This document shows positions 1 through 64,000 of a DNA stretch of 64,000 nucleotides, in pieces. Numbering within the stretch: position 1 is the stretch's first letter; each line of letters begins with the position of its first letter. The DNA is from a virus, in the IMG/VR virus record IMGVR_UViG_3300045125_000040, positions 1-64,000 of that record. One strand, written 5' to 3'. The position numbers and the translations under genes were made by a program. The notes under the pieces were generated by a model that did not search any database, was not told the origin of the DNA, and saw only the letters and a list, made by a program, of their open reading frames with translations.

Positions 1-51
1 TTGTACTTCGTTCGCGGATTTATCAGATTTGGGTGTTTAACCGTTTCGCAT

Positions 52-213
52 TTATCGTGAAACGCTTTCAGCATTTTCGTGCGCCGCTTCAATAATATCT
101 ATCAGCTTCGTTTCTTTTAGGAATTGTAATAGTTTGTCTGCGTTAGAGTGTCGGGTACCAAGACGAACATCAGATATAAAGATTGCTCTGTATTTCTTTT
201 TATCTTTTGACAC
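52..213 (-). pseudogene. Metallophosphoesterase fragment (LpxH-like N-terminus)
   Basis: Starts at GTG behind GGAGAAAGC. It reads RAIFISDVRLGTRHSNADK, the first strand and metal loop of calcineurin-type phosphoesterases of the UDP-2,3-diacylglucosamine hydrolase group. The family motif is SDxHLG; here the His codon is CGT (Arg), which removes a metal ligand. Similarity stops after about 38 residues and the frame closes at 53 codons, against about 240-270 in the family. No later GD, GNHE or GHTH block is seen before the window edge. Either a remnant or a gene broken by sequence errors. Confidence 0.5.
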
Positions 214-296
214 GCTTTCTCCTCTGTTGGAGTTTGTATAGGAACACTCTCACATCACCAATGTATCATCTAGTATACTAATACATCTGTAATAGG

Positions 297-464
297 TTAG
301 ATATTTTTATTTAGTTGCAAGCGATAAATTTCATTGCTCTCATGCAACCTGTCTATAGTATATGCTGCCTTGCGAGGAACAGAAGCACAATGAACGCCAT
401 TATATTTCTCTACCCAATCAGCAAGTTCATGCAACTGTTTTACCAACTCTTCTTCGTCAGTCAT
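297..464 (-). CDS. Small acidic hypothetical protein (55 aa)
   Basis: Intact frame beginning MTDEEELVKQLHELADWVEK and ending LQLNKNI. It looks mostly alpha-helical and carries no motif I recognise. It is downstream of the 39-aa gene in the same minus-strand string, with a 10-nt gap. Confidence 0.6.
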   Translation of the reverse strand: MTDEEELVKQLHELADWVEKYNGVHCASVPRKAAYTIDRLHESNEIYRLQLNKNI

Positions 465-474
465 AATCAAATGT

Positions 475-594
475 TCACGGAACTAACCACCAAGACCATG
501 CTGCCCAATATGGCTTATCATAATCAGGATCAATAATAAAACTTCTTGTTGTCATTTCAAAGTTTTCTGGGTCAGGGTAATATTCTACGATCAT
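475..594 (-). CDS. Small hypothetical protein (39 aa) coupled to the phosphoribosyltransferase
   Basis: Begins MIVEYYPDPENFEMTTRSF. Its ATG overlaps the TGA of the phosphoribosyltransferase gene in an ATGA junction, the usual coupling in this operon, which supports it being translated. Rich in aromatic residues near the C-terminus (PYWAAWSWW). Function unknown. Confidence 0.6.
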   Translation of the reverse strand: MIVEYYPDPENFEMTTRSFIIDPDYDKPYWAAWSWWLVP

Positions 595-959
595 ATCATA
601 TCCATAGTAAAGATAGAACGAATGTAATGTTGTGGGTGAAAATCTATACGTCTACGAGCAAAAACAACAAATCCTAAATCATCACCAGTCATTACTTCTT
701 TCATTGATTTGCCAGTAGTATAAACATCATCAACAACTAATCTTAATGGATGTCCCGGCGTTATATATTTCTCTAACGCTAACGCCAGTTTAGTGCCACC
801 GCTAGGAATACCGTAAACACTGCCAAACCTAACACGCTCATGTATAATCCTTGCTAAACAAATCCCAACCTTCATCAGTAAGAGCATCACACTCAATTTT
901 CCAATGTAATAGATTTCCTGCATGTGATATAAAATCACCACCTCTTGAAATAAGTTCAT
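591..959 (-). CDS. Phosphoribosyltransferase, type I PRT fold
   Basis: Reconstructed across two indels: NELISRG..DFISHAGNLLHWK, then IECDALTDEGWD, then IIHERVRFGSVYGIPSGG. The last third is uninterrupted and carries the PRPP-binding motif LRLVVDDVYTTGKS, two acidic residues followed by the TTGKS loop, as in orotate and other type I phosphoribosyltransferases. About 120 residues, so short for a stand-alone enzyme. Transfer of a base to or from 5-phosphoribosyl-1-diphosphate is expected; the base cannot be told. One shift is an extra T near 853 (GTTTAG for GTTAG). The start is the ATG overlapping the upstream stop, with AGGAGATA before it. Confidence 0.75.
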   Translation of the reverse strand: MNLFQEVVILYHMQEIYYIGKLSVMLLLMKVGICLARIIHERVRFGSVYGIPSGGTKLALALEKYITPGHPLRLVVDDVYTTGKSMKEVMTGDDLGFVVFARRRIDFHPQHYIRSIFTMDMI

Positions 960-1188
960 TCTATCTCCTGCCATTGTGGTATAGTCCTTACTCCTCCTGT
1001 AGGAACAGTAGACTGCCACCCTTGTGTATTTCCAACTATTGTTTGGCTGCCAAGAATATGTTGGTGATGTTTGTGGTGCCGTTTGGTGTTGATGGTGACA
1101 AAGAATGATTATCTTTTGTCATTGCTAGTTGAGCATTAGTAACCGTGGGGAATACCACCATTAAGATTATCATCAAATATTTCATCAT
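956..1188 (-). CDS. Small exported protein
   Basis: The N-terminus MMKYLMIILMVVFPTVTNA is a typical signal peptide with cleavage after TNA. After a frameshift the C-terminus reads QGWQSTVPTGGVRTIPQWQE and stops in an ATGA overlap with the phosphoribosyltransferase. GAGGAAAAAAT precedes the start. Mature part about 55 residues, unrecognised, expected in the periplasm. Confidence 0.6.
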
Positions 1189-1207
1189 ACATATTTTTTC
1201 CTCATTC

Positions 1208-1333
1208 TTATATTAGTCGTTCTGATATGTCTTGACCATGTGCTACAAGAAATTCATCATATGGTCTTAGCCATTTATGTCTACTGGATCGTCTGCAGAC
1301 AATAATACGATCATTATGATTGTGAACCCACAT
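1208..1333 (-). CDS. Small basic hypothetical protein (41 aa)
   Basis: Intact frame MWVHNHNDRIIVCRRSSRHK...PYDEFLVAHGQDISERLI with an N-terminal basic patch. Starts one base after the stop of its upstream neighbour, behind AGAAGAGTGAG. No recognised family. Confidence 0.55.
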   Translation of the reverse strand: MWVHNHNDRIIVCRRSSRHKWLRPYDEFLVAHGQDISERLI

Positions 1334-1334
1334 C

Positions 1335-1528
1335 TCACTCTTCTCTTATAAACTTCGGTGGAATCTTCTGTGCTGTTACTTTCCATACACCAGTTACGTT
1401 TTCTTCTTTCTCACCATCGATCTGCCACTTCAGTCAAGGAGAAGTGAACGAAATGACATAAGCTCGTTTCCATTTTTCTTGGAATGAACAACATACTTAC
1501 ATACATCTTCTTTGTAATCAAAAATCAT
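1335..1528 (-). CDS. Hypothetical protein (about 64 aa)
   Basis: N-terminal part MIFDYKEDVCKYVVHSKKNG. After a frameshift near 1437 it continues KWQIDGEKEENVTGVWKV and ends PPKFIREE just before the next start. The start ATG overlaps the upstream TAA (TAATG). Looks like a small beta-rich domain; not recognised. Confidence 0.5.
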
Positions 1529-1698
1529 TATGCTCCCCAATAATAGTTATCTGGCTCCCAGAAAGACCAAGGAACTTTGATATCACGCAATACCGCTGGT
1601 GATGTTTTTGCGTTCGTTCTTTACATCTAATCTCTCGCCAGTTATCTCTAATATAAGCAACCCGCTTGCCATTCTCTATAACGATTTTTGACTTCCAT
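1528..1698 (-). CDS. Hypothetical protein (about 56 aa)
   Basis: Reads VIENGKRVAYIRDNWREI, then after a shift SPAVLRDIKVPWSFWEPDNY, ending NYYWGA. Two readings of the start are possible: ATG at 1698 with one A too many in a run of five, or ATG at 1724 overlapping the upstream TGA, which would meet an in-frame TAA. Unrecognised. Confidence 0.5.
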
Positions 1699-1723
1699 TA
1701 GGATGTAGAGTATTGTGTTGTCA

Positions 1724-1897
1724 TCAATCAGTCAGTATGTTCTTTATATCTTTGGCAAGAGATAGTCGCTCATCATCATCTTTGGACTCAATCAAATTTT
1801 CCACGAGTTTCAAAAGAAACATAGTCGTCATCTTATTCTGTGGATCATCTTTAGATACAGCATCACAAATCTTGTTTAGTTTTTCATTTTTAAACAT
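1724..1897 (-). CDS. Small helical hypothetical protein (57 aa)
   Basis: Intact frame starting MFKNEKLNKICDAVSKDD and ending DERLSLAKDIKNILTD; highly charged and helical. It begins directly after the acyl-CoA dehydrogenase stop (TTTTTAAGATG), so it is part of the same transcript. Confidence 0.65.
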   Translation of the reverse strand: MFKNEKLNKICDAVSKDDPQNKMTTMFLLKLVENLIESKDDDERLSLAKDIKNILTD

Positions 1898-1898
1898 C

Positions 1899-3670
1899 TT
1901 AAAAATCCGCTCCCATCATAGTGTCAAGAACCTTCTCTGATACGCTGCAACAGAAAACTTGTTTCTGGTAGAATACGCTGCATAAAGTAAAGAGCATTAT
2001 AATGACGTTGATTATCGTCATGATTTAGTTCTTCCTCTTCGCCGTAGCCAGACAAATCTTGACATGAGCAAGACCAAGCATAACAAGTCCCATCATCTTC
2101 ATATAATCATAAGATGCAGAACCAGCATTGTTTGGATTCTTCATAGCATTATGCATCAACCATTCTGTTGCTTGCTTTAGTTCATTCAATGCTCTTGTCA
2201 TTGGTTGCACGATTGGATTGATATCCTTATCATATGCGCCCGTCAGAAACTTTCACTATCCTTGAAGAACTTAGTAATAGCACGACCCATGTTCTTAGGC
2301 AACTTACGACCAACAAGATCAAGTGCCTGAATACCATTGGCACCTTCGTAAATCATAGCAATACGAGCATCACGGACAATCTGCTCCATACCATTGTCAC
2401 GAACATATCCATGACCACCCCATACCTGTTGCATCTTGATAGCATTCTCAACACCATAATCAGTGATAACACCTTTGAGAACTGGAGTCATTAGACCAAG
2501 GCGATCTTCGGCATCTTCCTTCTGTCTCTTGATATCTGCTTCTACTGCCATGTCTGTTGTAGATCCATCAGCATTTACAACATCAACCAATGTTGCTGCT
2601 TCTAGTATAAGAAGTCTTGCAGCCTCATTGATAGACCTAACGTCCATAAGCATACGTCTAACGTCAGGATGGTCAATAATAGAAGTGAGACTACCACTCT
2701 TACCTTCCGTAAGTTTAGTTCCTTGCTTACGTTCTTTAGCATATTCCACAGCATTTTGATAAGCCAACTCCGATTGTGATAGACCGTGAATAGCACATCC
2801 AAGTCTTAAGTTCATTCATCATAATAAACATACCCTGGAGACCCTTACAGCGTTCACCGATGAGAAAACCTGTAGCACCATCAAAGTTCATAACACAAGT
2901 TGGCGAACCATGAATACCCATCTTATGCTTCAATAGAACCACAAGAAACGTTGTTTGGATTTACCGCTAAATCGTCTTAGGAACAACAAACATGCTAATA
3001 CCTTTGACACCTTCTGGATCACCTTCTACTCTTGCTAAAACAAGATGCAGAATGTTGTCTGTTGAGATCATGGTCACCGCCAGAAATGAAAATCTTTTGA
3101 CCTGTGATATAAAAACATTCATCATCAAATTCATCATAAGGAACTGCCTTTGTCTTTAGTAGACCAAGATCAGTGCCGCAATGTGGTTCTGTTAGACACA
3201 TTGTTCCAGTCCATTTACCAGAAGCCATTAGTGGGATATAATCTTCTTTCTGTTTATCTGAACCGTGTGTTAGTAATGCTTGAATAGCTCCACGAGTAAT
3301 GCCAGGATACAAAGACCAAGCCATGTTAGAAGAGGATACAAATTCGTTGAACGCCACCGCAAGTGTAAACGGCATACTCCTGTCCACCATAGGTTTCAGG
3401 AACTGATAAACCAAGCCATCCTCCTTCTGTGAACTGCTTCAAGGTTCATGAAAAGCAAAGGGAACACTTACATGAAAATCAGCATCACGATCAAAAGGAT
3501 CAGGTTTCGAATTTACAACCAACCTTATCACCGTCCTGATTAGTTGGTGCAATAACATCCTCACATAGTTTTGCTGCTTCTATCAGGATTGCTTCTGTGT
3601 TTTCGTTTTCAAAACCTAGAACATGACGGAGAAGAAATAGTGTTGATGCTAATGGTGCTGTGTATTTCAT
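1899..3670 (-). CDS. Acyl-CoA dehydrogenase (about 590 aa, FadE/DmdC-like), frameshifted
   Basis: FAD enzyme that oxidises an acyl-CoA to the trans-2-enoyl-CoA. Blocks in order: [64 protein letters not shown]; the FAD/substrate block [67 protein letters not shown]; and [18 protein letters not shown], where Glu is the expected catalytic base. The C-terminal region [13 protein letters not shown] is typical of the roughly 590-residue subfamily that includes 3-methylmercaptopropionyl-CoA dehydrogenase. The reconstructed length fits that family end to end. At least six indels split it, but every catalytic block is present. The start overlaps the upstream gene in ATGA. The substrate cannot be inferred. 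Confidence 0.88.
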
Positions 3671-3850
3671 TGCTCGTGTGTCCTTCTCGTATTCATCTAT
3701 TGCTTTATTGAGTTCTTCCAGAAACTGTTCACCAGTAAGAACCTCTGATTCATCCTTAACTACTTCAAGCGGAAACGCTATAGTTAAGACTAATTGTGGT
3801 TGAAAACTCTCATTAAACCTAATTTGTTTATTCAACACTTTCATCGTCAT
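3667..3850 (-). CDS. Hypothetical protein (about 60 aa) upstream of the dehydrogenase
   Basis: Reads MKVLNKQIRFNESFQPQ, then LTIAFPLEVVKDESEVLTG, then LEELNKAIDEYEKDTRA. As written it runs into the dehydrogenase in frame. With one indel it would stop in the ATGA overlap at the dehydrogenase start, the arrangement seen throughout this operon. An N-terminal fusion to the dehydrogenase is the alternative. Confidence 0.45.
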
Positions 3851-4032
3851 TTTCCATATACCTTAGATACTCTTTATGCCAGTTTTCTTCTATATCAAAT
3901 TGTTCCATATACTTTAGGTATCGAAGCGACACACCATGTTCATATAGTTTGTCGCTTGAATAGTGAACAGCCCAAGCAATATCACCACTGATCATATTTC
4001 TCAGGCTTTTCCCATTTGTCTCTCTTATACAT
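3828..4032 (-). CDS. Hypothetical protein (about 68 aa)
   Basis: MYKRDKWEKPEKYD, then after one shift near 3990 SGDIAWAVHYSSDKLYEHGV and IEENWHKEYLRYMENDDES. Rich in Tyr and Trp. The start is TAATG-coupled to the 51-aa gene and its end overlaps the next start by some 20 nt. Unrecognised. Confidence 0.55.
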
Positions 4033-4187
4033 TACATTCCAAACTGCTTCTTCACAAGAGCAACTGCCGCCTCAAATGCTTCACCAATTTCAAATTCGCT
4101 CAACTTTGCGCCAGGATCAGCTTTTAAAAGAATTTCTTTCATTGCTTCAACAGCAGCAGCCTTGGTTTCTTCTGTAATCTTGAACAT
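4032..4187 (-). CDS. Small helical hypothetical protein (51 aa), first gene of the dehydrogenase operon
   Basis: Intact frame MFKITEETKAAAVEAMKEIL...IGEAFEAAVALVKKQFGM behind GGGAGAATGAT. Amphipathic helices, no motif recognised. Confidence 0.65.
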   Translation of the reverse strand: MFKITEETKAAAVEAMKEILLKADPGAKLSEFEIGEAFEAAVALVKKQFGM

Positions 4188-4200
4188 ATCATTCTCCCTT

Positions 4201-4208
4201 TATAAATA
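4201..4208 (+). promoter_or_regulatory. T4-type late promoter (-10 box)
   Basis: Exact TATAAATA, 25 nt before the i-spanin start, with a GGAGG ribosome-binding site between. T4 late genes use this box alone, recognised by the gp55 sigma factor with the gp33 coactivator; gp33 is encoded at 35351. Confidence 0.75.
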
Positions 4209-4232
4209 ATCCGTCAATACGGAGGTTAAATT

Positions 4233-4615
4233 ATGGAACTATTACTCTCACTTATCACATCAGGTAGCATTAAGTATATATCAATTCTTGTCCTTGCATT
4301 AGGTCTTGGAGTCACTTTATTTAGAATGCACCTCAACTCATTAGATGCAGAAAGACAAAAAGCACTTCATGAAAACACTATACGCCAATTAGAACAAATT
4401 GTCAAGGATAAAGAACAACAGTTCCAACAGATGAAAGAAATTTATGACGCAAAAGTTGGAACAATGAATAAATTAATTGAAGAAAGAAAGAAATTGAAGA
4501 CAAGTTAAAAGCTGCCGAATCAGAAAGTGAAAAGAAAGTTATTACTGGTCAGGATAAATCAGCATCATCTGTGTTAAAAGATTTATTTAAATCATTAGGA
4601 GGACCAACCTCATGA
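4233..4615 (+). CDS. Inner-membrane spanin (i-spanin, Rz-like)
   Basis: One N-terminal membrane segment (YISILVLALGLGVTLF), then a long charged coiled coil (QLEQIVKDKEQQFQQMKE and onward). After a frameshift near 4495 it continues KLKAAESESEKKVITG and ends SLGGPTS. This is the topology of Rz-type i-spanins, which bridge the periplasm to an outer-membrane lipoprotein and fuse the membranes at the end of lysis. Its stop overlaps the start of the lipoprotein gene (ATGA). Confidence 0.75.
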
Positions 4616-4861
4616 CCAAGTGGGCGACCATCATAGTGACCAGCCTTCTATTAATTGGATGTCAATGATCAAACACAAATAGTTTCAACATACAAATATA
4701 TGGTAGTTCATCCTGATGAATCAATGTATTACTGTCCTGTTTTGAAACAATTTCCTAACTGGAAAACATTAACAGATGCACAAGTAGCCAAAACAGTAGT
4801 TACATTATATAAAAATAATTTGACTTGTAAAAGTTCTATTGAGTCTATTAGAAAATTTTAA
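4612..4861 (+). CDS. Outer-membrane spanin lipoprotein (o-spanin, Rz1-like)
   Basis: MTKWATIIVTSLLLIGC is a lipoprotein signal with lipobox LIGC. A frameshift at the lipobox Cys leads to NDQTQIVSTYKYMVVHPD and a C-terminal part with two further Cys. Acting with the preceding i-spanin it would complete outer-membrane disruption. Overlapping i-spanin/o-spanin pairs are the classic arrangement. Confidence 0.7.
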
Positions 4862-4882
4862 AATGATGCAGATACCATAACG

Positions 4883-4907
4883 AAAAAGGGGAGTCGTTAA
4901 ACTCCCC
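4883..4907 (-). terminator. Intrinsic terminator after the holin gene
   Basis: Stem GGGGAGT/ACTCCCC with a 6-nt loop. Read on the minus strand it is followed by TTTTT. It lies between the convergent spanin and holin genes. Confidence 0.7.
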
Positions 4908-4913
4908 AAATTC

Positions 4914-5134
4914 TTATAGTGATGTTGGATCAGTAGGATGCGATGCATTGGTAACATTGTTATCCTTTGCCGTAACACCAATACCAAGTAATGCTAGAAC
5001 AAGCGCCATACTTCATCAAGTGGAGGAAGTGGCATTGACTCTGGCCATACACCAGCATATTTAAGACCATATGCTACAATAGGAATAAATGCAGCTACTG
5101 TAGTCTTCCAATTAGCAGTAACATTCTTGAACAT
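4914..5134 (-). CDS. Holin-like two-helix membrane protein (about 72 aa)
   Basis: MFKNVTANWKTTVAAFIPIV leads into a first membrane helix, then PPLDEV; after a one-base shift near 5008 a second helix ALVLALLGIGVTAKDNN. The ending ALLGIG.AKDNNVT resembles phage holins whose C-terminus reads GLxAKDxxVT. A holin forms the inner-membrane lesions that trigger lysis. It sits beside the spanins and behind its own late promoter box. Confidence 0.65.
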
Positions 5135-5174
5135 GATAATCTCCTTTCATGAAAGATTGTCCTTTCGGACTTCG

Positions 5175-5182
5175 TATTTATA
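5175..5182 (-). promoter_or_regulatory. T4-type late promoter box for the holin gene
   Basis: TATAAATA on the minus strand, 41 nt before the holin ATG, overlapping the stop codon of the upstream gene. Confidence 0.6.
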
Positions 5183-5597
5183 AATCTTCACAAATAGGCA
5201 GACCTGTTAGTTCATGGACTTGCTCACCTGTTAATTCTGTCATTGGAAGTGCTTTATCAAAAGCACCGGCTTCTATTAAATAATTTACAAGTCTTGGATA
5301 TTGTTCTAACATATCAATCTGAGGTTGATTATTAGCTAGTTGTCTTACATGTTCTGCATCATCACCATAAAATGCTGAATGAAAACGAAAAACTGTGATC
5401 TTGATACGCAACCAGCATCTTTTACGAATAAAAGTTCCCGGAACTATATGCTCCGGGGGTATGCGATGACTCGGTGGAAAATTATTTGCCCTGCGAATAC
5501 AATCAGGCAGATCACCATAATTGTCACTACATGAAGTATAAATGATACTTGAGTTTGCTAAAACAGATGCAATTATTATTGTTGTTATTGGTAGCAT
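5178..5597 (-). CDS. Exported hypothetical protein (about 139 aa)
   Basis: MLPITTIIIASVLANSSII is a signal peptide, followed by TSCSDNYGDLPDCI, a basic middle (FIRKRCWLRIK) and a helical end (ALPMTELTGEQVHELTG). AAGGAGATAAAAAG precedes the start. The middle may hide a frameshift, because the N- and C-terminal parts differ in character. Not recognised. Confidence 0.55.
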   Translation of the reverse strand: MLPITTIIIASVLANSSIIYTSCSDNYGDLPDCIRRANNFPPSHRIPPEHIVPGTFIRKRCWLRIKITVFRFHSAFYGDDAEHVRQLANNQPQIDMLEQYPRLVNYLIEAGAFDKALPMTELTGEQVHELTGLPICEDL

Positions 5598-5609
5598 CTT
5601 TTTATCTCC

Positions 5610-5711
5610 TTAATTTTTGATTAAAGTTACAATATAAAACCTTGACCCAATATAGTAACCATATTCCCATTTGTTAGTTTCTGTATTAAACCGTCCAATG
5701 ATATTCTTCAT
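5610..5711 (-). CDS. Micro-protein (33 aa)
   Basis: MKNIIGRFNTETNKWEYGYY... ending YIVTLIKN. Its start lies 1 nt downstream of the 53-aa gene's stop (GAATGAAATGAAG) behind AGGAG. Function unknown. Confidence 0.5.
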   Translation of the reverse strand: MKNIIGRFNTETNKWEYGYYIGSRFYIVTLIKN

Positions 5712-5712
5712 T

Positions 5713-5874
5713 TCATTCTCCTAGTTCAGCTTTACCAACTAACTTACCAGATGAGTTTAGTGATTTAATAAACTCATAGGCTTCATGTAATGAAGTGAAT
5801 TTTTTAGTTTTATCAACAAGAAATCCACTATCATTCTTTACTGTGTATAAGACTTTATACTTCTGTTGTTTCAT
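5713..5874 (-). CDS. Small hypothetical protein (53 aa)
   Basis: MKQQKYKVLYTVKNDSGF...DKTKKFTSLHEAYEFIKSL looks like a small alpha/beta domain. The start was chosen at this ATG because GGGGAGGTGCC immediately precedes it; the frame is open for 17 more codons upstream without a ribosome-binding site. Confidence 0.65.
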   Translation of the reverse strand: MKQQKYKVLYTVKNDSGFLVDKTKKFTSLHEAYEFIKSLNSSGKLVGKAELGE

Positions 5875-5921
5875 GGCACCTCCCCATTTAACAACCATTA
5901 TACCAAGTCTATATAGTAAAG

Positions 5922-6095
5922 TCAACCCTTGTTATTGTCTTGTGCCAGATCTTTAATTAGTTCTGCTATATCTCTTGCAGCTTCTGCATTATATACATTT
6001 GCCCGCAAGGCAGCATCTTCACCTTTAGTATCACGCTTTTCAAAATATCTGGCCGCTGCTTCTAGCCAAGAGATTGCTTCAAATGCTGTCATCAT
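5922..6095 (-). CDS. Small helical hypothetical protein (57 aa)
   Basis: MMTAFEAISWLEAAARYFEK...AEAARDIAELIKDLAQDN. The start overlaps the upstream stop (ATGA). Alternating Ala and charged residues suggest a two-helix bundle. Confidence 0.65.
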   Translation of the reverse strand: MMTAFEAISWLEAAARYFEKRDTKGEDAALRANVYNAEAARDIAELIKDLAQDNNKG

Positions 6096-6280
6096 GCTCC
6101 CCAATAGACTACAGGTTCAACTTTACTACCGTGTATTGAATAACCATCATAATACCATCTAATACGATGATATCCCCATGTTTTTTGCCGAATATTAAAT
6201 CCCCAATCTACATAATCATCTGTGCCATATTCAGCAAATAACTGTTGGAATTCGGTTTCTAGTCTTTCCATATTAATCAT
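6092..6280 (-). CDS. Small aromatic-rich hypothetical protein (62 aa)
   Basis: MINMERLETEFQQLFAEYG then TWGYHRIRWYYDGYSIHG, ending VVYWGA. An internal ATG (MERL) is a possible alternative start. Unrecognised. Confidence 0.6.
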   Translation of the reverse strand: MINMERLETEFQQLFAEYGTDDYVDWGFNIRQKTWGYHRIRWYYDGYSIHGSKVEPVVYWGA

Positions 6281-6310
6281 TCATCACCTTTAGGAAATAT
6301 AAACATATTC

Positions 6311-6513
6311 TTATTCATACATACATACTCGTGATCGTGTATACTTTCTCATTCGGCGCATGTTATCAACATATACACCGCCACTCTTTTCACATGCTTC
6401 TACCTTTTTGGCAAGTTGTTCGTTGACTTTGCATGATCGTTAACAACGAGCCAGGTGACGAAACCTAACATTAGAATCACCAAAACCATAAAAATGATTT
6501 CATCTTTTTCCAT
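6311..6513 (-). CDS. Membrane-anchored small protein (about 66 aa)
   Basis: One membrane segment (IIFMVLVILMLGFVTWLVV). After a frameshift near 6436 a periplasmic or cytoplasmic tail follows: QLAKKVEACEKSGGVYVDN...SRVCMYE, with two Cys that could form a disulphide. TAATG-coupled to its upstream neighbour. Confidence 0.6.
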
Positions 6514-6675
6514 TATCCTTTATCCTCATAAAACATATCCCACCATCCATCATCCCACATATAATATAATTCATCACTGATACCTTCATAGGGATTGTTT
6601 ACGAAAGAGAAGATCGTCATAAAATGCTTGACATCCTTCGTTATATGCTATCTGCCTCATATAGTCAGTTATCAT
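6513..6675 (-). CDS. Small hypothetical protein with an Rmf-like pattern
   Basis: MITDYMRQIAYNEGCQAFYD then, after a shift, NNPYEGISDELYYMWDDGWW. The order AYNEG...NPY...W..GW resembles short phage and bacterial proteins related to ribosome modulation factor. The match is by eye and weak. Confidence 0.45.
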
Positions 6676-6866
6676 GTCTTATCCTTCCATAGAATAGCAT
6701 TTTGTTTTTCGTTGTCATTCAGAAGATGTGCAAAGGCATGTGCATTAGCCTTTATCTGTCCTTTACCACATACATTCTTGATACGATCCGGCAGTTCATC
6801 ATAGTGTCTTTCCATAAGACCAACTATATTATCAAACTGCTCATCTGTCAATTTCGGATTGTCCAT
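6672..6866 (-). CDS. Small hypothetical protein (64 aa)
   Basis: Intact frame MDNPKLTDEQFDNIVGLMER...NVCGKGQIKANAHAFAHLL. ATGA overlap with the downstream gene. Helical; no motif recognised. Confidence 0.65.
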   Translation of the reverse strand: MDNPKLTDEQFDNIVGLMERHYDELPDRIKNVCGKGQIKANAHAFAHLLNDNEKQNAILWKDKT

Positions 6867-6867
6867 A

Positions 6868-7000
6868 TCATAGTAAAAGATAACAGGAATAGAGAAACAT
6901 CTCTACCTGCCAATTCAGAATGCTCTGCCAAGGAACTTGTTGTGGAACATGAGAATAACCACCAGTTCCCTTTTACCCATTCTTCTGATCTATAGGTCAT
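6868..7000 (-). CDS. Small hypothetical protein (about 43 aa), frameshifted
   Basis: MTYRSEEWVKG then, one base out of frame, GYSHVPQQVPWQSILNWQVE and a stop just before the next gene. The start is ATGA-coupled to the 112-aa gene. The spliced reading avoids the unnatural Ser-rich alternative. Confidence 0.4.
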
Positions 7001-7335
7001 GACTTCCTTACGAACCATTCCACAGGAAATGTTTTTCTGTTACCAACTTCCTCCAGACAAACCACACCAGCATCAGATATCATAATAGATACTACCCATT
7101 CATCTTTTGTCAAGAGCATTGGATGAAGATGTGGATGATCTTTCACAACTGATACAACATCACCCGTTTTAAATTCATGAAAGTCTGTTTTCACTCTTCG
7201 ATTACCGCCATATACAATAGGAACAACCTTATCATAAAGATAATGGTCTGGTTCATAAAACAGGATTACTGGTTCATCATATTTCAGTTCTCCAGCATTC
7301 TCTATCAGATGATAGCAAATCCATGCCAGTTTCAT
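6997..7335 (-). CDS. Hypothetical protein (112 aa)
   Basis: Intact. MKLAWICYHLIENAGELKYD, then FYEPDHYLYDKVVPIVYGG, then TGDVVSVVKDHPHLHPML. Alternating hydrophobic and charged residues point to a compact beta domain. Ends in ATGA overlap with the next gene. Confidence 0.7.
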   Translation of the reverse strand: MKLAWICYHLIENAGELKYDEPVILFYEPDHYLYDKVVPIVYGGNRRVKTDFHEFKTGDVVSVVKDHPHLHPMLLTKDEWVVSIMISDAGVVCLEEVGNRKTFPVEWFVRKS

Positions 7336-7336
7336 T

Positions 7337-7490
7337 TCATATCATCCCTAAACCTTTCCCTACACCAAAAGGAACGACAAATCCTCACACCGATAAACAA
7401 TGCTGGTTCCACACCAGCCTTGATGTAAATGGCACAGTCTATCATAATCAGTCCGACAATGATAGTGATTTCACTAGCCGATGTTTTCAT
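7337..7490 (-). CDS. Small membrane protein (about 50 aa)
   Basis: Two hydrophobic segments: SEITIIVGLIMIDCAIYI and, after an extra A near 7383 is ignored, LFIGVGFVVPFGVGKGLGM. GGAGGAAGTAA precedes the start. Expected in the inner membrane; function unknown. Confidence 0.5.
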
Positions 7491-7637
7491 TTACTTCCTC
7501 CGAATAGGACGACGATTGTGTGCATCTAGTAGAGACTCATGATATGGAATATCTCTCTTAGTTGGACCCCATCCATAGTTCATCCATCGAGTTACACGCA
7601 TACTGTGCCAATGTCGTATACGATAAAATCTTCTCAT
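7491..7637 (-). CDS. Small very basic protein (48 aa)
   Basis: MRRFYRIRHWHSMRVTRWMN and an end HNRRPIRRK; Arg, His and Trp dominate, suggesting nucleic-acid binding. GGAGGTGTGAT precedes the start. Unrecognised. Confidence 0.55.
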   Translation of the reverse strand: MRRFYRIRHWHSMRVTRWMNYGWGPTKRDIPYHESLLDAHNRRPIRRK

Positions 7638-7638
7638 A

Positions 7639-8394
7639 TCACACCTCCAAAACAATGTCTTTATGGTCGTTGCGTTCACCAGGATACCCACGAGGATTAC
7701 AAACCACACGGGTATTATTCACCATATAGTCGCACGGGTTATGTGTATGACCATGTAGCCAAAGTTTCACGTTATCATTCATCATATGCTCCAGATCAGA
7801 AGCATAACCACCATTCATATATTGTTCATTTGCATACTTAGGATGAACGCTCTTGAACGACGGCAGATGATGCGTAACCACTACACAAGGACCATCTACT
7901 ATCTGCGTGCCGATATAGGCAATCGTCCTTCTATGTTCATAAAAAGACATAGAAGGAGTAAACTTGAAGTAATCGCCCTTATGACTTCTATACTTGATAA
8001 GGCGAAAGTCATTCATACCACACCGAAGTTTTTCTTCTGTAACAATACATCCTTTGTTATTGTCAGTCCAAAGAGTAGCACCGATAAACTTTACACCATC
8101 GATGGTGATAGTCTCGTTGTCCAGAAAATGAACATTACTATACCGCAACGGACTCTCTCGGATAACATTCGCTGTGTCATTGAATGTGTGTTTATAATGC
8201 TCATGATTGCCCATGATATAAACCACATTCTGAAACTTAGAAGCACAATCCTGAAAGAACCACATATAGTCATTGATATTGCGAGCAGAGCAGATATCAC
8301 CAGCCAGCACCAGAACATCCGCACCAGCATTATCAAGCGTTGACCGTTGACCAAACTCTAAATGGATATCTGATACTAGCTGGATTTTCATCAT
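7639..8394 (-). CDS. Calcineurin-like metallophosphoesterase (251 aa)
   Basis: Uninterrupted, with the complete metal-site series: SDIHLEFG (residues 8-15), LAGDI (30-34), MGNHEHY (about 61-67), VVVTHHLP (about 173-180) and LHGHTHN (about 213-219). These coordinate two metals in phosphodiesterases and phosphatases of this fold. Length fits single-domain members. The sequence gives no substrate; phage versions are usually called Ser/Thr phosphatases or nucleases without proof. The start is either of two adjacent ATGs behind AGAGG. Confidence 0.88.
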   Translation of the reverse strand: MMKIQLVSDIHLEFGQRSTLDNAGADVLVLAGDICSARNINDYMWFFQDCASKFQNVVYIMGNHEHYKHTFNDTANVIRESPLRYSNVHFLDNETITIDGVKFIGATLWTDNNKGCIVTEEKLRCGMNDFRLIKYRSHKGDYFKFTPSMSFYEHRRTIAYIGTQIVDGPCVVVTHHLPSFKSVHPKYANEQYMNGGYASDLEHMMNDNVKLWLHGHTHNPCDYMVNNTRVVCNPRGYPGERNDHKDIVLEV

Positions 8395-8694
8395 TCATAT
8401 CCTCTGCACCAAGAGTCGTGAACAACCATTCCACCTTACTCTCTAACTGTTCAATTGTCAAGCCCCTACAATCAAACTCCAGATTGATATAATCATCATT
8501 TACCTCAAACTGTAGTTTACAAGCATATCCCTCTGTGTATGGCATATTATATTGAGAAATCATAATAATATACATTGATGAAATACCGTTACCAGTTTCA
8601 CTATATATGCACTTCTGATATCCACCATTAGATTTACTAAGATGGTCTTCGAAGAATTTATATCCAGCGGCGGTTAGTTCTTCTCTTTATTCAT
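8391..8694 (-). CDS. Hypothetical protein (about 100 aa)
   Basis: EELTAAGYKFFEDHLSKSN, then YNMPYTEGYACKLQFEVNDD, then LTIEQLESKVEWLFTTLG. A 2-base excess near the start and one shift at the end are needed to join ATG at 8694 to the TGA overlapping the phosphoesterase start. Unrecognised. Confidence 0.5.
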
Positions 8695-8802
8695 TCTCTT
8701 TCTAACATTACGAACGAACTCGGGAACTTAGCAAGAAATATATCCTCTCAGCATCAATAGTTCCATAGCAGCAATTCTCTCTTCGATCTCTTGTTCATTC
8801 AT
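8674..8802 (-). CDS. Small helical hypothetical protein (about 42 aa)
   Basis: MNEQEIEERIAAMELLML, then after two compensating shifts PEFVRNVRKRMNKEKN. Overlaps the starts and ends of both neighbours, as is usual in this operon. Confidence 0.45.
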
Positions 8803-9743
8803 GAATGATCTTCCTTTGAGTCAAGGTGGGGCAGCACCAGCCACCACCATATATATCACTTGGCAACACAGCATGTCCAGTCCACAATAATTGCCAGTTC
8901 TTTGGGTTGTTACGACGAACAGTAGCGTCTTGATGGCCGTGCGAATGGAAATCTCCACGAAGCTTCATGTATTTCTCTTCGATGTATTCCATGACATCAT
9001 CTGTTCGTGCTGCTGCATACCATCCAGCATACCTTCACCAATGACCTGACGAATACGAGAACCAGAATGTCCAGCACTCTTGATGGACAAGTCCACATAG
9101 TAACCACGAGACATCAGAGCCTCCCAATGGGGAGCCATCTTGTGATTGCTCTGAACCATACCAGACAGATCAAGATTGGTCAGAATATAATTGATCCAGA
9201 GTATTCGAACTGACGAGGAACCTGTTCACAGAAGCCTCATCAATCAGTTTACCTTCTGACAACCATGATACAACGACGTTCTGTGGTATCAGCAGCAACA
9301 GCCTTCAGAATGTTCAGTGAGATTTCATCATAGAACAGATTGTCGCTGTCATCAAACACCAGAACTGTATTGCTGTCACGATAGGCATACAGCATCTTCT
9401 AAAGGCCGGTAGGACGTGCATATCCCTTGACGAAGACATGCCGCTCATTCTCCTTATCCATAACCCGAGGTTTTGGAGACCGTATGGGACTTGCCAAGAC
9501 GGGACGCCAGGACAACCGCACGGGCAATCACCAGCAATGGCTGACTCTACAGGGTTTCTGTTACAGCTGTAAACCGCTCATTGATACGCGCTCTGCGATA
9601 TCTTCGTCCGTTTCGGTCATGACGAAGTTATAGCGGTTACAGCCTCAACAGCGCTCGGCCGCATCTACAGAAGTATCCTTGAAGTATTCGGTCTTACCTT
9701 TACGAAATACGATAACCACGCTTTTGGGAATACCACGGGGCAT
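8795..9743 (-). CDS. P-loop ATPase, heavily frameshifted
   Basis: N-terminus MPRGIPKSVVIVFRKGK and an acidic linker. A Walker A region then reads LGKSHTVSKTSGYG after fixing indels (expected GxPxLGKSHT). Next comes RHVFVKGYARPTG; Walker B VLVFDDSDNLFYDE; SLNILKAVAADTTERR with sensor-type Arg; the strand IIFLTNLDLSG, assembled across a shift; NHKMAPHWEALMSRG; and VDLSIKSAGHSGSRIRQVIG. The block order is that of AAA-type ATPases, about 310 residues. Roughly eight indels interrupt it. The GGGGCATGACATAG context offers two nearby ATGs; the in-frame one is used. It could be a replication or recombination ATPase, but nothing in the sequence decides this. Confidence 0.65.
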
Positions 9744-9816
9744 GACATAGTTTCACTTTGTTTGTTACTGTAGAGGTATCATACGCATGACGAACTATCG
9801 TAGTCAACCACTAAAG

Positions 9817-9841
9817 AAAAAAAGCGGCGATTTCTCGCCGC
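9817..9841 (-). terminator. Intrinsic terminator
   Basis: Stem GCGGCGA/TCGCCGC, 4-nt loop, followed on the minus strand by seven T. Ends the operon containing the Api92-like gene and isolates the ATPase gene. Confidence 0.75.
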
Positions 9842-9860
9842 TGGTTATCAATCGAAGATA

Positions 9861-10418
9861 CTAACCCAACTTCGCTTTTTCCTCCTCTTGCCACGCCAAC
9901 CAATTTCTCATACTCTGGCATGAGCATATCCTTCAAAGTCCTCTGACATACCCTCATCCCAGTTCTCATCATCAAAATCTACTCTACCATTTTCATCACC
10001 AAATTCGTCCGTCCAAATGCCAGCAAACGACATTCCAGGTTCATGATACATGGCTTCTACAGTATATCCCAGGCCCTTGAGATGCTCGCAGAAGTCAGAG
10101 GGCCGGACCACATGCAGTATCAAACCATGTATCCACCGTTTCCTCTGATATTTCATAATCTGGTTTACTAACGTCACTGGTTCCCCAATTGTTGACATTC
10201 CAATCATACCAATCAGATGAACCATACTTCTCAATATTGCTTTTGGCAATATCAGGAGGACGCAAGAGCGGACATTTCCGTAAGTTCAATGGGAGTCGGA
10301 AGAAAATATCCGAACAACCCATCGCTGTTATCGCTAACGAACTTCTGAACCATAGCGGGATCAGAATGAGAAACCGTCAGATTATTCTGGCACCAGTTAG
10401 AGCCATTGTTTTCTCCAT
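9861..10418 (-). CDS. Api92-like (YubB ferredoxin-like domain) protein (about 185 aa)
   Basis: Reads NWCQNNLTVSHSDPAMVQKF, FGYFLPTPIELTE, YDWNVNNWGTSDVS, TVDTWFDTAC and YHEPGMSFAGIWTDEFGD, ending QEEEKAKLG. The order NWCxN...LPxP...NWGT..DVS...FDTA...EPG.SFAG is the signature of the Api92/YubB family, common in phages and conjugative plasmids and of unknown biochemical role. Three indels interrupt it. The total span is still a multiple of three. Confidence 0.7.
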
Positions 10419-10454
10419 CAGTGATAATAGACTATACCACATATACTGTGGTTG

Positions 10455-10610
10455 TCAAGTGTTAATGTTCTGCAAGCCATTACGAGCAAGTTTATTGATC
10501 TGTGCGTTTGTCAACAGATCACAATAAACTCACCACTGATGGCATTATCACGAAGCTTCTGCCACCCAGCCATGCTTCTCCAGGTTCTTTAGATCAGAAC
10601 GATGGATCAT
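10455..10610 (-). CDS. Small hypothetical protein (about 51 aa)
   Basis: MIHRSDLKNLEKHG, then WQKLRDNAISGEFIV, then LLTNAQINKLARNGLQ, with two compensating shifts. Preceded by a hairpin that holds its ribosome-binding site. Coupled to the upstream gene by ATGA. Confidence 0.5.
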
Positions 10611-10807
10611 AGCGCCTTCTGGCGCTTATCATAGTGCATGACACGATCCTCAATGATATGCAATCACATTATAGCCATATTTGTGTCTGTGTTCACATCA
10701 TCATAGTCTGCGAAAATATGTGGACAAACAATATCACCATATTCATTGACAAGATAGAAACCGACTTCACAAGCATATGCAACAAGGGCGTCATTGTCTT
10801 TCTCCAT
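10607..10807 (-). CDS. Hypothetical protein (about 66 aa)
   Basis: MEKDNDALVAYACEVGFYLV, then VCPHIFADYDDVNTD, then IEDRVMHYDKRQKAL. Two compensating frameshifts near 10660-10680. The start lies 3 nt after a perfect 10-bp hairpin. Unrecognised. Confidence 0.5.
10611..10626 (-). promoter_or_regulatory. Hairpin enclosing a ribosome-binding site
   Basis: On the minus strand AGCGCC-AGAA-GGCGCT sits directly before the ATG at 10610. The Shine-Dalgarno-like AGAAGG spans the loop and the 3' arm, so folding would mask it. It also overlaps the end of the upstream coding region. Confidence 0.4.
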
Positions 10808-10810
10808 GTT

Positions 10811-10840
10811 ACCCGGTAGGATGTTTATACCCTACCGGGT
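10811..10840. promoter_or_regulatory. Perfect 10-bp inverted repeat before a start codon
   Basis: ACCCGGTAGG, a 10-nt spacer, then CCTACCGGGT. No T-run follows on either strand, so a simple intrinsic terminator is unlikely. It ends 3 nt before the ATG of the 66-aa gene, so operator or leader control is possible. Confidence 0.5.
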
Positions 10841-10852
10841 TTATTGTTCATG

Positions 10853-11257
10853 TCAAGCAGAAAACTTGTTTTTCTTCACACGACGAATGGGTTTCACCGC
10901 GCATCAATCTGCCACTGAACACTATCCTCGTTAATAATGAAGATCTTAGCAACAAACCTTCTGGTTAACACAAAATGACGCTCACTTCATCCTCACGAAA
11001 AACGACACATGCATGCAGAGACAATGGTCTTGAAGTTGATAGCAGCCCTTACCTTTGAATTGAAGGTAAAATTATATCTGCGGCGCATCTGACGCCTACG
11101 TTCAACCTTCAACAGATGCATACTTAGCGAATCATAAACGTAATAGCGCTTCATACTTGCCTTCTGCCTTCTTGTTATAGATATCTACATACTTGTTGTA
11201 GACATTGCTAAGTTCCGTCTCAGACATGGCATGAATGTTTTTGCGATAGAGCATCAT
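10853..11257 (-). CDS. Hypothetical protein (about 134 aa), several frameshifts
   Basis: Starts MMLYRKNIHAMSETELSNVY behind AGGACAAACCA. Later pieces are YNKKAEGKYEA, KVERRRQMRRRYNFTFNSK, NFKTIVSACVVFREDE, VAKIFIINEDSVQWQIDA and RRVKKNKFSA. It may be one protein or two joined by indels. Strongly basic middle; unrecognised. Confidence 0.4.
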
Positions 11258-11798
11258 CTTGGTTTGTCCTATAGAGTGTTGGATTGTTAGACCGTTTCGA
11301 ACTTGTTCTCTCCAACCTTACATACTCTTTATGCTCTGGATCATTTGACGTGTCAAGCAGTTTGTTGGGAGAATTATCTTTTGCATCCCACCTTTCCTTT
11401 ATATCATCATTACCATACTTACCCACAAATCCTTCATACGTCCATAGAAAATTTCTGTGCGCTTCTTATCATCCTGCCAGAAATCTACCTCATAGGCACG
11501 AACGATCATCTGTCCATTCTTTGCCTGAAAGATTTCATAGACATATTGAATGTCAGCGTGTCTTTCTGGCGAGATGTGTCAGACGAAAATTACCAGAATT
11601 TGTTTTATTTGCCGCAATGAAAGATGCAGCAAACTCATCAGCCTCATAGCGTGGCAAGTCCGCATGCCTTGTCTAGAGTATTAACTAGTGAATCTGCCGC
11701 TCCTAATGGGTAGTTATCCCAATGGCTGTAGACACAATACTGACGATCATGATCTTCCAAACCGTCCTTGAGAAGACATATACTGCACGAGTTCCCAT
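11220..11798 (-). CDS. Hypothetical protein of the MGTRA...HWDxYP type (about 190 aa)
   Basis: Good start behind GAGAGGTGATAAA. Pieces: MGTRAVYVF; LEDHDRQYCVYSHWDNYPLG; LPRYEADEFAASFIAANKT; IQYVYEIFQAKNGQMIVRAY; EVDFWQDDKKRTEIFYGRM; YGNDDIKERWDAKDN; PEHKEYVRLERTS. The N-terminus MGTRAxxxF...YxxWDxYPxG recurs in uncharacterised phage proteins. At least four indels. Confidence 0.6.
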
Positions 11799-11809
11799 TT
11801 TATCACCTC

Positions 11810-12013
11810 TCACTCATAAATGACGACAGTTTCATCAGTGTGTTTACGTTCACAGTAGATACCAGCATCATCCAATGCCGATAGAATATCGACATATTCT
11901 GTTTCATGAAAGCCTTTTCCGGCGACATGACGGCACAGAAGATCATACAAAAATTCTGCTTGATTTCTGGTCATCGTCAGATTTACAATCGTTTTCACAG
12001 TGACACTAGCCAT
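11810..12013 (-). CDS. Small hypothetical protein (67 aa)
   Basis: MASVTVKTIVNLTMTRNQAE then FLYDLLCRHVAGKGFHE, ending TDETVVIYE. Of three in-frame ATGs, the one 6 nt after GGAG is used. Its own promoter lies just upstream. Confidence 0.65.
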   Translation of the reverse strand: MASVTVKTIVNLTMTRNQAEFLYDLLCRHVAGKGFHETEYVDILSALDDAGIYCERKHTDETVVIYE

Positions 12014-12038
12014 AGTCATCTCCATCTCTTATGCTATG

Positions 12039-12068
12039 AATGTATCAGCTAACGTTCTATCCTGTCAA
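12039..12068 (-). promoter_or_regulatory. Sigma70-type promoter
   Basis: TTGACA, 18 nt, TACATT on the minus strand, about 30 nt before the 67-aa gene. Confidence 0.6.
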
Positions 12069-12076
12069 GCAGATTT

Positions 12077-12241
12077 TCAAAATTCTGCCTCTGCTACTGC
12101 ACCTTTTTGTAGTCCCTTGAAATACTGATCTTTCAGGGGGTCTTGTGCTGCATAGTTTTCTCTGCTACGAAGACGCTCATACAAAATGTCCTTGATTTCT
12201 GTCAAGGCTTTTGCAGGGTCTTTAGAAAGAAAGTCAGACAT
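12077..12241 (-). CDS. Small hypothetical protein (54 aa)
   Basis: MSDFLSKDPAKALTEIKDIL...LKDQYFKGLQKGAVAEAEF. TAATG-coupled to the gene upstream. Helical and charged. Confidence 0.65.
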   Translation of the reverse strand: MSDFLSKDPAKALTEIKDILYERLRSRENYAAQDPLKDQYFKGLQKGAVAEAEF

Positions 12242-12399
12242 TACCACCTTGTCCAGTTCTGTTCAATCATGAGGATGGTCGTAGTATATGTCTGACAATC
12301 ATCAGACATATGTGTTTCTGTGAAAATACCATGATTTGGCTTGATTTTGCGTGCTTGCCACATCACGTATTTCAGACTACCCTTGATTGTCTTATACAT
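12241..12399 (-). CDS. Small hypothetical protein (52 aa)
   Basis: MYKTIKGSLKYVMWQARKIK...DDCQTYTTTILMIEQNW. TAATG-coupled on both sides. Unrecognised. Confidence 0.6.
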   Translation of the reverse strand: MYKTIKGSLKYVMWQARKIKPNHGIFTETHMSDDCQTYTTTILMIEQNWTRW

Positions 12400-12636
12400 T
12401 ACTTGATCCCCTTTGCACGATCATTCATAATCTTGGCATACAGAAGAAACTCTGTGTTATGGCGAGGATAATGAAACGCACAGATGTTATACTTGTTTGC
12501 ATGATGGAAACGTGAAAGCACTGGGATTGTTACCAATCTTAATCCACTGACCCTTCTGCAATGTGATCTTTCCCTCACGAATGGCGTCAGCCATACCAGG
12601 AGCATAAACGTCAATAGCCTTCTGATACTTTGCCAT
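12399..12636 (-). CDS. Small phage protein of the GxWI..G...SRF type (about 78 aa)
   Basis: MAKYQKAIDVYAPGMADAIR, then KITLQKGQWIKIGNN; after removing one C near 12523, LSRFHHANKYNICAFHY and a helical end. GGAGAAAGAAC before the start. Similar short proteins with GQWI and SRF motifs occur in many tailed phages, function unknown. Confidence 0.6.
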
Positions 12637-12647
12637 GTTCTTTCTCC

Positions 12648-12914
12648 TTAGATTACTGGAATTGCTGTAGAACGCATAATATAAAGCAGACTGTGCTTCA
12701 TGTGTTACATTCTTTCCATCCTTTAATACACCTTTATAAACACACCCGAATTGTCTGCCACGCTCATATCCTTCTCTGTCACGAATAGAGTTATAATAAG
12801 CGTCATAGTCCATAGGAATACCATTTTGAACCTCCTTGAAACCTCGCACGAATGGTGCTTTGTGAATGATCTGTTTTGCAGTAGCAGTTTTTCTTTAAAT
12901 CCCTGCGCTGTCAT
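12648..12914 (-). CDS. Hypothetical protein (88 aa)
   Basis: MTAQGFKEKLL, AKQIIHKAPFVRGFKEVQNG, MDYDAYYNSIRDREGYERGR, VTHEAQSALYYAFY, ending AIPVI. Frameshifts near 12850-12880 and 12665 cancel out. The gene starts behind CGGAGGATGAT. Resembles small phage proteins with a YxxGR helix; no function known. Confidence 0.55.
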
Positions 12915-12936
12915 ATCATCCTCCGTTGATGATCCT

Positions 12937-12963
12937 TTTATACCGGATCTGTTACGGTGTCAA
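12937..12963 (-). promoter_or_regulatory. Probable sigma70-type promoter
   Basis: TTGACA with TATAAA 15 nt downstream on the minus strand. The spacing is short, so this is tentative. It overlaps the end of the upstream gene and precedes the 88-aa gene. Confidence 0.4.
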
Positions 12964-13226
12964 GCCTCTTTTCATTTTATTGAGATAATCTTCTACAATA
13001 GAAGAAGATACAGATGCCCTTACATGACGTTCATGCCATCACTACCCGTGAATGAAGACAGAACAAATCCACCTGTGGAAAATGTGCTGTTCTTATCATA
13101 TAGATGTTGATGTGCCATGGACTTCATAAAGTTAATGAGTCCATCCTTGTCAAAATCAGCCATATGCTTGTTCATCATTAGAACAACATTGGCAGTATGT
13201 TCAAAGTCATAGTCGTCGAAGATCAT
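12952..13226 (-). CDS. Hypothetical protein (about 91 aa)
   Basis: MIFDDYDFEHTANVVLMMNK, DKDGLINFMKSMAHQHLYD, STGGFVLSSFTGSDG, then after a shift near 13030 ERHVRASVSSSIVEDYLNKM. TAATG-type junction upstream. Unrecognised. Confidence 0.55.
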
Positions 13227-13227
13227 T

Positions 13228-13441
13228 TTATTCTCCCTTCATGATTTCGATATCGTCAATTTCCCACGAAAAAGAGTCCGTGTCAACCAGATATCTACTT
13301 TGATCGTCAATATTTGAAAAATAATCCTCAACATGCCAGAGAAAATTATGATCCTCATTATGTTCCATAATATCATCAGGAACATCAATCTCATAGGTTT
13401 CATAGACAGCAGCACGAACCGTGATCTTAAGCTTTAGCCAT
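13228..13441 (-). CDS. Acidic hypothetical protein (about 70 aa)
   Basis: MA then KLKITVRAAVYETYEIDVPD, HNEDHNFLWHVEDYFSN and SFSWEIDDIEIMKGE. One extra A in AAA at 13435 breaks the frame right after the start. Beta-rich and acidic. Confidence 0.6.
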
Positions 13442-13555
13442 GATACTTCTCCTTACGAGAGTAAGACCCCTGCCCTTCTTTGGGCGAACGATCCGTTGTT
13501 TGAACATACCAGATTTCAGTTCTTTTGCAGCAGGTTTTTCATCACCATTCCCCAT
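13434..13555 (-). CDS. ArfA-like alternative ribosome-rescue factor (about 40 aa)
   Basis: MGNGDEKPAAKELKSGMFKQ, then RIVRPKKG, then after one indel GSYSRKEKYHG. The block FxQR...KKGKGSYxRK is the conserved core of ArfA, which enters ribosomes stalled without a stop codon and recruits release factor RF2. Bacterial ArfA is about 55-72 residues; this one ends soon after the KGSYxRK core, the part that occupies the empty mRNA channel in known structures. Its start overlaps the upstream gene by 14 nt and its end overlaps the 70-aa gene. Assignment is by motif only; a different small basic protein cannot be excluded. Confidence 0.6.
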
Positions 13556-13749
13556 TATCTTTGTAATTCCAAGGTTCTATAGCGGCATCATCAATATTTC
13601 TACACGTTCTATTGTATAATAATAAAATCTGCCAAGAGTTTTTCTCGATGTTTCAGCTTGAGCTTTTTCACATTTTTCTAATGATGTGTAAACACCAAGC
13701 AAAATAGACAATCATGAAACCTGCCACCGAACAAAATATAGGTTGTCAT
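13542..13749 (-). CDS. Small hypothetical protein (about 68 aa)
   Basis: MTTYILFGGRFHD, GVYTSLEKCEKAQAETSRKT, RFYYYTIER, then IDDAAIEPWNYKDNGEW. Shifts near 13700 and 13620. The last 22 nt duplicate the end of the next gene upstream. Confidence 0.5.
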
Positions 13750-14038
13750 CACCATTCTCCATTATCTTCATTTTCTCTTACAGCATCATATGCTTTTTGG
13801 CTGTCACAAGTTCATCCATAAGAATATCCTGCATCCACGGAGGAATGTCAAGAGGCTCATTGTCGCCATCCAGAAACAGACGAATATCATCAATCTGATA
13901 TTCAATGCCTTCAGCAGGATAACAATCTTCTGGTAATCCATAAGTTCGTGCAGGATATCCAGGTGACGTTACTGTATAGTCAAACTCAATCACGAAGTCC
14001 GTATTGAGAAAACATTCACACATTCTTGCTGTAGCCAT
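13749..14038 (-). CDS. Hypothetical protein (about 96 aa)
   Basis: MATARMCECFLNTDFVIEFD, then YPARTYGLPEDCYPAEG, IRLFLDGDNEPLDIPPWMQD, and after a shift in AAAAAG AYDAVRENEDNGEW. GGAGGACACA before the chosen ATG. Unrecognised. Confidence 0.65.
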
Positions 14039-14080
14039 TGTGTCCTCCATGATTTGTTATCGCACATCACTCATGAGATG

Positions 14081-14392
14081 TCAATCATCAATTCTCTCTT
14101 CACCGAAAAAATTCAGATATTCTTCATTCGTCATAAGTTCTTCACAATATGCCCACAGATCGCCATCCTGCCATAGACGCCAAATCTTGCCTTCATCATC
14201 ACGATAGATGGCATTATCAAGAATGCTCTGCCATGCATCCCAATAAAACTCATTATCTTCTACATCTGGACCTAAAGCACAAATCTCACGATCCTCATAG
14301 TTTACATCCCACAAGTCAGCATGATCCTCTACAAAATATTTGGGAATGTAGACGCCATTACGATCAGCAAGAATCAATTCTATTCCAGACAT
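14081..14392 (-). CDS. Acidic hypothetical protein (103 aa)
   Basis: Intact. MSGIELILADRNGVYIPKYF, then NEFYWDAWQSILDNA, IWRLWQDGDLWAYCEEL. Similar acidic proteins with ...GVYIPxxF...YWDAW...QDGDLW occur in phages, without known function. GGAGAATAAT precedes the start; the frame is open further upstream. Confidence 0.65.
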   Translation of the reverse strand: MSGIELILADRNGVYIPKYFVEDHADLWDVNYEDREICALGPDVEDNEFYWDAWQSILDNAIYRDDEGKIWRLWQDGDLWAYCEELMTNEEYLNFFGEERIDD

Positions 14393-14393
14393 A

Positions 14394-14953
14394 TTATTCT
14401 CCTTTGCCCCATTGATTTGCCATAGCATCAGCGATGCCGGTGAATGTTCTGCTTCGTTCTTTCCACCTGTTTTCTCCAGGAGGCATTTTATGTATTCTTT
14501 GCTCTCTTCCTTCGACTATATTAGTAGGAATGAGCGGTGTCAAACCCTTTAACCACAGACATGTTGCTTTTGTTTCACCATGCCCGAATTGCCATGGCTG
14601 AATAGTCTGATCTGGTTTTCGCCATAGTGAAGACATAATACATACAGGATTTTCTATGGCGATCTTTGGAATGTCAGCCTTGGCAAGCATCATAAAGAAA
14701 GAGACAGCAGATTGTTGTCTGCCATCCATTTTCTTTGCTTCAAAATGCCTTGCGCCACTAACAGAAAGATGAGTGCAGGAGTGATGTGCTATCATTAAAT
14801 CCCATGGATAATCAAGCACATCCCTCACATCTCCCTTATAGTGAGGTCCAGGTGTCTCTGTTTCCAATAGATCGCATGACATAGCATCATGCCCTAATGC
14901 TATAAAGCATTTCGAACAATTCCACTATATTCACATGCAATCAATACTTTCAT
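14394..14953 (-). CDS. DNA cytosine methyltransferase-like protein (about 186 aa)
   Basis: MKVLIACEYSGIVRNAF with, after a missing T near 14898, ALGHDAMSCDLLETETPG: the SAM-binding start of C5 methyltransferases (ACEYSG, then an acidic second strand). AHHSCTHLSVSGARHF is the motif IV region, normally HPPCTHLAVSGA; the Pro before the catalytic Cys is replaced by Ser. IAIENPVCIMSSLWRKPDQ is the ENV-like motif VI. The C-terminal QPWQFGHGETKATCLWLKG block is typical of the short phage group, which lacks a separate target-recognition domain. Whether it methylates is unknown. Confidence 0.65.
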
Positions 14954-15177
14954 TATTCTACTTCCGTGTTTTCTACATTGAACCATTCATTTTCAATGTT
15001 ATTCCAATAATAATCCGTTGTTTCTTCCAATGTCTGTGGTTTTTCTACACCACGAAATTCATTGAAAAAGTATTCTTCTGCGATAGATTGACGCCATCCC
15101 TCAACCTTGTCTATATGGTCAAACACTCGCACATCCGTTCCATAACGATGTTCATAAATTCCTACATAGACTTTCAT
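14953..15177 (-). CDS. Hypothetical protein (74 aa)
   Basis: Intact. MKVYVGIYEHRYGTDVRVFD, GWRQSIAEEYFFNEFRG, YYWNNIENEWFNVEN. The start YVGIYEHRYGTD...V resembles a small phage family I have seen but cannot name. TAATG-coupled to the methyltransferase-like gene. Confidence 0.7.
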   Translation of the reverse strand: MKVYVGIYEHRYGTDVRVFDHIDKVEGWRQSIAEEYFFNEFRGVEKPQTLEETTDYYWNNIENEWFNVENTEVE

Positions 15178-15179
15178 GA

Positions 15180-15392
15180 CTATTCTCCGTTACGTTCGAA
15201 TGAATAACCTGTATAGCATGTGACATCTTCTGTCAAGAGCTTATCAGGGGTATCATTGATATATTCATGCACAAGCATGATTGCTACAGGACTGTATGTC
15301 CAGTGCTTTGCTGTTTTTACTTTGTTTGCATTATTGGCATAATACTTCTTAGCTACTTCTTTTAGCTTATTAAGGTTTACTTCGCCAGCCAT
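15180..15392 (-). CDS. Small hypothetical protein (70 aa)
   Basis: MAGEVNLNKLKEVAKKYYAN, then YSPVAIMLVHEYINDT, ending TGYSFERNGE. Start chosen at the ATG after GGAGGTTAAG. Confidence 0.65.
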   Translation of the reverse strand: MAGEVNLNKLKEVAKKYYANNANKVKTAKHWTYSPVAIMLVHEYINDTPDKLLTEDVTCYTGYSFERNGE

Positions 15393-15393
15393 C

Positions 15394-15495
15394 TTAACCT
15401 CCATACAGAAACAGTAGACAATACATGAATAGTGATACAGTGGATGCTGCAACACAGAATACGAAGTTTAGTTCTTTATCCCAATCCTGATACAT
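15394..15495 (-). CDS. Membrane micro-protein (33 aa)
   Basis: MYQDWDKELNFVFCVAAS followed by one membrane segment (TVSLFMYCLLFLYGG). Preceded by CAGGAGAATAAACT. First gene behind the 15532-15559 promoter. Confidence 0.55.
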   Translation of the reverse strand: MYQDWDKELNFVFCVAASTVSLFMYCLLFLYGG

Positions 15496-15531
15496 AGTTT
15501 ATTCTCCTGTATATTTCATCCCCACAGTTCT

Positions 15532-15559
15532 ATTATACTCTCCACAGAATATTTGTCAA
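15532..15559 (-). promoter_or_regulatory. Consensus sigma70-type promoter
   Basis: TTGACA, 16 nt, TATAAT on the minus strand: both boxes perfect. Drives the 15495-downward operon. Confidence 0.8.
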
Positions 15560-15560
15560 G

Positions 15561-15650
15561 TTAATTCTGTGTAATGTGGTGAAGAAAGATGATCGCAGAT
15601 ATTGTAGACATAAAGAATGTTGCGATCATGCCCCGAATGAATGCGTCCAT
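15561..15650 (-). CDS. Membrane micro-protein (29 aa)
   Basis: MDAFIRGMIATFFMSTISAI then IFLHHITQN: a single hydrophobic helix. AAAGGAGAACAGTC before the start. It has its own promoter at 15673-15700. Confidence 0.55.
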   Translation of the reverse strand: MDAFIRGMIATFFMSTISAIIFLHHITQN

Positions 15651-15672
15651 GACTGTTCTCCTTTCATATGCG

Positions 15673-15700
15673 ACAATACAGCAAAAAAAGATCGTGTCAA
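15673..15700 (-). promoter_or_regulatory. Sigma70-type promoter, divergent with 15714
   Basis: TTGACA, 16 nt, TATTGT on the minus strand. Its -35 box lies 13 bp from that of the plus-strand promoter. Confidence 0.6.
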
Positions 15701-15713
15701 TAGCATTTTGTGG

Positions 15714-15741
15714 TTGACTTGTGATTTTTGTTCTCTATAAT
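15714..15741 (+). promoter_or_regulatory. Sigma70-type promoter
   Basis: TTGACT, 16 nt, TATAAT, 24 nt before the first gene of the rightward accessory operon. Confidence 0.75.
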
Positions 15742-15764
15742 GAGTTCATACAAGGAGAGAGAAC

Positions 15765-15941
15765 ATGGATCGCACAAACTGGAGTTTTTCTTCCTACATT
15801 GAGGAAATTATTCTTCTATCAGAAATCATAGAAATTCCTGGTATTATAGAGAAAAGGGTTGAACTGCTGAAAGAAGTCTGGTATAAGTTTCCTTGTGAGT
15901 GTGAAGCCATGGGGCTTCGTGATGGTCTGACTACCAATTAG
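15765..15941 (+). CDS. Small hypothetical protein (58 aa)
   Basis: MDRTNWSFSSYIEEIILLSE...RVELLKEVWYKFPCECEA. AAGGAGAGAGAAC precedes the start. The C-terminal codons for GLTTN lie in a repeated GACTACCAATYAGCG element that recurs just before the next gene. Confidence 0.6.
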   Translation: MDRTNWSFSSYIEEIILLSEIIEIPGIIEKRVELLKEVWYKFPCECEAMGLRDGLTTN

Positions 15942-15972
15942 CGATGTTTTGACTACCAATCAGCGGAGAAAT

Positions 15973-16263
15973 ATGATGGACGAAGATATTCTTGTCAAGT
16001 TGCTAAACCGCACTCAATGGTCAGATAATTCATATGATGTAGAAGCGTTTGTTGCTGCCTCAGATGAAATCAGACTCTTGCGTGAGGCGTTGAAGCCGTT
16101 TTCTGAATTGTTCCTTTATCCTGATGATTTGGGGGATGAACATGCAGAAGACATCCGCTCTGATGCTGATTGGGACGACGACGCAAACGATATGCAAACA
16201 GAGAATGTTTTTGTTTTGCGCCGTGATATTCGTCGTGCCAGAGAATTATGTAAAAACATGTAA
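15973..16263 (+). CDS. Acidic hypothetical protein (96 aa)
   Basis: MMDEDILVKLLNRTQW, then EIRLLREALKPFSELFLYPD, an acidic stretch, and RDIRRARELCKNM. The REALKPF helix is shared with the protein at 23992-24346. Start at ATG after GGAGAAAT. Confidence 0.7.
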   Translation: MMDEDILVKLLNRTQWSDNSYDVEAFVAASDEIRLLREALKPFSELFLYPDDLGDEHAEDIRSDADWDDDANDMQTENVFVLRRDIRRARELCKNM

Positions 16264-16271
16264 TAAAGTTG

Positions 16272-16299
16272 TTGACTTGGCTGCGTGATCCTGTAGTAT
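16272..16299 (+). promoter_or_regulatory. Sigma70-type promoter
   Basis: TTGACT, 16 nt, TAGTAT, 25 nt before the 68-aa gene. Confidence 0.6.
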
Positions 16300-16324
16300 G
16301 TGAGGACAAACAAGGAGAAACAAC

Positions 16325-16531
16325 ATGTCGCTTTCCAATCTGAATGAAATTGATGAGAAGATCAAGGAACTCACGATTGCGCTTCGTGAGGATCATGACT
16401 ATGCATATGTCTGTGGTTATATGGAAAGCTTTTTCTCACGAGTTGTTCGTGCATATGTTCCTGCCAATCGTCATCATGAACTGATTGAACTTCTTGATAT
16501 GCATCTTAACATGAATAACGAGGGAGAATAA
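16325..16531 (+). CDS. Small hypothetical protein (68 aa)
   Basis: MSLSNLNEIDEKIKELTIAL, then YVCGYMESFFSRVVRAYVP, HELIELLDMHLNMNNEGE. Intact, helical. CAAGGAGAAACAAC before the start. Confidence 0.7.
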   Translation: MSLSNLNEIDEKIKELTIALREDHDYAYVCGYMESFFSRVVRAYVPANRHHELIELLDMHLNMNNEGE

Positions 16532-16533
16532 TA

Positions 16534-17060
16534 ATGAAACCCACATATGAAGAAATGCTGAATGGTAATGTTCGCTGGCGTGAAAAGCACAGGGAGGTTC
16601 ATATTGAACTATCTTTTCATGGATATCGTCGTGGTGAGTTTCAATCAGAGGAACATGGTGTTACTATCTTCTTCTGGATCAGCGCATGTTTAATGTGGAT
16701 GATTGGAATATGCTAGTGATGGAAAAAAAAAAAGTTGTAGAGCCATATGGACATATTTCATATGCTTATTATAAGTTTCCTGATGTTGATTTTCATGGTG
16801 GTATTACTTTCTATGATATCACTGAACATTGGGATAGTAAAAAGAGAGAGACATATAATATAATCAAGGTGGGATGTGATTACAATCATTATTGGGATGA
16901 AGAGAGAGGATATCCTGATACATATGATAGCGTTCTACGTGATGCCAAGGATAGCGTAGATGAATTGTTGGCTCTTGTCAACACTATTACAAAGCTTCGT
17001 TGTGCCTGGTCTGGTATTTGGGATGATGCAAGAATGTTTTATGAAGGCAATAAATGGTAA
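16534..17060 (+). CDS. Hypothetical protein (about 175 aa)
   Basis: MKPTYEEMLNGNVRWREKHR, EVHIELSFHGYRRGEFQ; a shift near 16690 leads to NVDDWNMLVMEKKKVVEPYG, YAYYKFPDVDFHGGITFYD and YNIIKVGCDYNHYWDEERGY. Mixed alpha/beta, no motif recognised. The frameshift lies in the gene, not at its ends: both halves are dense and conserved-looking. Confidence 0.6.
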
Positions 17061-17061
17061 A

Positions 17062-17124
17062 ATGGTTCACAAAAGTATGCTTGACGATTTAAAACAAAGC
17101 GATTATGGTGATTGGCTTCCCTAA
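17062..17124 (+). CDS. Possible micro-protein (20 aa)
   Basis: MVHKSMLDDLKQSDYGDWLP starts 1 nt after the previous stop and ends before the next ribosome-binding site. Kept only because it fills the gap exactly. Confidence 0.3.
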   Translation: MVHKSMLDDLKQSDYGDWLP

Positions 17125-17135
17125 AGGAGAATAAT

Positions 17136-17359
17136 ATGTTAAAACTACGCATGGATCAGGAAGATATGGATGATCTGCATGAGGATATGCATAATCTATA
17201 TGTAAAGTATTATGATAGATATAAAGAGAGGTATGAGACTGATCTTGAACTTGAAGGCACTATTGCTGTGTCTATGCTTGAGATTGTTGAGGGTATGAAT
17301 GATGTTCTTATTGACAAGAACATTACTGGTGTGATAAAAAGTTCTTTGATGGAGAATGA
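17136..17359 (+). CDS. Acidic helical protein (about 74 aa)
   Basis: MLKLRMDQEDMDDLHEDMHN, YYDRYKERYETDLELEG, EIVEGMNDVLIDKNITG; after a shift in AAAAA near 17338 it ends KKFFDGE. AAAGGAGAATAAT before the start. Confidence 0.6.
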
Positions 17360-17361
17360 AA

Positions 17362-17454
17362 ATGACAGTATTCTGGGTAGTGTTAATCATTGTAGTATCA
17401 ATCGTTTTGGCTCTGGCTTTTGGTGGTAGAGGTCGCAGAAATGGAGTAGGATAA
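17362..17454 (+). CDS. Membrane micro-protein (30 aa)
   Basis: MTVFWVVLIIVVSIVLALAF followed by GGRGRRNGVG: one membrane helix with a basic tail. A close paralog lies at 25224-25310, which supports it being a real gene. TAATG-coupled to the next gene. Confidence 0.7.
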   Translation: MTVFWVVLIIVVSIVLALAFGGRGRRNGVG

Positions 17455-17570
17455 TGACACATGAAGACGCACTGGAACTGATTAAGATCATTAAGTCTAT
17501 TGACACGGGATTATTCAACATTTGGATGATCCTCATGGCGCATATGTTTATATCAGCAATGAAGGGATAA
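17454..17570 (+). CDS. Small membrane protein (38 aa)
   Basis: MTHEDALELIKIIKSIDTGL then IWMILMAHMFISAMKG. Overlaps both neighbours by TAATG. Confidence 0.55.
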   Translation: MTHEDALELIKIIKSIDTGLFNIWMILMAHMFISAMKG

Positions 17571-17713
17571 TGCAAATGAAAATCACCATTCCTATGCCTG
17601 ATGTGAGTATGTGGCCCATTTTTATGTCAGAGGGCTTTATTGTGCTTGCATTGGTCATAGGATGGTGCTACTATTATTTACTGGCTCGTTATGGAACAAT
17701 GAGGATCAAATGA
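17570..17713 (+). CDS. Small membrane protein (47 aa)
   Basis: MQMKITIPMPDVSMWPIF, then one membrane segment GFIVLALVIGWCYYYLL and a short basic tail. Overlaps the next start by ATGA. Confidence 0.6.
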   Translation: MQMKITIPMPDVSMWPIFMSEGFIVLALVIGWCYYYLLARYGTMRIK

Positions 17714-17880
17714 AATACATTCTAATAATCTCTTACATTTATAGTTCGCATGGTGTTTCTATTACTAATGCTGAATATAATAGTAAAGAAGCATGTGTGA
17801 AAGCAGGACAAGAATTTAATACCGCCGCAAATGGTATTCTTAGCTCTGTTTACTACTCCTGTTCGCCCAAGGGAGAATGA
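17710..17880 (+). CDS. Small exported protein (56 aa)
   Basis: MKYILIISYIYSSHGVSI is a weak signal sequence; the rest (NSKEACVKAGQEFN...YYSCSPKGE) has two Cys suited to a disulphide. Confidence 0.6.
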   Translation: MKYILIISYIYSSHGVSITNAEYNSKEACVKAGQEFNTAANGILSSVYYSCSPKGE

Positions 17881-17881
17881 A

Positions 17882-17995
17882 ATGACAAAGATTACTAAAT
17901 CAGTCACAGTAGAAGACCATGTGTCTATTGATTGTGTGGATTTGGAAGCATTTAGACGTGAAATTGATGATTGGATTAAACAATATGGATTCTAA
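17882..17995 (+). CDS. Small acidic protein (37 aa)
   Basis: MTKITKSVTVEDHVSIDCVD, ending WIKQYGF. GGAGAATGAA lies before the start. Function unknown. Confidence 0.5.
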   Translation: MTKITKSVTVEDHVSIDCVDLEAFRREIDDWIKQYGF

Positions 17996-18179
17996 TGCAT
18001 TTTTTACATTCGAATCAAGTATTTATCATGATGACGATGTTCTGGTCCTCAAGGCGGTGCGTGAAGAGACGGATGAAGAATATGCTATTCGAATGAAAAA
18101 AAATGAAGAATACAGGCTAGCACAAGAAGAAAAAGATCGCAAGGAATTTGAGCGATTAAAGGCTAAATTCGGAGAATGA
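17985..18179 (+). CDS. Acidic coiled-coil protein (64 aa)
   Basis: MDSNAFFTFESSIYHDDDVL, then ETDEEYAIRMKKNEEYRLAQ and a charged helix to AKFGE. The ATG lies inside the end of the previous gene. Confidence 0.6.
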   Translation: MDSNAFFTFESSIYHDDDVLVLKAVREETDEEYAIRMKKNEEYRLAQEEKDRKEFERLKAKFGE

Positions 18180-18180
18180 G

Positions 18181-18325
18181 ATGACTCGTGATGAAATGAA
18201 AGATAAAATTGAAGATATTATTTTCAGTAAAGCAATAATTCATAACGAATATGGAGAAGATTTCTGTGTGGAAAACTTTTCAGAACTAGCAGAAGAGAAT
18301 TCTAAAGGTTGTATTAGGAGAATAA
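18181..18325 (+). CDS. Small hypothetical protein (about 47 aa)
   Basis: MTRDEMKDKIEDIIFSKAII, then DFCVENFSELAE; one indel near 18300 allows a stop at GGAGAATAA just before the next ATG. Without it the frame fuses to the next gene, which has a good ribosome-binding site of its own. Confidence 0.5.
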
Positions 18326-18327
18326 AA

Positions 18328-18507
18328 ATGCTTGACATTAACAAGTATGATCCGCTATACTTGTATCATCGTATTGATGCCTGTTCATCAATAGTTGAGG
18401 CATATAAGCTAGTGTATCAGTGGGTCAAGCAGGATCATATCACCTATAAGGAAATGGGTGATCTGATTATCTATGCACATGATTATTTTCACCATGGGAT
18501 GAAGTGA
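18328..18507 (+). CDS. Small hypothetical protein (59 aa)
   Basis: MLDINKYDPLYLYHRIDACS, EAYKLVYQWVKQDHITYKEM, ending DYFHHGMK. The start was chosen from TTAGGAGAATAAAA preceding this ATG. Confidence 0.6.
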   Translation: MLDINKYDPLYLYHRIDACSSIVEAYKLVYQWVKQDHITYKEMGDLIIYAHDYFHHGMK

Positions 18508-18508
18508 C

Positions 18509-18754
18509 ATGAAGATCAAGACATATAAAACAGTCAAGCAAGAGGTTGAGATTGAGGTGGATGATCGCATCTATGGTCCTGATACCTCTGATGCAAGAAA
18601 TACCTGGATGATTGCAAACATTATTTTGAATGGTTGTCTACCAAAAATGGTTGACAGTCTTTATGGGCAAGAGTATAATGATATCATCTTCGTTTGTGAT
18701 AAGATCAATGAAGCCTTTCAAAAGGCAGATAAAATCCTGGAGATTATGAAATGA
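18509..18754 (+). CDS. Hypothetical protein (81 aa)
   Basis: MKIKTYKTVKQEVEIEVDDR, MIANIILNGCLPKMVDSLYG, CDKINEAFQKADKILEIMK. Intact, small alpha/beta. Confidence 0.65.
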   Translation: MKIKTYKTVKQEVEIEVDDRIYGPDTSDARNTWMIANIILNGCLPKMVDSLYGQEYNDIIFVCDKINEAFQKADKILEIMK

Positions 18755-19022
18755 GCAACTGGAAATATACACTCAACTTTCGTGATCTTATCACAGAAGA
18801 AACCCTCAATGAGGATCAGTCAATCATTCGGTGCGAAGGCTATGGCTACACGCTTATCCTCATTCATCAATGGGTTTGATGATAAGGATGATGATTATAT
18901 GGTATATGGAATTGTGGGATGTTTATGAAATGTTAAATGACTCTATTTCTGTGGATGAAATCAATGAGGGTCTGGATGCATTATATGATGCAGCAGATAC
19001 ATATAGAATTTGGATTAAGTGA
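18751..19022 (+). CDS. Hypothetical protein (about 90 aa)
   Basis: MSNWKYTLNFRDLITEETLN, then MATRLSSFINGFDDKDDDYM, and VDEINEGLDALYDAADTYRI. Two shifts (near 18835 and 18920). The pattern WKYTLNxRDL...LDxLYDxAD is seen in uncharacterised phage proteins. Confidence 0.6.
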
Positions 19023-19033
19023 GGGAGAATAAT

Positions 19034-19129
19034 ATGCACATCTTCTTTAAGATTTTCTTTCCTGCTTTTATTGTTGTATGGCTTGCGATTGCAGGAACAG
19101 TAGTGTATTACAAGTATGAGAGAGCATGA
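19034..19129 (+). CDS. Membrane micro-protein (31 aa)
   Basis: MHIFFKIFFPAFIVVWLAIA then GTVVYYKYERA: a single membrane helix. GGGAGAATAAT before the start. Confidence 0.6.
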   Translation: MHIFFKIFFPAFIVVWLAIAGTVVYYKYERA

Positions 19130-19237
19130 TCTTATGAGTGGCCTGTGCTGCTTCTGGTGATCCCAAGAGTAAGAGAATGCTTTCAGTATGGTGTGTATAT
19201 TGGCAATCTTCGCACTGTCAATATGAACAGTTACTAA
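19126..19237 (+). CDS. Small membrane-associated protein (36 aa)
   Basis: Dropping one T from CTTAT at 19131 gives MIYEWPVLLLVIPRVRECFQ, ending NLRTVNMNSY. ATGA overlap with the previous gene and a stop just before the next ribosome-binding site. Confidence 0.5.
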
Positions 19238-19248
19238 TGGAGAATAAT

Positions 19249-19536
19249 ATGTCAAAGATTAAGGATATACTTCATAACACTGACTATGACCTGGCGGATG
19301 AGATTACAATTGCTAATCTTCTTTCCTCCTATGATAATATACTTCATAATGAGGCGCATTCTAAACAGCATCCAGATGATGTTGCTTATTATGAAGAAAT
19401 GAAAACCGCCCTTAGAATGGTCATCAATTACTATTCTGTGAATGGTGATTATCTAATTGAAAAACTAATTCAAAATAATAAGGATAAGGTTGCATCCAAA
19501 CTAGCCAAATATCGTATTGCTACTATGGGGGAATAG
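19249..19536 (+). CDS. Helical hypothetical protein (95 aa)
   Basis: MSKIKDILHNTDYDLADEIT, EEMKTALRMVINYYSVNGD, DKVASKLAKYRIATMGE. Intact. GGAGAATAAT precedes the start. Confidence 0.7.
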   Translation: MSKIKDILHNTDYDLADEITIANLLSSYDNILHNEAHSKQHPDDVAYYEEMKTALRMVINYYSVNGDYLIEKLIQNNKDKVASKLAKYRIATMGE

Positions 19537-19538
19537 TA

Positions 19539-19808
19539 ATGAATAAGGAACTAACAATCAAGTCAATTGAGGATGTATTAAGACGCTTTGTTACATTGGA
19601 ACACTATAAGGATAAAAGATATGCATATGGATCAAGTAGAGTATATAATACATATGACATCGCAGAAGAGATTTACAACACAGTGACCAAGGCAGAGACC
19701 AAAGGTCAGACCAACTCATTGACCAACATAGTGACCAACTGTGCGACCAGCGGAGTGACCAAGGCAGGGACCAACCCTAAGACCAACGTCAAGACCAAAA
19801 AGAAATAA
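19539..19808 (+). CDS. Protein with a Thr-tetrapeptide repeat tail (89 aa)
   Basis: A globular start (MNKELTIKSIEDVLRRFVTL...NTYDIAEEIYN) is followed by ten tetrapeptides of the form T-[K/N/S]-x-x to the C-terminus (TKAETKGQTNSL and so on). The repeats derive from a strict 12-bp DNA period, so the tail may be a by-product of a DNA-level element. It ends at the edge of the parS region. Confidence 0.6.
   Translation: MNKELTIKSIEDVLRRFVTLEHYKDKRYAYGSSRVYNTYDIAEEIYNTVTKAETKGQTNSLTNIVTNCATSGVTKAGTNPKTNVKTKKK
19685..19804 (+). repeat. Ten-unit array of GACCAA every 12 bp
   Basis: GACCAA (once GACCAG) recurs at exact 12-bp spacing ten times, with six variable bases between. Every Thr in the overlapping protein tail uses ACC, as expected if DNA rather than protein sequence is conserved. 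Confidence 0.85.
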
Positions 19809-19842
19809 TTTGCGTAATAATGTTTCATATTTGTTCTCTAGA

Positions 19843-19858
19843 TGTTTCACGTGAAACA
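19843..19858. promoter_or_regulatory. Perfect parS (ParB-binding) site
   Basis: TGTTTCACGTGAAACA, the 16-bp palindrome bound by chromosomal-type ParB across bacteria, with no mismatch. A half-site-like TGTTTCAT lies 22 bp upstream. No ParA or ParB gene is visible in this window, so host ParB would be the likely ligand. Confidence 0.8.
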
Positions 19859-19861
19859 CCT

Positions 19862-20000
19862 GTGCGTAGTGTGGAACATAGTGCGAACAATGTGCGTATA
19901 TTGTGCGTATATTGTGGGATTATAGTCCATAATAGTGGGAAAATAGGTCAGTATTGCTGAGCTTAATTAAAAACCCCAAAATAAAAATGTTTAGTGCGTA
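19862..20000 (+). repeat. GTGCGTA direct repeats
   Basis: GTGCGTA occurs at 19862, 19892, 19903 and 19994, with a near copy GTGCGAA at 19881. Spacings of 11 to 30 bp cluster four of the five within 50 bp. Iteron-like; no initiator protein identified. Confidence 0.5.
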
Positions 20001-20197
20001 GTGGTCCGGGTGTCATCAGCCTCCCACAAAGAACCACAGAAGTCAACAGTTAAATATTATTATCCACAATATTATTTTTCCCCCATAAATTCAGTGAGTT
20101 ACGATGGTTCACGGTGGTTCACTGTTTGTTCTCTCTTGACAATAATGGGGAACTGTGCATCACTGTATACAATTGTGGTCCAATGGTGAAGCTATAG

Positions 20198-20301
20198 TTT
20201 ACAATCATATGGTCAAGATGACGTTGACATTCATATAGCCAAGCCACAGTTGACATTCGAATGGTTAAGCTAGCGTTGTCATTCATATGGTTAAGGTCAC
20301 G
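20198..20301 (+). repeat. Four tandem 26-bp repeats, with degenerate units to about 20415
   Basis: Units start at 20198, 20224, 20250 and 20276, each exactly 26 bp. The shared core is TTGACATTC, then ATATGG, then TTAAG. Degenerate copies continue (for example GGAATGGTTAAGCTATAG near 20363). No unique spacers of CRISPR type. The whole stretch 19809-20569 lacks coding potential. Confidence 0.75.
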
Positions 20302-20429
20302 TTGTCATTCCCATAGTCTATAGGACTAGTGAAGTATACAATCAAACTATAACGTGGCCATTGGAATGGTTAAGCTATAGTGTTGTCATACGATATGGTC
20401 TAGCTTGTGTCTGTTTCCATTCCCTATAG

Positions 20430-20502
20430 TTGCACAAATTGAGAACGATGATATTGCCTGAAATTTGTGCAATTCAAAAATCATATTGCCTAAAATTTGT
20501 GC
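20430..20502. repeat. Inverted repeat plus direct repeat upstream of 20570
   Basis: TTGCACAAATT at 20430-20440 pairs with AATTTGTGCAA at 20462-20472. The 20-mer ATATTGCCTGAAATTTGTGC at 20451 recurs at 20483 with one mismatch. Lies 70-140 bp before the next gene, so an operator is plausible. Confidence 0.6.
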
Positions 20503-20569
20503 TTTACTGTTTTCCGCTTTTCGTGCTAGGATTTTTGCATGGTTGGCTCTAATATGAAAGGCTTCCACT

Positions 20570-21353
20570 ATGCTTTACGATTTATCCCGGCTTTCGCCCG
20601 CCTTGCGCTCTGAAGTTGAAAATTCGCCGCAATGGCGTCGCTTTTTTTCCGCTTTCCCGTCGAAAATGGTTGCATTTTCTGGTGATGCAAAAACGGTTAA
20701 AGGCGAAAAACAAGCCTATTTGACGGGAATTCTATACTTAGTTTCGTCTGATATTTCCGGCGCTAACCTTTGTCCTATAGCGAAAATTGCCGCTTGCGAT
20801 TTACCCTGTTTACTTTCGGCGGGACGTGGCGCAATGAATTTCGTTTTCATGTCACGCCTTAGAAAAACACTGTTTTTCCTGCAATACCAGGAAAAAGCAA
20901 TAGCCCTGATTAAACAGGACATATCCCGCCTGGAAAAAACAGCCATGCGTAAAGGCTTTACCTTGGTTTATTCGCTTAAACGGGACAAGCGATATACGCT
21001 TCGAGCGATACGGGATTATTCAATCTTTCCCGCATATCCAATTCTATGATTATTCTAAACTAGTTAATCGCCATAGTCTACCGGGAAACTATGATATAAC
21101 CTTTTCTTATAGTGGTGTCGAATCTTTCGCCAATTTTAACGCAATTGCTGCAATCAAAAACATATGCGTATTGCGGTCGTATTTCGTTCCCGTGAACTAG
21201 TGGACAGCCTTATCAATAATGGCGCTACCTTCGTAATGATATGCCAATTATTGACAGGTGACGAAACCGATTTGACGCTTTCTTGAGCCGCAAGGCGTTA
21301 TCGTGGCGCTTTATGCCAAGGCAAGGCAAAGCGAGACGGAAGCGGCTTTGTAA
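20570..21353 (+). CDS. Conserved phage protein with a CP..C..CL..AGRG block (about 260 aa)
   Basis: Intact for 150 residues: KTVKGEKQAYLTGILYLV, NLCPIAKIAACDLPCLLSAG, RGAMNFVFMSRLRKTLFFLQ, YQEKAIALIKQDISRLEKTA. After shifts come DYSKLVNRHSLPGNYDITFS, RIAVVFRSRELVDSLINNG, DETDLTLSEPQGVIVALYAK. This layout (CPxAS..C..ACL..AGRG early, DxTDLR..P.G.V..L.AKG late) is a widespread phage family of unknown role. Base composition is visibly richer in GC than the flanks. Confidence 0.75.
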
Positions 21354-21478
21354 TAGATGAAAATAATCCCATGATAAAATATCCTGAAAAAAATGCTCTT
21401 GCCGCATAACCTGCCACAATTTCGCCATAATTTAGGGTTACAGTCTGAAGAATCAAATCTAGCAGAGAGGAAAATCCA

Positions 21479-21733
21479 ATGGTTACGTTTAACGAAAGCA
21501 CCCTGGTAAAGTATCTTGAAACCGCCCCGAACGGCCTTTCCATCGGAGAAGCCTTTGTCAATTGGCAAATCAGCGGCGGGCATTTAACGAAAATTGTTTC
21601 CAATGCTCGCAAGGCTGGCCACTATATTGTGAAGCAATGGCGTATCAATCCGGTAACAAAACGCCGCTATGCCCGTTACCATATGGTCCCCGTGACTTGC
21701 GCCGCTTTGCGCTATATTAACGGCAAGGCGTAA
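21479..21733 (+). CDS. Basic winged-helix-like protein (84 aa)
   Basis: MVTFNESTLVKYLETAPNG, LSIGEAFVNWQISGGHLTKI, ARKAGHYIVKQWRINPVTKR. The pattern L..L..AP.GLSI.EAF...QISGGHLTK resembles a winged helix-turn-helix fold. Intact; GAGAGGAAAATCCA precedes the start. Possibly the DNA-binding member of this three-gene module. Confidence 0.65.
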   Translation: MVTFNESTLVKYLETAPNGLSIGEAFVNWQISGGHLTKIVSNARKAGHYIVKQWRINPVTKRRYARYHMVPVTCAALRYINGKA

Positions 21734-21741
21734 CAATAGCA

Positions 21742-21762
21742 GGGCGGGAACTAATCCCGCCC
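21742..21762 (+). terminator. Hairpin terminator
   Basis: GGGCGGGA/TCCCGCCC with a 5-nt loop, followed by GGTTTCTCTCT. Confidence 0.6.
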
Positions 21763-21790
21763 GGTTTCTCTCTAATGAAAGGTTAAGCTT

Positions 21791-22035
21791 ATGTCATACA
21801 ATGGTTGGACAAATTATGAAACGTGGCGGGTCAATCTAGAATTGATTGACGGTTTGCGCCCTGGTGATTTTACTGAAAACGTAGGGCGAATTGAAAGACG
21901 CAATTAAGGAATATTGCTTTTCATATCTAGAAGATAATGCCAGCGGCGGCATTAGACTTGGCAATGGCGTTTCTGTCCAATGTAAACTGGGATGAAATTG
22001 TTCGCAATCTAATGGCGGAAGAAAACGCCGCCTGA
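21791..22035 (+). CDS. MSYNGWTNYETW-type phage protein (about 80 aa)
   Basis: Begins MSYNGWTNYETWRVNLEL, then ELKDAIKEYCFSYLEDNASG and MAFLSNVNWDEIVRNLMAEE. The N-terminal NGWTNYETW and the FLSNVNWxEI helix mark a family (I recall it as DUF7249) common in phages, often near the CP..C..ACL protein above. Two indels. Confidence 0.7.
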
Positions 22036-22046
22036 TAGTAAACGGG

Positions 22047-22072
22047 AACGGGCAGGTTTAGGCTTGCCCGTT
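22047..22072 (+). terminator. Hairpin terminator
   Basis: AACGGGCA/TGCCCGTT with a 10-nt loop, followed by TCTTGTTG. Closes the GC-rich module. Confidence 0.6.
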
Positions 22073-22134
22073 TCTTGTTGTCTCTATAGTCTATAAAAAC
22101 GCTAGACCAAAGCGGCCTTGTGTAGTTTACAATT

Positions 22135-22155
22135 GGGTCCCATCGCACGGGACCC
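22135..22155. other. Hairpin GGGTCCC/GGGACCC
   Basis: Perfect 7-bp stem, 7-nt loop, in the gap between convergent genes; ACCGGTACC follows 4 bp later. No T-run on the plus strand. The rest of 22036-22260 shows nothing else that I recognise. Confidence 0.4.
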
Positions 22156-22260
22156 GAAGTACCGGTACCTTACTGTTTTATTGAGATTCCGGACCCCCTC
22201 CCCACTTTTCCTACAGACAACATGGGTTCAAAAAATTTTTCCGCCAAAAATTTTGACTTT

Positions 22261-22476
22261 CTAAGGTCGCACCCACCCCAGAGACTTAATAGCACGGATT
22301 AACCTATCCCTCTGAGCAACTGTTTCTTCCCTAGTGTTATCACAGACATCTACCCAATGATTATTAAAGTAAACACGAAAGACATGCAGATTAAACCCAT
22401 TATTAACCACAGGAGCAACGGATTGAATATAATCCAGATTAATCACTGTTCCATCTTTTAGTTCAAAACCATTCAT
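22261..22476 (-). CDS. Small hypothetical protein (71 aa)
   Basis: Intact. MNGFELKDGTVINLDYIQSV, FRVYFNNHWVDVCDNTRE, RDRLIRAIKSLGWVRP. Beta-rich with a C-terminal helix. Its first 20 nt and leader resemble those of the 21-aa gene at 22814. Confidence 0.7.
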   Translation of the reverse strand: MNGFELKDGTVINLDYIQSVAPVVNNGFNLHVFRVYFNNHWVDVCDNTREETVAQRDRLIRAIKSLGWVRP

Positions 22477-22495
22477 TAGAAACTTCCTCTCATGA

Positions 22496-22817
22496 TCACT
22501 TCTGTATCGCTACTACTGGACCGTTGTCATTAAACTGAGTCAAAAAGCGAATAAACTCAATATCCGATACATAGTCTCTATCTGCGCCATCCCCGTCTAC
22601 ACCGATAATTAATGCCTTACCAGCGAAGGGTTGTTCGTAGTTAAGAAAATTAAAAGATAATTCTCATTGAGTAGACCAAGATCATCTACATACATGAAAT
22701 CATGCCTACTCTGACCCCATCAATGTATTTGCAACCAATGATCTCCTTGATATTTTTACCAGCAATGTCAATCTCTTCAATCGTCTTGTTCTTCGGATCA
22801 ATCAGTATAGCTTTCAT
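22496..22817 (-). CDS. DUF3846-type protein (about 106 aa)
   Basis: MKAILIDPKNKTIEEIDIAG, EIIGCKYIDG, then SRHDFMYVDDLGLLNENYL, NFLNYEQPFAGKALIIGVDG, and ADRDYVSDIEFIRFLTQF. The order I-D-P....EE....L......Y.DD.GLL......F....PFAGKALI.G.D.DG is that of DUF3846, a phage and plasmid family of unknown function. Two indels near 22660-22700. Confidence 0.7.
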
Positions 22818-22879
22818 TTTGTTTCCTTTGCTGCGTTGTCTATAGATTCAACGTTAATCTTTGGTTCAAACCCCTTCAT
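22814..22879 (-). CDS. Micro-protein (21 aa), a truncated duplicate start
   Basis: MKGFEPKINVESIDNAAKET, then K and stop; overlaps the next gene by ATGA and the previous one by TAATG. The leader and first codons duplicate those of the 71-aa gene at 22476. Confidence 0.5.
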   Translation of the reverse strand: MKGFEPKINVESIDNAAKETK

Positions 22880-23075
22880 TAGAAACTTCCTCTCATAATG
22901 CAAATACCATCACTGGATACTGGAATCCAACTACCACCTTTGAAATACAAGCATCATACTTCTGCTTTATCTGTTACTCTAGCAGATTCTGTACAAAATG
23001 CTACTGTTAGAATAAAAGCGTAGCCACTACTGCTATTGAAATAATTACAATCTTTTCAACATCAATCTTTTCCAT
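22879..23075 (-). CDS. Small membrane-anchored protein (about 65 aa)
   Basis: MEKIDVEKIVIISIAVVATL, membrane segment continuing ILTVAFC after a shift, then ARVTDKA, KYDACISK and WIPVSSDGICIMRGSF. Expected anchor with a periplasmic Cys-containing part. Three indels. Confidence 0.5.
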
Positions 23076-23268
23076 TTTTATGATCCCCATGTTCATAACA
23101 AGTCCAGCGATAACCAGTGTCACTTGGCCAGCCACAACCAGCATCCTTGAAACATCCCGGTTCATCACACATACCGAGAAGAGGCTTTAGAGATTCAATC
23201 TCTCTTCTCTGACCTTTGCTTTGATTGCATCCATATTCTCAATATCAAACTCATTGGTAATAGTCATA
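23062..23268 (-). CDS. Cys-rich small protein (about 67 aa)
   Basis: MTITNEFDIENMDAIKAKVR, EIESLKPLLGMCDEPGCFKD, AGCGWPSDTGYRWTCYEHGD. Four Cys plus two His in 30 residues suggest a zinc knuckle, or a disulphide protein. A 2-base difference near 23195 must be allowed for. Confidence 0.6.
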
Positions 23269-23277
23269 CCACCTGCA

Positions 23278-23517
23278 TCACATAGTGGCACATAACGCAT
23301 CTGGACCAAATCCAAGACGATCATAGATTAGATATCTGTAAGAACCTCCTCTTTGGCATGATCCACAATATGCTTTATTGCCCACTCCGGTGACAGCAAG
23401 TTTCATTTCATATGGACACTTATCTGCCATTTCATCAAGATTGCTATTGGCTTCTTTCCTCAACTTATCCAGATCTTGACTGGATTCCCACCAAGTCATT
23501 TCGTTTTCGTCAGTCAT
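23278..23517 (-). CDS. Small protein with a Cys pair (79 aa)
   Basis: MTDENEMTWWESSQDLDKLR, then CPYEMKLAVTGVGNKAYCGS and CQRGGSYRYLIYDRLGFG. The CxxC (YCGSC) with an upstream CPYE could bind zinc. GGAGAAAAGG before the start. Confidence 0.65.
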   Translation of the reverse strand: MTDENEMTWWESSQDLDKLRKEANSNLDEMADKCPYEMKLAVTGVGNKAYCGSCQRGGSYRYLIYDRLGFGPDALCATM

Positions 23518-23726
23518 CCTTTTCTCCTCACATTTGGTGTATTCCACGGCAATAAACATGCTGGCAAGTAAAGTGAGCCAAAACTCATTCCGTAATTAAC
23601 ATGATGTGTATGTACGCACTTATAGTGCAAAACATTCCTAAACCTTGGACGCCCCCACCACCGTGCAGCGTGGAAAGAGGGCATAGCAATATCATAGGGA
23701 ACTTTCAAAGTATAATCACTCATCAT
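23514..23726 (-). CDS. Small basic protein (70 aa)
   Basis: MMSDYTLKVPYDIAMPSFHA, RWWGRPRFRNVLHYK, then a His- and Cys-containing end. ATGA-coupled on both sides. Confidence 0.55.
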   Translation of the reverse strand: MMSDYTLKVPYDIAMPSFHAARWWGRPRFRNVLHYKCVHTHHVNYGMSFGSLYLPACLLPWNTPNVRRKG

Positions 23727-23990
23727 TCACCTTCCGTCTCTATATACAAACCTTCCTCTATATCATAGATCTTTATGTTCTGTGAGTTCATGAAAGATTC
23801 AATATCCTTGGAATTATCAATAAGCTTTGGCCATGGATTATGCTTGTATTTCTTTGAATCGTGACCCGCTGACATCTTGACGCTGAAGACATTTCTCTGC
23901 CTTTCTCCATTCCTCAATAAAGCATTCTGGCGTCGCAGTAGTTACTACTGTCGCACCATTCCATCCTCTATCCCATACTAATAGTTTCAT
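23723..23990 (-). CDS. Hypothetical protein (about 88 aa)
   Basis: MKLLVWDRGWNGATVVTTAT, CFIEEWRKAEK; one shift near 23885 leads to SAGHDSKKYKHNPWPKLID and KIYDIEEGLYIETEGE. Unrecognised. Confidence 0.6.
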
Positions 23991-23991
23991 T

Positions 23992-24346
23992 TCAACGCCC
24001 CGTTTCTGTGATAACATTTGCTGCTTTGCGAATATCACCTGCTGTTAAAACCCTACCCCAAAACCCGCAAATAATTGTATCATCAGGATCAACTGAAGGA
24101 TCATCTAAAAGTTGAACATACTGAGCAAAGGGCTTTAGTGCTTCTCTTGAGATTTTCTTTATCTTTCTGTAGCCGTGCGTTTGTCATCCGCAACTGGATT
24201 AACTCTTTCATAGCTTCTGCATTAATGGGGCTACCATGTATGTTATATCCGCCATCAGAACCATCAGAAGCGTCATCCCAATCAATTGAGTTGTTCCAAT
24301 CTGAACCATTTGAAAATTTACGCTCCGGGTCAATATCAACAGTCAT
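23992..24346 (-). CDS. Hypothetical protein (about 117 aa)
   Basis: MTVDIDPERKFSNGSDWNN, an Asp/Ser-rich stretch, EAMKELIQLRMTNARLQKDK, then across a shift REALKPFAQYVQLLDDPS and TIICGFWGRVLTAGDIRKAA. Shares the helix REALKPF with the 15973 protein. A frameshifted AGAAAATCTC at about 24155 separates the halves. Confidence 0.6.
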
Positions 24347-24530
24347 AGTTTCTTCAAAGCCTCCAGAACTATTCTAATTTCTTTAGCATTCAGACAAAAA
24401 TCGAGTCTACCGCACCCTCTAGCATTGAGTTCTTCTAGATATATATTGAAATACGATATCAAGTTATCAATTTCTTTACCTTTGCTCGTATCCGTTCCAC
24501 AGTTCTTTATAGATTTCTTTTATCAGTCAT
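24343..24530 (-). CDS. MTDKEIY-family small protein, copy 1 (about 62 aa)
   Basis: MTDKEIYKELWNGYE after removing an A, then IDNLISYFNIYLEELNARG and LNAKEIRIVLEALKKL. Paralog of the next gene upstream. Two indels. Confidence 0.55.
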
Positions 24531-24556
24531 CTTTATGTTCCTCAAAGTATAATCAC

Positions 24557-24745
24557 TCACAGACTCTCTAACTCCTTTAGAAGTATCTCAAGGTCTTCAC
24601 GTTTAAAATATAATTGATCATATTTAACATGTTTATTTTTATCAATATACTTTATTGATTCATTGATATAATCTTTTAGAAAATCTAATGCATCAGCGTC
24701 AGTATATGCTTCCCACAGTTGTTCATAGATTTCTTTATCAGTCAT
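24557..24745 (-). CDS. MTDKEIY-family small protein, copy 2 (62 aa)
   Basis: Intact. MTDKEIYEQLWEAYTDADA, LKDYINESIKYIDKNKHV, FKREDLEILLKELESL. Matches copy 1 at the start (MTDKEIYxxLW), in the middle helix and at the end. Confidence 0.7.
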   Translation of the reverse strand: MTDKEIYEQLWEAYTDADALDFLKDYINESIKYIDKNKHVKYDQLYFKREDLEILLKELESL

Positions 24746-24932
24746 TATCTTCCTCAATTAGTTTGCGGCAACGCTTATACCAGTCATTATGTTGCCACTT
24801 GACCTTATCGTGTGACATTTCATAATAGTCATTGGCAATAAACTGAACCAACTCCTCATACTTTTGAAGTCGTTTGATTTCTTTTTCTTGTTCTGTAACA
24901 TGGATATCACAATTTAGTTGTTCAATGCTCAT
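24738..24932 (-). CDS. Small helical protein (64 aa)
   Basis: MSIEQLNCDIHVTEQEKEIK, YEELVQFIANDYYEMSHD, WYKRCRKLIEEDND. Intact; its stop overlaps the next start. Confidence 0.65.
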   Translation of the reverse strand: MSIEQLNCDIHVTEQEKEIKRLQKYEELVQFIANDYYEMSHDKVKWQHNDWYKRCRKLIEEDND

Positions 24933-25075
24933 TTTTTATCTTCATCCTTATTCCGTTGAAAGTTCCTAGCACGGATTAATCGCCAATACATTGGAAGTGA
25001 TCGTGACCAAGCCCATACCCAAATGTGTTTAGGCATACCCTTGTATGGATGTCTAGGCCATTCAAGATGTTTCAC
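24929..25075 (-). CDS. Basic Trp-rich small protein (48 aa), GTG start
   Basis: VKHLEWPRHPYKGMPKHIWV, then WSRSLPMYWRLIRARNFQRN. GTG overlaps the upstream TGA (GTGA). Unrecognised. Confidence 0.55.
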   Translation of the reverse strand: MKHLEWPRHPYKGMPKHIWVWAWSRSLPMYWRLIRARNFQRNKDEDKK

Positions 25076-25224
25076 TCTTCCATTTCCTCTACACGGAATA
25101 GCTTGTAGTCATAATGATCATTCAATAGTTCAGACAATAACCATGCCAGTTCAAATGTTATATTCTCTATAACAGTTTTACCTGATTTATTATCATTATC
25201 TACATCAATAATCCGCCAGTTCAT
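25072..25224 (-). CDS. Small acidic protein (50 aa)
   Basis: MNWRIIDVDNDNKSGKTVIE, TFELAWLLSELLNDHYDYK, ending VEEMEE. TAATG-coupled to the membrane micro-protein. Confidence 0.6.
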   Translation of the reverse strand: MNWRIIDVDNDNKSGKTVIENITFELAWLLSELLNDHYDYKLFRVEEMEE

Positions 25225-25310
25225 TACCCAACTCCATTCCCCGGACCTCTATCACCAAATGCCAGTGCCAAGACGATTGATACCACGATGATTCCTACTA
25301 CCCAGAACAT
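25224..25310 (-). CDS. Membrane micro-protein (28 aa), paralog of 17362-17454
   Basis: MFWVVGIIVVSIVLALAFGD followed by RGPGNGVG. It shares FWVV.IIVVSIVLALAFG and the final NGVG with the plus-strand copy. TAGGAGAATAGCA before the start. Confidence 0.7.
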   Translation of the reverse strand: MFWVVGIIVVSIVLALAFGDRGPGNGVG

Positions 25311-25324
25311 TGCTATTCTCCTAA

Positions 25325-25619
25325 TCAGTCATCATGAACTTCAAAGATATGCCATACTAGATTAGTAATACCTATCTGCTGAATAGTCTTAACGTAATCA
25401 TAATGCTTCTTATCATAGTTCTCTAGTTCAAAACCAGTTCCAAAAAACATGAAACACATACTTACGCACCTTATGATTAGGATTCACAAGCGCCCACAGA
25501 ACAGGAATAGTTCCCTGCAGCTGAATATCCAGAATCTTGGCACCCTTGGGCATAGTAATCTCATATACCGCATTATGATGAATATCCATAGCCAGTGGAT
25601 ACTTATAAATCATCTTCAT
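25325..25619 (-). CDS. Hypothetical protein (about 98 aa)
   Basis: MKMIYKYPLAMDIHHNAVYE, MPKGAKILDIQLQGTIPVLW, NPNHKVRKYVF, then across a shift FGTGFELENYDKKHYDYVKT and LVWHIFEVHDD. The pattern KYPL......MPKGAKIL.VQ.....LWALV.P....R...GTG is a common short phage family without known function. Confidence 0.7.
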
Positions 25620-25661
25620 AATAAATTTCCTTATCTTGATTTAACGATGAATATATAATAT

Positions 25662-25669
25662 AATAAATA
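25662..25669 (+). promoter_or_regulatory. Possible late promoter box
   Basis: AATAAATA, one base from the TATAAATA box and 24 nt before the next start, the same distance as at 4201-4208. Confidence 0.4.
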
Positions 25670-25693
25670 ATGAAAACTGTCAAGAGGGACCAT

Positions 25694-26151
25694 ATGAAAA
25701 GCTTTAGAAACTTTCTAACTGAAGAAGCAACACATGAGATTCACCATCTTCCTGATGGAGGAAAAGTATACCACACAGATGTTGGTGAACATGCAGTTCA
25801 AACACACTTTATTCCCAGACAATCAGATAAGGGAACTAAAGATTATGACATTCACTTCATAAGAAAACAAAAGGTTCTAAAGGAGCAGGGTTCTCCCGTC
25901 AAGGTATTGGTTCAATGTCCATTGAAGACAGACTAAAAGCAATTAACAGCGTTAAGAGAGCAGTAAAACACTTTGTTGCCAATGAAAAACCTGATTCATT
26001 AGTTGCATCAGCAAATACCAAACAAAAAGCTGATTGGTCTCATGAGATGTTGAATAGACTAGGAAAATCAGGTAGTTCTGTAGTTCGTAGAGGAAATGAA
26101 GTATCATTGTTGTTTGATAGTGGTTATAAGAGAAATACAGAAGAACAATAA
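25694..26151 (+). CDS. MKSFRNFLTEE-type phage protein (about 152 aa)
   Basis: MKSFRNFLTEEATHEIHHLP, HTDVGEHAVQTHFIPRQSD, then after a shift near 25885 MSIEDRLKAINSVKRAVKHF and KQKADWSHEMLNRLGKSGSS. The opening MKSFxxFLxE is frequent among T4-superfamily proteins. Start at the ATG behind GAGGGACCAT. Its role is unknown. Confidence 0.6.
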
Positions 26152-26173
26152 TATATTTCATGGCTACAGTTCT

Positions 26174-26201
26174 ATTATACACAGATAAAAATATTTGTCA
26201 A
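26174..26201 (-). promoter_or_regulatory. Consensus sigma70-type promoter pointing left
   Basis: TTGACA, 16 nt, TATAAT on the minus strand, both boxes perfect. It faces the 3' end of the convergent 25694-26151 gene, so transcripts would start antisense to it. Confidence 0.65.
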
Positions 26202-26215
26202 GCATTATTTTCAGT

Positions 26216-26244
26216 TTGACATAACTTTTTTTATATGTTATTAT
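26216..26244 (+). promoter_or_regulatory. Sigma70-type promoter
   Basis: TTGACA, 17 nt, TATTAT, 27 nt before the HAD phosphatase gene; back to back with the minus-strand promoter. Confidence 0.65.
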
Positions 26245-26271
26245 GTTTTTTTATTGTTAAGAGGAGTTGAC

Positions 26272-26709
26272 TTGAAAACTTACATTTTTGATATTGACAA
26301 CACTATTGCCAATAATCAGCACCGTATTCACTATCTTCACGAAACCCCAAAAAATTGGAATGAATGGCATAAGAACCATCATCTTGATACTCCCTATTGG
26401 GAAATCATTGATCTGATGGAGATGGCTCTTGATAATGGCATTCGTATTGTTCTATGCACTGGTCGGGATGAAAAGGTTCGTGATGAAACCCGTAAGTGGC
26501 TAGAAGAACATGATATTCACTATCACCAACTTTATATGCGTCCTCTTGGTGATCGCCGGGATGATAGTGAAGTAAAGCGTGAACTACTTAAAACAATTCG
26601 TGCAGATGGTTATGATCCTGTTCTGGTATTTGAAGATCGTGATCGTGTAGTTGCTATGTGGCGTGAAGAAGGTCTTCGTTGTCTACAGGTTGCTCCCGGT
26701 AACTTTTAA
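26272..26709 (+). CDS. HAD-family phosphatase, polynucleotide 3'-phosphatase-like (145 aa)
   Basis: Intact. Motif I YIFDIDNTIAN (nucleophile Asp and DxT), motif II IVLCTGRDEKVRD, Lys of motif III in EVKRELLKTI, motif IV VLVFEDRDRVVAMWRE. The layout matches the phosphatase half of T4 polynucleotide kinase/phosphatase and stand-alone phage versions, which remove 3' phosphates during nucleic-acid repair; no kinase domain here. The start is a TTG 5 nt after GAGGAG; an earlier in-frame TTG is possible. Confidence 0.75.
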   Translation: MKTYIFDIDNTIANNQHRIHYLHETPKNWNEWHKNHHLDTPYWEIIDLMEMALDNGIRIVLCTGRDEKVRDETRKWLEEHDIHYHQLYMRPLGDRRDDSEVKRELLKTIRADGYDPVLVFEDRDRVVAMWREEGLRCLQVAPGNF

Positions 26710-26717
26710 GGTTGACA

Positions 26718-26810
26718 ATGACACAAATGTATATTATACTGGCTCTATCAATCATGGTTCTATTTGCATGGATTGGTATGGCAGGATGGATGGCTTTACA
26801 TATTGACTAA
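26718..26810 (+). CDS. Membrane micro-protein (30 aa)
   Basis: MTQMYIILALSIMVLFAWIG then MAGWMALHID: one membrane helix. Preceded by AAGGTTGACA. Confidence 0.55.
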   Translation: MTQMYIILALSIMVLFAWIGMAGWMALHID

Positions 26811-26819
26811 GGGAATACT

Positions 26820-27110
26820 ATGACATATCAGGATTTTCTGGCCATAGAATTCAATCTTCTCATGATTGATCTTGGTATTATAACCGGAATCTTTTGTTTG
26901 GTTATAATTCTTATGGGAATATATAATGAAAGGAAAACAATGAAAACGGCGAATAGGATTTTATTCTATGTAAATATAGTATTTCTTGTTATTAATGTTG
27001 TTTTCCTAATGTTGGGTGTTTCACCAACAGTTAATTTCATAGCTGCTCTTTTTTCTTTGGCTGGAGTTATGGCAGCATACCAGTTATCCAAAGATATTAA
27101 TGAGCCATAA
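26820..27110 (+). CDS. Membrane protein with three hydrophobic segments (96 aa)
   Basis: MTYQDFLAIEFNLLMIDLGI, then ILFYVNIVFLVINVVFLML and FIAALFSLAGVMAAYQL. A second start with its own AAAGGA lies at codon 41 (MKTANRILF), so it could be two genes joined by an indel. Confidence 0.55.
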   Translation: MTYQDFLAIEFNLLMIDLGIITGIFCLVIILMGIYNERKTMKTANRILFYVNIVFLVINVVFLMLGVSPTVNFIAALFSLAGVMAAYQLSKDINEP

Positions 27111-27112
27111 TA

Positions 27113-27186
27113 GCTCTTGTAGTTAAATGGTATAACAGTTGATTAGTAATCATCTATTGGCAGTTCGATTCTGTCCAAGAGCACCA
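27113..27186 (+). tRNA. tRNA-Thr, anticodon AGT
   Basis: Acceptor GCTCTTG/CAAGAGC with encoded ACCA, D-arm GTTAAATGGTATAAC, anticodon loop TTAGTAA, T-arm GGCAG-TTCGATT-CTGTC. One T-T mismatch in the anticodon stem. Anticodon AGT would read ACU; A34 in a Thr tRNA is unusual in bacteria, so a base error is possible. Confidence 0.7.
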
Positions 27187-27195
27187 TTTTAATAT

Positions 27196-27269
27196 TTCGG
27201 AGTCGTCTAATGGTAGGACTCTAGATTTTGACTCTAGCAATGGTGGTTCGACCCCATCCTCCGAAACCA
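27196..27269 (+). tRNA. tRNA-Gln, anticodon TTG
   Basis: Acceptor TTCGGAG/CTCCGAA with A and encoded CCA, D-arm GTCTAATGGTAGGAC, anticodon stem CTAGA/TCTAG around TTTTGAC, T-arm GGTGG/CCATC. All stems pair. It lies 9 nt after the first tRNA. Confidence 0.9.
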
Positions 27270-27283
27270 GAAAGGAAAATACA

Positions 27284-27460
27284 ATGGCAAAAGAAAAGAA
27301 GTATACACAGTCATCAATTTATGAATTTTCTCCTAAAGAGGATCTCACAACACAAGAAATAGTGGAACTACTAACTATTATTCGTATTGGTATCAGTGGT
27401 GATCTTATTGAAAAAGCTAGCCCTGCATTAAAAAAACATTTCGTAGAAGTAAAAAAATAA
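27284..27460 (+). CDS. Small hypothetical protein (58 aa)
   Basis: MAKEKKYTQSSIYEFSPKED, TQEIVELLTIIRIGISGDLI, ending FVEVKK. Behind AAAGGAAAATACA, directly after the tRNAs. Confidence 0.65.
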   Translation: MAKEKKYTQSSIYEFSPKEDLTTQEIVELLTIIRIGISGDLIEKASPALKKHFVEVKK

Positions 27461-27534
27461 TAAAACATCATTTTAACCTTTGTAACGAGTCAAAGAACAA
27501 AGGCGGCTCCCTAACTAAATATCTAACATCCTAC

Positions 27535-27561
27535 AACCCCCATTTGGGGGTTTTATTTTTT
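27535..27561 (+). terminator. Intrinsic terminator
   Basis: AACCCCC/GGGGGTT with an ATTT loop, followed by TTATTTTT. Confidence 0.8.
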
Positions 27562-27564
27562 ATC

Positions 27565-27592
27565 TTGACATTATATAATTTTTTAGTATAAT
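27565..27592 (+). promoter_or_regulatory. Consensus sigma70-type promoter
   Basis: TTGACA, 16 nt, TATAAT, right after the terminator and 22 nt before the next gene. Confidence 0.8.
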
Positions 27593-27614
27593 GAATATAT
27601 AAAGGAGAAAAGAT

Positions 27615-27767
27615 ATGAAGACATTAGTGGCAGCAGTTGTTTACATGTGCATGAGTGGACATTGTATTCAGTATGAAGTAGAAATTGAAAAGAAGGCATG
27701 TGCATATGGACCTTTCATGGGGAGATATATGGGAATGGATGCCAAACTTGGAGTTAAATGTAAATGA
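27615..27767 (+). CDS. Small exported-like Cys protein (50 aa)
   Basis: MKTLVAAVVYMCMSGHCIQY then EVEIEKKACAYGPFMGRYM, ending LGVKCK. A hydrophobic start and four Cys; may be exported. AAAGGAGAAAAGAT before the start. Confidence 0.55.
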   Translation: MKTLVAAVVYMCMSGHCIQYEVEIEKKACAYGPFMGRYMGMDAKLGVKCK

Positions 27768-27993
27768 TTTGGTATATTCCTGTAATCCTTATTTGTTCTC
27801 TTTCATATGAAGACTCTGAATGTAGAGAGGATGGAAAGACGTATCAATCATCACAGGTGAAGCCCAAAACACACCAACCGCTTGTTTGATGGAAGGTTTT
27901 GAAAGACTATCACGTTCTGCATATGCACCAAAAGCAGAAGATGGATACTACGTCAAAGTCAAGTGTGTTCCTACTAGAAAGGATAGACATTGA
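27764..27993 (+). CDS. Small exported Cys protein (about 76 aa)
   Basis: MIWYIPVILICSLSYEDSEC, then after a shift near 27855 TPTACLMEGFERLSRSAYAP and YYVKVKCVPTRKDRH. Signal-like start, paired Cys. ATGA-coupled to the gene before. Confidence 0.55.
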
Positions 27994-28252
27994 CAGCAAC
28001 AATTATTTCTTTTCCAAAAAAGAACAATGATAAACCAAAAAGAGTTACAAAGAAAATAAGATTGACGTTCCTAATATTCTTGGTGTACCAGTAAAGAAAC
28101 CAAAGTCACGTCAGGAATATCTTGTTTTGTGTAAAGAATTTATGCCTCTAGAGGCATATAAAAATATTCTTTGTGGTATTATGGATAAAGAGTTTTACAA
28201 TTCTTTTGATCCAAGAACTAAAAAAGTCATAGACTGTTACTTTTCGCTATGA
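27990..28252 (+). CDS. Hypothetical protein (about 87 aa), TTG start
   Basis: LTATIISFPKKNNDKPKRVT, then across a shift PNILGVPVKKPKSRQEYLVL, CKEFMPLEAYKNILCGIMDK. AGGATAGACA precedes the TTG. Mostly helical, unrecognised. Confidence 0.55.
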
Positions 28253-28614
28253 CCGAACTACAAAAACAATCTTATCTTTATTATTCTTTTTTGTATTGAT
28301 TTATGTTATACCAGAAATTGATGCAACCTATATAACACCAAGAATGAAAGAGTCGGGCCTTCGTATGGAGGTCCAATGTCATGATGAACCTAAAAGTGTT
28401 GGATTCAGAAGGAACCAAAGAATGAACGAATGGCAATTCACTAATCAGTTTTTTGATGAAGGTAAACTACATTTCAGTAACGGAGGGGATGTAAAGGATT
28501 GAACCATACAATTATCTAACTGTAGATCAGTCAGATGAAAAGATAGTACAGTCCGAACATTATCGTCAGAAGGAGTGGTTGGCAGGTTTTGGTTTCAGTT
28601 TCAGACTGATTTAG
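28249..28614 (+). CDS. Exported protein (about 120 aa)
   Basis: After an indel at the start: TTKTILSLLFFFVLIYVIPE, a signal sequence, then LRMEVQCHDEPKSVGFR, EWQFTNQFFDEGKLHFSNGG, YNYLTVDQSDEKIVQ and a C-terminus WLAGFGFSFRLI. Beta-rich with alternating aromatic residues at the end, which hints at an envelope location. Confidence 0.55.
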
Positions 28615-28633
28615 AAAAAAAGAAAAACATCGC

Positions 28634-28662
28634 TTGACAGACTAATTTTTTTATTATATAAT
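28634..28662 (+). promoter_or_regulatory. Consensus sigma70-type promoter
   Basis: TTGACA, 17 nt, TATAAT; both boxes perfect at optimal spacing, 31 nt before the DUF932 gene. Confidence 0.85.
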
Positions 28663-28693
28663 GCATATATCATGAAACTTGTGGAGATATAAA

Positions 28694-29645
28694 ATGGCAC
28701 ATATGATTGAAGAAATTAATGGTGTTGCTCAGATGGCCTATGCCGGTGATGTTCCATGGCATGGTCTGGGTAAGAAGGTTCCTGCTGATCTAACTCCTGA
28801 ACAGATGTTGGATGCAGCGGGTCTTAATTGGACGGTAGAAAAGACTCCCACATTCGCAATTATTAATGATGAGCATGTTTCTACCGGCCAGTCTGCTCTT
28901 GTTCGTTCATCTGACAACAAGATTCTGGATGTTGTTTCCAATGATTGGGTTCCCGTTCAGAATCTTGAAGCATTTGAATTCTTTAATGATTTCATTGCTG
29001 CTGGTGATATGCAGATGAATACGGCTGGCTCACTTCGGAATGGTCAGATCGTATGGGCACTTGCGAAGGTAAATGAATCATTCGAACTTTTTGGTGGAGA
29101 TCGTATTGATTCCTATCTTCTTTTCTCAAACTTTCACAAATATGGATTTAGCACAGATGTTCGTTTCACGCCTATTCGTGTTGTCTGCAACAATACTCTT
29201 ACACTTAGTCTTTCTTCTACTGTTGAACGAATGGTTAAAATCAATCACCGTTCTCAGTTTAATGGAGACAATGTAAAGTTGATGCTTGGTATCACATCAG
29301 AAAAACTTTCTAACTACAAGGACATGGCTTCTTATCTTGGTTCCAAGATGTATAAGAAGGAAACTCTTGTGGAATATTTCCAGCGTGTATTTCCTGTTGC
29401 TAATAGCAGCGAAAAGGAACTTTCACGTAATGCATCACGTGCCCTATCCGTTGTGGAAGGTCAACACTGGTGCAGAATTCGCAGAAGGTTCGTGGTGGTC
29501 AGCGTTCAATGCTGTAACCTACATGACAGATCATCTTGTTGGTCGTTCTAATGATACTCGTCTATCATCATCATGGTATGGTCAGAACAAGACTCTTAAG
29601 ACTAAGGCTCTTGAATTGGCTGTTGAATATGCTGATGCAGCATAA
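28694..29645 (+). CDS. DUF932 phage/plasmid-like protein (about 317 aa)
   Basis: MAHMIEEINGVAQMAYAGDV, PWHGLGKKVPADLTPEQML, AGLNWTVEKTPTFAI, DVVSNDWVPVQNLEAFEFF, RFTPIRVVCNNTLTLSL, FAEGSWWSAFNAVTYMTDHL, WYGQNKTLKTKALELAVEYA. PWHGLG near the start and RVVCxNTL in the middle mark DUF932 (phage/plasmid TIGR03299 type), widespread and of unknown mechanism. One shift near 29458. Has its own strong promoter, suggesting early high expression. Confidence 0.85.
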
Positions 29646-29657
29646 CTTGGAGGTATA

Positions 29658-30789
29658 ATGGCTCGTCGCCCAATAGTTGCCAGAAAACAGAAAACAGTCC
29701 GTATAACCAAGACCGAACAATATCTGGTCAATAAAAAATACTTGGGCGACGAACCATACTTTACTACGCCTTTATCCAAGACAGACTACATAAATAGTCT
29801 TAACTGGTATGGGTATATGTGTACAGTCAATGATGCACGTGAATATATACTTGAATATTTGATAAAAGTCAAACGTGAAAAAGATGTCAAAAAAATCAAA
29901 GCATTATCAGATAGTGAAATTCCCACAACTCTTGCGTGGATTTCACGTATGCTTACACGGGATTTTGTCTTACCTGTAGAAGCAAAAGAATACCTTGACC
30001 ATAGACTAAAAGAAATTACCAAGAGTTATAAAGAACCAATAAATAATACAAAAGAAGAACCAAAGATCTCAGTAAGAGATCGTATGAAAGAAAGGTTCCA
30101 TGATATAATGGGCGAAATAGAGGGACTTATTGATGATTATATGAATGAGAACCAAGAGTTTTCATTATATAATTGGTTACAAAGCAATAATATTCCCGCC
30201 GCATATGCTACTTCAATTATCAATAAGCTAACTCCAGTATTAGATGAATTAAAGGAAGCATACAATACCAAAGACGAACAGCTTAAAGAAGCTTATAGAA
30301 ATTATTCAAAACCAAAATTAAAAACTCTTATTGACTTTTATCAAAATCTATGTGATGATGTATCCAAGTATTCTGGTGTGGTCAAGAAAACCCGTAAAGA
30401 CCAGAAAGCCAAGGACTGTTTCTGTTGAGAAAAAGATTAAAAATCTTAAATGGCAAAAAGAAGACTCAACTTTCAAGATTGCATCGGTTGATCCTTCTAA
30501 GATTGTCGGAGCACAAGAATTATGGACCTTTAATACGAAATACAAAACTCTCACGGTCCTCCGTGCGTTGGATCGTGCAGGGCTTCAGGTTAAAGGAACG
30601 TCGATTACTAACTATGATGAAAACAATTCTTTCACAAAAGGAACAGGGCGCAGAACTGAAGAATACGTCAAAAGAGTACTTGATGGTGGGAAGATTATTC
30701 TCCGCAAGATTATGGACGATATCAAAACAGATAAACCGCTGGCATACAGAATTAACGAAAACACAATACTTTTACGGACGATCAGTTAG
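29658..30789 (+). CDS. Conserved T4-superfamily hypothetical protein (about 377 aa)
   Basis: Intact to residue 250: MARRPIVARKQKTVRITKTE, NSLNWYGYMCTVNDAREYIL, SEIPTTLAWISRMLTRDFVL, YNWLQSNNIPAAYATSIINK. After a shift near 30405: KKIKNLKWQKEDSTFKIASV, GAQELWTFNTKYKTLTVLRA, GTSITNYDENNSFTKGTGRR. It resembles a large hypothetical protein of marine T4-like phages. Basic; function unknown. Confidence 0.65.
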
Positions 30790-31375
30790 AGAGAATTAAT
30801 TCTCTCTTTCTTCTCTTGGTTTCTTTTATTTTGGTTTTGGTTTCTTCAGAATGTTTTTTGCCTTTGAATGGTCCATTGCCTTTACGTAATTTTGCTTTTT
30901 CGCTTAGTTTTCTTTTATGTTCTTCTGATTTTGGAACGCCTTTTAATTTTTCACTAATTTTATTATTTCTATGATCAGAAAATATATATCCAGTCATTTT
31001 TTCGCTTATTGCTTTTTTATGTTCTTCAGATATAATTTTGCCTTTATGTGTTTTACTAATTTTAGCTTTTATGTCATCCGTGTATTCTATGCATTTACAA
31101 ATGTTTTTGTTCAACCATTTTTCGTTATATAATATTTTCATTCTTTTTAAGACTTTTATTTCCCATTCTATAGCTTTTTCTTTTCTATTAAATTTTTTTC
31201 TAATTTTTATTATATCAGGTTCACCATGTATTTTTCTGAAATTTTTAACGTGTCTAGAAGAAGTAAAATACTTGACCCAAAGATCATTTTCTGCTATAAT
31301 TTTATTTGCGTAACGAACTCCATAATACCACTTGTTTAATTTTGACCAACCTATGAGATAAGTATATGATTCCAT
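30782..31375 (-). CDS. Homing-endonuclease-like protein with NUMOD3 motifs (197 aa)
   Basis: Intact. N-terminus YTYLIGWSKLNKWYYGVRYA is a GIY-YIG-like pair (LIG...YYG) with a downstream Arg; then KNFRKIHGEPDIIKIRKKF. The C-terminal half has at least three NUMOD3-type DNA-binding segments (SEEHKKAISEKM, SEEHKRKLSEKAKL, SEETKTKIKETKRR). Antisense to its neighbours and inserted between accessory genes, as a mobile gene would be. The intact frame contrasts with broken flanks. Confidence 0.7.
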   Translation of the reverse strand: MESYTYLIGWSKLNKWYYGVRYANKIIAENDLWVKYFTSSRHVKNFRKIHGEPDIIKIRKKFNRKEKAIEWEIKVLKRMKILYNEKWLNKNICKCIEYTDDIKAKISKTHKGKIISEEHKKAISEKMTGYIFSDHRNNKISEKLKGVPKSEEHKRKLSEKAKLRKGNGPFKGKKHSEETKTKIKETKRRKRELILSN

Positions 31376-31438
31376 CGCTAATTTCCTTAATTACTAAATA
31401 TTATTTATATAATATTCAATCTTACTAAGGATAGTATC

Positions 31439-31645
31439 ATGAGATTAGGAATAGAAGACGACCAATTTTATGATATTTTAGTCGTTTCACGGTTCCTATT
31501 ATGGCTTGAAAGGGAAGACCCCGGAGCCATATGGGGAGGAGAAAGGATCGAAGATGTTGTTCGCTCATTCTCCACTATAACAGGATATGATGTTGCTTTA
31601 TTAAAGAACATGGTATCCAATCACGAAAGGAAGAAAGATGAATAA
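31439..31645 (+). CDS. Small hypothetical protein (68 aa)
   Basis: MRLGIEDDQFYDILVVSRFL, GERIEDVVRSFSTITGYDVA, ending NHERKKDE. Intact, overlaps the next gene by 8 nt. Confidence 0.65.
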   Translation: MRLGIEDDQFYDILVVSRFLLWLEREDPGAIWGGERIEDVVRSFSTITGYDVALLKNMVSNHERKKDE

Positions 31646-31829
31646 AATTATCTTATCTGCTGTAACTATCATGCTTATGGGTGGTAGTGCAATTGCTGGC
31701 GATGTTATCGCACCGCCAATCACAAAGTATGTAGAGGCTCCTATTCCTCCCAAGCGTCCAACTAATTTCGGTAAGACCGACAATCAGAAGGTTGCTCAGA
31801 AGATTCAGGACGTGACCACAAGGAAGTAA
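31638..31829 (+). CDS. Small exported protein (63 aa)
   Basis: MNKIILSAVTIMLMGGSAIA is a clear signal peptide (cleavage after AIA); mature part Pro-rich (VIAPPITKYVEAPIPPKRP). Periplasmic. Confidence 0.7.
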   Translation: MNKIILSAVTIMLMGGSAIAGDVIAPPITKYVEAPIPPKRPTNFGKTDNQKVAQKIQDVTTRK

Positions 31830-31831
31830 AC

Positions 31832-32182
31832 ATGAAGAAGATTATGATTGGTGTGATCGTTGCTTCAATGCTATCTGGGTCTGCTCTTGCAGCAGACCTG
31901 GAATTGAAGTGTTATGAGAACAAAGAGTTTATGAAGATCATTGATGATATGGATCTTGTTACAGTATACAATGGTCATAAGTCAGATACAAAAATGAATG
32001 ACATTCTTATGACTAAAGATCTTCGTCTTGCTACTGTAGAATACGATAAGATGTCAGATGGTAATGCTTTAACAGCAAAACAGTATTGTGTTACAGGAAT
32101 TTTGTCAGGAATTCATTTTAATGATTCTGTTGTAGAGTTCTTGTATGAAGCTCTACAGAAGGCAAAGGGACAGAAGGTATGA
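31832..32182 (+). CDS. Exported protein (116 aa)
   Basis: MKKIMIGVIVASMLSGSALA signal peptide, then ADLELKCYENKEFMKIIDDM, LATVEYDKMSDGNALTAKQY and a helical end. Two Cys in the mature part. Intact; overlaps the next start by ATGA. Confidence 0.7.
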   Translation: MKKIMIGVIVASMLSGSALAADLELKCYENKEFMKIIDDMDLVTVYNGHKSDTKMNDILMTKDLRLATVEYDKMSDGNALTAKQYCVTGILSGIHFNDSVVEFLYEALQKAKGQKV

Positions 32183-32421
32183 GTATTCTAGGACCAGATG
32201 GTGGTTTGACTTTTCCCACAGGCGGATTAGTTAAGAAGCACCCTATTGAAGATATTCGTATGGTTATGTTTTGGTAAGATGATGGTTCATCCCCAGACAA
32301 AACAAATGGTAATGGTTCCTATGCAGGATTTGCAGTATAAACGTCAGGGATCAGATGAATGGTTCTCTGTTCCTATTTTTGAAACTGAAAAGCATGATTT
32401 TAATCCGGAGGAAAAAAATGA
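32179..32421 (+). CDS. Hypothetical protein (about 80 aa)
   Basis: MSILGPDGGLTFPTGGLVKK, EDIRMVMF, then after a shift VHPQTKQMVMVPMQDLQYKR and EWFSVPIFETEKHDFNPE. Ends at TGA overlapping the lipoprotein start if one A is dropped from the poly-A run. Confidence 0.5.
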
Positions 32422-32540
32422 AGAAGTATCTGCTGGTAATCCTAGTGGGGTTATCCTTTCTTAGCTTGGTTGGGTGCGCAGAATTGGCAACGGTCGTCAA
32501 GTGCTCTGTACGGGACAGTTCTGGTAGACCCTGCCAATAA
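32418..32540 (+). CDS. Small lipoprotein (40 aa)
   Basis: MKKYLLVILVGLSFLSLVGC: signal with lipobox LVGC, then a 20-residue mature part with two more Cys. GGAGGAAAAAA before the start. A lipid-anchored micro-protein; another lysis or exclusion role cannot be told. Confidence 0.65.
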   Translation: MKKYLLVILVGLSFLSLVGCAELATVVKCSVRDSSGRPCQ

Positions 32541-32552
32541 GGAGCCGCTAGA

Positions 32553-32847
32553 TTGAAGACTTTGAAAATACTCTTGACAAGTAGTCTGTTATTTGCTAAT
32601 ATAGCACATAGCTTCGGATGATATCACATGTGAAAAGGATGTCAAGAAGGATCACATTGTTCACTGTAAGACAAAGAAGGTGATGGATGTTTCGCTGGTT
32701 AGCATTAATGGTGGTGAGTGTAACGCTCCTTCATTTCACTGGCATGGTGAAGGTAAGTTCGCCTTACCAGGAACAAAAGACTGCTCTTATGTTGGTGCAG
32801 TAACATTATCAGTTGACGGACATACAAAAACATTTGCTCCGTTATGA
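32553..32847 (+). CDS. Exported Cys-rich protein (about 97 aa), TTG start
   Basis: LKTLKILLTSSLLFANIAH signal, then across a shift SDDITCEKDVKKDHIVHC, INGGECNAPSFHWHGEGKFA and KDCSYVGAVTLSVDGHTKT. Four Cys in the mature part. GGAGCCGCTAGA before the TTG. Confidence 0.6.
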
Positions 32848-32987
32848 GTAAAGTTCGCCTTCATCACGGTAACATCTGTCTTGGGTTTGGTATCCAGATT
32901 AAAGATGCCGTATTGAGTTACGGTTCGAATAACCATTAGTTGAAAGACTATAAAACAGGTGTTACTTTGATGAAGGCGAATAAATAG
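32844..32987 (+). CDS. Small protein with an in-frame amber codon (47 codons)
   Basis: MSKVRLHHGNICLGFGIQIK, ending YGSNNH, then TAG at 32937-32939, then LKDYKTGVTLMKANK and a final TAG, all in one frame. The ATG overlaps the previous stop. A substitution error, or a true stop with a conserved-looking extension. It ends at the start of the tmRNA acceptor piece. Confidence 0.45.
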
Positions 32988-33276
32988 AATTGCCGAGGTC
33001 GTTGAGAGGAACGACATAGACACTGAGGACGTGGATTTGCGACTCCACCGCCTCCACCACAGTAACATTGGTTCCAAGGTTGGAATAAACTTGGGTAATA
33101 GCTTCTCCAAACGTCCAGTGTTACTTTGATGGGGGCGAACTAGGATCGACTGGTGTAGTAAGGGTTCAAGGAGACCATAGGCAAATATAGGTGCTAACGA
33201 TAACTTTGCACCATTTGATTACGCTCTAGCAGCATAATCATTGGGGTGGCGACTTCCCTAGAAACAGAAAAGTCGC
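32988..33276 (+). ncRNA. ssrA: Circularly permuted two-piece tmRNA (ssrA)
   Basis: The acceptor piece comes first: stem GTCGTT/AACGAC, T-arm region GTGGA...TCCAC, then CGCCTCC-A-CCA ending at 33059. About 70 nt later the coding piece begins at 33131 with GGGGGCGAACTAGGATCGAC, the conserved alphaproteobacterial 5' end. GGGGGCG pairs with CGCCTCC over 7 bp, and the third pair is G-U, the identity element for alanyl-tRNA synthetase. The tag reading frame follows: ANDNFAPFDYALAA then TAA, ending in LAA like other proteolysis tags. The coding piece closes with the stem GCGACTT/AAGTCGC at about 33276. The T-loop looks one base long (8 nt), possibly an indel. It would rescue stalled ribosomes and mark products for ClpXP-type proteases. 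The exact 5' end of the acceptor piece is approximate. Confidence 0.88.
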
Positions 33277-33302
33277 AAATATTATGAAAGGATATACCAT
33301 GC

Positions 33303-33898
33303 ATGAATTTGTTTGACTTTTCTAATGATGTAAGATATAATAAGAACATAAAACAAATTAATAATTTCTACACATCAAGAGTAAAGAAGTTAAACTGTTT
33401 TTATGAAGAACATGGTGAAGGTCAGACCAGAAAAGAAACAGGTAATCTTTTCAGGATCTATTTTATTATATTTCAGAAACTATCAATCCAAATCTAGTCT
33501 TAAAAAAGAATGATTTTTTAACTGTTCCTAGTAAAAGTGGTAGATATAATCTAATAAATGTTCAAGTTGATTGGCATGTTTATTTTAATAACAAATTATT
33601 GTTTGTTTGTGAATGTAAAGCACATTTAGACAGATGTTATTTGTCACGTGCAGTCTCTGATATAAATGATATCAGAAAAGTGCATCCAAATGTGCCAGCT
33701 ATAATTTTCTGTGGACAGAGACATATATCAGAGGATTCTTTGAATTATTATAAAGAAGAATGTGATTTTGAATATTTTTTTGTTAATGAAGATAAAAAAA
33801 GATCATCTAAAACACCTTTATATAAAACATGCAATGCTTTAGATAATCATGAAATTCAAAGAGTTTGTGAACATATTAACTTTTTGTTATCTGGATAG
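33303..33898 (+). CDS. PD-(D/E)xK nuclease-like protein (about 198 aa)
   Basis: MNLFDFSNDVRYNKNIKQIN, EEHGEGQTRKETGNLF, then across a shift near 33450 DLFYYISETINPNLVLKKND. The core is VQVDWHVYFNNKLLFVCECK: Asp, a beta hairpin, then ECK, the D...ExK metal-binding pair of restriction-type nucleases. Later PNVPAIIFCGQRHISED and NHEIQRVCEHINFLLSG. It ends exactly where tRNA-Arg begins. A phage nuclease, solitary restriction enzyme or free-standing homing nuclease are all possible; no partner methylase adjoins. Confidence 0.6.
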
Positions 33899-33971
33899 GT
33901 TCCGTAGCTCAACAGGACAGAGCAACCGCCTTCTAAGCGGTAGGTTGTTGGTTCGAATCCAACCGGGATCA
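33898..33971 (+). tRNA. tRNA-Arg, anticodon TCT
   Basis: Acceptor GGTTCCG/CGGGATC (two wobble pairs), D-arm GCTCAACAGGACAGAGC, anticodon stem ACCGC/GCGGT around CTTCTAA, T-arm GTTGG/CCAAC. CCA is not encoded. Reads AGA, a codon frequent in this A+T-rich phage. Confidence 0.9.
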
Positions 33972-33977
33972 TTTCGT

Positions 33978-34025
33978 CTCCATGGATAAGTTTTAGCAAT
34001 AAATAAGACTAGACTATCCATGGAG
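33978..34025. repeat. Inverted repeat between tRNA-Arg and the GIY-YIG gene
   Basis: CTCCATGGATA and TATCCATGGAG, a perfect 11-bp inverted repeat around 26 nt that contain AATAAATA, a late-promoter-like box. Confidence 0.55.
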
Positions 34026-34041
34026 CGTTCTAATTTTCAAG

Positions 34042-34677
34042 ATGTATTATATAGTTTATAAAATAACAAATTTAATTAATGAAAAATATTATATAGGATG
34101 TCATCAAACTGACAACCTAGATGATGGATATTTTGGTTCTGGTGTTTATCTTAAAAGAGCTATAAATAAATACGGAGTTGATAATTTTCATAAAGAAATT
34201 TTATTTTTCTGTCAAAATGAAGAAGAAATGTTTTAAAAGAAAGTGAGTTAGTTGTTGTCTCAAGTAAAACTTATAATTTAAAAGAAGGTGGACGAGGCGG
34301 CTTCGGATATATCAACAAAAACAAATTAAATAATGGCAGAAGATCCAGAAGAAACAGAAAAAAGAAGATTAAAAAATCTTTCAAAATATAGAAAACAAAA
34401 ATGTAAAGAAAAAGATGAATTAGAATTTATGAGAAATATTGCTGAGATAGGAAGAAAAACTATTTCTGAAAAATATCCTAATGGAACATGGAAAAACAAA
34501 AAACACTCAGAAGAAACGAAAATAAAAATTGGTGAAATAAGTAAGATACGTCAATTAGGTACAAATAATTCACAATATGGAACGTGTTGGATTACTAATG
34601 GTGAAATAAACAAAAAAATAAAAAAAGAATGTCTTGATATTTGGATTGAAAAAGGTTATTATAGAGGAAGAATATAG
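34042..34677 (+). CDS. GIY-YIG homing endonuclease (SegA-like)
   Basis: Begins MYYIVYKITNLINEKYYIG, the GIY-YIG pair, then CHQTDNLDDGYFGSG with the catalytic-loop GYFGSG typical of phage Seg proteins, and INKYGVDNFHKEIL. After shifts: SELVVVSSKTYNLKEGG and RGGFGY; the C-terminus has a NUMOD3-like segment KKHSEETKIKIGEISKIRQ and ends YYRGRI. It would cut DNA of competing phages and spread its own gene. Two indels. Confidence 0.8.
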
Positions 34678-34687
34678 GAGAACTAAA

Positions 34688-34801
34688 ATGTCAGACCGCC
34701 ATAATCACTGGTTTTGGAATAGTTCTTTTGTTGATGCAATTCATCAAAAATTGTTAAATCTAACTTCATGGATCTGGAAAAAGCAGAACCATAACCACTG
34801 A
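34688..34801 (+). CDS. His/Trp-rich micro-protein (37 aa)
   Basis: MSDRHNHWFWNSSFVDAIHQ, ending WIWKKQNHNH. GGAGAACTAAA before the start. His clusters at both ends could bind metal. Confidence 0.5.
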   Translation: MSDRHNHWFWNSSFVDAIHQKLLNLTSWIWKKQNHNH

Positions 34802-34813
34802 GGATAATATATT

Positions 34814-35211
34814 ATGAATAAATTTATGATTGCTGTGATTGCTTTGTTTTCTACTTCTGCCATGGCTGACTACAATGTTGTCATTAGTAAACGGCAGCAG
34901 ACTATGAGTGTCTATGAGAATGGACAACTTATGGATATCTGGCCAGTTTCTACTGCTCGAAAAGGTTATGTAACACCAACTGGGTCTTATAGGCCCTATG
35001 CTTATCAACTAATGCATTTTCTAAGAAATACGATAATGCGCCTATGCCACATTCGATATTTTTACAGGGGTTATGCTATTCACGCTACTCCTCATATCGG
35101 CAATCTTGGTCGCCCTGCCTCCATGGGTGCGTACGTCTTCATCCAACACATGCTTCAGAACTTTACAATATGACGAAAGGTGAACCTACTACCATCACAA
35201 TCAAGGATTAG
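34814..35211 (+). CDS. Periplasmic L,D-transpeptidase (YkuD domain, about 132 aa)
   Basis: Signal peptide MNKFMIAVIALFSTSAMA, then DYNVVISKRQQTMSVYENGQ and WPVSTARKGYVTPTGSY, the YkuD opening. After indels, GYAIHATPHIGNLGRPAS, then, with a C restored in CCC at about 35125, SHGCVRLHPTHASELYN. HxxxxxxxLGxxxSHGCVRL is the catalytic motif, with Cys as nucleophile. Such enzymes form 3-3 peptidoglycan cross-links or attach proteins to the wall. Minimal length, one domain. Confidence 0.85.
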
Positions 35212-35215
35212 TCAC

Positions 35216-35354
35216 ATGAAAAACTCCCGTCCTGCTTCTTTGTCTCAGGTTTATATGATGAAACATGCTTTTGAATATGAATTGAATAATATCTTGGCAT
35301 TTGAAGACAGGCAGGAGTTTTTTCAGAGTTATCAACTACCTTGAAGAAGAGTGA
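35216..35354 (+). CDS. Small hypothetical protein (45 aa)
   Basis: MKNSRPASLSQVYMMKHAFE, LAFEDRQEFF, then one base out of frame RVINYLEEE. Its stop overlaps the GTG of gp33 (GTGA). Confidence 0.5.
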
Positions 35355-35601
35355 AGGAACTAAAAGAAGATGAAAAGAGAATGCTTAAAAATTCAAACTT
35401 CGTAAATGAGATGGATCTTCTATGTAAAGAAAAAAATATTGAATATATTGATGCTATAGTATTTTGGTGTCAAAAAAACAATCTTGAAATTGAAACTGCT
35501 GCTTACTGGGTTAAAAAAGACCCTGTTATGAGGTTAAAAAATCCGAGGTAGAAGCAGAAAATTTAAATTATATGAAAAAAGGATCACGTCTCCCAATATA
35601 A
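35351..35601 (+). CDS. 33: Late-transcription coactivator gp33
   Basis: FVNEMDLLCKEKNIEYIDAI, FWCQKNNLEIETAAYWVKKD, then after an indel near 35540 VEAENLNYMKKGSRLPI. This matches the gp33 family of marine and rhizobial T4-like phages, about 82 residues, including the ExxNL..LKKG.RLPI end. gp33 binds the flap of host RNA polymerase and couples the sliding clamp to late transcription. GTG start. It sits just upstream of gp59 and gp32, as in T4. Confidence 0.75.
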
Positions 35602-35604
35602 ATA
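35597..35604 (+). promoter_or_regulatory. T4-type late promoter box
   Basis: Exact TATAAATA overlapping the gp33 stop codon, 28 nt before the metallopeptidase gene. Confidence 0.6.
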
Positions 35605-35631
35605 TACGGTTAACCATTGTTAGGAGGCTTT

Positions 35632-36099
35632 ATGGTCATAAAAACAATTGGTAAACCATCGCATACGACTTTACAATTTGTTAAAAAATCAGCAAATTTT
35701 TATGCGAAATATCTTCTTAGGAATAAACTATTTTATAATGTATTTCTAACCATAAAATTTGAAAAATTTGAACGTGGTTCTTGTGATTATGCATATTGTG
35801 ATTGGACAGATGATAATCATCAAGCGAGAGAGTTTACAACAACAATTGACAATCGTCTTAATGAGAAAGAGACTTTATTGGCTCTTGCGCATGAAATGGT
35901 TCACGTCAAACAATATGCAAAAGGTGAATTAAAGGATATTTTCAGACCAACCAGAATGGTTAAATGGCAAGCGAAAATATCTTCATGAAGAGATAGATTA
36001 TTGGGAGCAACCATGGGAAATTGAAGCTTATGGACGTGAAAAGGTCTTTATATAAAGTTTATGAAACATTTAAAAGATGGCGATCTGGAAGATTTTTAA
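35632..36099 (+). CDS. Zinc metallopeptidase-like protein (about 155 aa)
   Basis: MVIKTIGKPSHTTLQFVKKS, RGSCDYAYCDWTDDNHQARE, then ETLLALAHEMVHVKQYAKGE with the HExxH zinc motif (HEMVH). After an indel: KYLHEEIDYWEQPWEIEAYG, whose downstream Glu could be the third ligand. The length and EIEAYGRE end resemble SprT/IrrE-like phage metallopeptidases. An in-frame TAA at 36053 marks an alternative end. Confidence 0.65.
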
Positions 36100-36101
36100 A
36101 A

Positions 36102-36677
36102 ATGTCTGCATTTGAAGTCTATAAAGACTATTTGGCGTTGAAAAATCACTTTTCAAATAAAAATTATGATTACTTTAAGTATAAAGGTAAAGTAAGAACG
36201 TCTATAGACTCTTTTAATAAGAGAAAAGACAAAATATTTTTCGAGAAAAATTAGCAAAAAACAAAGAATTTCATGAATTTTTGGTCTCAAATCTTTCAGA
36301 AGACCCAAAATTATGGATTCGTGACCTCGCATATTCAGATGATGCGTTAAAAAGATACTTAAATTGGAAAAAAAAGACAACAATCTCTGTCTTATACCTT
36401 CAAAAATGACCTTTCCAAGCTAAATTCTGACTTTGATAGCAATCTTTTATGTAAAAATGGTCATCCAACACTTCTGAAATTATACTTGGGTAACGAAATA
36501 AGCCTAGAAACACTCTGTATAGTGTTGAAAATGACTAAATCTATGAAATATTGGAATAAAAGTATGGAATATGATCTTATTTGGGAGGATATTAGAAATA
36601 AAGTTATAAAATATACACCATTTCTAACTTATGATGAAGAAAAATTTCTAAAAATAGTGCTTGACAAATTCAGCTAA
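36102..36677 (+). CDS. 59: Helicase loader gp59
   Basis: MSAFEVYKDYLALKNHFSNK, NYDYFKYKGKVRTSIDSF, RKDKIFFEK, then across a shift LAKNKEFHEFLVSNLSEDPK, WIRDLAYSDDALKRYLNWKK, QQSLSYTFKNDL, and GHPTLLKLYLGNEISLETL. This is the gp59 family, which loads gp41 helicase onto gp32-coated DNA at recombination forks. The reconstructed length (about 190) fits. Immediately upstream of gp32. Confidence 0.85.
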
Positions 36678-36768
36678 TAATGGCATACTAAGTAATATCA
36701 GGTGGAAACACCAGATACAAAATATACGTAGAAACACATAGTAATACAAACAAATACGGAGAATATAC

Positions 36769-37687
36769 ATGGTAGATTTTAAGACACTTAAGGCACGTTC
36801 TGGTAAGAAGTCTCTAGAGGCACTTACAGTAGAAGTAAGTAAGCTAAATTCAAATGAATCCTCACGAGCAGATGATCGTTTCTGGCAACCAACAGTTGAT
36901 AAGGCTGGTAATGGTTATGCTGTTATTCGCTTTCTAGACTCTCCAGAGGGAGAAGATGTTCCCTTTGTTCGTACATTTGATCATGGCTTTAAGGGTCCTC
37001 GGTGGATGGTATATTGAAAGGTCTCTGACTACAATTGGAAAGTCAGATCCAGTAACAGAGTATAATAACAAGCTTTGGGAAAGCGGTATTGAAGCGAATA
37101 AGGACATTGTTCGTAAGCAGAAGCGCCGCCTCCATTACATTTCCAACATCTATGTTATTCAGGATCAGGGAAATCCTGATAATGAAGGTAAGGTCTTTCT
37201 ATTCAAGTATGGCAAGAAGATCTTTGATAAACTCAAGGAAGCAATGGAACCACAGTTTGAGGATGAAACACCTGTCAATCCATTTGATCTTTGGGAAGGT
37301 GCAAACTTCAAGTTGAAGATTCGTAATGTCGAAGGTTATCGCAATTACGACAAGTCTGAGTTCTCAGAACCAAGTCCTCTCTTCGAAGATGATAAGAAGA
37401 TTGAAAAGGTATGGAAGTCAGAATATTCTCTAAAGGAATTTCTTGATCCATCCAGCTTCAAGAGCTATGAGGAACTTCAGGCACGTCTTAACAAGGTTCT
37501 TCAGGAAAACACGAATGTTAATAAGAATGTTCGTGCAGAGGATCTTGGTGAAGATGATGCACCAACATTCAAGACAAAGAAGTATTCAACGGATGATGAT
37601 GAAGAAGATCCACCATTTAATGTTTCATCATCTGATGATGACGATGATGATGAATCACTGAAGTTTCAGAAACTAGCAGAGAAGTAA
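36769..37687 (+). CDS. 32: Single-stranded DNA-binding protein gp32
   Basis: MVDFKTLKARSGKKSLEAL, RFWQPTVDKAGNGYAVIRFL, FVRTFDHGFKGP; one extra C near 37000 breaks the frame before GGWYIERSLTTIGKSDPVTE. Then KQKRRLHYISNIYVIQDQGN, NPFDLWEGANFKLKIRNVEG and an acidic tail ending DDDDDDESLKFQKLAEK. Same architecture as T4 gp32: basic N-terminus for cooperativity, OB-fold core, acidic C-terminal tail for partner contacts. The zinc-binding Cys cluster of T4 gp32 is not visible here. GGAGAATATAC precedes the start. Confidence 0.93.
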
Positions 37688-37690
37688 TTT

Positions 37691-37714
37691 AGGGGGCTAA
37701 TGCCCCCTTTTTTA
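37691..37714 (+). terminator. Intrinsic terminator after gp32
   Basis: AGGGGGC/GCCCCCT, TAAT loop, then a T6 run. Separates gp32 from the convergent tail operon. Confidence 0.85.
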
Positions 37715-39796
37715 TGCCCACATATTCTTTTTGAAGTTTTTCATTTCACCCCAATGATTTCCACCAATCATTGCCGCCCAATCAGGCCATGAATTGTCTG
37801 ATGGATAATTGTATGCATAACTTTCGCCACCACTCATGGATCTGACGCCCGGAGCAACTGGACCTGCTGTTCCTCCCGTTTGATCTTGTGTTGACATTTC
37901 TTGTGAAATTTCTTGTTGTGCTTGTTGCTGAACAGCAGTTTCGCTTACCATTTGGTTGTTCATAGCTAATCTGGAAAGCTGTTGAACCATTTCTGCACCT
38001 ATTACTTGTTTGTGGTTGTTGCATTTGTGCAATATCAGAAGACTGAACTGCAGACATTAATAATGGCGCTAAAGATGAAACTATTCCTCCAATTCCACCC
38101 ATTCCCATGCCCATTCCGCCCATCATAGACATCATTTGACTGTAATCTACGCCGCCACCAGCGGGCATAGGAGTTACTGGTGCTTGTGCTACTGGGTTCT
38201 GCGGGACCTGTTGCTGCTACTGGTGGCGGGGTGTCATTCCAGTTGTTGGAGATGGTGCAGCAACTGGTGTTCCACCTTGTGATACTTTTTCCGCATCAGT
38301 TGCAGTCTTTCCCGCCTGATAAGTGTCTGGCATAGGTTTAGCGCCACCAGAAGGCACTTCTGCATGAAGATGATTATTATGGCCTTTTGCACCATATTGA
38401 CCGCTTTCTCTCCAATAAACTTTATATCCAGCTTTAGTTAATTGTTCTGCTAATTTATCAAATTTTGCTCCAAGAGCAGGGTCTGATGCTTCAGTAACGC
38501 CTCTTCCAACATTTATGTCCAATTGCTCTGCCTTCATAATGAGCACGTCCTTTATGAACAGGTTTTACACCGCCAAAGGCAGGATGTTCTGATATTCTAA
38601 GACCTTCATTTTTTTCTAAATATTTACCAAGAGCTATAATGTCTCCAGAAGGAATTGCAGATGATCCTTCTACTTTTCTTTACCGCTCATTGCACCACTA
38701 ATAGGACCATGACCATGGCCAGCCATAGATTCTGGATTTAACGCACGGCTTGTATCAACGCCTGATGGTGCTTCTGTAGCACCGGAAGCCATTGGCGTAG
38801 ATTGTGGTGTAGCACCTGATGGTGTTGTTGCTTGACCAGTCTGTGGACTAGAATTTTCTGCTTTTGCGGTCCCGCCAGTTTTACCGGAAGCACCAGAACG
38901 TGCTGCCTCCATATATTTTAAATGTTTTCCGTGTTTCCAAGTTGTCCAATCTCTTGGAACACCATGTGCCTCACGAAGTATTTGTAATGCGACTCTTGCA
39001 TTAGTTTCTGGATTATATAATTCTTCGTTAGATTTTAAACCAAATTTTGCCCTTCTTTCTGGCCCAAGCTTATCAATCATATTAATTTGCCAAAGACCGT
39101 ATGAGTTGTCTCCAGTGCTTCTATTGGGGTTATGTGACATTGGGTTTCCAGCAGATTCTGGTTGAGATATTGCACCCAATACTGTTGCTTCTTCTTCAGT
39201 TCCGCCAACTTTTCGTATTAAAGCGGCTGCTTGAGATGCATTAACTTTTCCACCAGCCCCCGCAGATTGAGGAACATTACCCTCACCGCCTCCTCCTCCT
39301 CCAGCGCCAGTAGCTGCTTCATATCCAGCAGCACCAATTGCTCCACCAACAGCACCTATAGCCAAAGTTTTTAATGCACTAATAATATTGTCGCCAAGAC
39401 CAGTTAGTGAGGTACCTAAACCAGAAAATCCATTGGTTAATCCTGAAGACATATTTTGATTTAGACTGAAAATACTATTATCAACACTTCTTATTCCAGC
39501 AGAAATATCTCTTAATACACCTTGCATGTTACTTTGAATAGAAATCATTTCTCTGAATAGATTAGACAAATGATCCATTTTGGATGAAGTTTGTTCAGCT
39601 TCATATGCACTTTCTGACATTGTATTGGAAAGTTCTGCAATATCTCTTCTTTGTGCATTTAAGACAGATGATAAGTCTTTTATTATTTTTGACATAGCTC
39701 CGCTATTAGCGGCAGCTTTTCGAATTCACCCGAAACCTCACCCATTGAAGATTTAATGTTTCTTGATAATAGAGATATGTCTTCTGCTGCTGCCAT
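37712..39796 (-). CDS. Tail or baseplate protein with two peptidoglycan-hydrolase domains (about 690 aa)
   Basis: N-terminal 120 residues are coiled coil and hydrophobic (MAAAEDISLLSRNIKSSMGE; then LSNTMSESAYEAEQTSSKMD). A Gly-rich linker leads to a lysozyme/transglycosylase-like domain: GAISQPESAGNPMSH, GDNSYGLWQINMIDKLG, NPETNARVALQILREAHG, DWTTWKHGKHLKYM. After a Pro/Thr-rich linker comes a second domain with the zinc-peptidase pattern HKGRAHYEGRAIDINVGRG and GHNNHLHAEVPSGG (H...D...HxH, as in M15-type peptidases). The C-terminus is Met/Gly-rich. Four or more indels, one a lost A in GAAAAAGC near 39717. Probably cuts the cell wall during injection. Confidence 0.75.
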
Positions 39797-39798
39797 TT

Positions 39799-39984
39799 TT
39801 ATCCGCTATTCTTTTTGTTCTTTAACTCTTCTACTTGTTTGATATAATCAACTAGCATTTGAACATAAATGTCTCTTTCAAAGGGTATTAAGTTTTCAAC
39901 TTCACTAATAGAATATTTATGATGCTGAACTAATGAGAATACAGTGGCATAATAATTTTCAAGAGTATTATGACTTAACGCCAC
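39799..39984 (-). CDS. Baseplate hub assembly protein, gp51-like (61 aa)
   Basis: Intact: MALSHNTLENYYATVFSLVQ, HHKYSISEVENLIPFERDIY, VQMLVDYIKQVEELKNKKNS. Short proteins with ...VQHHxYSISExExMIPFERxIY lie next to gp26 in many T4-like phages and are annotated as gp51 or tail chaperones. Overlaps the gp26-like gene by 10 nt. Confidence 0.6.
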   Translation of the reverse strand: MALSHNTLENYYATVFSLVQHHKYSISEVENLIPFERDIYVQMLVDYIKQVEELKNKKNSG

Positions 39985-40688
39985 GTAAAAAAATCATTTA
40001 ACGAAGACAAGATTATTTCTCTCTTGTTCCCTAATGAGTTATCATATTCAATTTTATATTCCATTCTTGGAACTGTTAATAGAAAATTCTGAATCTTTTC
40101 GAATGTTTTGATATTGAGACCTTCAAGAAACTCATTAAGATCATCTTTTTTATAATCAGAACAATTATAAACCTGATCTTCATAGTAAATTGAATCTATG
40201 CATCGAATTATCAATTCAAACATATAGTCTTTGTCAAGGTTTAGAAATTCCTTATCATCATATAAAGATGCAGAAGGATATTTCATGATAATTCCGGACT
40301 TGTTCGTAATTTTGATATTATTATCAGACTTTTCAGGAAATTTAACTTCAACCTCATCTAAATCTATTTCGAATTCATAAACTTTAGAATCTTCAGCGTC
40401 TCTATATGAAACTTTAATAGTATTTTCTACAGAAACCGCTCTTAATTTTAGAAAAATATATTCAAGATCGAATAGAGCTAATTTGTTGATATCAAATTTT
40501 GGATCTATCGCACAATTACTAATGATCTGTTTAATAGCTGTTAAGATATCAGATGGATTATTACTTTCTTTGGCCATCAATAAAAGTTTTTCTTCTTTTA
40601 CCAAAAATGGTCTAAAATGAAAATCTTTCTTCAATGAAGGAATTTTTATCTTATGAACTGGGTAATCAATTTTAGGCAAATTAGACAT
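39975..40688 (-). CDS. 26: Baseplate hub subunit gp26-like (237 aa)
   Basis: Intact. MSNLPKIDYPVHKIKIPSLK, FHFRPFLVKEEKLLLMAKES, AIKQIISNCAIDPKFDINKL, FDLEYIFLKLRAVSVENTIK. This is the T4 baseplate protein family containing gp26: the same opening (P....V.IPS......FRPFLVKEEK.L) and FDLEYIFLKLRA.S. Part of the central hub assembled before wedge attachment. Second protein after the tube gene in a minus-strand tail operon. Confidence 0.8.
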   Translation of the reverse strand: MSNLPKIDYPVHKIKIPSLKKDFHFRPFLVKEEKLLLMAKESNNPSDILTAIKQIISNCAIDPKFDINKLALFDLEYIFLKLRAVSVENTIKVSYRDAEDSKVYEFEIDLDEVEVKFPEKSDNNIKITNKSGIIMKYPSASLYDDKEFLNLDKDYMFELIIRCIDSIYYEDQVYNCSDYKKDDLNEFLEGLNIKTFEKIQNFLLTVPRMEYKIEYDNSLGNKREIILSSLNDFFTWR

Positions 40689-40702
40689 AGTTTACTCCAT
40701 AA

Positions 40703-41362
40703 TTAAGGATTTATATTAACTCGTGACCTTTGTTGGCTGTTTCTTAAATTGTTTGGTTGTTGAGATACATTATTAGTTGTCCCAAAACTCTCTATAACGT
40801 ATTCAGTATAAACAAGGGAAACATTAATTCTCATTAGATTTGGATCACCCCATGAAAGAGGAATTTCTCTTATAGAGACAGGAAAACACTCAAATAGATC
40901 TATTCTTTGAATATTTCTACCAAAATGATCATAGAAGTATATTAACACGGTAGATGAATATTGATCTTTATATGAAGATGAGTATGCTGCTGTGTCATTT
41001 ACACTGGCAGAATTGAATTGGAAAATTGCACGAGTCCAGTTATACCAAAATTGCCAAAATTCACAATAATGATCGCCAAGCAAAGAGATGGTTACTTCCT
41101 GAAATTGTGCATTATATGGCTGTTTCTGCGTTGGACCAACACCATATCTACTATTATCAACCGACTGTAGGGAAATTCCAGGCGCTCTCACTTGGTCAAT
41201 ACGAAAGGACATATTTTCAGCAATATTACCGGTCGCAACAGTTCTGTTTTGCACATTATTTAAAAGAATAGGAGGAGTCTGAACATAGACATTAAACGAG
41301 TTATTATCCAGATAACCATAATTTGCTATATTTGATTTGAATTTATCAATATTGAATGGCAT
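40703..41362 (-). CDS. Tail tube-type protein (gp19/gp54-like, 219 aa)
   Basis: Intact. MPFNIDKFKSNIANYGYLDN, SFNVYVQTPPI, FRIDQVRAPGISLQSVDNSR, EFWQFWYNWTRAIFQFNSA, STVLIYFYDHFGRNIQRIDL, CFPVSIREIPLSWGDPNLMR, ending VNINP. The beta-rich tube fold pattern (RxDQVRAPGI; YD..G.....L...FP..I..I.L.W.D.N.LMRI.V...YT.Y) is shared by gp19 and by the tube initiator gp54. Its place between gp4/gp2-like and gp26 suggests the baseplate member (gp54), but gp19 is not excluded. Confidence 0.7.
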   Translation of the reverse strand: MPFNIDKFKSNIANYGYLDNNSFNVYVQTPPILLNNVQNRTVATGNIAENMSFRIDQVRAPGISLQSVDNSRYGVGPTQKQPYNAQFQEVTISLLGDHYCEFWQFWYNWTRAIFQFNSASVNDTAAYSSSYKDQYSSTVLIYFYDHFGRNIQRIDLFECFPVSIREIPLSWGDPNLMRINVSLVYTEYVIESFGTTNNVSQQPNNLRNSQQRSRVNINP

Positions 41363-41371
41363 TGTTGTCCT

Positions 41372-41941
41372 TTAATATGGTGGTTTTCTACCAGTATAAT
41401 TTTTATTATAACTCCACTGTTCAAATGGTAATACAGCAACATATGCCCAATCTTTTGGGTCTACATAAGAAAAATTTCTACCCACAACATGACCCCATAG
41501 ATATCTTTTCACACATACTTTATATGTGGTATTTGTATAAAAACCTTTTCTAAAAATCTTTGTTGTTGGGCCATCTTTTGTGGTTCATCATATTTATCAT
41601 TGTCTTTAATAGAATCCATAAAGGCTAATATACCAAGTCTTTCATTTGGTGGTAAATAATGGAGATTTACTCCCAGAAATCCTTTATCAGTAAATTTAAT
41701 AGGAAAAACAAGAGGATATCTATCAAAGTAGGGAAGAACATCTTTATATTTGGCATCATAATTGAAGAAATACATTTGCCCTGCTACGGGGCCTTTAGTG
41801 TTTACGAACGTCTTTATGGAAGTCTTATGTCCAAAGTCCTTCACCATATTCTTAAACCAATCAGAAGCAGATTTGGATGTCTGCTTGATATTTTTGAGAA
41901 AGGTTTCTCAAAATTTTAATATATTTGTTTTCCTCTGCCAT
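41372..41941 (-). CDS. Virion protein, possibly the DNA end protector gp2 (about 190 aa)
   Basis: MAEENKYIKILRNLSQKYQA, then KSASDWFKNMVKDFGHKTSI, GPVAGQMYFFNYDAKYKDVL, PYFDRYPLVFPIKFTDKGFL, GVNLHYLPPNERLGILAFMD, and across a shift VCVKRYLWGHVVGRNF. The pattern YFFxYDxKxKxxLPYxDxFPLVxPI...GFLGxNxHYLPP is strongly conserved in T4-like marine phages, where I recall it as DNA end protector or structural protein. Overlaps the gp4 stop (TGATG). Confidence 0.55.
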
Positions 41942-42389
41942 CAGAATTTAACTCCCAGTTCATTTTCCGTCATTATAATGAATTCATAGCCTCTATCTTT
42001 ACAATATTCTCTAGCGGCTTTCCATTTGGCTGAATTCACGCCCCACGTCATTACTTCATTTAGATATTTACGTGACTTCTTTTTTAGCCTCTGTTATAAC
42101 AGGAGGTTGTGTTTGTTTGAATGGTTTTATTTCGACCAGTATTGTCTTGGACCCTGTTTTTGTTTTATATTTCACAGTAAAATCAACGAAGTATCTGTGT
42201 ATTCTTTGGTCTACCGGAGACCTATAAGGAATTACAGTTTCTTCGCTTTGCCACCATATAACTGTGGGGTCCGTATCCAGAACATGCATATTACCTATAC
42301 TCCCACCAACTACGATAAATTATGTTGGTAGGGTCTCCTTTGTATTTGTCTGGATTTATTGGTTTATATATGCCTTTGTATGTCGCCAT
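41941..42389 (-). CDS. 4: Head completion protein gp4 (about 149 aa)
   Basis: MATYKGIYKPINPDKYKGDP, TNIIYRSWWEYR (an indel follows), MHVLDTDPTVIWWQSEETVI, PYRSPVDQRIHRYFVDFTVK, KTILVEIKPFKQTQPP, then after a second indel a helical end ELGVKF. YxSxWExR...W.SE...IPY.SP.D...HRYFxDF...K......IEIKP is the gp4 signature, a TnsA/PD-(D/E)xK-like fold needed to finish DNA-filled heads. Reconstructed length equals T4 gp4 (150). Confidence 0.88.
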
Positions 42390-42401
42390 CTTATTTTTTG
42401 T

Positions 42402-42409
42402 GATAAATA
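42402..42409 (+). promoter_or_regulatory. Late promoter-like box for gp48 and the baseplate genes
   Basis: GATAAATA, one base from the TATAAATA box, 32 nt before the gp48 start. Confidence 0.5.
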
Positions 42410-42415
42410 ATAATA

Positions 42416-42423
42416 TATTTATC
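42416..42423 (-). promoter_or_regulatory. Late promoter-like box for gp4 and the minus tail operon
   Basis: GATAAATA on the minus strand, 27 nt before the gp4 start; mirror image of the plus-strand box 7 bp away. Confidence 0.5.
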
Positions 42424-42440
42424 TTTATAAAGCAGGAGAA

Positions 42441-43176
42441 AATGGCTGCACCTAATTTTCCATCAAAGCCACAAAGAGGGTTTGATAGTATGTCATTCCC
42501 GGAGATCTTGCTACGGGTCAAAGACAGTTTTATACATCAATTACCTTTATGGATTACAACTTTGATCTTCAAACATTAACGGCTGGTGGTGCTGGTGGGG
42601 GAGCGGCTATCAAACTTCCTATGCCAAGACGATTAAATGATGCTGAAAATATAATATGGGAAGAATGGTCTGGAAAAGATGTTATAATTGGTGGAGCACA
42701 AAGTTTAGCTTCTTTGGCTGGTATTCCTGCAAGTTTAGTATCAGGAATTACAACAGTTACAGAAGGAGCATCAATTGCCACAGGTCGGGCTTTAAATCCT
42801 TTTCAATATATGATGTTCAAAAGACCCCAATTCAAAGAACATACTTTAAGCTGGACCCTGACGCCAAACAGTCCGAGAGAGTCTGACACTTTAATAAAGA
42901 ATTATTAATAAATGTAAAAAGGCAGCATTACCATCTACTACTGGTAGTGTATTTTTAATGAAATATCCTCAAATAGCTCAAGTTGTATTAAAAGCAGCTG
43001 GTGGTGATAGATATTTGTACAAATTTAAACCATGTGCCATAATATCTGTTCAAGTAGAACATACCGCAGCTGGTATGCCATCATTTTTTAATAGTGGTGC
43101 TCCTACAGTGGTCAATTTAACACTTCAGTTGAAAGAAATTCAATTGTGGAAATCAGAAGATATTCAGGAACAATAA
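42441..43176 (+). CDS. 48: Baseplate tail-tube cap gp48 (about 244 aa)
   Basis: MAAPNFPSKPQRGFDSMSFP, then, across a shift near 42510, YTSITFMDYNFDLQTL, AIKLPMPRRLNDAENIIWEE, PFQYMMFKRPQFKEHTLSWT, LTPNSPRESDTLIKN and, after another shift, AGMPSFFNSGAPTVVNLTLQ LKEIQLW. The FYTSIxFMxY opening and MMFKxPxFKEHxxSWxLxPxxxxES block identify gp48, which caps the hub and starts the tail tube. GCAGGAGAAA before the start. Confidence 0.85.
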
Positions 43177-44057
43177 ATGCCAGCAAGATATTTTGAAAAA
43201 TTTCCAACTATTACATATAGTAATAATGAAGTTGTTGATATAACAAAAGAGTTGCCCTTCTGGAGAGAGTTTCGACAAATCCGTATGTATTCTATCCATA
43301 TGAAATTGATTCATATGAAAAGAGCAGATCAGTTAAGTTTTAGATATTATGATGATCAATATAAGAGTTGGATATTATACCTTTCCAATAAAATAGTTGA
43401 TCCGTATTATGAATGGTATATGCATGAAAATGAATTTGTAGATTTTATAACAAAAAAATATGGATCTTATTATGATGCTCAGAACAAAAATAAAACATTA
43501 TGTAAATGATTGGGCACCATCAGAAGATATTAGTGTTAGTAGTTATAATGCATTAACTCCAGGAATGAAAAATTATTGGGAAGCAGTTTTAGGTCAAGGT
43601 AACGTTCCTATAAGATATAAGAGAAAACAGGTAAACTGGCAAGTTAATACTAATAAAGTTATACAAATATACTGTTTCTAATGCTAATTCATTCATCAAC
43701 AATGAAATATGCCACGTAGTATTCAGTCAATATGCAAACGGCCAAGGACAAGTTTTTGCTGCTTCTAATAATAAAATTCATTTACAGCACGTTTCAGGTG
43801 ATTTTTATGTAAGCAATACTGTTAGTATTACGGCATCCAGCTACATTTATGGTACTGAAAGTAAAGCAAATGTGTTATTTACAGATGTAATGTCGGTTGC
43901 TAATAATATTCAAGAAGAAGAACTTATATATTGGAAAAGGTCTTACTTACCTTGAATATGAAACAGAAAGAAACGAATTCAATAAGAGCGTAAGAGTTCT
44001 TGATAGTAATCTTAAACAAACTATGGTAGACAATTTAACAGACCTTATGAGTGAATA
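43177..44057 (+). CDS. 53: Baseplate wedge gp53 (about 292 aa)
   Basis: MPARYFEKFPTITYSNNEVV, ELPFWREFRQIRMYSI, YYDDQYKSWILYLSNKIVDP, YYEWYMHENEFVDFITKKYG, then across shifts GMKNYWEAVLGQGNVPIRYK and a C-terminal beta part (QGQVFAASNNKIHLQHVSGD), ending DNLTDLMSE. YFxxFPxxxY...W.LYLxNxIxDPYYxWYMxxxEF is the gp53 core, which links neighbouring wedges around the hub. Longer than T4 gp53 (196) by the C-terminal extension. Confidence 0.85.
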
Positions 44058-45320
44058 ATGACAGGAAGAGTTAAAATTGAATCTATAAAAGTAGGAGATA
44101 TTGATGCAACGAGTCAAAACTCTCCTATGGCTGGATTTAATATCTATGAAGACATACTTAATCCATATGGCCCATTAGCAGAAATAAGATTGATTGATCC
44201 AACAGATCAGCTTGGTAAAAATATGCTAAATGGGTCGTATGATAAAGACGTTGAAATAAAGTTTGGTCCAGATGATAGTGGTTCTGGTGGTACAGGTGGA
44301 AGAACAACTTTAAAATTAAAGATGTATCAAAATAGAAATCTTAATGATCAATCTATAAACAATACAGGATCGGGTCATCACAAACAATATGATATAAGAG
44401 CAGTTGCACCAGAATTTTTACATGCACAAAGGTAATTTCGTTGAAAAGAGTTTTAATGATAAAACGAGCAAGGTTGTTGAACATATTTTGAAAAAAGGTT
44501 TCAAAACAAAAAGACAGATTGAGCTTGGTGAAACCAAAGGTAAAAAGACGAATTGTGATTTCAAGAAAACATCCTATGGATGCGTTGAAACAGGTTCAGT
44601 CAGAACACGTATCTGAAAAATATAAATCTTCTACATTTGCTCTTTTTCAACAAGGAAATAAAAGTGGTGAACACAAATATGTGTTTAAAACATTTGAAGA
44701 ATTATTTGAACAACAACCTGTTGTTAAAATTAAGACAAACTACTAATTTGAATTTTGAATCATCTGCAAAAGAAAAACAAAATTCTATTATGTGGTTCAA
44801 ACCATCCAAGAATTTTGATTCTGGTCCAAGAGCTTTGAACAAACCGGCGGAATACGCTTTTGATCATACAACACATAAAGTAATTGCCACGAAAGGCAAT
44901 GAAGCAGAAAAATTTAAGTTCGCTGATAAACAAGGAGTTTATGAAAAGACTCCTTCATATGTAGAAGATCATCCAAGTGTATTAAGATATGCACATGATA
45001 AAGCTAATAATAAAGATAAGCATGAAACTTCAAAAGCTATGACAGATAGAGCGGCATTTCTTTCTCATTTGGCTCAGAATTCCGCAGAACTTGAAGTATA
45101 TTACAATCCTGAAATAACTCTTGGCTCTGATGATTGAAATTGAAATACCCAAGAAAGTTAGTAAAACAGAAGGGCGAAGGCGAAACACAATTTAATGGAA
45201 AGTGTTTAGTTGTAGCTATACGAACAAAGTATAGAGTTGCAGGCGGAACCACCAAATTGTACAATGATATTGAGAGTCGTAAAAGCTTCATATAAGCAGG
45301 GGAGTGAAAGTAGTGGCTGA
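44058..45320 (+). CDS. Baseplate hub protein gp27-like (about 420 aa)
   Basis: MTGRVKIESIKVGDIDATSQ, MAGFNIYEDILNPYGPLAEI, LKMYQNRNLNDQSINNTGS, SFNDKTSKVVEHILKKGFKT, HKYVFKTFEELFEQQPVVK, ALNKPAEYAFDHTTHKVIAT, then GETQFNGKCLVVAIRTKYRV. It has the gp27/gpD-type hub layout: an opening tube-like domain, a middle with FxTFExLxxQxPV, and an end with SGxxxVxxxxHxxxxxxYxxxxES-like features. It precedes the spike gene, as gp27 partners gp5. Five indels; its stop overlaps the spike GTG. Confidence 0.7.
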
Positions 45321-47236
45321 TGACATGTTTGGACATCTTGTTATAGGTGAAGTAAGAAAATTCAAAGAAGATCCTACTAAATCTGGTAGATGTAAAGTAA
45401 GACTTTATAATCATCAGAATGATGAACAGGAAGTAAAGGATGATGATTTACCTTGGGCAAGCGTATTGCATCCAGTAACTTCTCCTGCGACATCTAAAGT
45501 TGGTATTTCACCATCTGGTTTAAAAGTCGGTTCAAGAGTTTTATGTTGTTTTCTTCCAGATGATACTGCAAAGCAGTATCCTATTATTTTAGGTGCATTA
45601 GCTCGTGGTGATAAACCCGAAGGCAATGAAAAAAGTAATGGTGGAGTATCTAAGGAAACACAAGATGCTCAAAAAAATTCTGGCGGTAAAATAAAAACTG
45701 CTGGTCCTGATAATCCTGCAAGTGATGGTGAGACACAGAATGGGTGAAGACGCTTTTAAAGAACAAGGCAAAAAGAACATCTTTCATCATAAGAATGTTC
45801 TTGAACAAGAAAAGCCTAAACTAAAAGATCCAAAGTATGCAGATGCTCCTTTTGTCGATGCAGACCAAGGTAAAAAAGTTGATGATATTAGAGAAAAATT
45901 AGCAAAAAATGCTGAAAAACCAACATCAGCTTCTGCTGATAAAAAGGATGATCAACTTCCACAAATAATGCAAAAAGTTGATCCTCAGAAAAAGCTCAAG
46001 TTATTCCTGAGATGTATCAGCAAATGCAGCAGCTTAAAAATATACTAAATGCTGGCGCTGCATCTGGTGGAGGTGGTGGTGGTGGAGGTCAACAACAAAA
46101 TGATCAGGAAATCCTATTGTAGGAAATTCTGTCGTAACTAGTGTTTTAGATGATGCTTTAGCAGGAGCATTTGTTAATTTAAGTAAACTGACTCCTTTTA
46201 CTAATGTTATTAGTATTATACTTTCTGTTTTGGATAATGGTGGATTAGCAAAGATAAATTCTTTATATCAACAGACAGTTATAAATGCAACTTTAAATTT
46301 TATCAGACTTGCATTGTATTATGGACCTAATGATATTCCTGTTACGGCTTATCAATTAGTTCCAAATGCATCAACTACCGCTACACCATATAATGTTGTT
46401 GAATATTCCTGAAGTCCCATCAATGTATGTTAGACAATGAGGTATGTTTTAGAGTCTAATCCATATCCTTCATACATTACATGGTTATCACCTGATGGTA
46501 ATACCAAATTATATACTTTAAACGAATCATATTATTATTTTGAAACATCTTCACAGGAAATATATTATACTGTTGAATCTGGTTTAACTGAAGACCTTAA
46601 AAAATATTTTGTTTATGATTTAACCATTCAGCAAATTTTTACACTAACTCCAGAAATTCTTAGTGATATTTTAGACAAATATGCTCTTATCATAGAAAAG
46701 TATAATATTGATGTAAGTCTTGGTAAAGATGTTGGTGATGGAATTGCACAAGATTCTCAGAATTTAAATAACCAAAACCAACAAGGCGGTGGTGGCGGCG
46801 GTTCTGGTATTGGTCAAATGATGGGTATGCTTCAAGGCATGTTAGGAGGTCAAATTAAAAGACCATATGCAAAACATAATGCAAAAACAATTACCAAAAT
46901 CAGTTAATGATACACAGAAAATTAATAAAAACATACAGCTGTCCACACAAGATATGGCTAATAATAAAAAAAGCCGGTGATTCTATTGAAAAAATGTTTG
47001 GTATGGATTCCAATGGCGGTCTTGGTGGAATGAACATGCAAGGAATTATGCAAGGATTTCAATCTGGGGGCGGCGGGTCTTCTGGTGGTAATTCTGGTGG
47101 TGGAGGTTCTGGTGGCGGCGGTGGTGGCGCTGGTTCTGGCGTTCCTTCAGGTCAAGGACCATATACAGGTGGGGATGTTTCTTCAAGTGGTCTTGTACAA
47201 ATTCAATCTCTATTATCATTGTTAGGCGTATCATAA
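45313..47236 (+). CDS. Baseplate spike/hub protein with gp5-type OB domain (about 640 aa)
   Basis: GTG start behind GGGGAG. The N-terminal 95 residues form the gp5 OB fold: FGHLVIGEVRKFKEDPTKSG, RCKVRLYNHQNDEQ, LPWASVLHPVTSPATSKVGI, VGSRVLCCFLPDDTAKQYPI, ILGALARGDKP. Then a Lys/Asp-rich linker, a Gly8 tract near 46070, a helical domain (FVNLSKLTPFTNVISIILSV), a segment with YPSYITWLSPDGNTKLYTLN, and a Gly/Ser-rich end near 47070-47150. The T4 gp5 lysozyme domain is absent. Trimer expected in the hub. About six indels. Confidence 0.7.
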
Positions 47237-48086
47237 TGGCTAATAAAGACACTAATAAAAAAATACATAAAGATGCTATTAGCAGAGATAAAGTAAATCC
47301 AAAATATGGGTTTGTTTATGGAGAATGGTTTGAATGTGGTGAGTCACCATTTTAAATATGAAAATGCAGACGAGCCAGAAAAGTTCTTTCAACAAAAAGT
47401 AACAGCATCTGGTAGCTATAAGCATACAGCATATGATAAAGATGATAAAGAACATATTGGTCAATTTGATGCGGGTGAAGTAAGAGCATATACTCAAAGG
47501 AGGTCGTTCAGATCAATTTGATGGTCATTTAGATTTGAATGCAGAACTATCAGGAAAGAGAAGAATACGGTAAAGATCATGGATTTGCATGTAAAAATGA
47601 ATCATACAATGCCGTTGGTGGACAAAGACACGTTGTATCAAAAAAGGTAAAACTACTGCTATCGCCGGTAGTTCATTAGAACATAATGTAAATTATAATG
47701 GTGCTACTACTAGTAGTCGTAATAAAGGTGATAGTTGGTCTCATACAGACGGACATACGGCTTCTTATACTACAAAATCTAATATTCAATATACGGAAGA
47801 AGAAGATTCTAGATATACCGGTGGCAATTATGATAGGTATGTTGATAAAAAATATCACGTGTATTCAAAAGATGCTTATATAGCAAATACAGATAGTACT
47901 TTTAATACTTGGTCAAAACAAGACATGACCATGCAAACTGATGCTAAAGGTAATTTTAAATCAAAAAGTGATATGACAATTGAAAGTGATTCTAAGATTA
48001 CTATTAAAGTTGGTGGATCTAGTGTGGTTATAGAAAGCGGATCAATCACTATTAAATCCTCACAGATTAAATTTGAACAAGGTTAA
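47236..48086 (+). CDS. Spike beta-helix protein (about 283 aa)
   Basis: MANKDTNKKIHKDAISRDKV, NPKYGFVYGEWFE, then across shifts LNVVSHHFKYENADEPEKFF, GSYKHTAYDKDDKEHIGQFD, YTGGNYDRYVDKKYHVYSKD and a repetitive end MTIESDSKITIKVGG, SVVIESGSITIKSSQIKFEQ. The short-period S.T.K/I.. repeats match the triangular beta-helix of gp5C and VgrG needles. TAATG-coupled to the OB-domain protein, so the T4 gp5 functions seem split over two genes. Confidence 0.75.
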
Positions 48087-48093
48087 ATAGTAA

Positions 48094-48382
48094 ATGGCAT
48101 ATGCACATAGACAAGACGACCAAAGATCTTGTGGAGCCACTACAGTTGTTACCGGACAATCATTTGTTTACTATAGATGGAAAATTATGGGCAGTTGAGA
48201 ATGATGAAAACACTCATGGCGGGGGCGGATTGATAGCTTCTAAAAGTTATATTAAAATTGGTGGTAAATCTGTTATTGTTCAAAATGATAGCGCAAATCA
48301 GGACAATTTATGTCCTTCTGCCGGTGGTGAACATTGTAATCCAAAAGCTACTGGATTCAGTAGTTTAATAGACGTAGCATAG
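48094..48382 (+). CDS. PAAR-type spike tip protein (gp5.4-like, about 95 aa)
   Basis: MAYAHRQDDQRSCGATTVV, then one base out of frame DGKLWAVENDENTHGGGGLI, SKSYIKIGGKSVIVQND, LCPSAGGEHCNPKATGFSS. The pattern with Cys, His (DENTHGGGGL), and Cys..His-Cys before a short tail is that of PAAR proteins, which bind a metal ion at the apex of the spike. Follows the beta-helix gene directly. Confidence 0.75.
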
Positions 48383-48391
48383 AGAAGATAA

Positions 48392-48831
48392 ATGGCAACT
48401 TTACCAACAAGAGCAGATACTTTAACAGGCACTAAAAAACAATTAGAATTTTTTTCTGATTTCAATAATAATTTCACTAAAACACCATATCGGCAATCAA
48501 CTTGCTAGAGTGACAAACGTTGAATCTATCAATCAGTCTTTAAGAAATCTAATCAAAAACAAATCTTGGTGAGAGGCTATTCCAGCCTTTTGTTGGTTCT
48601 GACATTTATGCGTCGTTATTTGAGAACAACACCAGTGATTACATGGATTTACTTGAAATGTTTATCACTAATACAATTAATAATAACGAACCTAGAGTAA
48701 AATTAATACAGGTAGATGTAGCACAGACATCAGGATTTAATGAAAATGAGATTGAAATAAACATACAATATTATGTTATAAATAATCCAGAATCCTGTAA
48801 CTCTTACCGTAATATTAAAAGAGTCCGCTAA
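48392..48831 (+). CDS. 25: Baseplate wedge gp25 (about 146 aa)
   Basis: MATLPTRADTLTGTKKQLEF, FSDFNNNFTKTPY, then across shifts QLARVTNVESINQSLRNLIK, GERLFQPFVGSDIYASLFEN, EMFITNTINNNEPRVKLIQV, IEINIQYYVINNPE. The gp25/lysozyme-like wedge fold signature (D...F.......V.....ES..QS.RNLI.T..GERLFQPxxGSxI) is clear. Connects tail sheath to baseplate. Stop abuts the gp6 start. Confidence 0.88.
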
Positions 48832-50673
48832 ATGGCTAATAATTCATTAAATTTAAGTTCTTTAGATTTTGATACTTTAAAGGGAAACTTTAAAGATTAT
48901 CTAAAAAATCAATCAGTATTCAAAGATTATAATTTTGATGGATCTAATATTAATGTCCTGTTGGATATTATGGCGTATAACTCATATTTAAATTCGTTTT
49001 ATTTAAATATGGTTGCCTCAGAAATGTTTTTAGATTCTGCTCAAAAATATGAATCTGTTATTTCTCATGCTAAAGAACTTAATTACGCACCAAGAAGTGC
49101 TCATGCTGCGGTATCTAATGTATCTTTTACAGCTGAAACCATTGGTCTTAATGGTAAATTAACTGTCCCTAAAGGCACCAGATTTTTTGGTTATAACTCA
49201 AATGGTTATTATAGTTTTGTAACCGGATCAGTCCACCTCATATATTTCTGCAAACAATACATATGTTATTGATAATCTTCAAATTAATGAAGGAACTTAT
49301 TTTCAAGATTCTTTCATTATGGATTATGATAATGAAACACAAAGATTTGTTTTATCAAATCAAAATGTAGATACCACTAGCATAACAGTTACAGTCATAT
49401 GGAAGATGGTATAGGAAATACAGTTTTTACCAAAAGAGATACTCTTTTTGGTTTAAATGACAAGTCAGAAATTTATTTTTTACAGGGCGCAGAAAGTAAT
49501 AAGTATGAAGTTGTTTTTGGTGATGGTCTTTTTGGAAGAAAGCCAATAAATGGGTCTACTATTACTGTTAACTACATAGTTACAAATGGTTCTGATGGTA
49601 ATGGTGTTGATAATTTTACATTAAGTGACGATTTAGCAGCCACTAATGGCGGAACTGTTAATGTTAATGATATAACTGTTGTAACCAATTCAGAAAATGG
49701 TGCTAATCCAGGAATCATTAGAATCTATAAGATTTTCTCTGCTCCTAGATATTTCGCTACCCAACAAAGAGCCGTATCATCAGATGATTATGCTTCATTG
49801 GTTGCAACTTCAAATTTGGTGGACAAATTGAGGATGTCGTCATTTATGGTGGTCAAGAACTTGAACCAAAATTATATGGAAGAGTAATCGTATCCGTGAA
49901 GCCATCAGGTTCTACTATTGCTCCTGAATATTTAAAAACAGAAATAGTTAATTATTTACAAGATTATATTGCCCTTCCAAATCGTGTTAAAGTGTCTGAT
50001 CCTGATTATTTTTATATAAAAATAATGACAAATGTTCAGTATAATGTAAAACTTGGAAATAAAACATTACCAGAAGTATCAGGATTAGTTCTAAATGGTG
50101 TTTCAAATTTTAGTGCGAATCATTTAGAAAAATTTGGAAATGATTTTAGATATAGTCGTTTAGTAACGCATATTGATAATACAGATATAAACGTAACAAG
50201 TAATGATACTAAAGTATATCTTGTTAAAAGATTAAGTCCTGTATTAAATTATGCTACTTCTTTCGATATTCAATTTAATAATAGAGCAGAACAAGAAGGT
50301 GTATATAACGGAGTTGCTTATCCAGATGAGAGAGTTTTATCTAGTTCATCATTTACATATGTAGATTCTAATGATATTCTATGGCCACTATCTTTTCTTG
50401 AAGATGATGCTTTAGGTAATGTAATCTGTATTTACTTATGTGAATGGCAGTAAATATATTATTAACAGTAATATAGGAACTATTGATTATGTTACTGGAA
50501 GAGTAATTATTACAAACCTTAAAACATCAGAATATGTTAATAATATATCTTTATATCTTTCAACCTTAAATAAAGATATTATTGCTTCAAAAAATATGAT
50601 TTTAATTATTGATCCAAATGATGTAACAGTAAATGTAATAGAAACTGTAAAAGTAAAATGGATTTTTATATAG
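48832..50673 (+). CDS. 6: Baseplate wedge gp6 (about 610 aa)
   Basis: MANNSLNLSSLDFDTLKGNF, KDYLKNQSVFKDYNFDGSNI, NVLLDIMAYNSYLNSFYLNM, EMFLDSAQKYESVISHAKEL, NYAPRSAHAAVSNVSFTAE; later GRKPINGSTITVNYIVTNGS, APRYFATQQRAVSSDDYASL, LPNRVKVSDPDYFYIKIMTN. Canonical gp6: FDxxKxxLKxFLxxQxxFKDYxFxGSNIxxLLDxLAYNxxxNSFYLNM. gp6 forms the iris ring that drives sheath contraction. At least four indels (near 49240, 49390, 49830, 50430). Confidence 0.92.
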
Positions 50674-52966
50674 AAAAATATATATCTAATTTCGTACAAA
50701 ATCAGTTCCTCAATTCTATCATGAAGAGGGCGAGAACTTCATATTGTTTATGAAGGCATATTACGAATGGATGGAAGAAACAGGTAATCCAGTCAGAGAA
50801 TCAAGAGAACTCTTAGATTATAGAGATATTGATAATACTCTGGAAAATTTTTGGAATATTTTCAGAAAAAATATCTTTATGGTATTCCATTCAATGTAAT
50901 TGTCAATAAAAGATTCCTATTAAAGCATATTCTTGATGTATATCGCTCGAAAGGCACTATTCAGTGTTATAAACTTTTATTTAAATTAATCTACAACGAA
51001 GATGTGGATGTATATCTTCCTGGAAAAGACATACTAAGAGTTTCTGATGGTATATGGATACAACCAAGATATCTAGAAGTAACCAATTCAGAAAATATTT
51101 ATTCTTTACAGGGAAAACTTATTATAGGATTGTCTTCAAAAACAACAGCTGTTGTTGAAAACGTAATTGTTGAGCCTGTTAATAACAACATAGTTTATAA
51201 AATTTTTATTACAAATATATCACCAAAAGGCGGTGATTTTATTGTTGGTGAAAGAATTGTAGAAGAAGTTTATAAAGAAAATCAAACCGTTATTTCTAAA
51301 TCTCCTATTATTATGGGATCTTTAGATAGGATTGATATTTATAACAGCGGTATTGAATTTAATATTGGTGATATTCTAAAGATAGCATCTAAAGACGTTG
51401 ATACTGGAGAAAATATCTCTTTCGGTAGAGAAGGATATTTAAAAGTCATTTCTCTTTTCCGTGGTTATGGGTCTTTAAATTTTAATTTAAAGAATGGTGG
51501 ATTTGGATTTGCAGCGAATTCTAATATATTCTTATATAAAAGTCTTTTAGATACCACAGGACAAAGGTGCTGAATTTAAATTAAAATTAGCAGATACTCA
51601 GAATTTAGTTTACAATACAGATCCTTTAATTGGATATCTAGATTTAACTTTAGATGCTACTTCTTATGGATTACCAGGTAATACTTCAGCGAATCTTACA
51701 TCAAATATTGGAAGTGCATTAACTTTTGCTAATAATACTTTTGGTAGAATAGCTGCTTTAAGAAACGTAAAGACAGGAAATGGTTATATAGCTCCTGCAA
51801 ATGTTTTTGTTAGATCTGTGATAACTTCCAAGAATTTGGTTGGAACCGTAACATACAATACAACAAATAATGAAGTAACTCTGATAGGAAACAACTTTAG
51901 CAATATGTTTGCTAATAATGATGTTATGTATTTACAAGCAAATAGTTCAGATGCAAATACATTTGAATTATCCGTAATCAAACAAGTTGTTAATTCTAGT
52001 GTTATACGATTATTCAAATATCCTTCACGTAATTCCACTGCAACCGCAGTATATGGAATAGCTCCTGTTATATTACCATCTCAATTTGCAAACACTGAAA
52101 GTATTATGTATAGACTTGATGGAACTATAAATGGTAAAAATGAAACAATTATCGCTCTCAATTCTAGTGGAAATAATATTGTTGAAACAGTTACTGCTGT
52201 TAGTTCCGGTGCGGCATATGTGGACGGTGAAGATGTAATTGCTTATAGATATGGAATTTTGAATATACCTACCATTGTTAGTGGTGGTGTTGGGTATTCT
52301 AATGGTGATGCTTTAATTTTTGCAGGAGGACTGACAGATACTCCCGCCAGAGGATCAATTTTAACAAATGCTAGTGGAACTATCACTTCTGTAAATACAG
52401 CAACAGGTGCCTGGTTTGGTGGAACTGGTTATAAAGTGGTCCCTCAAGTCACTGTTAGAAGTTCAAATGGTTCAGGCGCAGTACTAACCACAAGCTTCAT
52501 TGAGTATGATACTAGCACAGAAGTAAGAGGAATTGTAAGAAAAACTGGTATAGGAAGAGGATTTGGATTCTGGGCTTCTAATGATGGTAAATTAAACGAA
52601 GACAAGTATATTCAGGACAGCTATTATTATCAAGATTATTCTTATGAGCTTCGTGCTCCTATTGCTTTAGAAAAATATAAAAATATTCTATATAATACGT
52701 TCCATTCATCTGGAAGTGAATTATTTGGAAGATATGATACTTTAATAAATGAAATCCAAAATATTCATGTTTTATATGATCAAAATACAGCAAATACGAA
52801 TCAATTTACATATTTAACCGCAGATTTATCAACTCCAGTTGTTACTTGTGATTCAGGCCGAATAAAGGTTAGTGAATACATATATGCCAATAATTATCTA
52901 GGAGTTGATATAAATACAATAAATTGTAGCAATGCTACTCTAAGGGTAGATAGAATTTACGAATAA
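50658..52966 (+). CDS. Baseplate wedge protein, gp7-like (about 770 aa)
   Basis: MDFYIEKYISNFVQNQF, EEGENFILFMKAYYEWMEET, GNPVRESRELLDYRDIDNTL, FQKKYLYGIPFNVIVNKRFL, LKHILDVYRSKGTIQCYKLL, VYLPGKDILRVSDGIWIQPR; later repetitive beta modules (SGGVGYSNGDALIF, GGTGYKVVPQVTV) and YIQDSYYYQDYSYELRAPIA. This protein, with YYEWLExxGN...LLDYRDID and SxGYxxGD/GGxGY repeats, occupies the gp7 position between gp6 and gp8 in marine T4-like phages. T4 gp7 is longer (1,032). About five indels. Confidence 0.65.
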
Positions 52967-52977
52967 AGGGGAAAACT

Positions 52978-53560
52978 GTGACAAAACAAACAATTGGCGT
53001 AGGCACAGCAGCAAATGATGGAACCGGCGATCCTTTAAGAGACGCCATGATTAAGGTAAATGCGAATTTTACAGAATTATATACTGATGCTTTTCCATCA
53101 AATACGGTAAGTGTTCGGAAATTCATCAGTTAATGCTGTTATAAATTCTACTTCCATGGTTTTTGCGAATGCATCAAGTAGAATAAGTGTTGGGAATTCT
53201 TCAAGTAATGCGGTGACAAATTCTACCGGATTTTATACTACCCATACTATCAGCGGCGCAAATGCTACTCTGAGCACTAATACCTTTACTCTTGGAACTT
53301 CTACAGCAGCTTCTAATGGATATACTTGGCTACCAAATGGTCTTAAATTAAATTGGGGATGGATATCTGCTAATAGTACAAACGGAAATGCCACATTTAA
53401 TTCAGCCTTTGATAACTGCTTGTTATACTGTAACAGCTACAAGTAATACACCAGTTAGTACATATCAAGCTGGTGTGACCGGAACTATACTACGGTTGCA
53501 CTTATAAGAACAGCTAATGTAACGTCAACAAATGTGTTTTATATGGCAATAGGTAAATAA
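52978..53560 (+). CDS. Small fibre-like structural protein (about 193 aa)
   Basis: GTG start behind AAGGGGAAAACT. TKQTIGVGTAANDGTGDPLR, DAMIKVNANFTELYTD is a common opening of phage fibre and baseplate proteins. Then Asn/Ser/Thr-rich repeats (VGNSSVNAVINST) and a C-terminal module GLKLNWGWISANSTNGNATF, followed by FYMAIGK, which resembles the gp53-like tail-fibre C-terminal fold. Two indels. Confidence 0.65.
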
Positions 53561-55097
53561 TGGGAAAATTACTTCCGTATTATAAAAAAGCATTAATTGA
53601 TGAATTATTAGATAATGTTTCTGCAAACGATTCTTATTATTATGCTTTTGGAGCAAATCCTATTGCTTATGCTGGTGATCCTCCAGCAATAGCTAATACA
53701 GATTATCAAGATTTGTTTATTAATAACTGGCAACTATTATTCGGTAAAAAATTAAATAAAACCAATTTTGCTGCTGTTATTGATAATAATCAATGGTCAT
53801 CTAATACAATATACAGAAGATATGATAACACTGATAATGAACTATATTCAAACAATCTTTTTTATGTTATATCACCTCCAGATTATATCGGAGGAAATTA
53901 TAATATCTATAAATGCATAGATAATGCTAACGGATTACCATCAACAATAAAACCAAATCAAATACAATATACTACATTCGAAACAGCAGATGGTTATAAA
54001 TGGAGATATTTGACTTCTGTTACATATCTTCAATACAAAATTGTTTTCTTCTGACGAATATGCTCCTGTTTTTTCTAACAATATTATATCTTTATATTCA
54101 GGATTATATTCTGGTATTGATGTTGTAATGATATCAAATTCTGGGTCTGGTTATAGTACATATCATGATGGAACTGTACAATCTGTTAATTCTACTGTTA
54201 TTCAGATCGAATCTGCAAATACTAGTGGTCAAAATGGATTTTATGTAAATAGTTCAATTTATTTGTATAATACTATTGATACAACGGGACAGTTATTTGG
54301 TATAACACAGTTTATTTCAAATAGTGTTGGTAAATGGGTGTATTTGGATGGTGAGGCAAATACTGATAATATTCTACCTAATTCATCATTATATAAAATT
54401 TCACCAAAAATAGTCTTTACATCAGATGGTAACACTCAACCAAAAGCATATAGTGTAGTAAACACATCAACAAATTCTATTTCGGAAGTTGTTATTTTGG
54501 ACACGGGTTCTGATATAACGTGGTGTAATGTTCATGTAGAGGCAGCTTTTGGTTCTGGATCGAATCTTTATGCTATTGTTCCACCTCCAGGAGGACACGG
54601 TTATGATGCTATATCTGAACTAAATGTAAAAGGATTGTCTATACAATTTAATTTTGCTAATAATGAAGGTGATACAATTTTCACCTCTAATGTTGTTTAT
54701 AATAAAATAGGAATTATTAAAAATCCATATTCTTTGAATGCGAATAATACTAAAGGAAACAAATTCACATCAAATACTTTTAGTCAATTACTCAAGGCCA
54801 ATGTTTCATCACCTACTGTTTTTGCTAATGGTGATTATGTTGTTGGAAATACATCAGGAGCTATTTGGTACAGTTGTGTTTTCTAACACAACACAGTTGT
54901 ATTTGACAGGCGATAGTAATTTTTCTAATGGTGAATTTGTTAAATCTAGTAATAATTCAGTTTCCGCTCAAATAGACATTAAAGAGCTTGGTGATCTTTA
55001 TATTAAAAACCAAAGACCTCTTTATATTGAAAACATAAATAATGTGAACAGATCTAATACACAAACAGAATCATTTAAACTGATAATTCAGATTTAA
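53560..55097 (+). CDS. 8: Baseplate wedge gp8 (about 510 aa)
   Basis: MGKLLPYYKKALIDELLDNV, YYYAFGANPIAYAGDPPAI, WQLLFGKKLNKTNFAAVIDN, QWSSNTIYRRYDNTDNELYS, FETADGYKWRYLTSVTY, then across a shift near 54040 SSDEYAPVFSNN, SGSGYSTYHDGTVQSV, PPPGGHGYDAISELNVKGLS. The order YYxFxxxP...W...FGKK......VI....W..G..Y..YD...............G.KWRYL..V and PGGHGYD is gp8. Longer than T4 gp8 (334), as in marine relatives. Two or three indels. Confidence 0.88.
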
Positions 55098-55111
55098 AAT
55101 AGGAATTAATA

Positions 55112-58100
55112 ATGCCTTTAAATACAGATTTTAATGTTTCACCATATTTTGATGATTATGTTGAGACAAAAAATTATCATAAAATTCTTTTTAGACCATC
55201 TGTTGCCGTTCAAGCTCGTGAATTAACTCAGCTTCAGACAATACTTCAGAATCAAATTGAAAGATATGGTAATTGGGCATTTAAAAACGGGGATATTGTT
55301 TCTGGTTGTGCAGTTTATGATTTACAATCAGTTCCTTATGTAAGATTAGCGGATTTTGCATCAAACGGTTCTGCAAACACATCACCTTTAGATGTTAGAG
55401 ATTATATTAATGCGGTTGCCACTAGTGTTAGTTCTGGTTTAAAAGCAAAAGTAGTATATGCAAATGCAGGATTTACAACTAATTATCCAGACACAAATAT
55501 TCTTTACGTTAATTATATCAATACTGGTATAAATGGCGAGCAAAAAGTTTTCTAATAGTGAATTACTTAGATTTGATATGGTTGATATAGCAGGTAATAC
55601 TGCGTTATCTAATGTTTATACAATAGCAAACACAAATCCTGCACAAGTAGCTACTGGAAATGCACATGGTGTAACAGTCACTGAAGGTGTTATCTTTATC
55701 AATGGTAATTTTGTAAGAGTTAGTAATTCGACATTTGGTCTTGTTAATAATTTTGGGACTTATGCCGGAAATAATGTTGTTGGTTTCATATTAGATGAAG
55801 AAGTCATAACAGAAAATCAAGATGATACTTTATTAGATAATGCTCTTGGGTATAGTAATGAAAATGCGCCTGGTGCTCACAGATTAAAACTAACTCCAAG
55901 AATAATTTCTCTTGATCCTACTACAGCCGCTAACACAAAAGGATTTAATCCTGTCGGTGCATATAATTATGGTGAATTTGTCACTAAATCTTCTGTAGGT
56001 GCAAATTTATATTCTATTGTAGGTGATGTTGTAGCAAGAAGAACATATGAAGAATCTGGTAATTATGTTGTAAATCCGTTTTTAGTAGATACTATTACAT
56101 CTGCTGGTAATACAAGTGAAATTCAAGCTGCTAATTCTAATTATGTTTTAGGAAGAGTATCTCCTGGTTTAGGATATGCACAAGGTAAAAGAGTAGAATT
56201 ACTTAAAACTTCATATATCAATATGCGTCGTGGTATTGATACAGAGACTAGAAAATCACAGCAAATTAGTTTTGGATATGGTAATTATTTTGTTCTAAAT
56301 GAAGTTTCTGGATCTTTTGATTTTACTAAAGCAGAAACTGTAAAATTATATGATACTCCTCAAAAGCTGTAACTAATAAAACTTTTAATAATACTCCTCC
56401 AACCGGTAATAATATTGGCACAGCATTATTACGTTGTTTCAGTTTTTCATCCGGAACTCCTGGTACTAATAATGCTTTATATTATTTACATATTTTTAAT
56501 ATAAGTTTAGACCCAAAATATAACACTAATCAAATTAAATCAGTATATTATGACGGAACTGTTAAAGGAATTGGTGACGTTACATCTGCAGGATTAATTG
56601 ATACCGCTAAAAAATCACAGTTATATACTTTTGGTGTTTCTGGATTAAAAAATCTAAGAGATGAATCAAATAACATTAATACAGATTATACGTATAGAAC
56701 TAAAACATCCACATCAATGGGAACGTCTGGTAATGTTACTGTAACATTAACCTCATCTGCCACTGGTGGTACTGATTATTTACCATATGGTGTTGGTGTA
56801 TTATCTGATTTTATAGCAAGTAATTCTCTTTAGTTGCTACTGCTAATGTTGATTCATCTGCTTTGACTGGGACTGTTAGTGTTAATACTACGTCAATTAA
56901 TGTTGTTGGTTCATCAACTATTTTTAATAATTATTTTAATCCAGAGCGACCAGATTAAAGTAGATGGAGCAACTCAGAACAGTAAATTCAGTAGTTAATT
57001 CTACATTTATGACTGTAGATATTCCATTTGCTTATACTAATGCATCTGCGCTTCATTATAAGAGTTATATAAAAGGTAAAATATTACCAATTATTAAAAA
57101 TATTAATGGTCCTAATGGATATATTCAAGTAACAAACACTACATCATTTACAATAGCTTCAGGACAAATACCAAGTAGTACATTAACTGTTGATGTTACA
57201 TATGACATATTAAGAACAACGACTGTACCAGCAAAAAAGAAATAAAGAGAAATAGATTTGTTAAAATTAATACAGCATCAAATCCAAAAGGACCTTGGTG
57301 TTTAGGATTTAGTGATATTTTTAATGTATCAAAAATATATGCAACAACTAATGGTACATATACAACTGCTGGTTCTGATGTAACAAATTATTTTTCATAC
57401 GACACAGGACAAAAAGATACCCATTATGACTATGGATATCTTTATTCAAAAGGCGGATATGATACAAGTAATGCTCAATTATTAGTGCAGATTGATTATT
57501 TTGTTGCTAATACATCTGCTGGAGTAGGTTTCTTTAATGTTGAGTCATATCCTATTGATGACGCTAATACAGCAAACACAAATGCTATCCAAACAAAGGA
57601 TATTCCTCTATACGTTTCTGAAAATGGTTTAAAAACACCTTTAAGAGATTATGTAGATTTTAGAACACCATCAACACCAACAGCAACAGATACCGGTGAT
57701 ATTAATACATCAAATAGTACACAGGTAACAACTGCTATATCATTAGCTTCTGTAAATCCATCTTCAACACTTTCATTAAAAATTCCAACGTCTGGTTTGA
57801 ATTTCCCATCATATGGAAAGAATTTCGAGGCAGATTATACTAGATATCTTCCAAGAAAAGATCTAGTAATGTTAACTCCTGATAATGCATTAAAAGTTAA
57901 AGAAGGTGTTTCATCTGACGCACCACAAACACCTCTTTTCCTGATAATGCTATGCCATTAGCTGTTTTAAATGTTCCTCCATATCCTTCGTTGTCAACTG
58001 ATCAAGTAGATCAATTTTTATCCATAAATCAGCGTTCAAGATCATTAGTTAGAGATACATCTACAGCAATTTCTGGTAGTATTGTGACATATCGTAGATA

Positions 58101-61100
58101 TACTATGAAAGATATTGGAACATTAGATCAAAGAATAACAAATCTTGAATATTATACACAGCTTTCTCTTTTAGAAAAGAAAGCAAAAGATTTAACTGTA
58201 ACGGATGAGAATGGACTAGATAGATTTAAAAAATGGTATTTTCGTAGATACTTTCTCTGATCGTATTTTTAGGAGATACTTCAAATCCAGAATATGCTAT
58301 TGCAATTGATACATCAAGAGGGGTTGCTAGACCAAAAATTATTAGAGAATATATAGATATTGATTTTAATAGCAGTGCTCCTTCATCAAATGTTGTTCAG
58401 ACTGGTAGATTGATTACTCTTGATTATGATGAAACATTTTTTATGTCGCAACCATATGCAACAAAATATCGTAATTCTGCTCTGGTTGCTTTTGCATGGA
58501 ATGGTAAATTGGTATTAGTACCAAACTATGATAATCATCAAGATCAGAATAATACAGGCTCTATAAATATTACTATTGATAATACTAATCCTTGGAAAGA
58601 TTTTGCTTCTGGACCATTTGGTTCGATTTGGGGTGATTGGAGAACAACTACTTCCTCTACTTCTAATACAGTAATTCAAGGAACCGCAAGAAATGTTAAT
58701 TTCAATGCAGGTCAGATTAGATTAGGAACAGGGACAACTACATGGAATCCCGCAGATGCTGCAAGAGTAATCAATGTAGTTAAACAAAGAGCAGCAGCAG
58801 CCGGTATTGACCCAAATCTAGTGGTTGGTAATTTAACTATTGTTTGGGAACGAGGTTGGGCAGGGGCCGAAAGAATAATTCAGGCGTGAGGTAATTAAAA
58901 GTGGCAGCTAATCAGATAACAACTACAACTTCAACTTCAACTAGTACAAGAACAGGTACACAATTAGTTGTAAGTTCACAATCTAATACTACTTCTGTAG
59001 GTAACTTTGTAACAGATGTCACCTTACAGCCTTATATTGCAAACAGAGTTGTGTCATTTTTTGCTTATAATATGCGTCCTAATCAGAGAATGCATATTTT
59101 CTTTGATAGTGTTCTTGTAGATGAATTTTGTGCCCCATCTACTAGAGATGGAAGTAATAATTATTCTATTTCATCAATAACAAATACATCAGATTATAGA
59201 TCAATTCCTAAAGAAGGAAATTGGGGAACTGCAATATTTTCTGATAAAAGAGGTATAGTAGCTGGCCAATTTAATATCCCAGAAGGAAGATTTAAAACAG
59301 GCGATAGATTATTACAGATATCAGACGTTGATAGTTTGGTATATGGTAATAGTGCTTACACAACTATGTCTTCCGCATATTTTACAGCATCAAATCTGAA
59401 TGTAACAAAACAAGGTATCACTTTAACAACAGTAAATCCAGAATTGAAATGGGTTCCTGTATCAAATACTGTTGTTACCACCACATCTAATGTTGTAATA
59501 AAACAAATTCCTGATACTGTTAGATTTACTATTGATGCGTGGGAGCCAATTGCACAGGCATTAACTATTAATACTACAGGCGGCGAAGCTGGTATTTTTG
59601 CAACGTCTTTAGATATATTCTTCAAACAAAAGCACAAATATCTGAACATGGTGTAACTGTATATCTTTGTGAAGTTAATAATGGCTATCCTGATGGAAAT
59701 AATATATTACCATTTTCTACTGTTCATAAAGAATGGGGAAGTATTAGTACAAGTAATGATGCTACAATAGCTACTAATTTTAAATTCGAAGCACCTGTTT
59801 TTATGTCTAACGATAAAACATATGCTTTTATTGTAAAACCGGATGCTAATGACCCAGATTATTATGTATGGAGTGCTAATCTTGGTGATACTGATGTTAA
59901 ATCTGGATATCAGGTTTTCAGTCAGCCCGCCATAGGAACAGCTTTTTATGGGGCAACTACTACAGAATGGACAGCTTTACAAACAGAATATATTAAATTT
60001 ATTTTGTATAGAGCAAGCTTCTTAAATGGTATAGGTGACGCTTATTTCTATAATGCAAATGATGAATATATTACCGTAACAAATTTAGGTTATTCAAATG
60101 TTTCTTCTGGAATATTGTCTGGAGATATTGTTTATCAATCAACAAATTCCACAGCTAATTCTATAGGTGGAACTGTTAATACAAGTATTAAAGCCACAGT
60201 TGATTATTTTGATTCGGTAAAAGGAATTATTTACACATCAAATTCCACAGGTAATTTTGATAGTAATACTTATGTACAGATTCATAGATTTGCAAATAGT
60301 TCAGGAACGCCTAATAATTTAACATTAATAGCATATGCAAATACTGGTCAATTATATAATCCAGTTGTAGATTCGCTAGTACCTCAATTAGCAACTATAT
60401 CACCACCAGGCACAACTTTAAATATCAAATATAAGGGAACATCTAATAGTTATATTCTTGATAGCGAAGAATATAAAGTAACTCCTGGATATGAATCTGA
60501 ATTTTTTGATAAAGAAAGAATTGTTGCATCTAAATCCAATGAAGTAGACAATATGTCTTCTAATAAATCTTTTGCTGTTAGAGCAACTATGACAACAGAT
60601 ACAGAATATTTGTCTCCTGTTATTGATCTTGTCAGAAAAACACAATTAGTTATTAAAAATGATATTGATCCCATAGCATTTGAATATGATGAATTTTTTA
60701 ATTCTGGTGTTCAGAAATCAAAATATGTTTCTAAGGTTGTCACCTTGGCTGATGGACAAGATGCAGAAGATATTCAGGTTATTCTTACTGCATTTAGACC
60801 TATAAATTCTGACATTCAAGTTTGGGTCAAATTTTTAAATGGAGATGATACCGATTCAATAAACCAAAAAGTTTGGACTCCTTTATATAATGAAGGAGGA
60901 TCGATATATTCAGATCCAAGTAATCCTGATGATTTTAGAGAATTTGTGTTTAGTGTAGGTTCTTATTATACTATGCTTTCTACAAATGGCACGGTTACTT
61001 GTACTAACACTAGTAATGTTATTACAGGAACATCTACTACATTTTCAAATACACTTCAGCCAGGATGGTTTATTAATATGAGATCAAGCCAACAGGCTTT

Positions 61101-61898
61101 ACTCAACAATACACCATTCAGTGTTAAAGCAAATACACAAGGATTTAGTAATACAAGTGATGTACTTTTTGTTAATAATTCATTAAGTTATATTCAATCA
61201 AACAACAGAATAAAATATGTTGTTCCGACAAATAATACAGCAATTACTGGATTAACTGGAAATACATATTATTATGTATCATTTGCTAATACAACAGCAA
61301 TAGCATTGTCCACTACAGCTGGTGGCGCTAATGTTGATATAACTAGTGCTAATATAACAAGTTTAGAAGTTCATTCTGTATATGTTGAAAAACTTAGACA
61401 GTTATCTGAACAGACAAGAAAAGTTACTAGTATTACAAGTAATACAAGCTTAACAATAGATTCACCTTTTATTGGTAATTATACAAATCAACCATATTTT
61501 CTTGTTCCACCACCATCAACTCCATGGCTTTCTTTAGGGGTTCTACAAAAATAACAGGAAATGTTACTGCTAATTCAGGTACTAATATAATAACTGGATC
61601 TGGAACAGATTTCGTAACTCAAATTAAACCAGGATCAATCATTTCTATTGCAAATGATTCTCAAACAGTAGTTTCAGTAACCAATTCTACATATCTAACA
61701 GTAGGAACACCTTGGTCATCTAATGTTACCGGGTATGATGCATATACTGTTTCGACTTCTGGTTTAACCTATCTTAATGATAAATTAAACTTATATACTA
61801 CATTTAAACAATTTCAAATTAAGATAATTCTTCAGTCAAACGATAGCTCTAAAGTTCCGATAATTGACGATCTTAGAGTTCTAGCACTACAGTTGTAA
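55112..61898 (+). CDS. Giant DUF4815 baseplate/fibre protein (about 2,260 aa)
   Basis: N-terminus MPLNTDFNVSPYFDDYVETK, HKILFRPSVAVQARELTQLQ, TILQNQIERYGNWAFKNGDI is DUF4815 (NxxPYxDDF...ILFxPxxAVQARELTQLQTILQ). Further blocks: NENAPGAHRLKLTPRIISLD, LGRVSPGLGYAQGKRVELLK, DYVDFRTPSTPTATDTG, RQKDIGTLDQR-like RYTMKDIGTLDQRITNLEYY, then a long beta-rich region to IDDLRVLALQL. Known as a large virion protein of cyanophage-type T4-like viruses, attached near the baseplate. About ten indels. A TGA at 58889 followed by a GTG at 58901 leaves open that it is two genes. Confidence 0.75.
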
Positions 61899-61901
61899 AA
61901 A

Positions 61902-62114
61902 ATGACTAAATATCATCAAACAGATGTAGAAGGTTTAGTAAAAGATCCAGCTAGTGGCGCAGTCTTATGTGTAGATAATTTAAAGTTGGATGCTTATAAA
62001 AAACAAAAAGCCGCTATGAAAATTAATATGGAAAATAATGAAAGAATTACAAAAGTGGAAAAAGATCTTAATGAAATTAAAGAAATGTTAAGCCAATTAT
62101 TAAAGAGAAGCTAA
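61902..62114 (+). CDS. Small coiled-coil virion-associated protein (70 aa)
   Basis: MTKYHQTDVEGLVKDPASGA, VLCVDNLKLDAYKKQK, ITKVEKDLNEIKEMLSQLLK. Intact. Short proteins with GLVxDxxSGAxLxxD...K..K followed by a heptad helix recur in T4-like phages next to fibre genes. Role unknown. Confidence 0.65.
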   Translation: MTKYHQTDVEGLVKDPASGAVLCVDNLKLDAYKKQKAAMKINMENNERITKVEKDLNEIKEMLSQLLKRS

Positions 62115-62117
62115 TAA

Positions 62118-64000
62118 ATGACAGTAAATATTGCCAACACCGCAAATAATAATACTTTTGATTATTGGCGTAATAGAACGAATGAACTAGCATATGCGAT
62201 GTCTACGTATGCAGTTACGGTCAATTCTAATACCGCTACTGGCAATGCAGCAATTACAGGAACCTTTACATCAAACAGTTTAATAGCTAACAGTGTTACA
62301 ATTAACACTTCTATATCTTTTTGGTAATTCAACTGTTAATACATTTATTAATTCTACTTATATATCAACTGGCAATAGTTCAGTTAATACAATTATTAAC
62401 ACATCTTCTATTAATACTTATAGTATAAATTTAGGGTCTAATTTAAGTCTGAGTACAAGTTTATTTTCTGTAGGAAATTCTACAGCAAATTTAACATTAG
62501 ACAAAACCCAGATTTATCTAAGAGCGAACTCTACAACTAGTTCTCTTATTAATTCTTCCACTATATATATAACGTCAACTAATGGCGACGCTGTATCTCT
62601 GACGCCTGCACTTTTTACATTCGGCACATCTGTAACTATTAATACTAGTGTAATAACTACAAATTCTACAGCTGGTTTTTATGCAAATACTAGTGCATTA
62701 AGAGTTGGTTCAAATGTAGTAGTCAATACTTCAACAATCAATCTGGTAATACTATTGCAAACACAGTTGTCAATTCAACTATTTTGCAAATTTCTAATGC
62801 TACTCATCTTGCTAACTTAACTCCATCAACTTTATTTGTAGGAAATTCTAGCAGCAATATTTTAATTTCCACATTGTCTGTTTCAGTTAATGGATCTTCT
62901 ATAGTCAATACTACAGGAGTTTATACTACAACAGTTAATGCTGCTTCATACACTGTAGGAACTTCTACAGTAGCAAACGCAACTGGTGTTTATACTGGTG
63001 TTGTTAATGGATCTGTTCTACAAGTTGGAACATCAACTGTTGCAAACTCAACTGGTGTTTATACTGGTGTTGTTAATGCTACTTCACATACCACAACTGG
63101 TGTTACAGCAAACGTAACAGGTGTATATCCTACTTCTAACACATCTGGTAGTTCACTAGGTTTAGCAGCAAATAGATGGATTGTTTTTGCCAATACTATT
63201 GATTCTTCTGGTTTGATCACAGGAAGTTCTGGTGCAACAATAACAGGTACAACAAATACTTCTGTAGAATTTAATGTAGGAAGTTCTTTTAAAGCTAATA
63301 CTACTGGAGTATACGCTGGTGTTGTTAATGGTTCTGTTCTTCAAGTCGGAACATCAACTATTGCCAATTCTACTGGTGTTTATACTGGTGTTGTTAATGC
63401 TGCTTCATATACAGTTGGAACTTCATTTACTGCTAATGCGACTTTAGTTAATGCTTCTGCTATTAACATAACAAACCAAACTAACACTGCTACTTTATTT
63501 GTTACAACTTCTGCAAATGTTGGTGTTAATGTTCAGGTCACTACACAAGGACTTAACATTACAGGCAATACCACAACACAACCAACATTGAATTTAGTAA
63601 GTAATTCAGTAGCTTCAGGATTATTTATAGGTAATAATACTGTAACTGGCGCTCCACAATTAATGGTAGCTAATAGTGCTGGTAATACTACAATCAATGC
63701 CACATCTATTGGTTCAAGTTGGGGATTTTCGGTTAATTCAACAGCCACTGTTATTCCCGGAACTTTAACTGCTGCTGTTAATGCTTCGTCTATTTCTCTT
63801 GGTAACTCAACTGTTAATACGGTTGTTAATTCAACATCTATAAGCACTGGTAATTCAACAGTTAATACATTTATTAACTCAACTGCTATTTCTGTAAATG
63901 GTTCATTAAGTGTTCAAAGAACAGCTAGTATTTCCGGTAATACTACTTTATCAGGTAATTGGGCGAATGTAACTAGTGATTTGTTCGTTCGTGGAAATCT
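62118..64000 (+). CDS. Repetitive tail-fibre protein, partial (runs off the right edge)
   Basis: Starts MTVNIANTANNNTFDYWRNR, then TNELAYAMSTYAV, a common fibre opening. The rest is repeats of about 15-20 residues built on STVNTxINSTxIxxG and VYTGVVNxxxxxVGTSTVAN, dominated by Asn, Ser, Thr and Val, as in beta-prism fibre shafts. Three DNA-level near-copies encode NSTGVYTGVVN around 63050, 63310 and 63370, which may fuel recombination. Several indels. Confidence 0.8.

Follow-up and report, generated by a model that had tools for sequence, protein, structure and literature searches.

Is the short region at positions 32988-33276 of this viral DNA, in which an earlier reading of the sequence alone had seen a circularly permuted two-piece tmRNA that is carried by a phage and has its own tag, a genuine gene, and would it work for the phage? 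The DNA analysed, hereafter the window, is a stretch of 64,000 nucleotides. We found that the region 32990-33276 (+ strand) is a real circularly permuted two-piece tmRNA of the alphaproteobacterial type. A cmscan search of the whole window revealed a match to the Rfam family tmRNA_permuted (RF04321) at 32997-33237 (+), with a score of 78.5 bits against a cut-off of 47 and an E-value of 2.3e-13. An overlapping match to alpha_tmRNA (RF01849), the model that the sequence-only reading had proposed for such a search, was found at 32936-33279 (+), with a score of 72.8 bits against a cut-off of 50 and an E-value of 7e-18. Both matches were recovered again when a sub-region was scanned. ARAGORN, run on the window, did not call a tmRNA at 32990-33276; as it missed a true gene, its silence was not considered to be evidence. 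The elements of the locus are as follows.

32553-32844, + strand: upstream gene of unknown function, 104 aa in the related contig L004 and frameshift-broken in the window; it seems to travel with the tmRNA
32846-32979, + strand: hairpin insert of 134 nt, with arms at 32854-32882 and 32952-32980, between the promoter and the upstream gene
32979-32986, + strand: position of the T4-type late promoter, reading AATAAATA in the window, one mismatch to TATAAATA
32990-33059, + strand: acceptor (tRNA-like 3') piece, ending CGCCTCCACCA, placed by cmscan, covariation and a T-arm survey, with a predicted exact mature 5' end
32997-33000, 33009-33012 and 33020-33024, + strand: P2 strands of the acceptor piece (GGTC, GAAC and ACACT, respectively)
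33031-33048, + strand: T-arm, GTGGATTTGCGACTCCAC, malformed in the window
33049-33055, + strand: acceptor strand CGCCTCC, followed by ACCA at 33056-33059
33060-33130, + strand: spacer, a 71-nt hairpin (CAGTAACATTGG...CCAGTGTTACTTTGAT) continuing the acceptor stem, defined by repeats, fold and spacer comparison
33131-33276, + strand: coding (mRNA-like) piece, opening with GGGGGCGAACTAGGATCGAC at 33131
33131-33137, + strand: acceptor strand GGGGGCG of the coding piece
33152-33156, 33164-33167 and 33173-33176, + strand: P2 partners in the coding piece (GGTGT, GTTC and GACC, respectively), followed by a 16-nt linker without PK1
33187-33190, + strand: AUAG tetramer, 2 bases 5' of the resume codon, a known frame-setting element
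33193, + strand: resume codon GCT (alanine)
33193-33234, + strand: tag frame ANDNFAPFDYALAA, with the stop codon TAA at 33235-33237, defined by the sequence and by tag conservation in relatives
33243-33276, + strand: 3' pseudoknot past the tag, formed by GGG/CCC and by GCGACTT (33249-33255) with AAGTCGC (33270-33276), with both-side changes at most pairs

The acceptor half lies 5' of the coding half (33049-33059 before 33131), as the sequence-only reading had described, and the boundaries given there were right to 1-2 bases. The two halves pair through an acceptor stem of 7 bp whose third pair is G-U (G3-U70), the alanine identity element, and the open frame encodes the tag followed by a stop; both features had been recognized correctly. 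For the analysis of covariation, 15 distinct mature sequences of the window's tmRNA family were taken from viral contigs and aligned as two pieces, and the acceptor helix, the T helix, three parts of P2 and the two stems of the 3' pseudoknot were scored. We found that 496 of the 521 helix cells were paired (95.2%), compared with 37-52% when one side was slid by 1-3 columns, a control that is biased in favour of the structure because the structure was derived from one of the aligned sequences. Changes on both sides of a pair, which are free of that bias, were observed in the acceptor, T, P2 and 3' pseudoknot helices; for example, the fourth pair of the acceptor stem is G4-C in one of L321 and L322 and C4-G in the other. 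The G3-U70 pair was invariant in all 15 distinct relatives. Nearly all of the viral tags start with ANDN or ANEN and finish with -AA, and an LAA ending was present in 92 of the 107 tags scored. With both Rfam models above their cut-offs and helices that covary, the central claim of a phage-borne permuted tmRNA with its own tag is borne out, and neither of the outcomes that the sequence-only reading had named as refuting it occurred.

The pseudoknot PK1 upstream of the tag is usual in tmRNA and is not a defining part of RF04321. In the RF01849 alignment, 17+4 model positions over PK1 were deleted in the window, where only 16 nt separate the last P2 base (33176) from the resume codon. The resume codon lay 62 nt from the first base of the coding piece in the window and in most of its family. 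This offset was 78-88 nt for the majority of the remaining viral copies and 80-123 nt for the bacterial genome loci with a readable tag (approximately 100), none of which was shortened and none of which carried a PK1-less tmRNA. A scan for short linkers returned 30 viral contigs, among them several forms of 47-65 nt that differ in sequence. Across 385 alphaproteobacterial genomes, a short-gap pattern gave only matches that were unlike tmRNA as judged by eye, and a long-gap pattern matched 244 genomes, some of them by chance. Within the sampled sets, PK1-less copies were seen solely in viral contigs, and the AUAG resume signal was retained in the PK1-less tmRNA of the window. On these comparisons, the viral lineage of the window has lost PK1. 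The description of this RNA as host-type was thus correct for the alphaproteobacterial order of the two pieces and failed for PK1, which is lost here yet kept by every scorable bacterial relative sampled. On a gp32 tree, the loss needs at least two changes and a single origin is not supported; exchange of the tmRNA cassette between phages, described below, accounts for these changes as well as independent loss does.

As reported in PMC4236655, AUAG or AUAA before the resume codon favours correct resumption, and work cited there found that PK1 of Escherichia coli tmRNA is replaceable by single-stranded RNA, with tagging in vivo still efficient. Helices 3 and 4 are found in most tmRNAs, with two exceptions that lack helix 4 (PMC1168896). 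Our literature search, of incomplete coverage, found no naturally occurring phage tmRNA described as lacking PK1. Nearly every tmRNA described so far has PK1, although experiments found it to be replaceable, and a naturally PK1-less lineage with a selected tag and a selected tRNA-like part makes its purpose directly testable.

The T-arm of the window cannot adopt the 5-7-5 form and is the sole exception among 115 distinct viral copies; the form is perfect in the other 114, the PK1-less ones included. We also found that six of the eight proteins compared with their intact counterparts in the syntenic contig L004 are broken across reading frames in the window, and that gp32 of the window switches frame at codons 77/78. 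Because the contig is so rich in frameshifts, the malformed T-arm was read as a sequence error, and the defect is probably an indel error in an error-rich contig. If the defect is biological, this copy of the tmRNA is dead or dying. Together with the absent PK1 and the hairpin insertions that adjoin the gene, the malformed T-arm could indicate a decaying tmRNA that is losing its parts and is kept only as a hot spot for recombination or repeats. We consider such decay unlikely, as the T-arm is intact in all other copies, the indels extend to the coding genes of the same contig, and the tags, G3-U70, P2 and the 3' pseudoknot are under purifying selection with compensatory changes in the PK1-less copies themselves.

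The phage origin of the RNA and its loss of a structural element would also suit a dominant-negative or decoy tmRNA, which would occupy SmpB or stalled ribosomes and block trans-translation in the host. A precedent is the TLD-only tmRNA of mycobacteriophage DS6A, which is proposed to inhibit the host tmRNA (PMC4131195) and is likewise a reduced phage tmRNA. However, the DS6A RNA is without a tag frame, whereas the window keeps a conserved one, and nearly all viral copies keep the reading frame, the LAA end, the stop codon and the AUAG signal, all of which are needless for a decoy. We regard this explanation as quite improbable.

Among 111 distinct viral loci, the T4 late promoter motif TATAAATA was exact in 67 and had at most one mismatch in 98. 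Its positions fell in a cluster 74-80 nt upstream of the CCA end, immediately ahead of the acceptor piece; the expectation from shuffled sequences was 1.3 viral loci, and the motif occurred in 2 of 88 bacterial loci. The single mismatch in the window is attributed to the hairpin insert, which abuts the promoter, and the loci L004 and L062, both without the insert, have the exact motif. The T4-like phage Melnitz also carries TATAAATA just 5' of its tmRNA. Its authors inferred an early promoter and early expression for the tmRNA (PMC9004378), whereas a late promoter motif in a constant position ahead of the gene argues for late expression. Judged by this motif, the phage tmRNA is apparently turned on in late infection. 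The sequence-only reading had supposed that the RNA might keep translation and protein turnover running at that stage; the timing gains support from the fixed late promoter in related phages, and the benefit to translation is one that we infer. The promoter thereby gives a timed prediction in place of a vague help to translation, in conflict with the published early view for Melnitz.

The record from which the window was taken is that of a T4-like phage. It comprises 158,790 bases and may be a fragment. The tmRNA lies 3.6 kb upstream of gp32, which matched PHROG 224 and Pfam PF08804 and whose nearest named relatives are cyanophage gp32 proteins with at most 56% identity; other nearby genes encode a baseplate wedge, a baseplate hub, a tail tube, a tail fibre and a tape-measure protein. 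The complete permuted ssrA is present in this T4-like genome and not at an integration site, and a host or prophage origin of the tmRNA was rejected on account of the T4-like genes and the late promoter. No recognizable SmpB was found in the phage record, so host SmpB would be needed.

The relatives were gathered by pattern searches of IMG/VR, and a blastn search of 32800-33300 against named phages gave no match. The 104-aa upstream gene was 90-99% identical among phages whose gp32 proteins were 53-70% identical, and near-identical tmRNAs fell in separate branches of the gp32 tree. Near-identical copies of the tmRNA and its upstream gene in phages with diverged gp32 suggest that the two seem to move between phages as a cassette. 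It is highly improbable that the tmRNA is merely a host gene that was captured and plays no viral role, such as one carried over from an ssrA integration site, which is a common site in hosts (discussed in PMC9004378). The virus is T4-like, the gene occupies a constant position downstream of a phage late promoter in a great many phages, PK1-less copies were restricted to viral contigs in the sampled sets, and the tmRNA and its upstream gene are near-identical across phages with diverged gp32.

Several other elements were observed near the tmRNA. A tRNA-Arg (UCU) is located at 33898-33971, 620 nt downstream, and the ORF between the two (33599-33898) belongs to PHROG 10849, of unknown function. 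The region is flanked by a homing-endonuclease-like ORF (NUMOD3, PHROG 314) at 30782-31375 (-) and by a 37-nt match to the SegH gene of Salmonella phage KM16 at 34044-34080. Among the 88 loci taken as bacterial, at least two MAG contigs, L213 (Rhodobacteraceae) and L222 ('Euryarchaeota'), have tmRNA sequences of the phage type and are probably phage contigs that were binned with cells.

The architecture, pairing, tag, lack of PK1 and promoter motif, as established from sequence and covariation, make it quite probable in our judgement that this is a working two-piece tmRNA of a T4-like phage, transcribed late, PK1-less, processed by the host, charged with alanine and tagging with host SmpB. Transcription from the T4-type late promoter, immediately ahead of the acceptor piece, would yield a single precursor. 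This would fold into a long hairpin whose base brings together the CCA end and the beginning of the coding piece, and host tRNA-processing enzymes could excise the spacer from it. The 7-bp acceptor stem and helix P2 would then hold the two pieces together, and alanine would be charged via G3-U70. Host SmpB would carry the RNA to ribosomes stalled late in infection, where translation would resume from the AUAG signal after the 16-nt linker, without PK1. The tag ANDNFAPFDYALAA would be added to the product, and its ALAA end would send the product to host proteases. The phage may benefit late in infection, when broken mRNAs would accumulate.

Permuted phage tmRNAs were described in 2022, when the Melnitz tmRNA was reported together with 53 two-piece candidates from phage genomes (PMC9004378), and a tmRNA database holds 79 phage sequences of all forms (PMC11915505). 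The kind is therefore not new, and the novelty that the sequence-only reading had hoped for a permuted phage tmRNA falls to this earlier work. What is new here is the PK1-less lineage, the late promoter at a fixed place and the junction-like hairpins. The Melnitz ssrA (MZ577097) is the closest comparison described: it is a permuted alphaproteobacterial-type tmRNA in a T4-like marine phage, scores 113.4 bits with RF04321, and shares the promoter motif and an ANDN...ALAA tag. In contrast to the window, it keeps a PK1-like sequence, is followed on its 3' side by a glutamine riboswitch and has a spacer with a small ORF. No such riboswitch was found in the window 3' of the tmRNA; it is a feature of some Melnitz-type members and is not required. 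Pelagibacter phage HTVC008M, Ruegeria phage V10, Rhodobacter phages RcXuper and RcSimone-Hastad and Sinorhizobium phage Phosso also have permuted tmRNAs by score, which are unannotated in their records. Unlike the window, these have a stretch between the pairing regions that is long enough for PK1, and no loss of PK1 was seen among them.

The alphaproteobacterial two-piece tmRNA (RF01849; Caulobacter type) shares the piece order, the acceptor stem, P2, the alanine resume codon, the ANDN tag start and the 3' pseudoknot with the window; the bacterial copies differ in having PK1 (offset of 80-123 nt), shorter spacers and no TATAAATA. The engineered E. coli tmRNAs with a replaced PK1, as described in PMC4236655, similarly run from P2 to the resume codon without a PK1; they were made in the laboratory, whereas the loss in the window is natural and inherited in a viral lineage. 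Additionally, in Ruegeria phage V10 (L340), a GOLLD RNA at 45-478 lies directly upstream of the permuted tmRNA at 649-1040, and the tmRNA of the 469-kb phage Phosso (L342) has a 410-nt spacer (733-1142) in which no long ORF was seen.

The spacer of the window, which contains no ORF worth naming, is hypervariable between near-identical relatives. Copies that are near-identical in both pieces have unrelated spacers, which indicates wholesale spacer exchange, and L094 and L308 have a common spacer core despite different linkers. The viral spacers are longer than the bacterial ones. The 134-nt insert upstream folds as one long hairpin (z-score of -9.1). Its arms are CGCCTTCATCA-y-GGTAACAT and GTGTTACTTTGATGAAGGCG, and they match the acceptor-plus-spacer arms of the tmRNA itself. 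The insert is missing with a clean join in L004 and L062, and other relatives have 1-3 hairpin copies: two units are present in L094 and L161 and three in L095, with arms that change in step. No Rfam family matched the hairpin. A genome-wide mobile repeat was considered and rejected, as only the spacer arm of the tmRNA resembles the insert, and every occurrence of the paired motif in the viral collection was beside this tmRNA. The hairpin insert probably arose by tandem duplication of the tmRNA junction.

In other phages, the spacers contain small genes. A 38-aa protein family (MKNPLVREVSKWMLRAYILWSICADIALLSGIIYLVFF) is encoded in tmRNA spacers of approximately 159 nt (L038, L058, L066, L068, L086, L097, L104, L113, L016, L023 and L049), with a pN/pS of 0.149 over nine distinct sequences and third positions that are the most variable; the protein is probably membrane-bound. 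The Melnitz spacer (L337, MZ577097) encodes a protein, MFKWLSKTRLVVITRDYFRERNRKADAKIPKYLSG..., of which 25 of 36 residues are identical to the counterpart in L026/L042, again with third positions the most variable; this ORF is unannotated and lies inside the annotated ssrA feature. Eight spacer proteins had no match in PHROGs, and two of these eight, also searched against Pfam, had none there. Conserved, unannotated small genes in the spacers of phage two-piece tmRNAs, those of a cultured phage included, bear on every annotation of this gene.

We tentatively suggest, as a possibility that we hold to be rather doubtful, that water-borne T4-like phages have a virus-specialised class of tmRNA. 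Such a class would be transcribed late, PK1-less in some lineages and carried as a cassette with the upstream gene. Its spacer would serve as a site of cargo and exchange (for small protein genes, an entire tRNA and hairpins that are copied upstream), and precursor processing would couple maturation of the rescue RNA to the expression of small viral genes.

Further unrelated small spacer ORFs with plausible ribosome-binding sites were observed in L060, L107, L309, L314/L317, L036, L043/L318, L065, L045 and L037/L072/L101, and several of these stop at the tmRNA's own UGA or UAG. The Melnitz spacer ORF starts with MFKWLSKTRLVVIT. The spacer of L102 contains a complete tRNA-Arg (UCU), and those of L313/L180 contain T-arm-like pieces.
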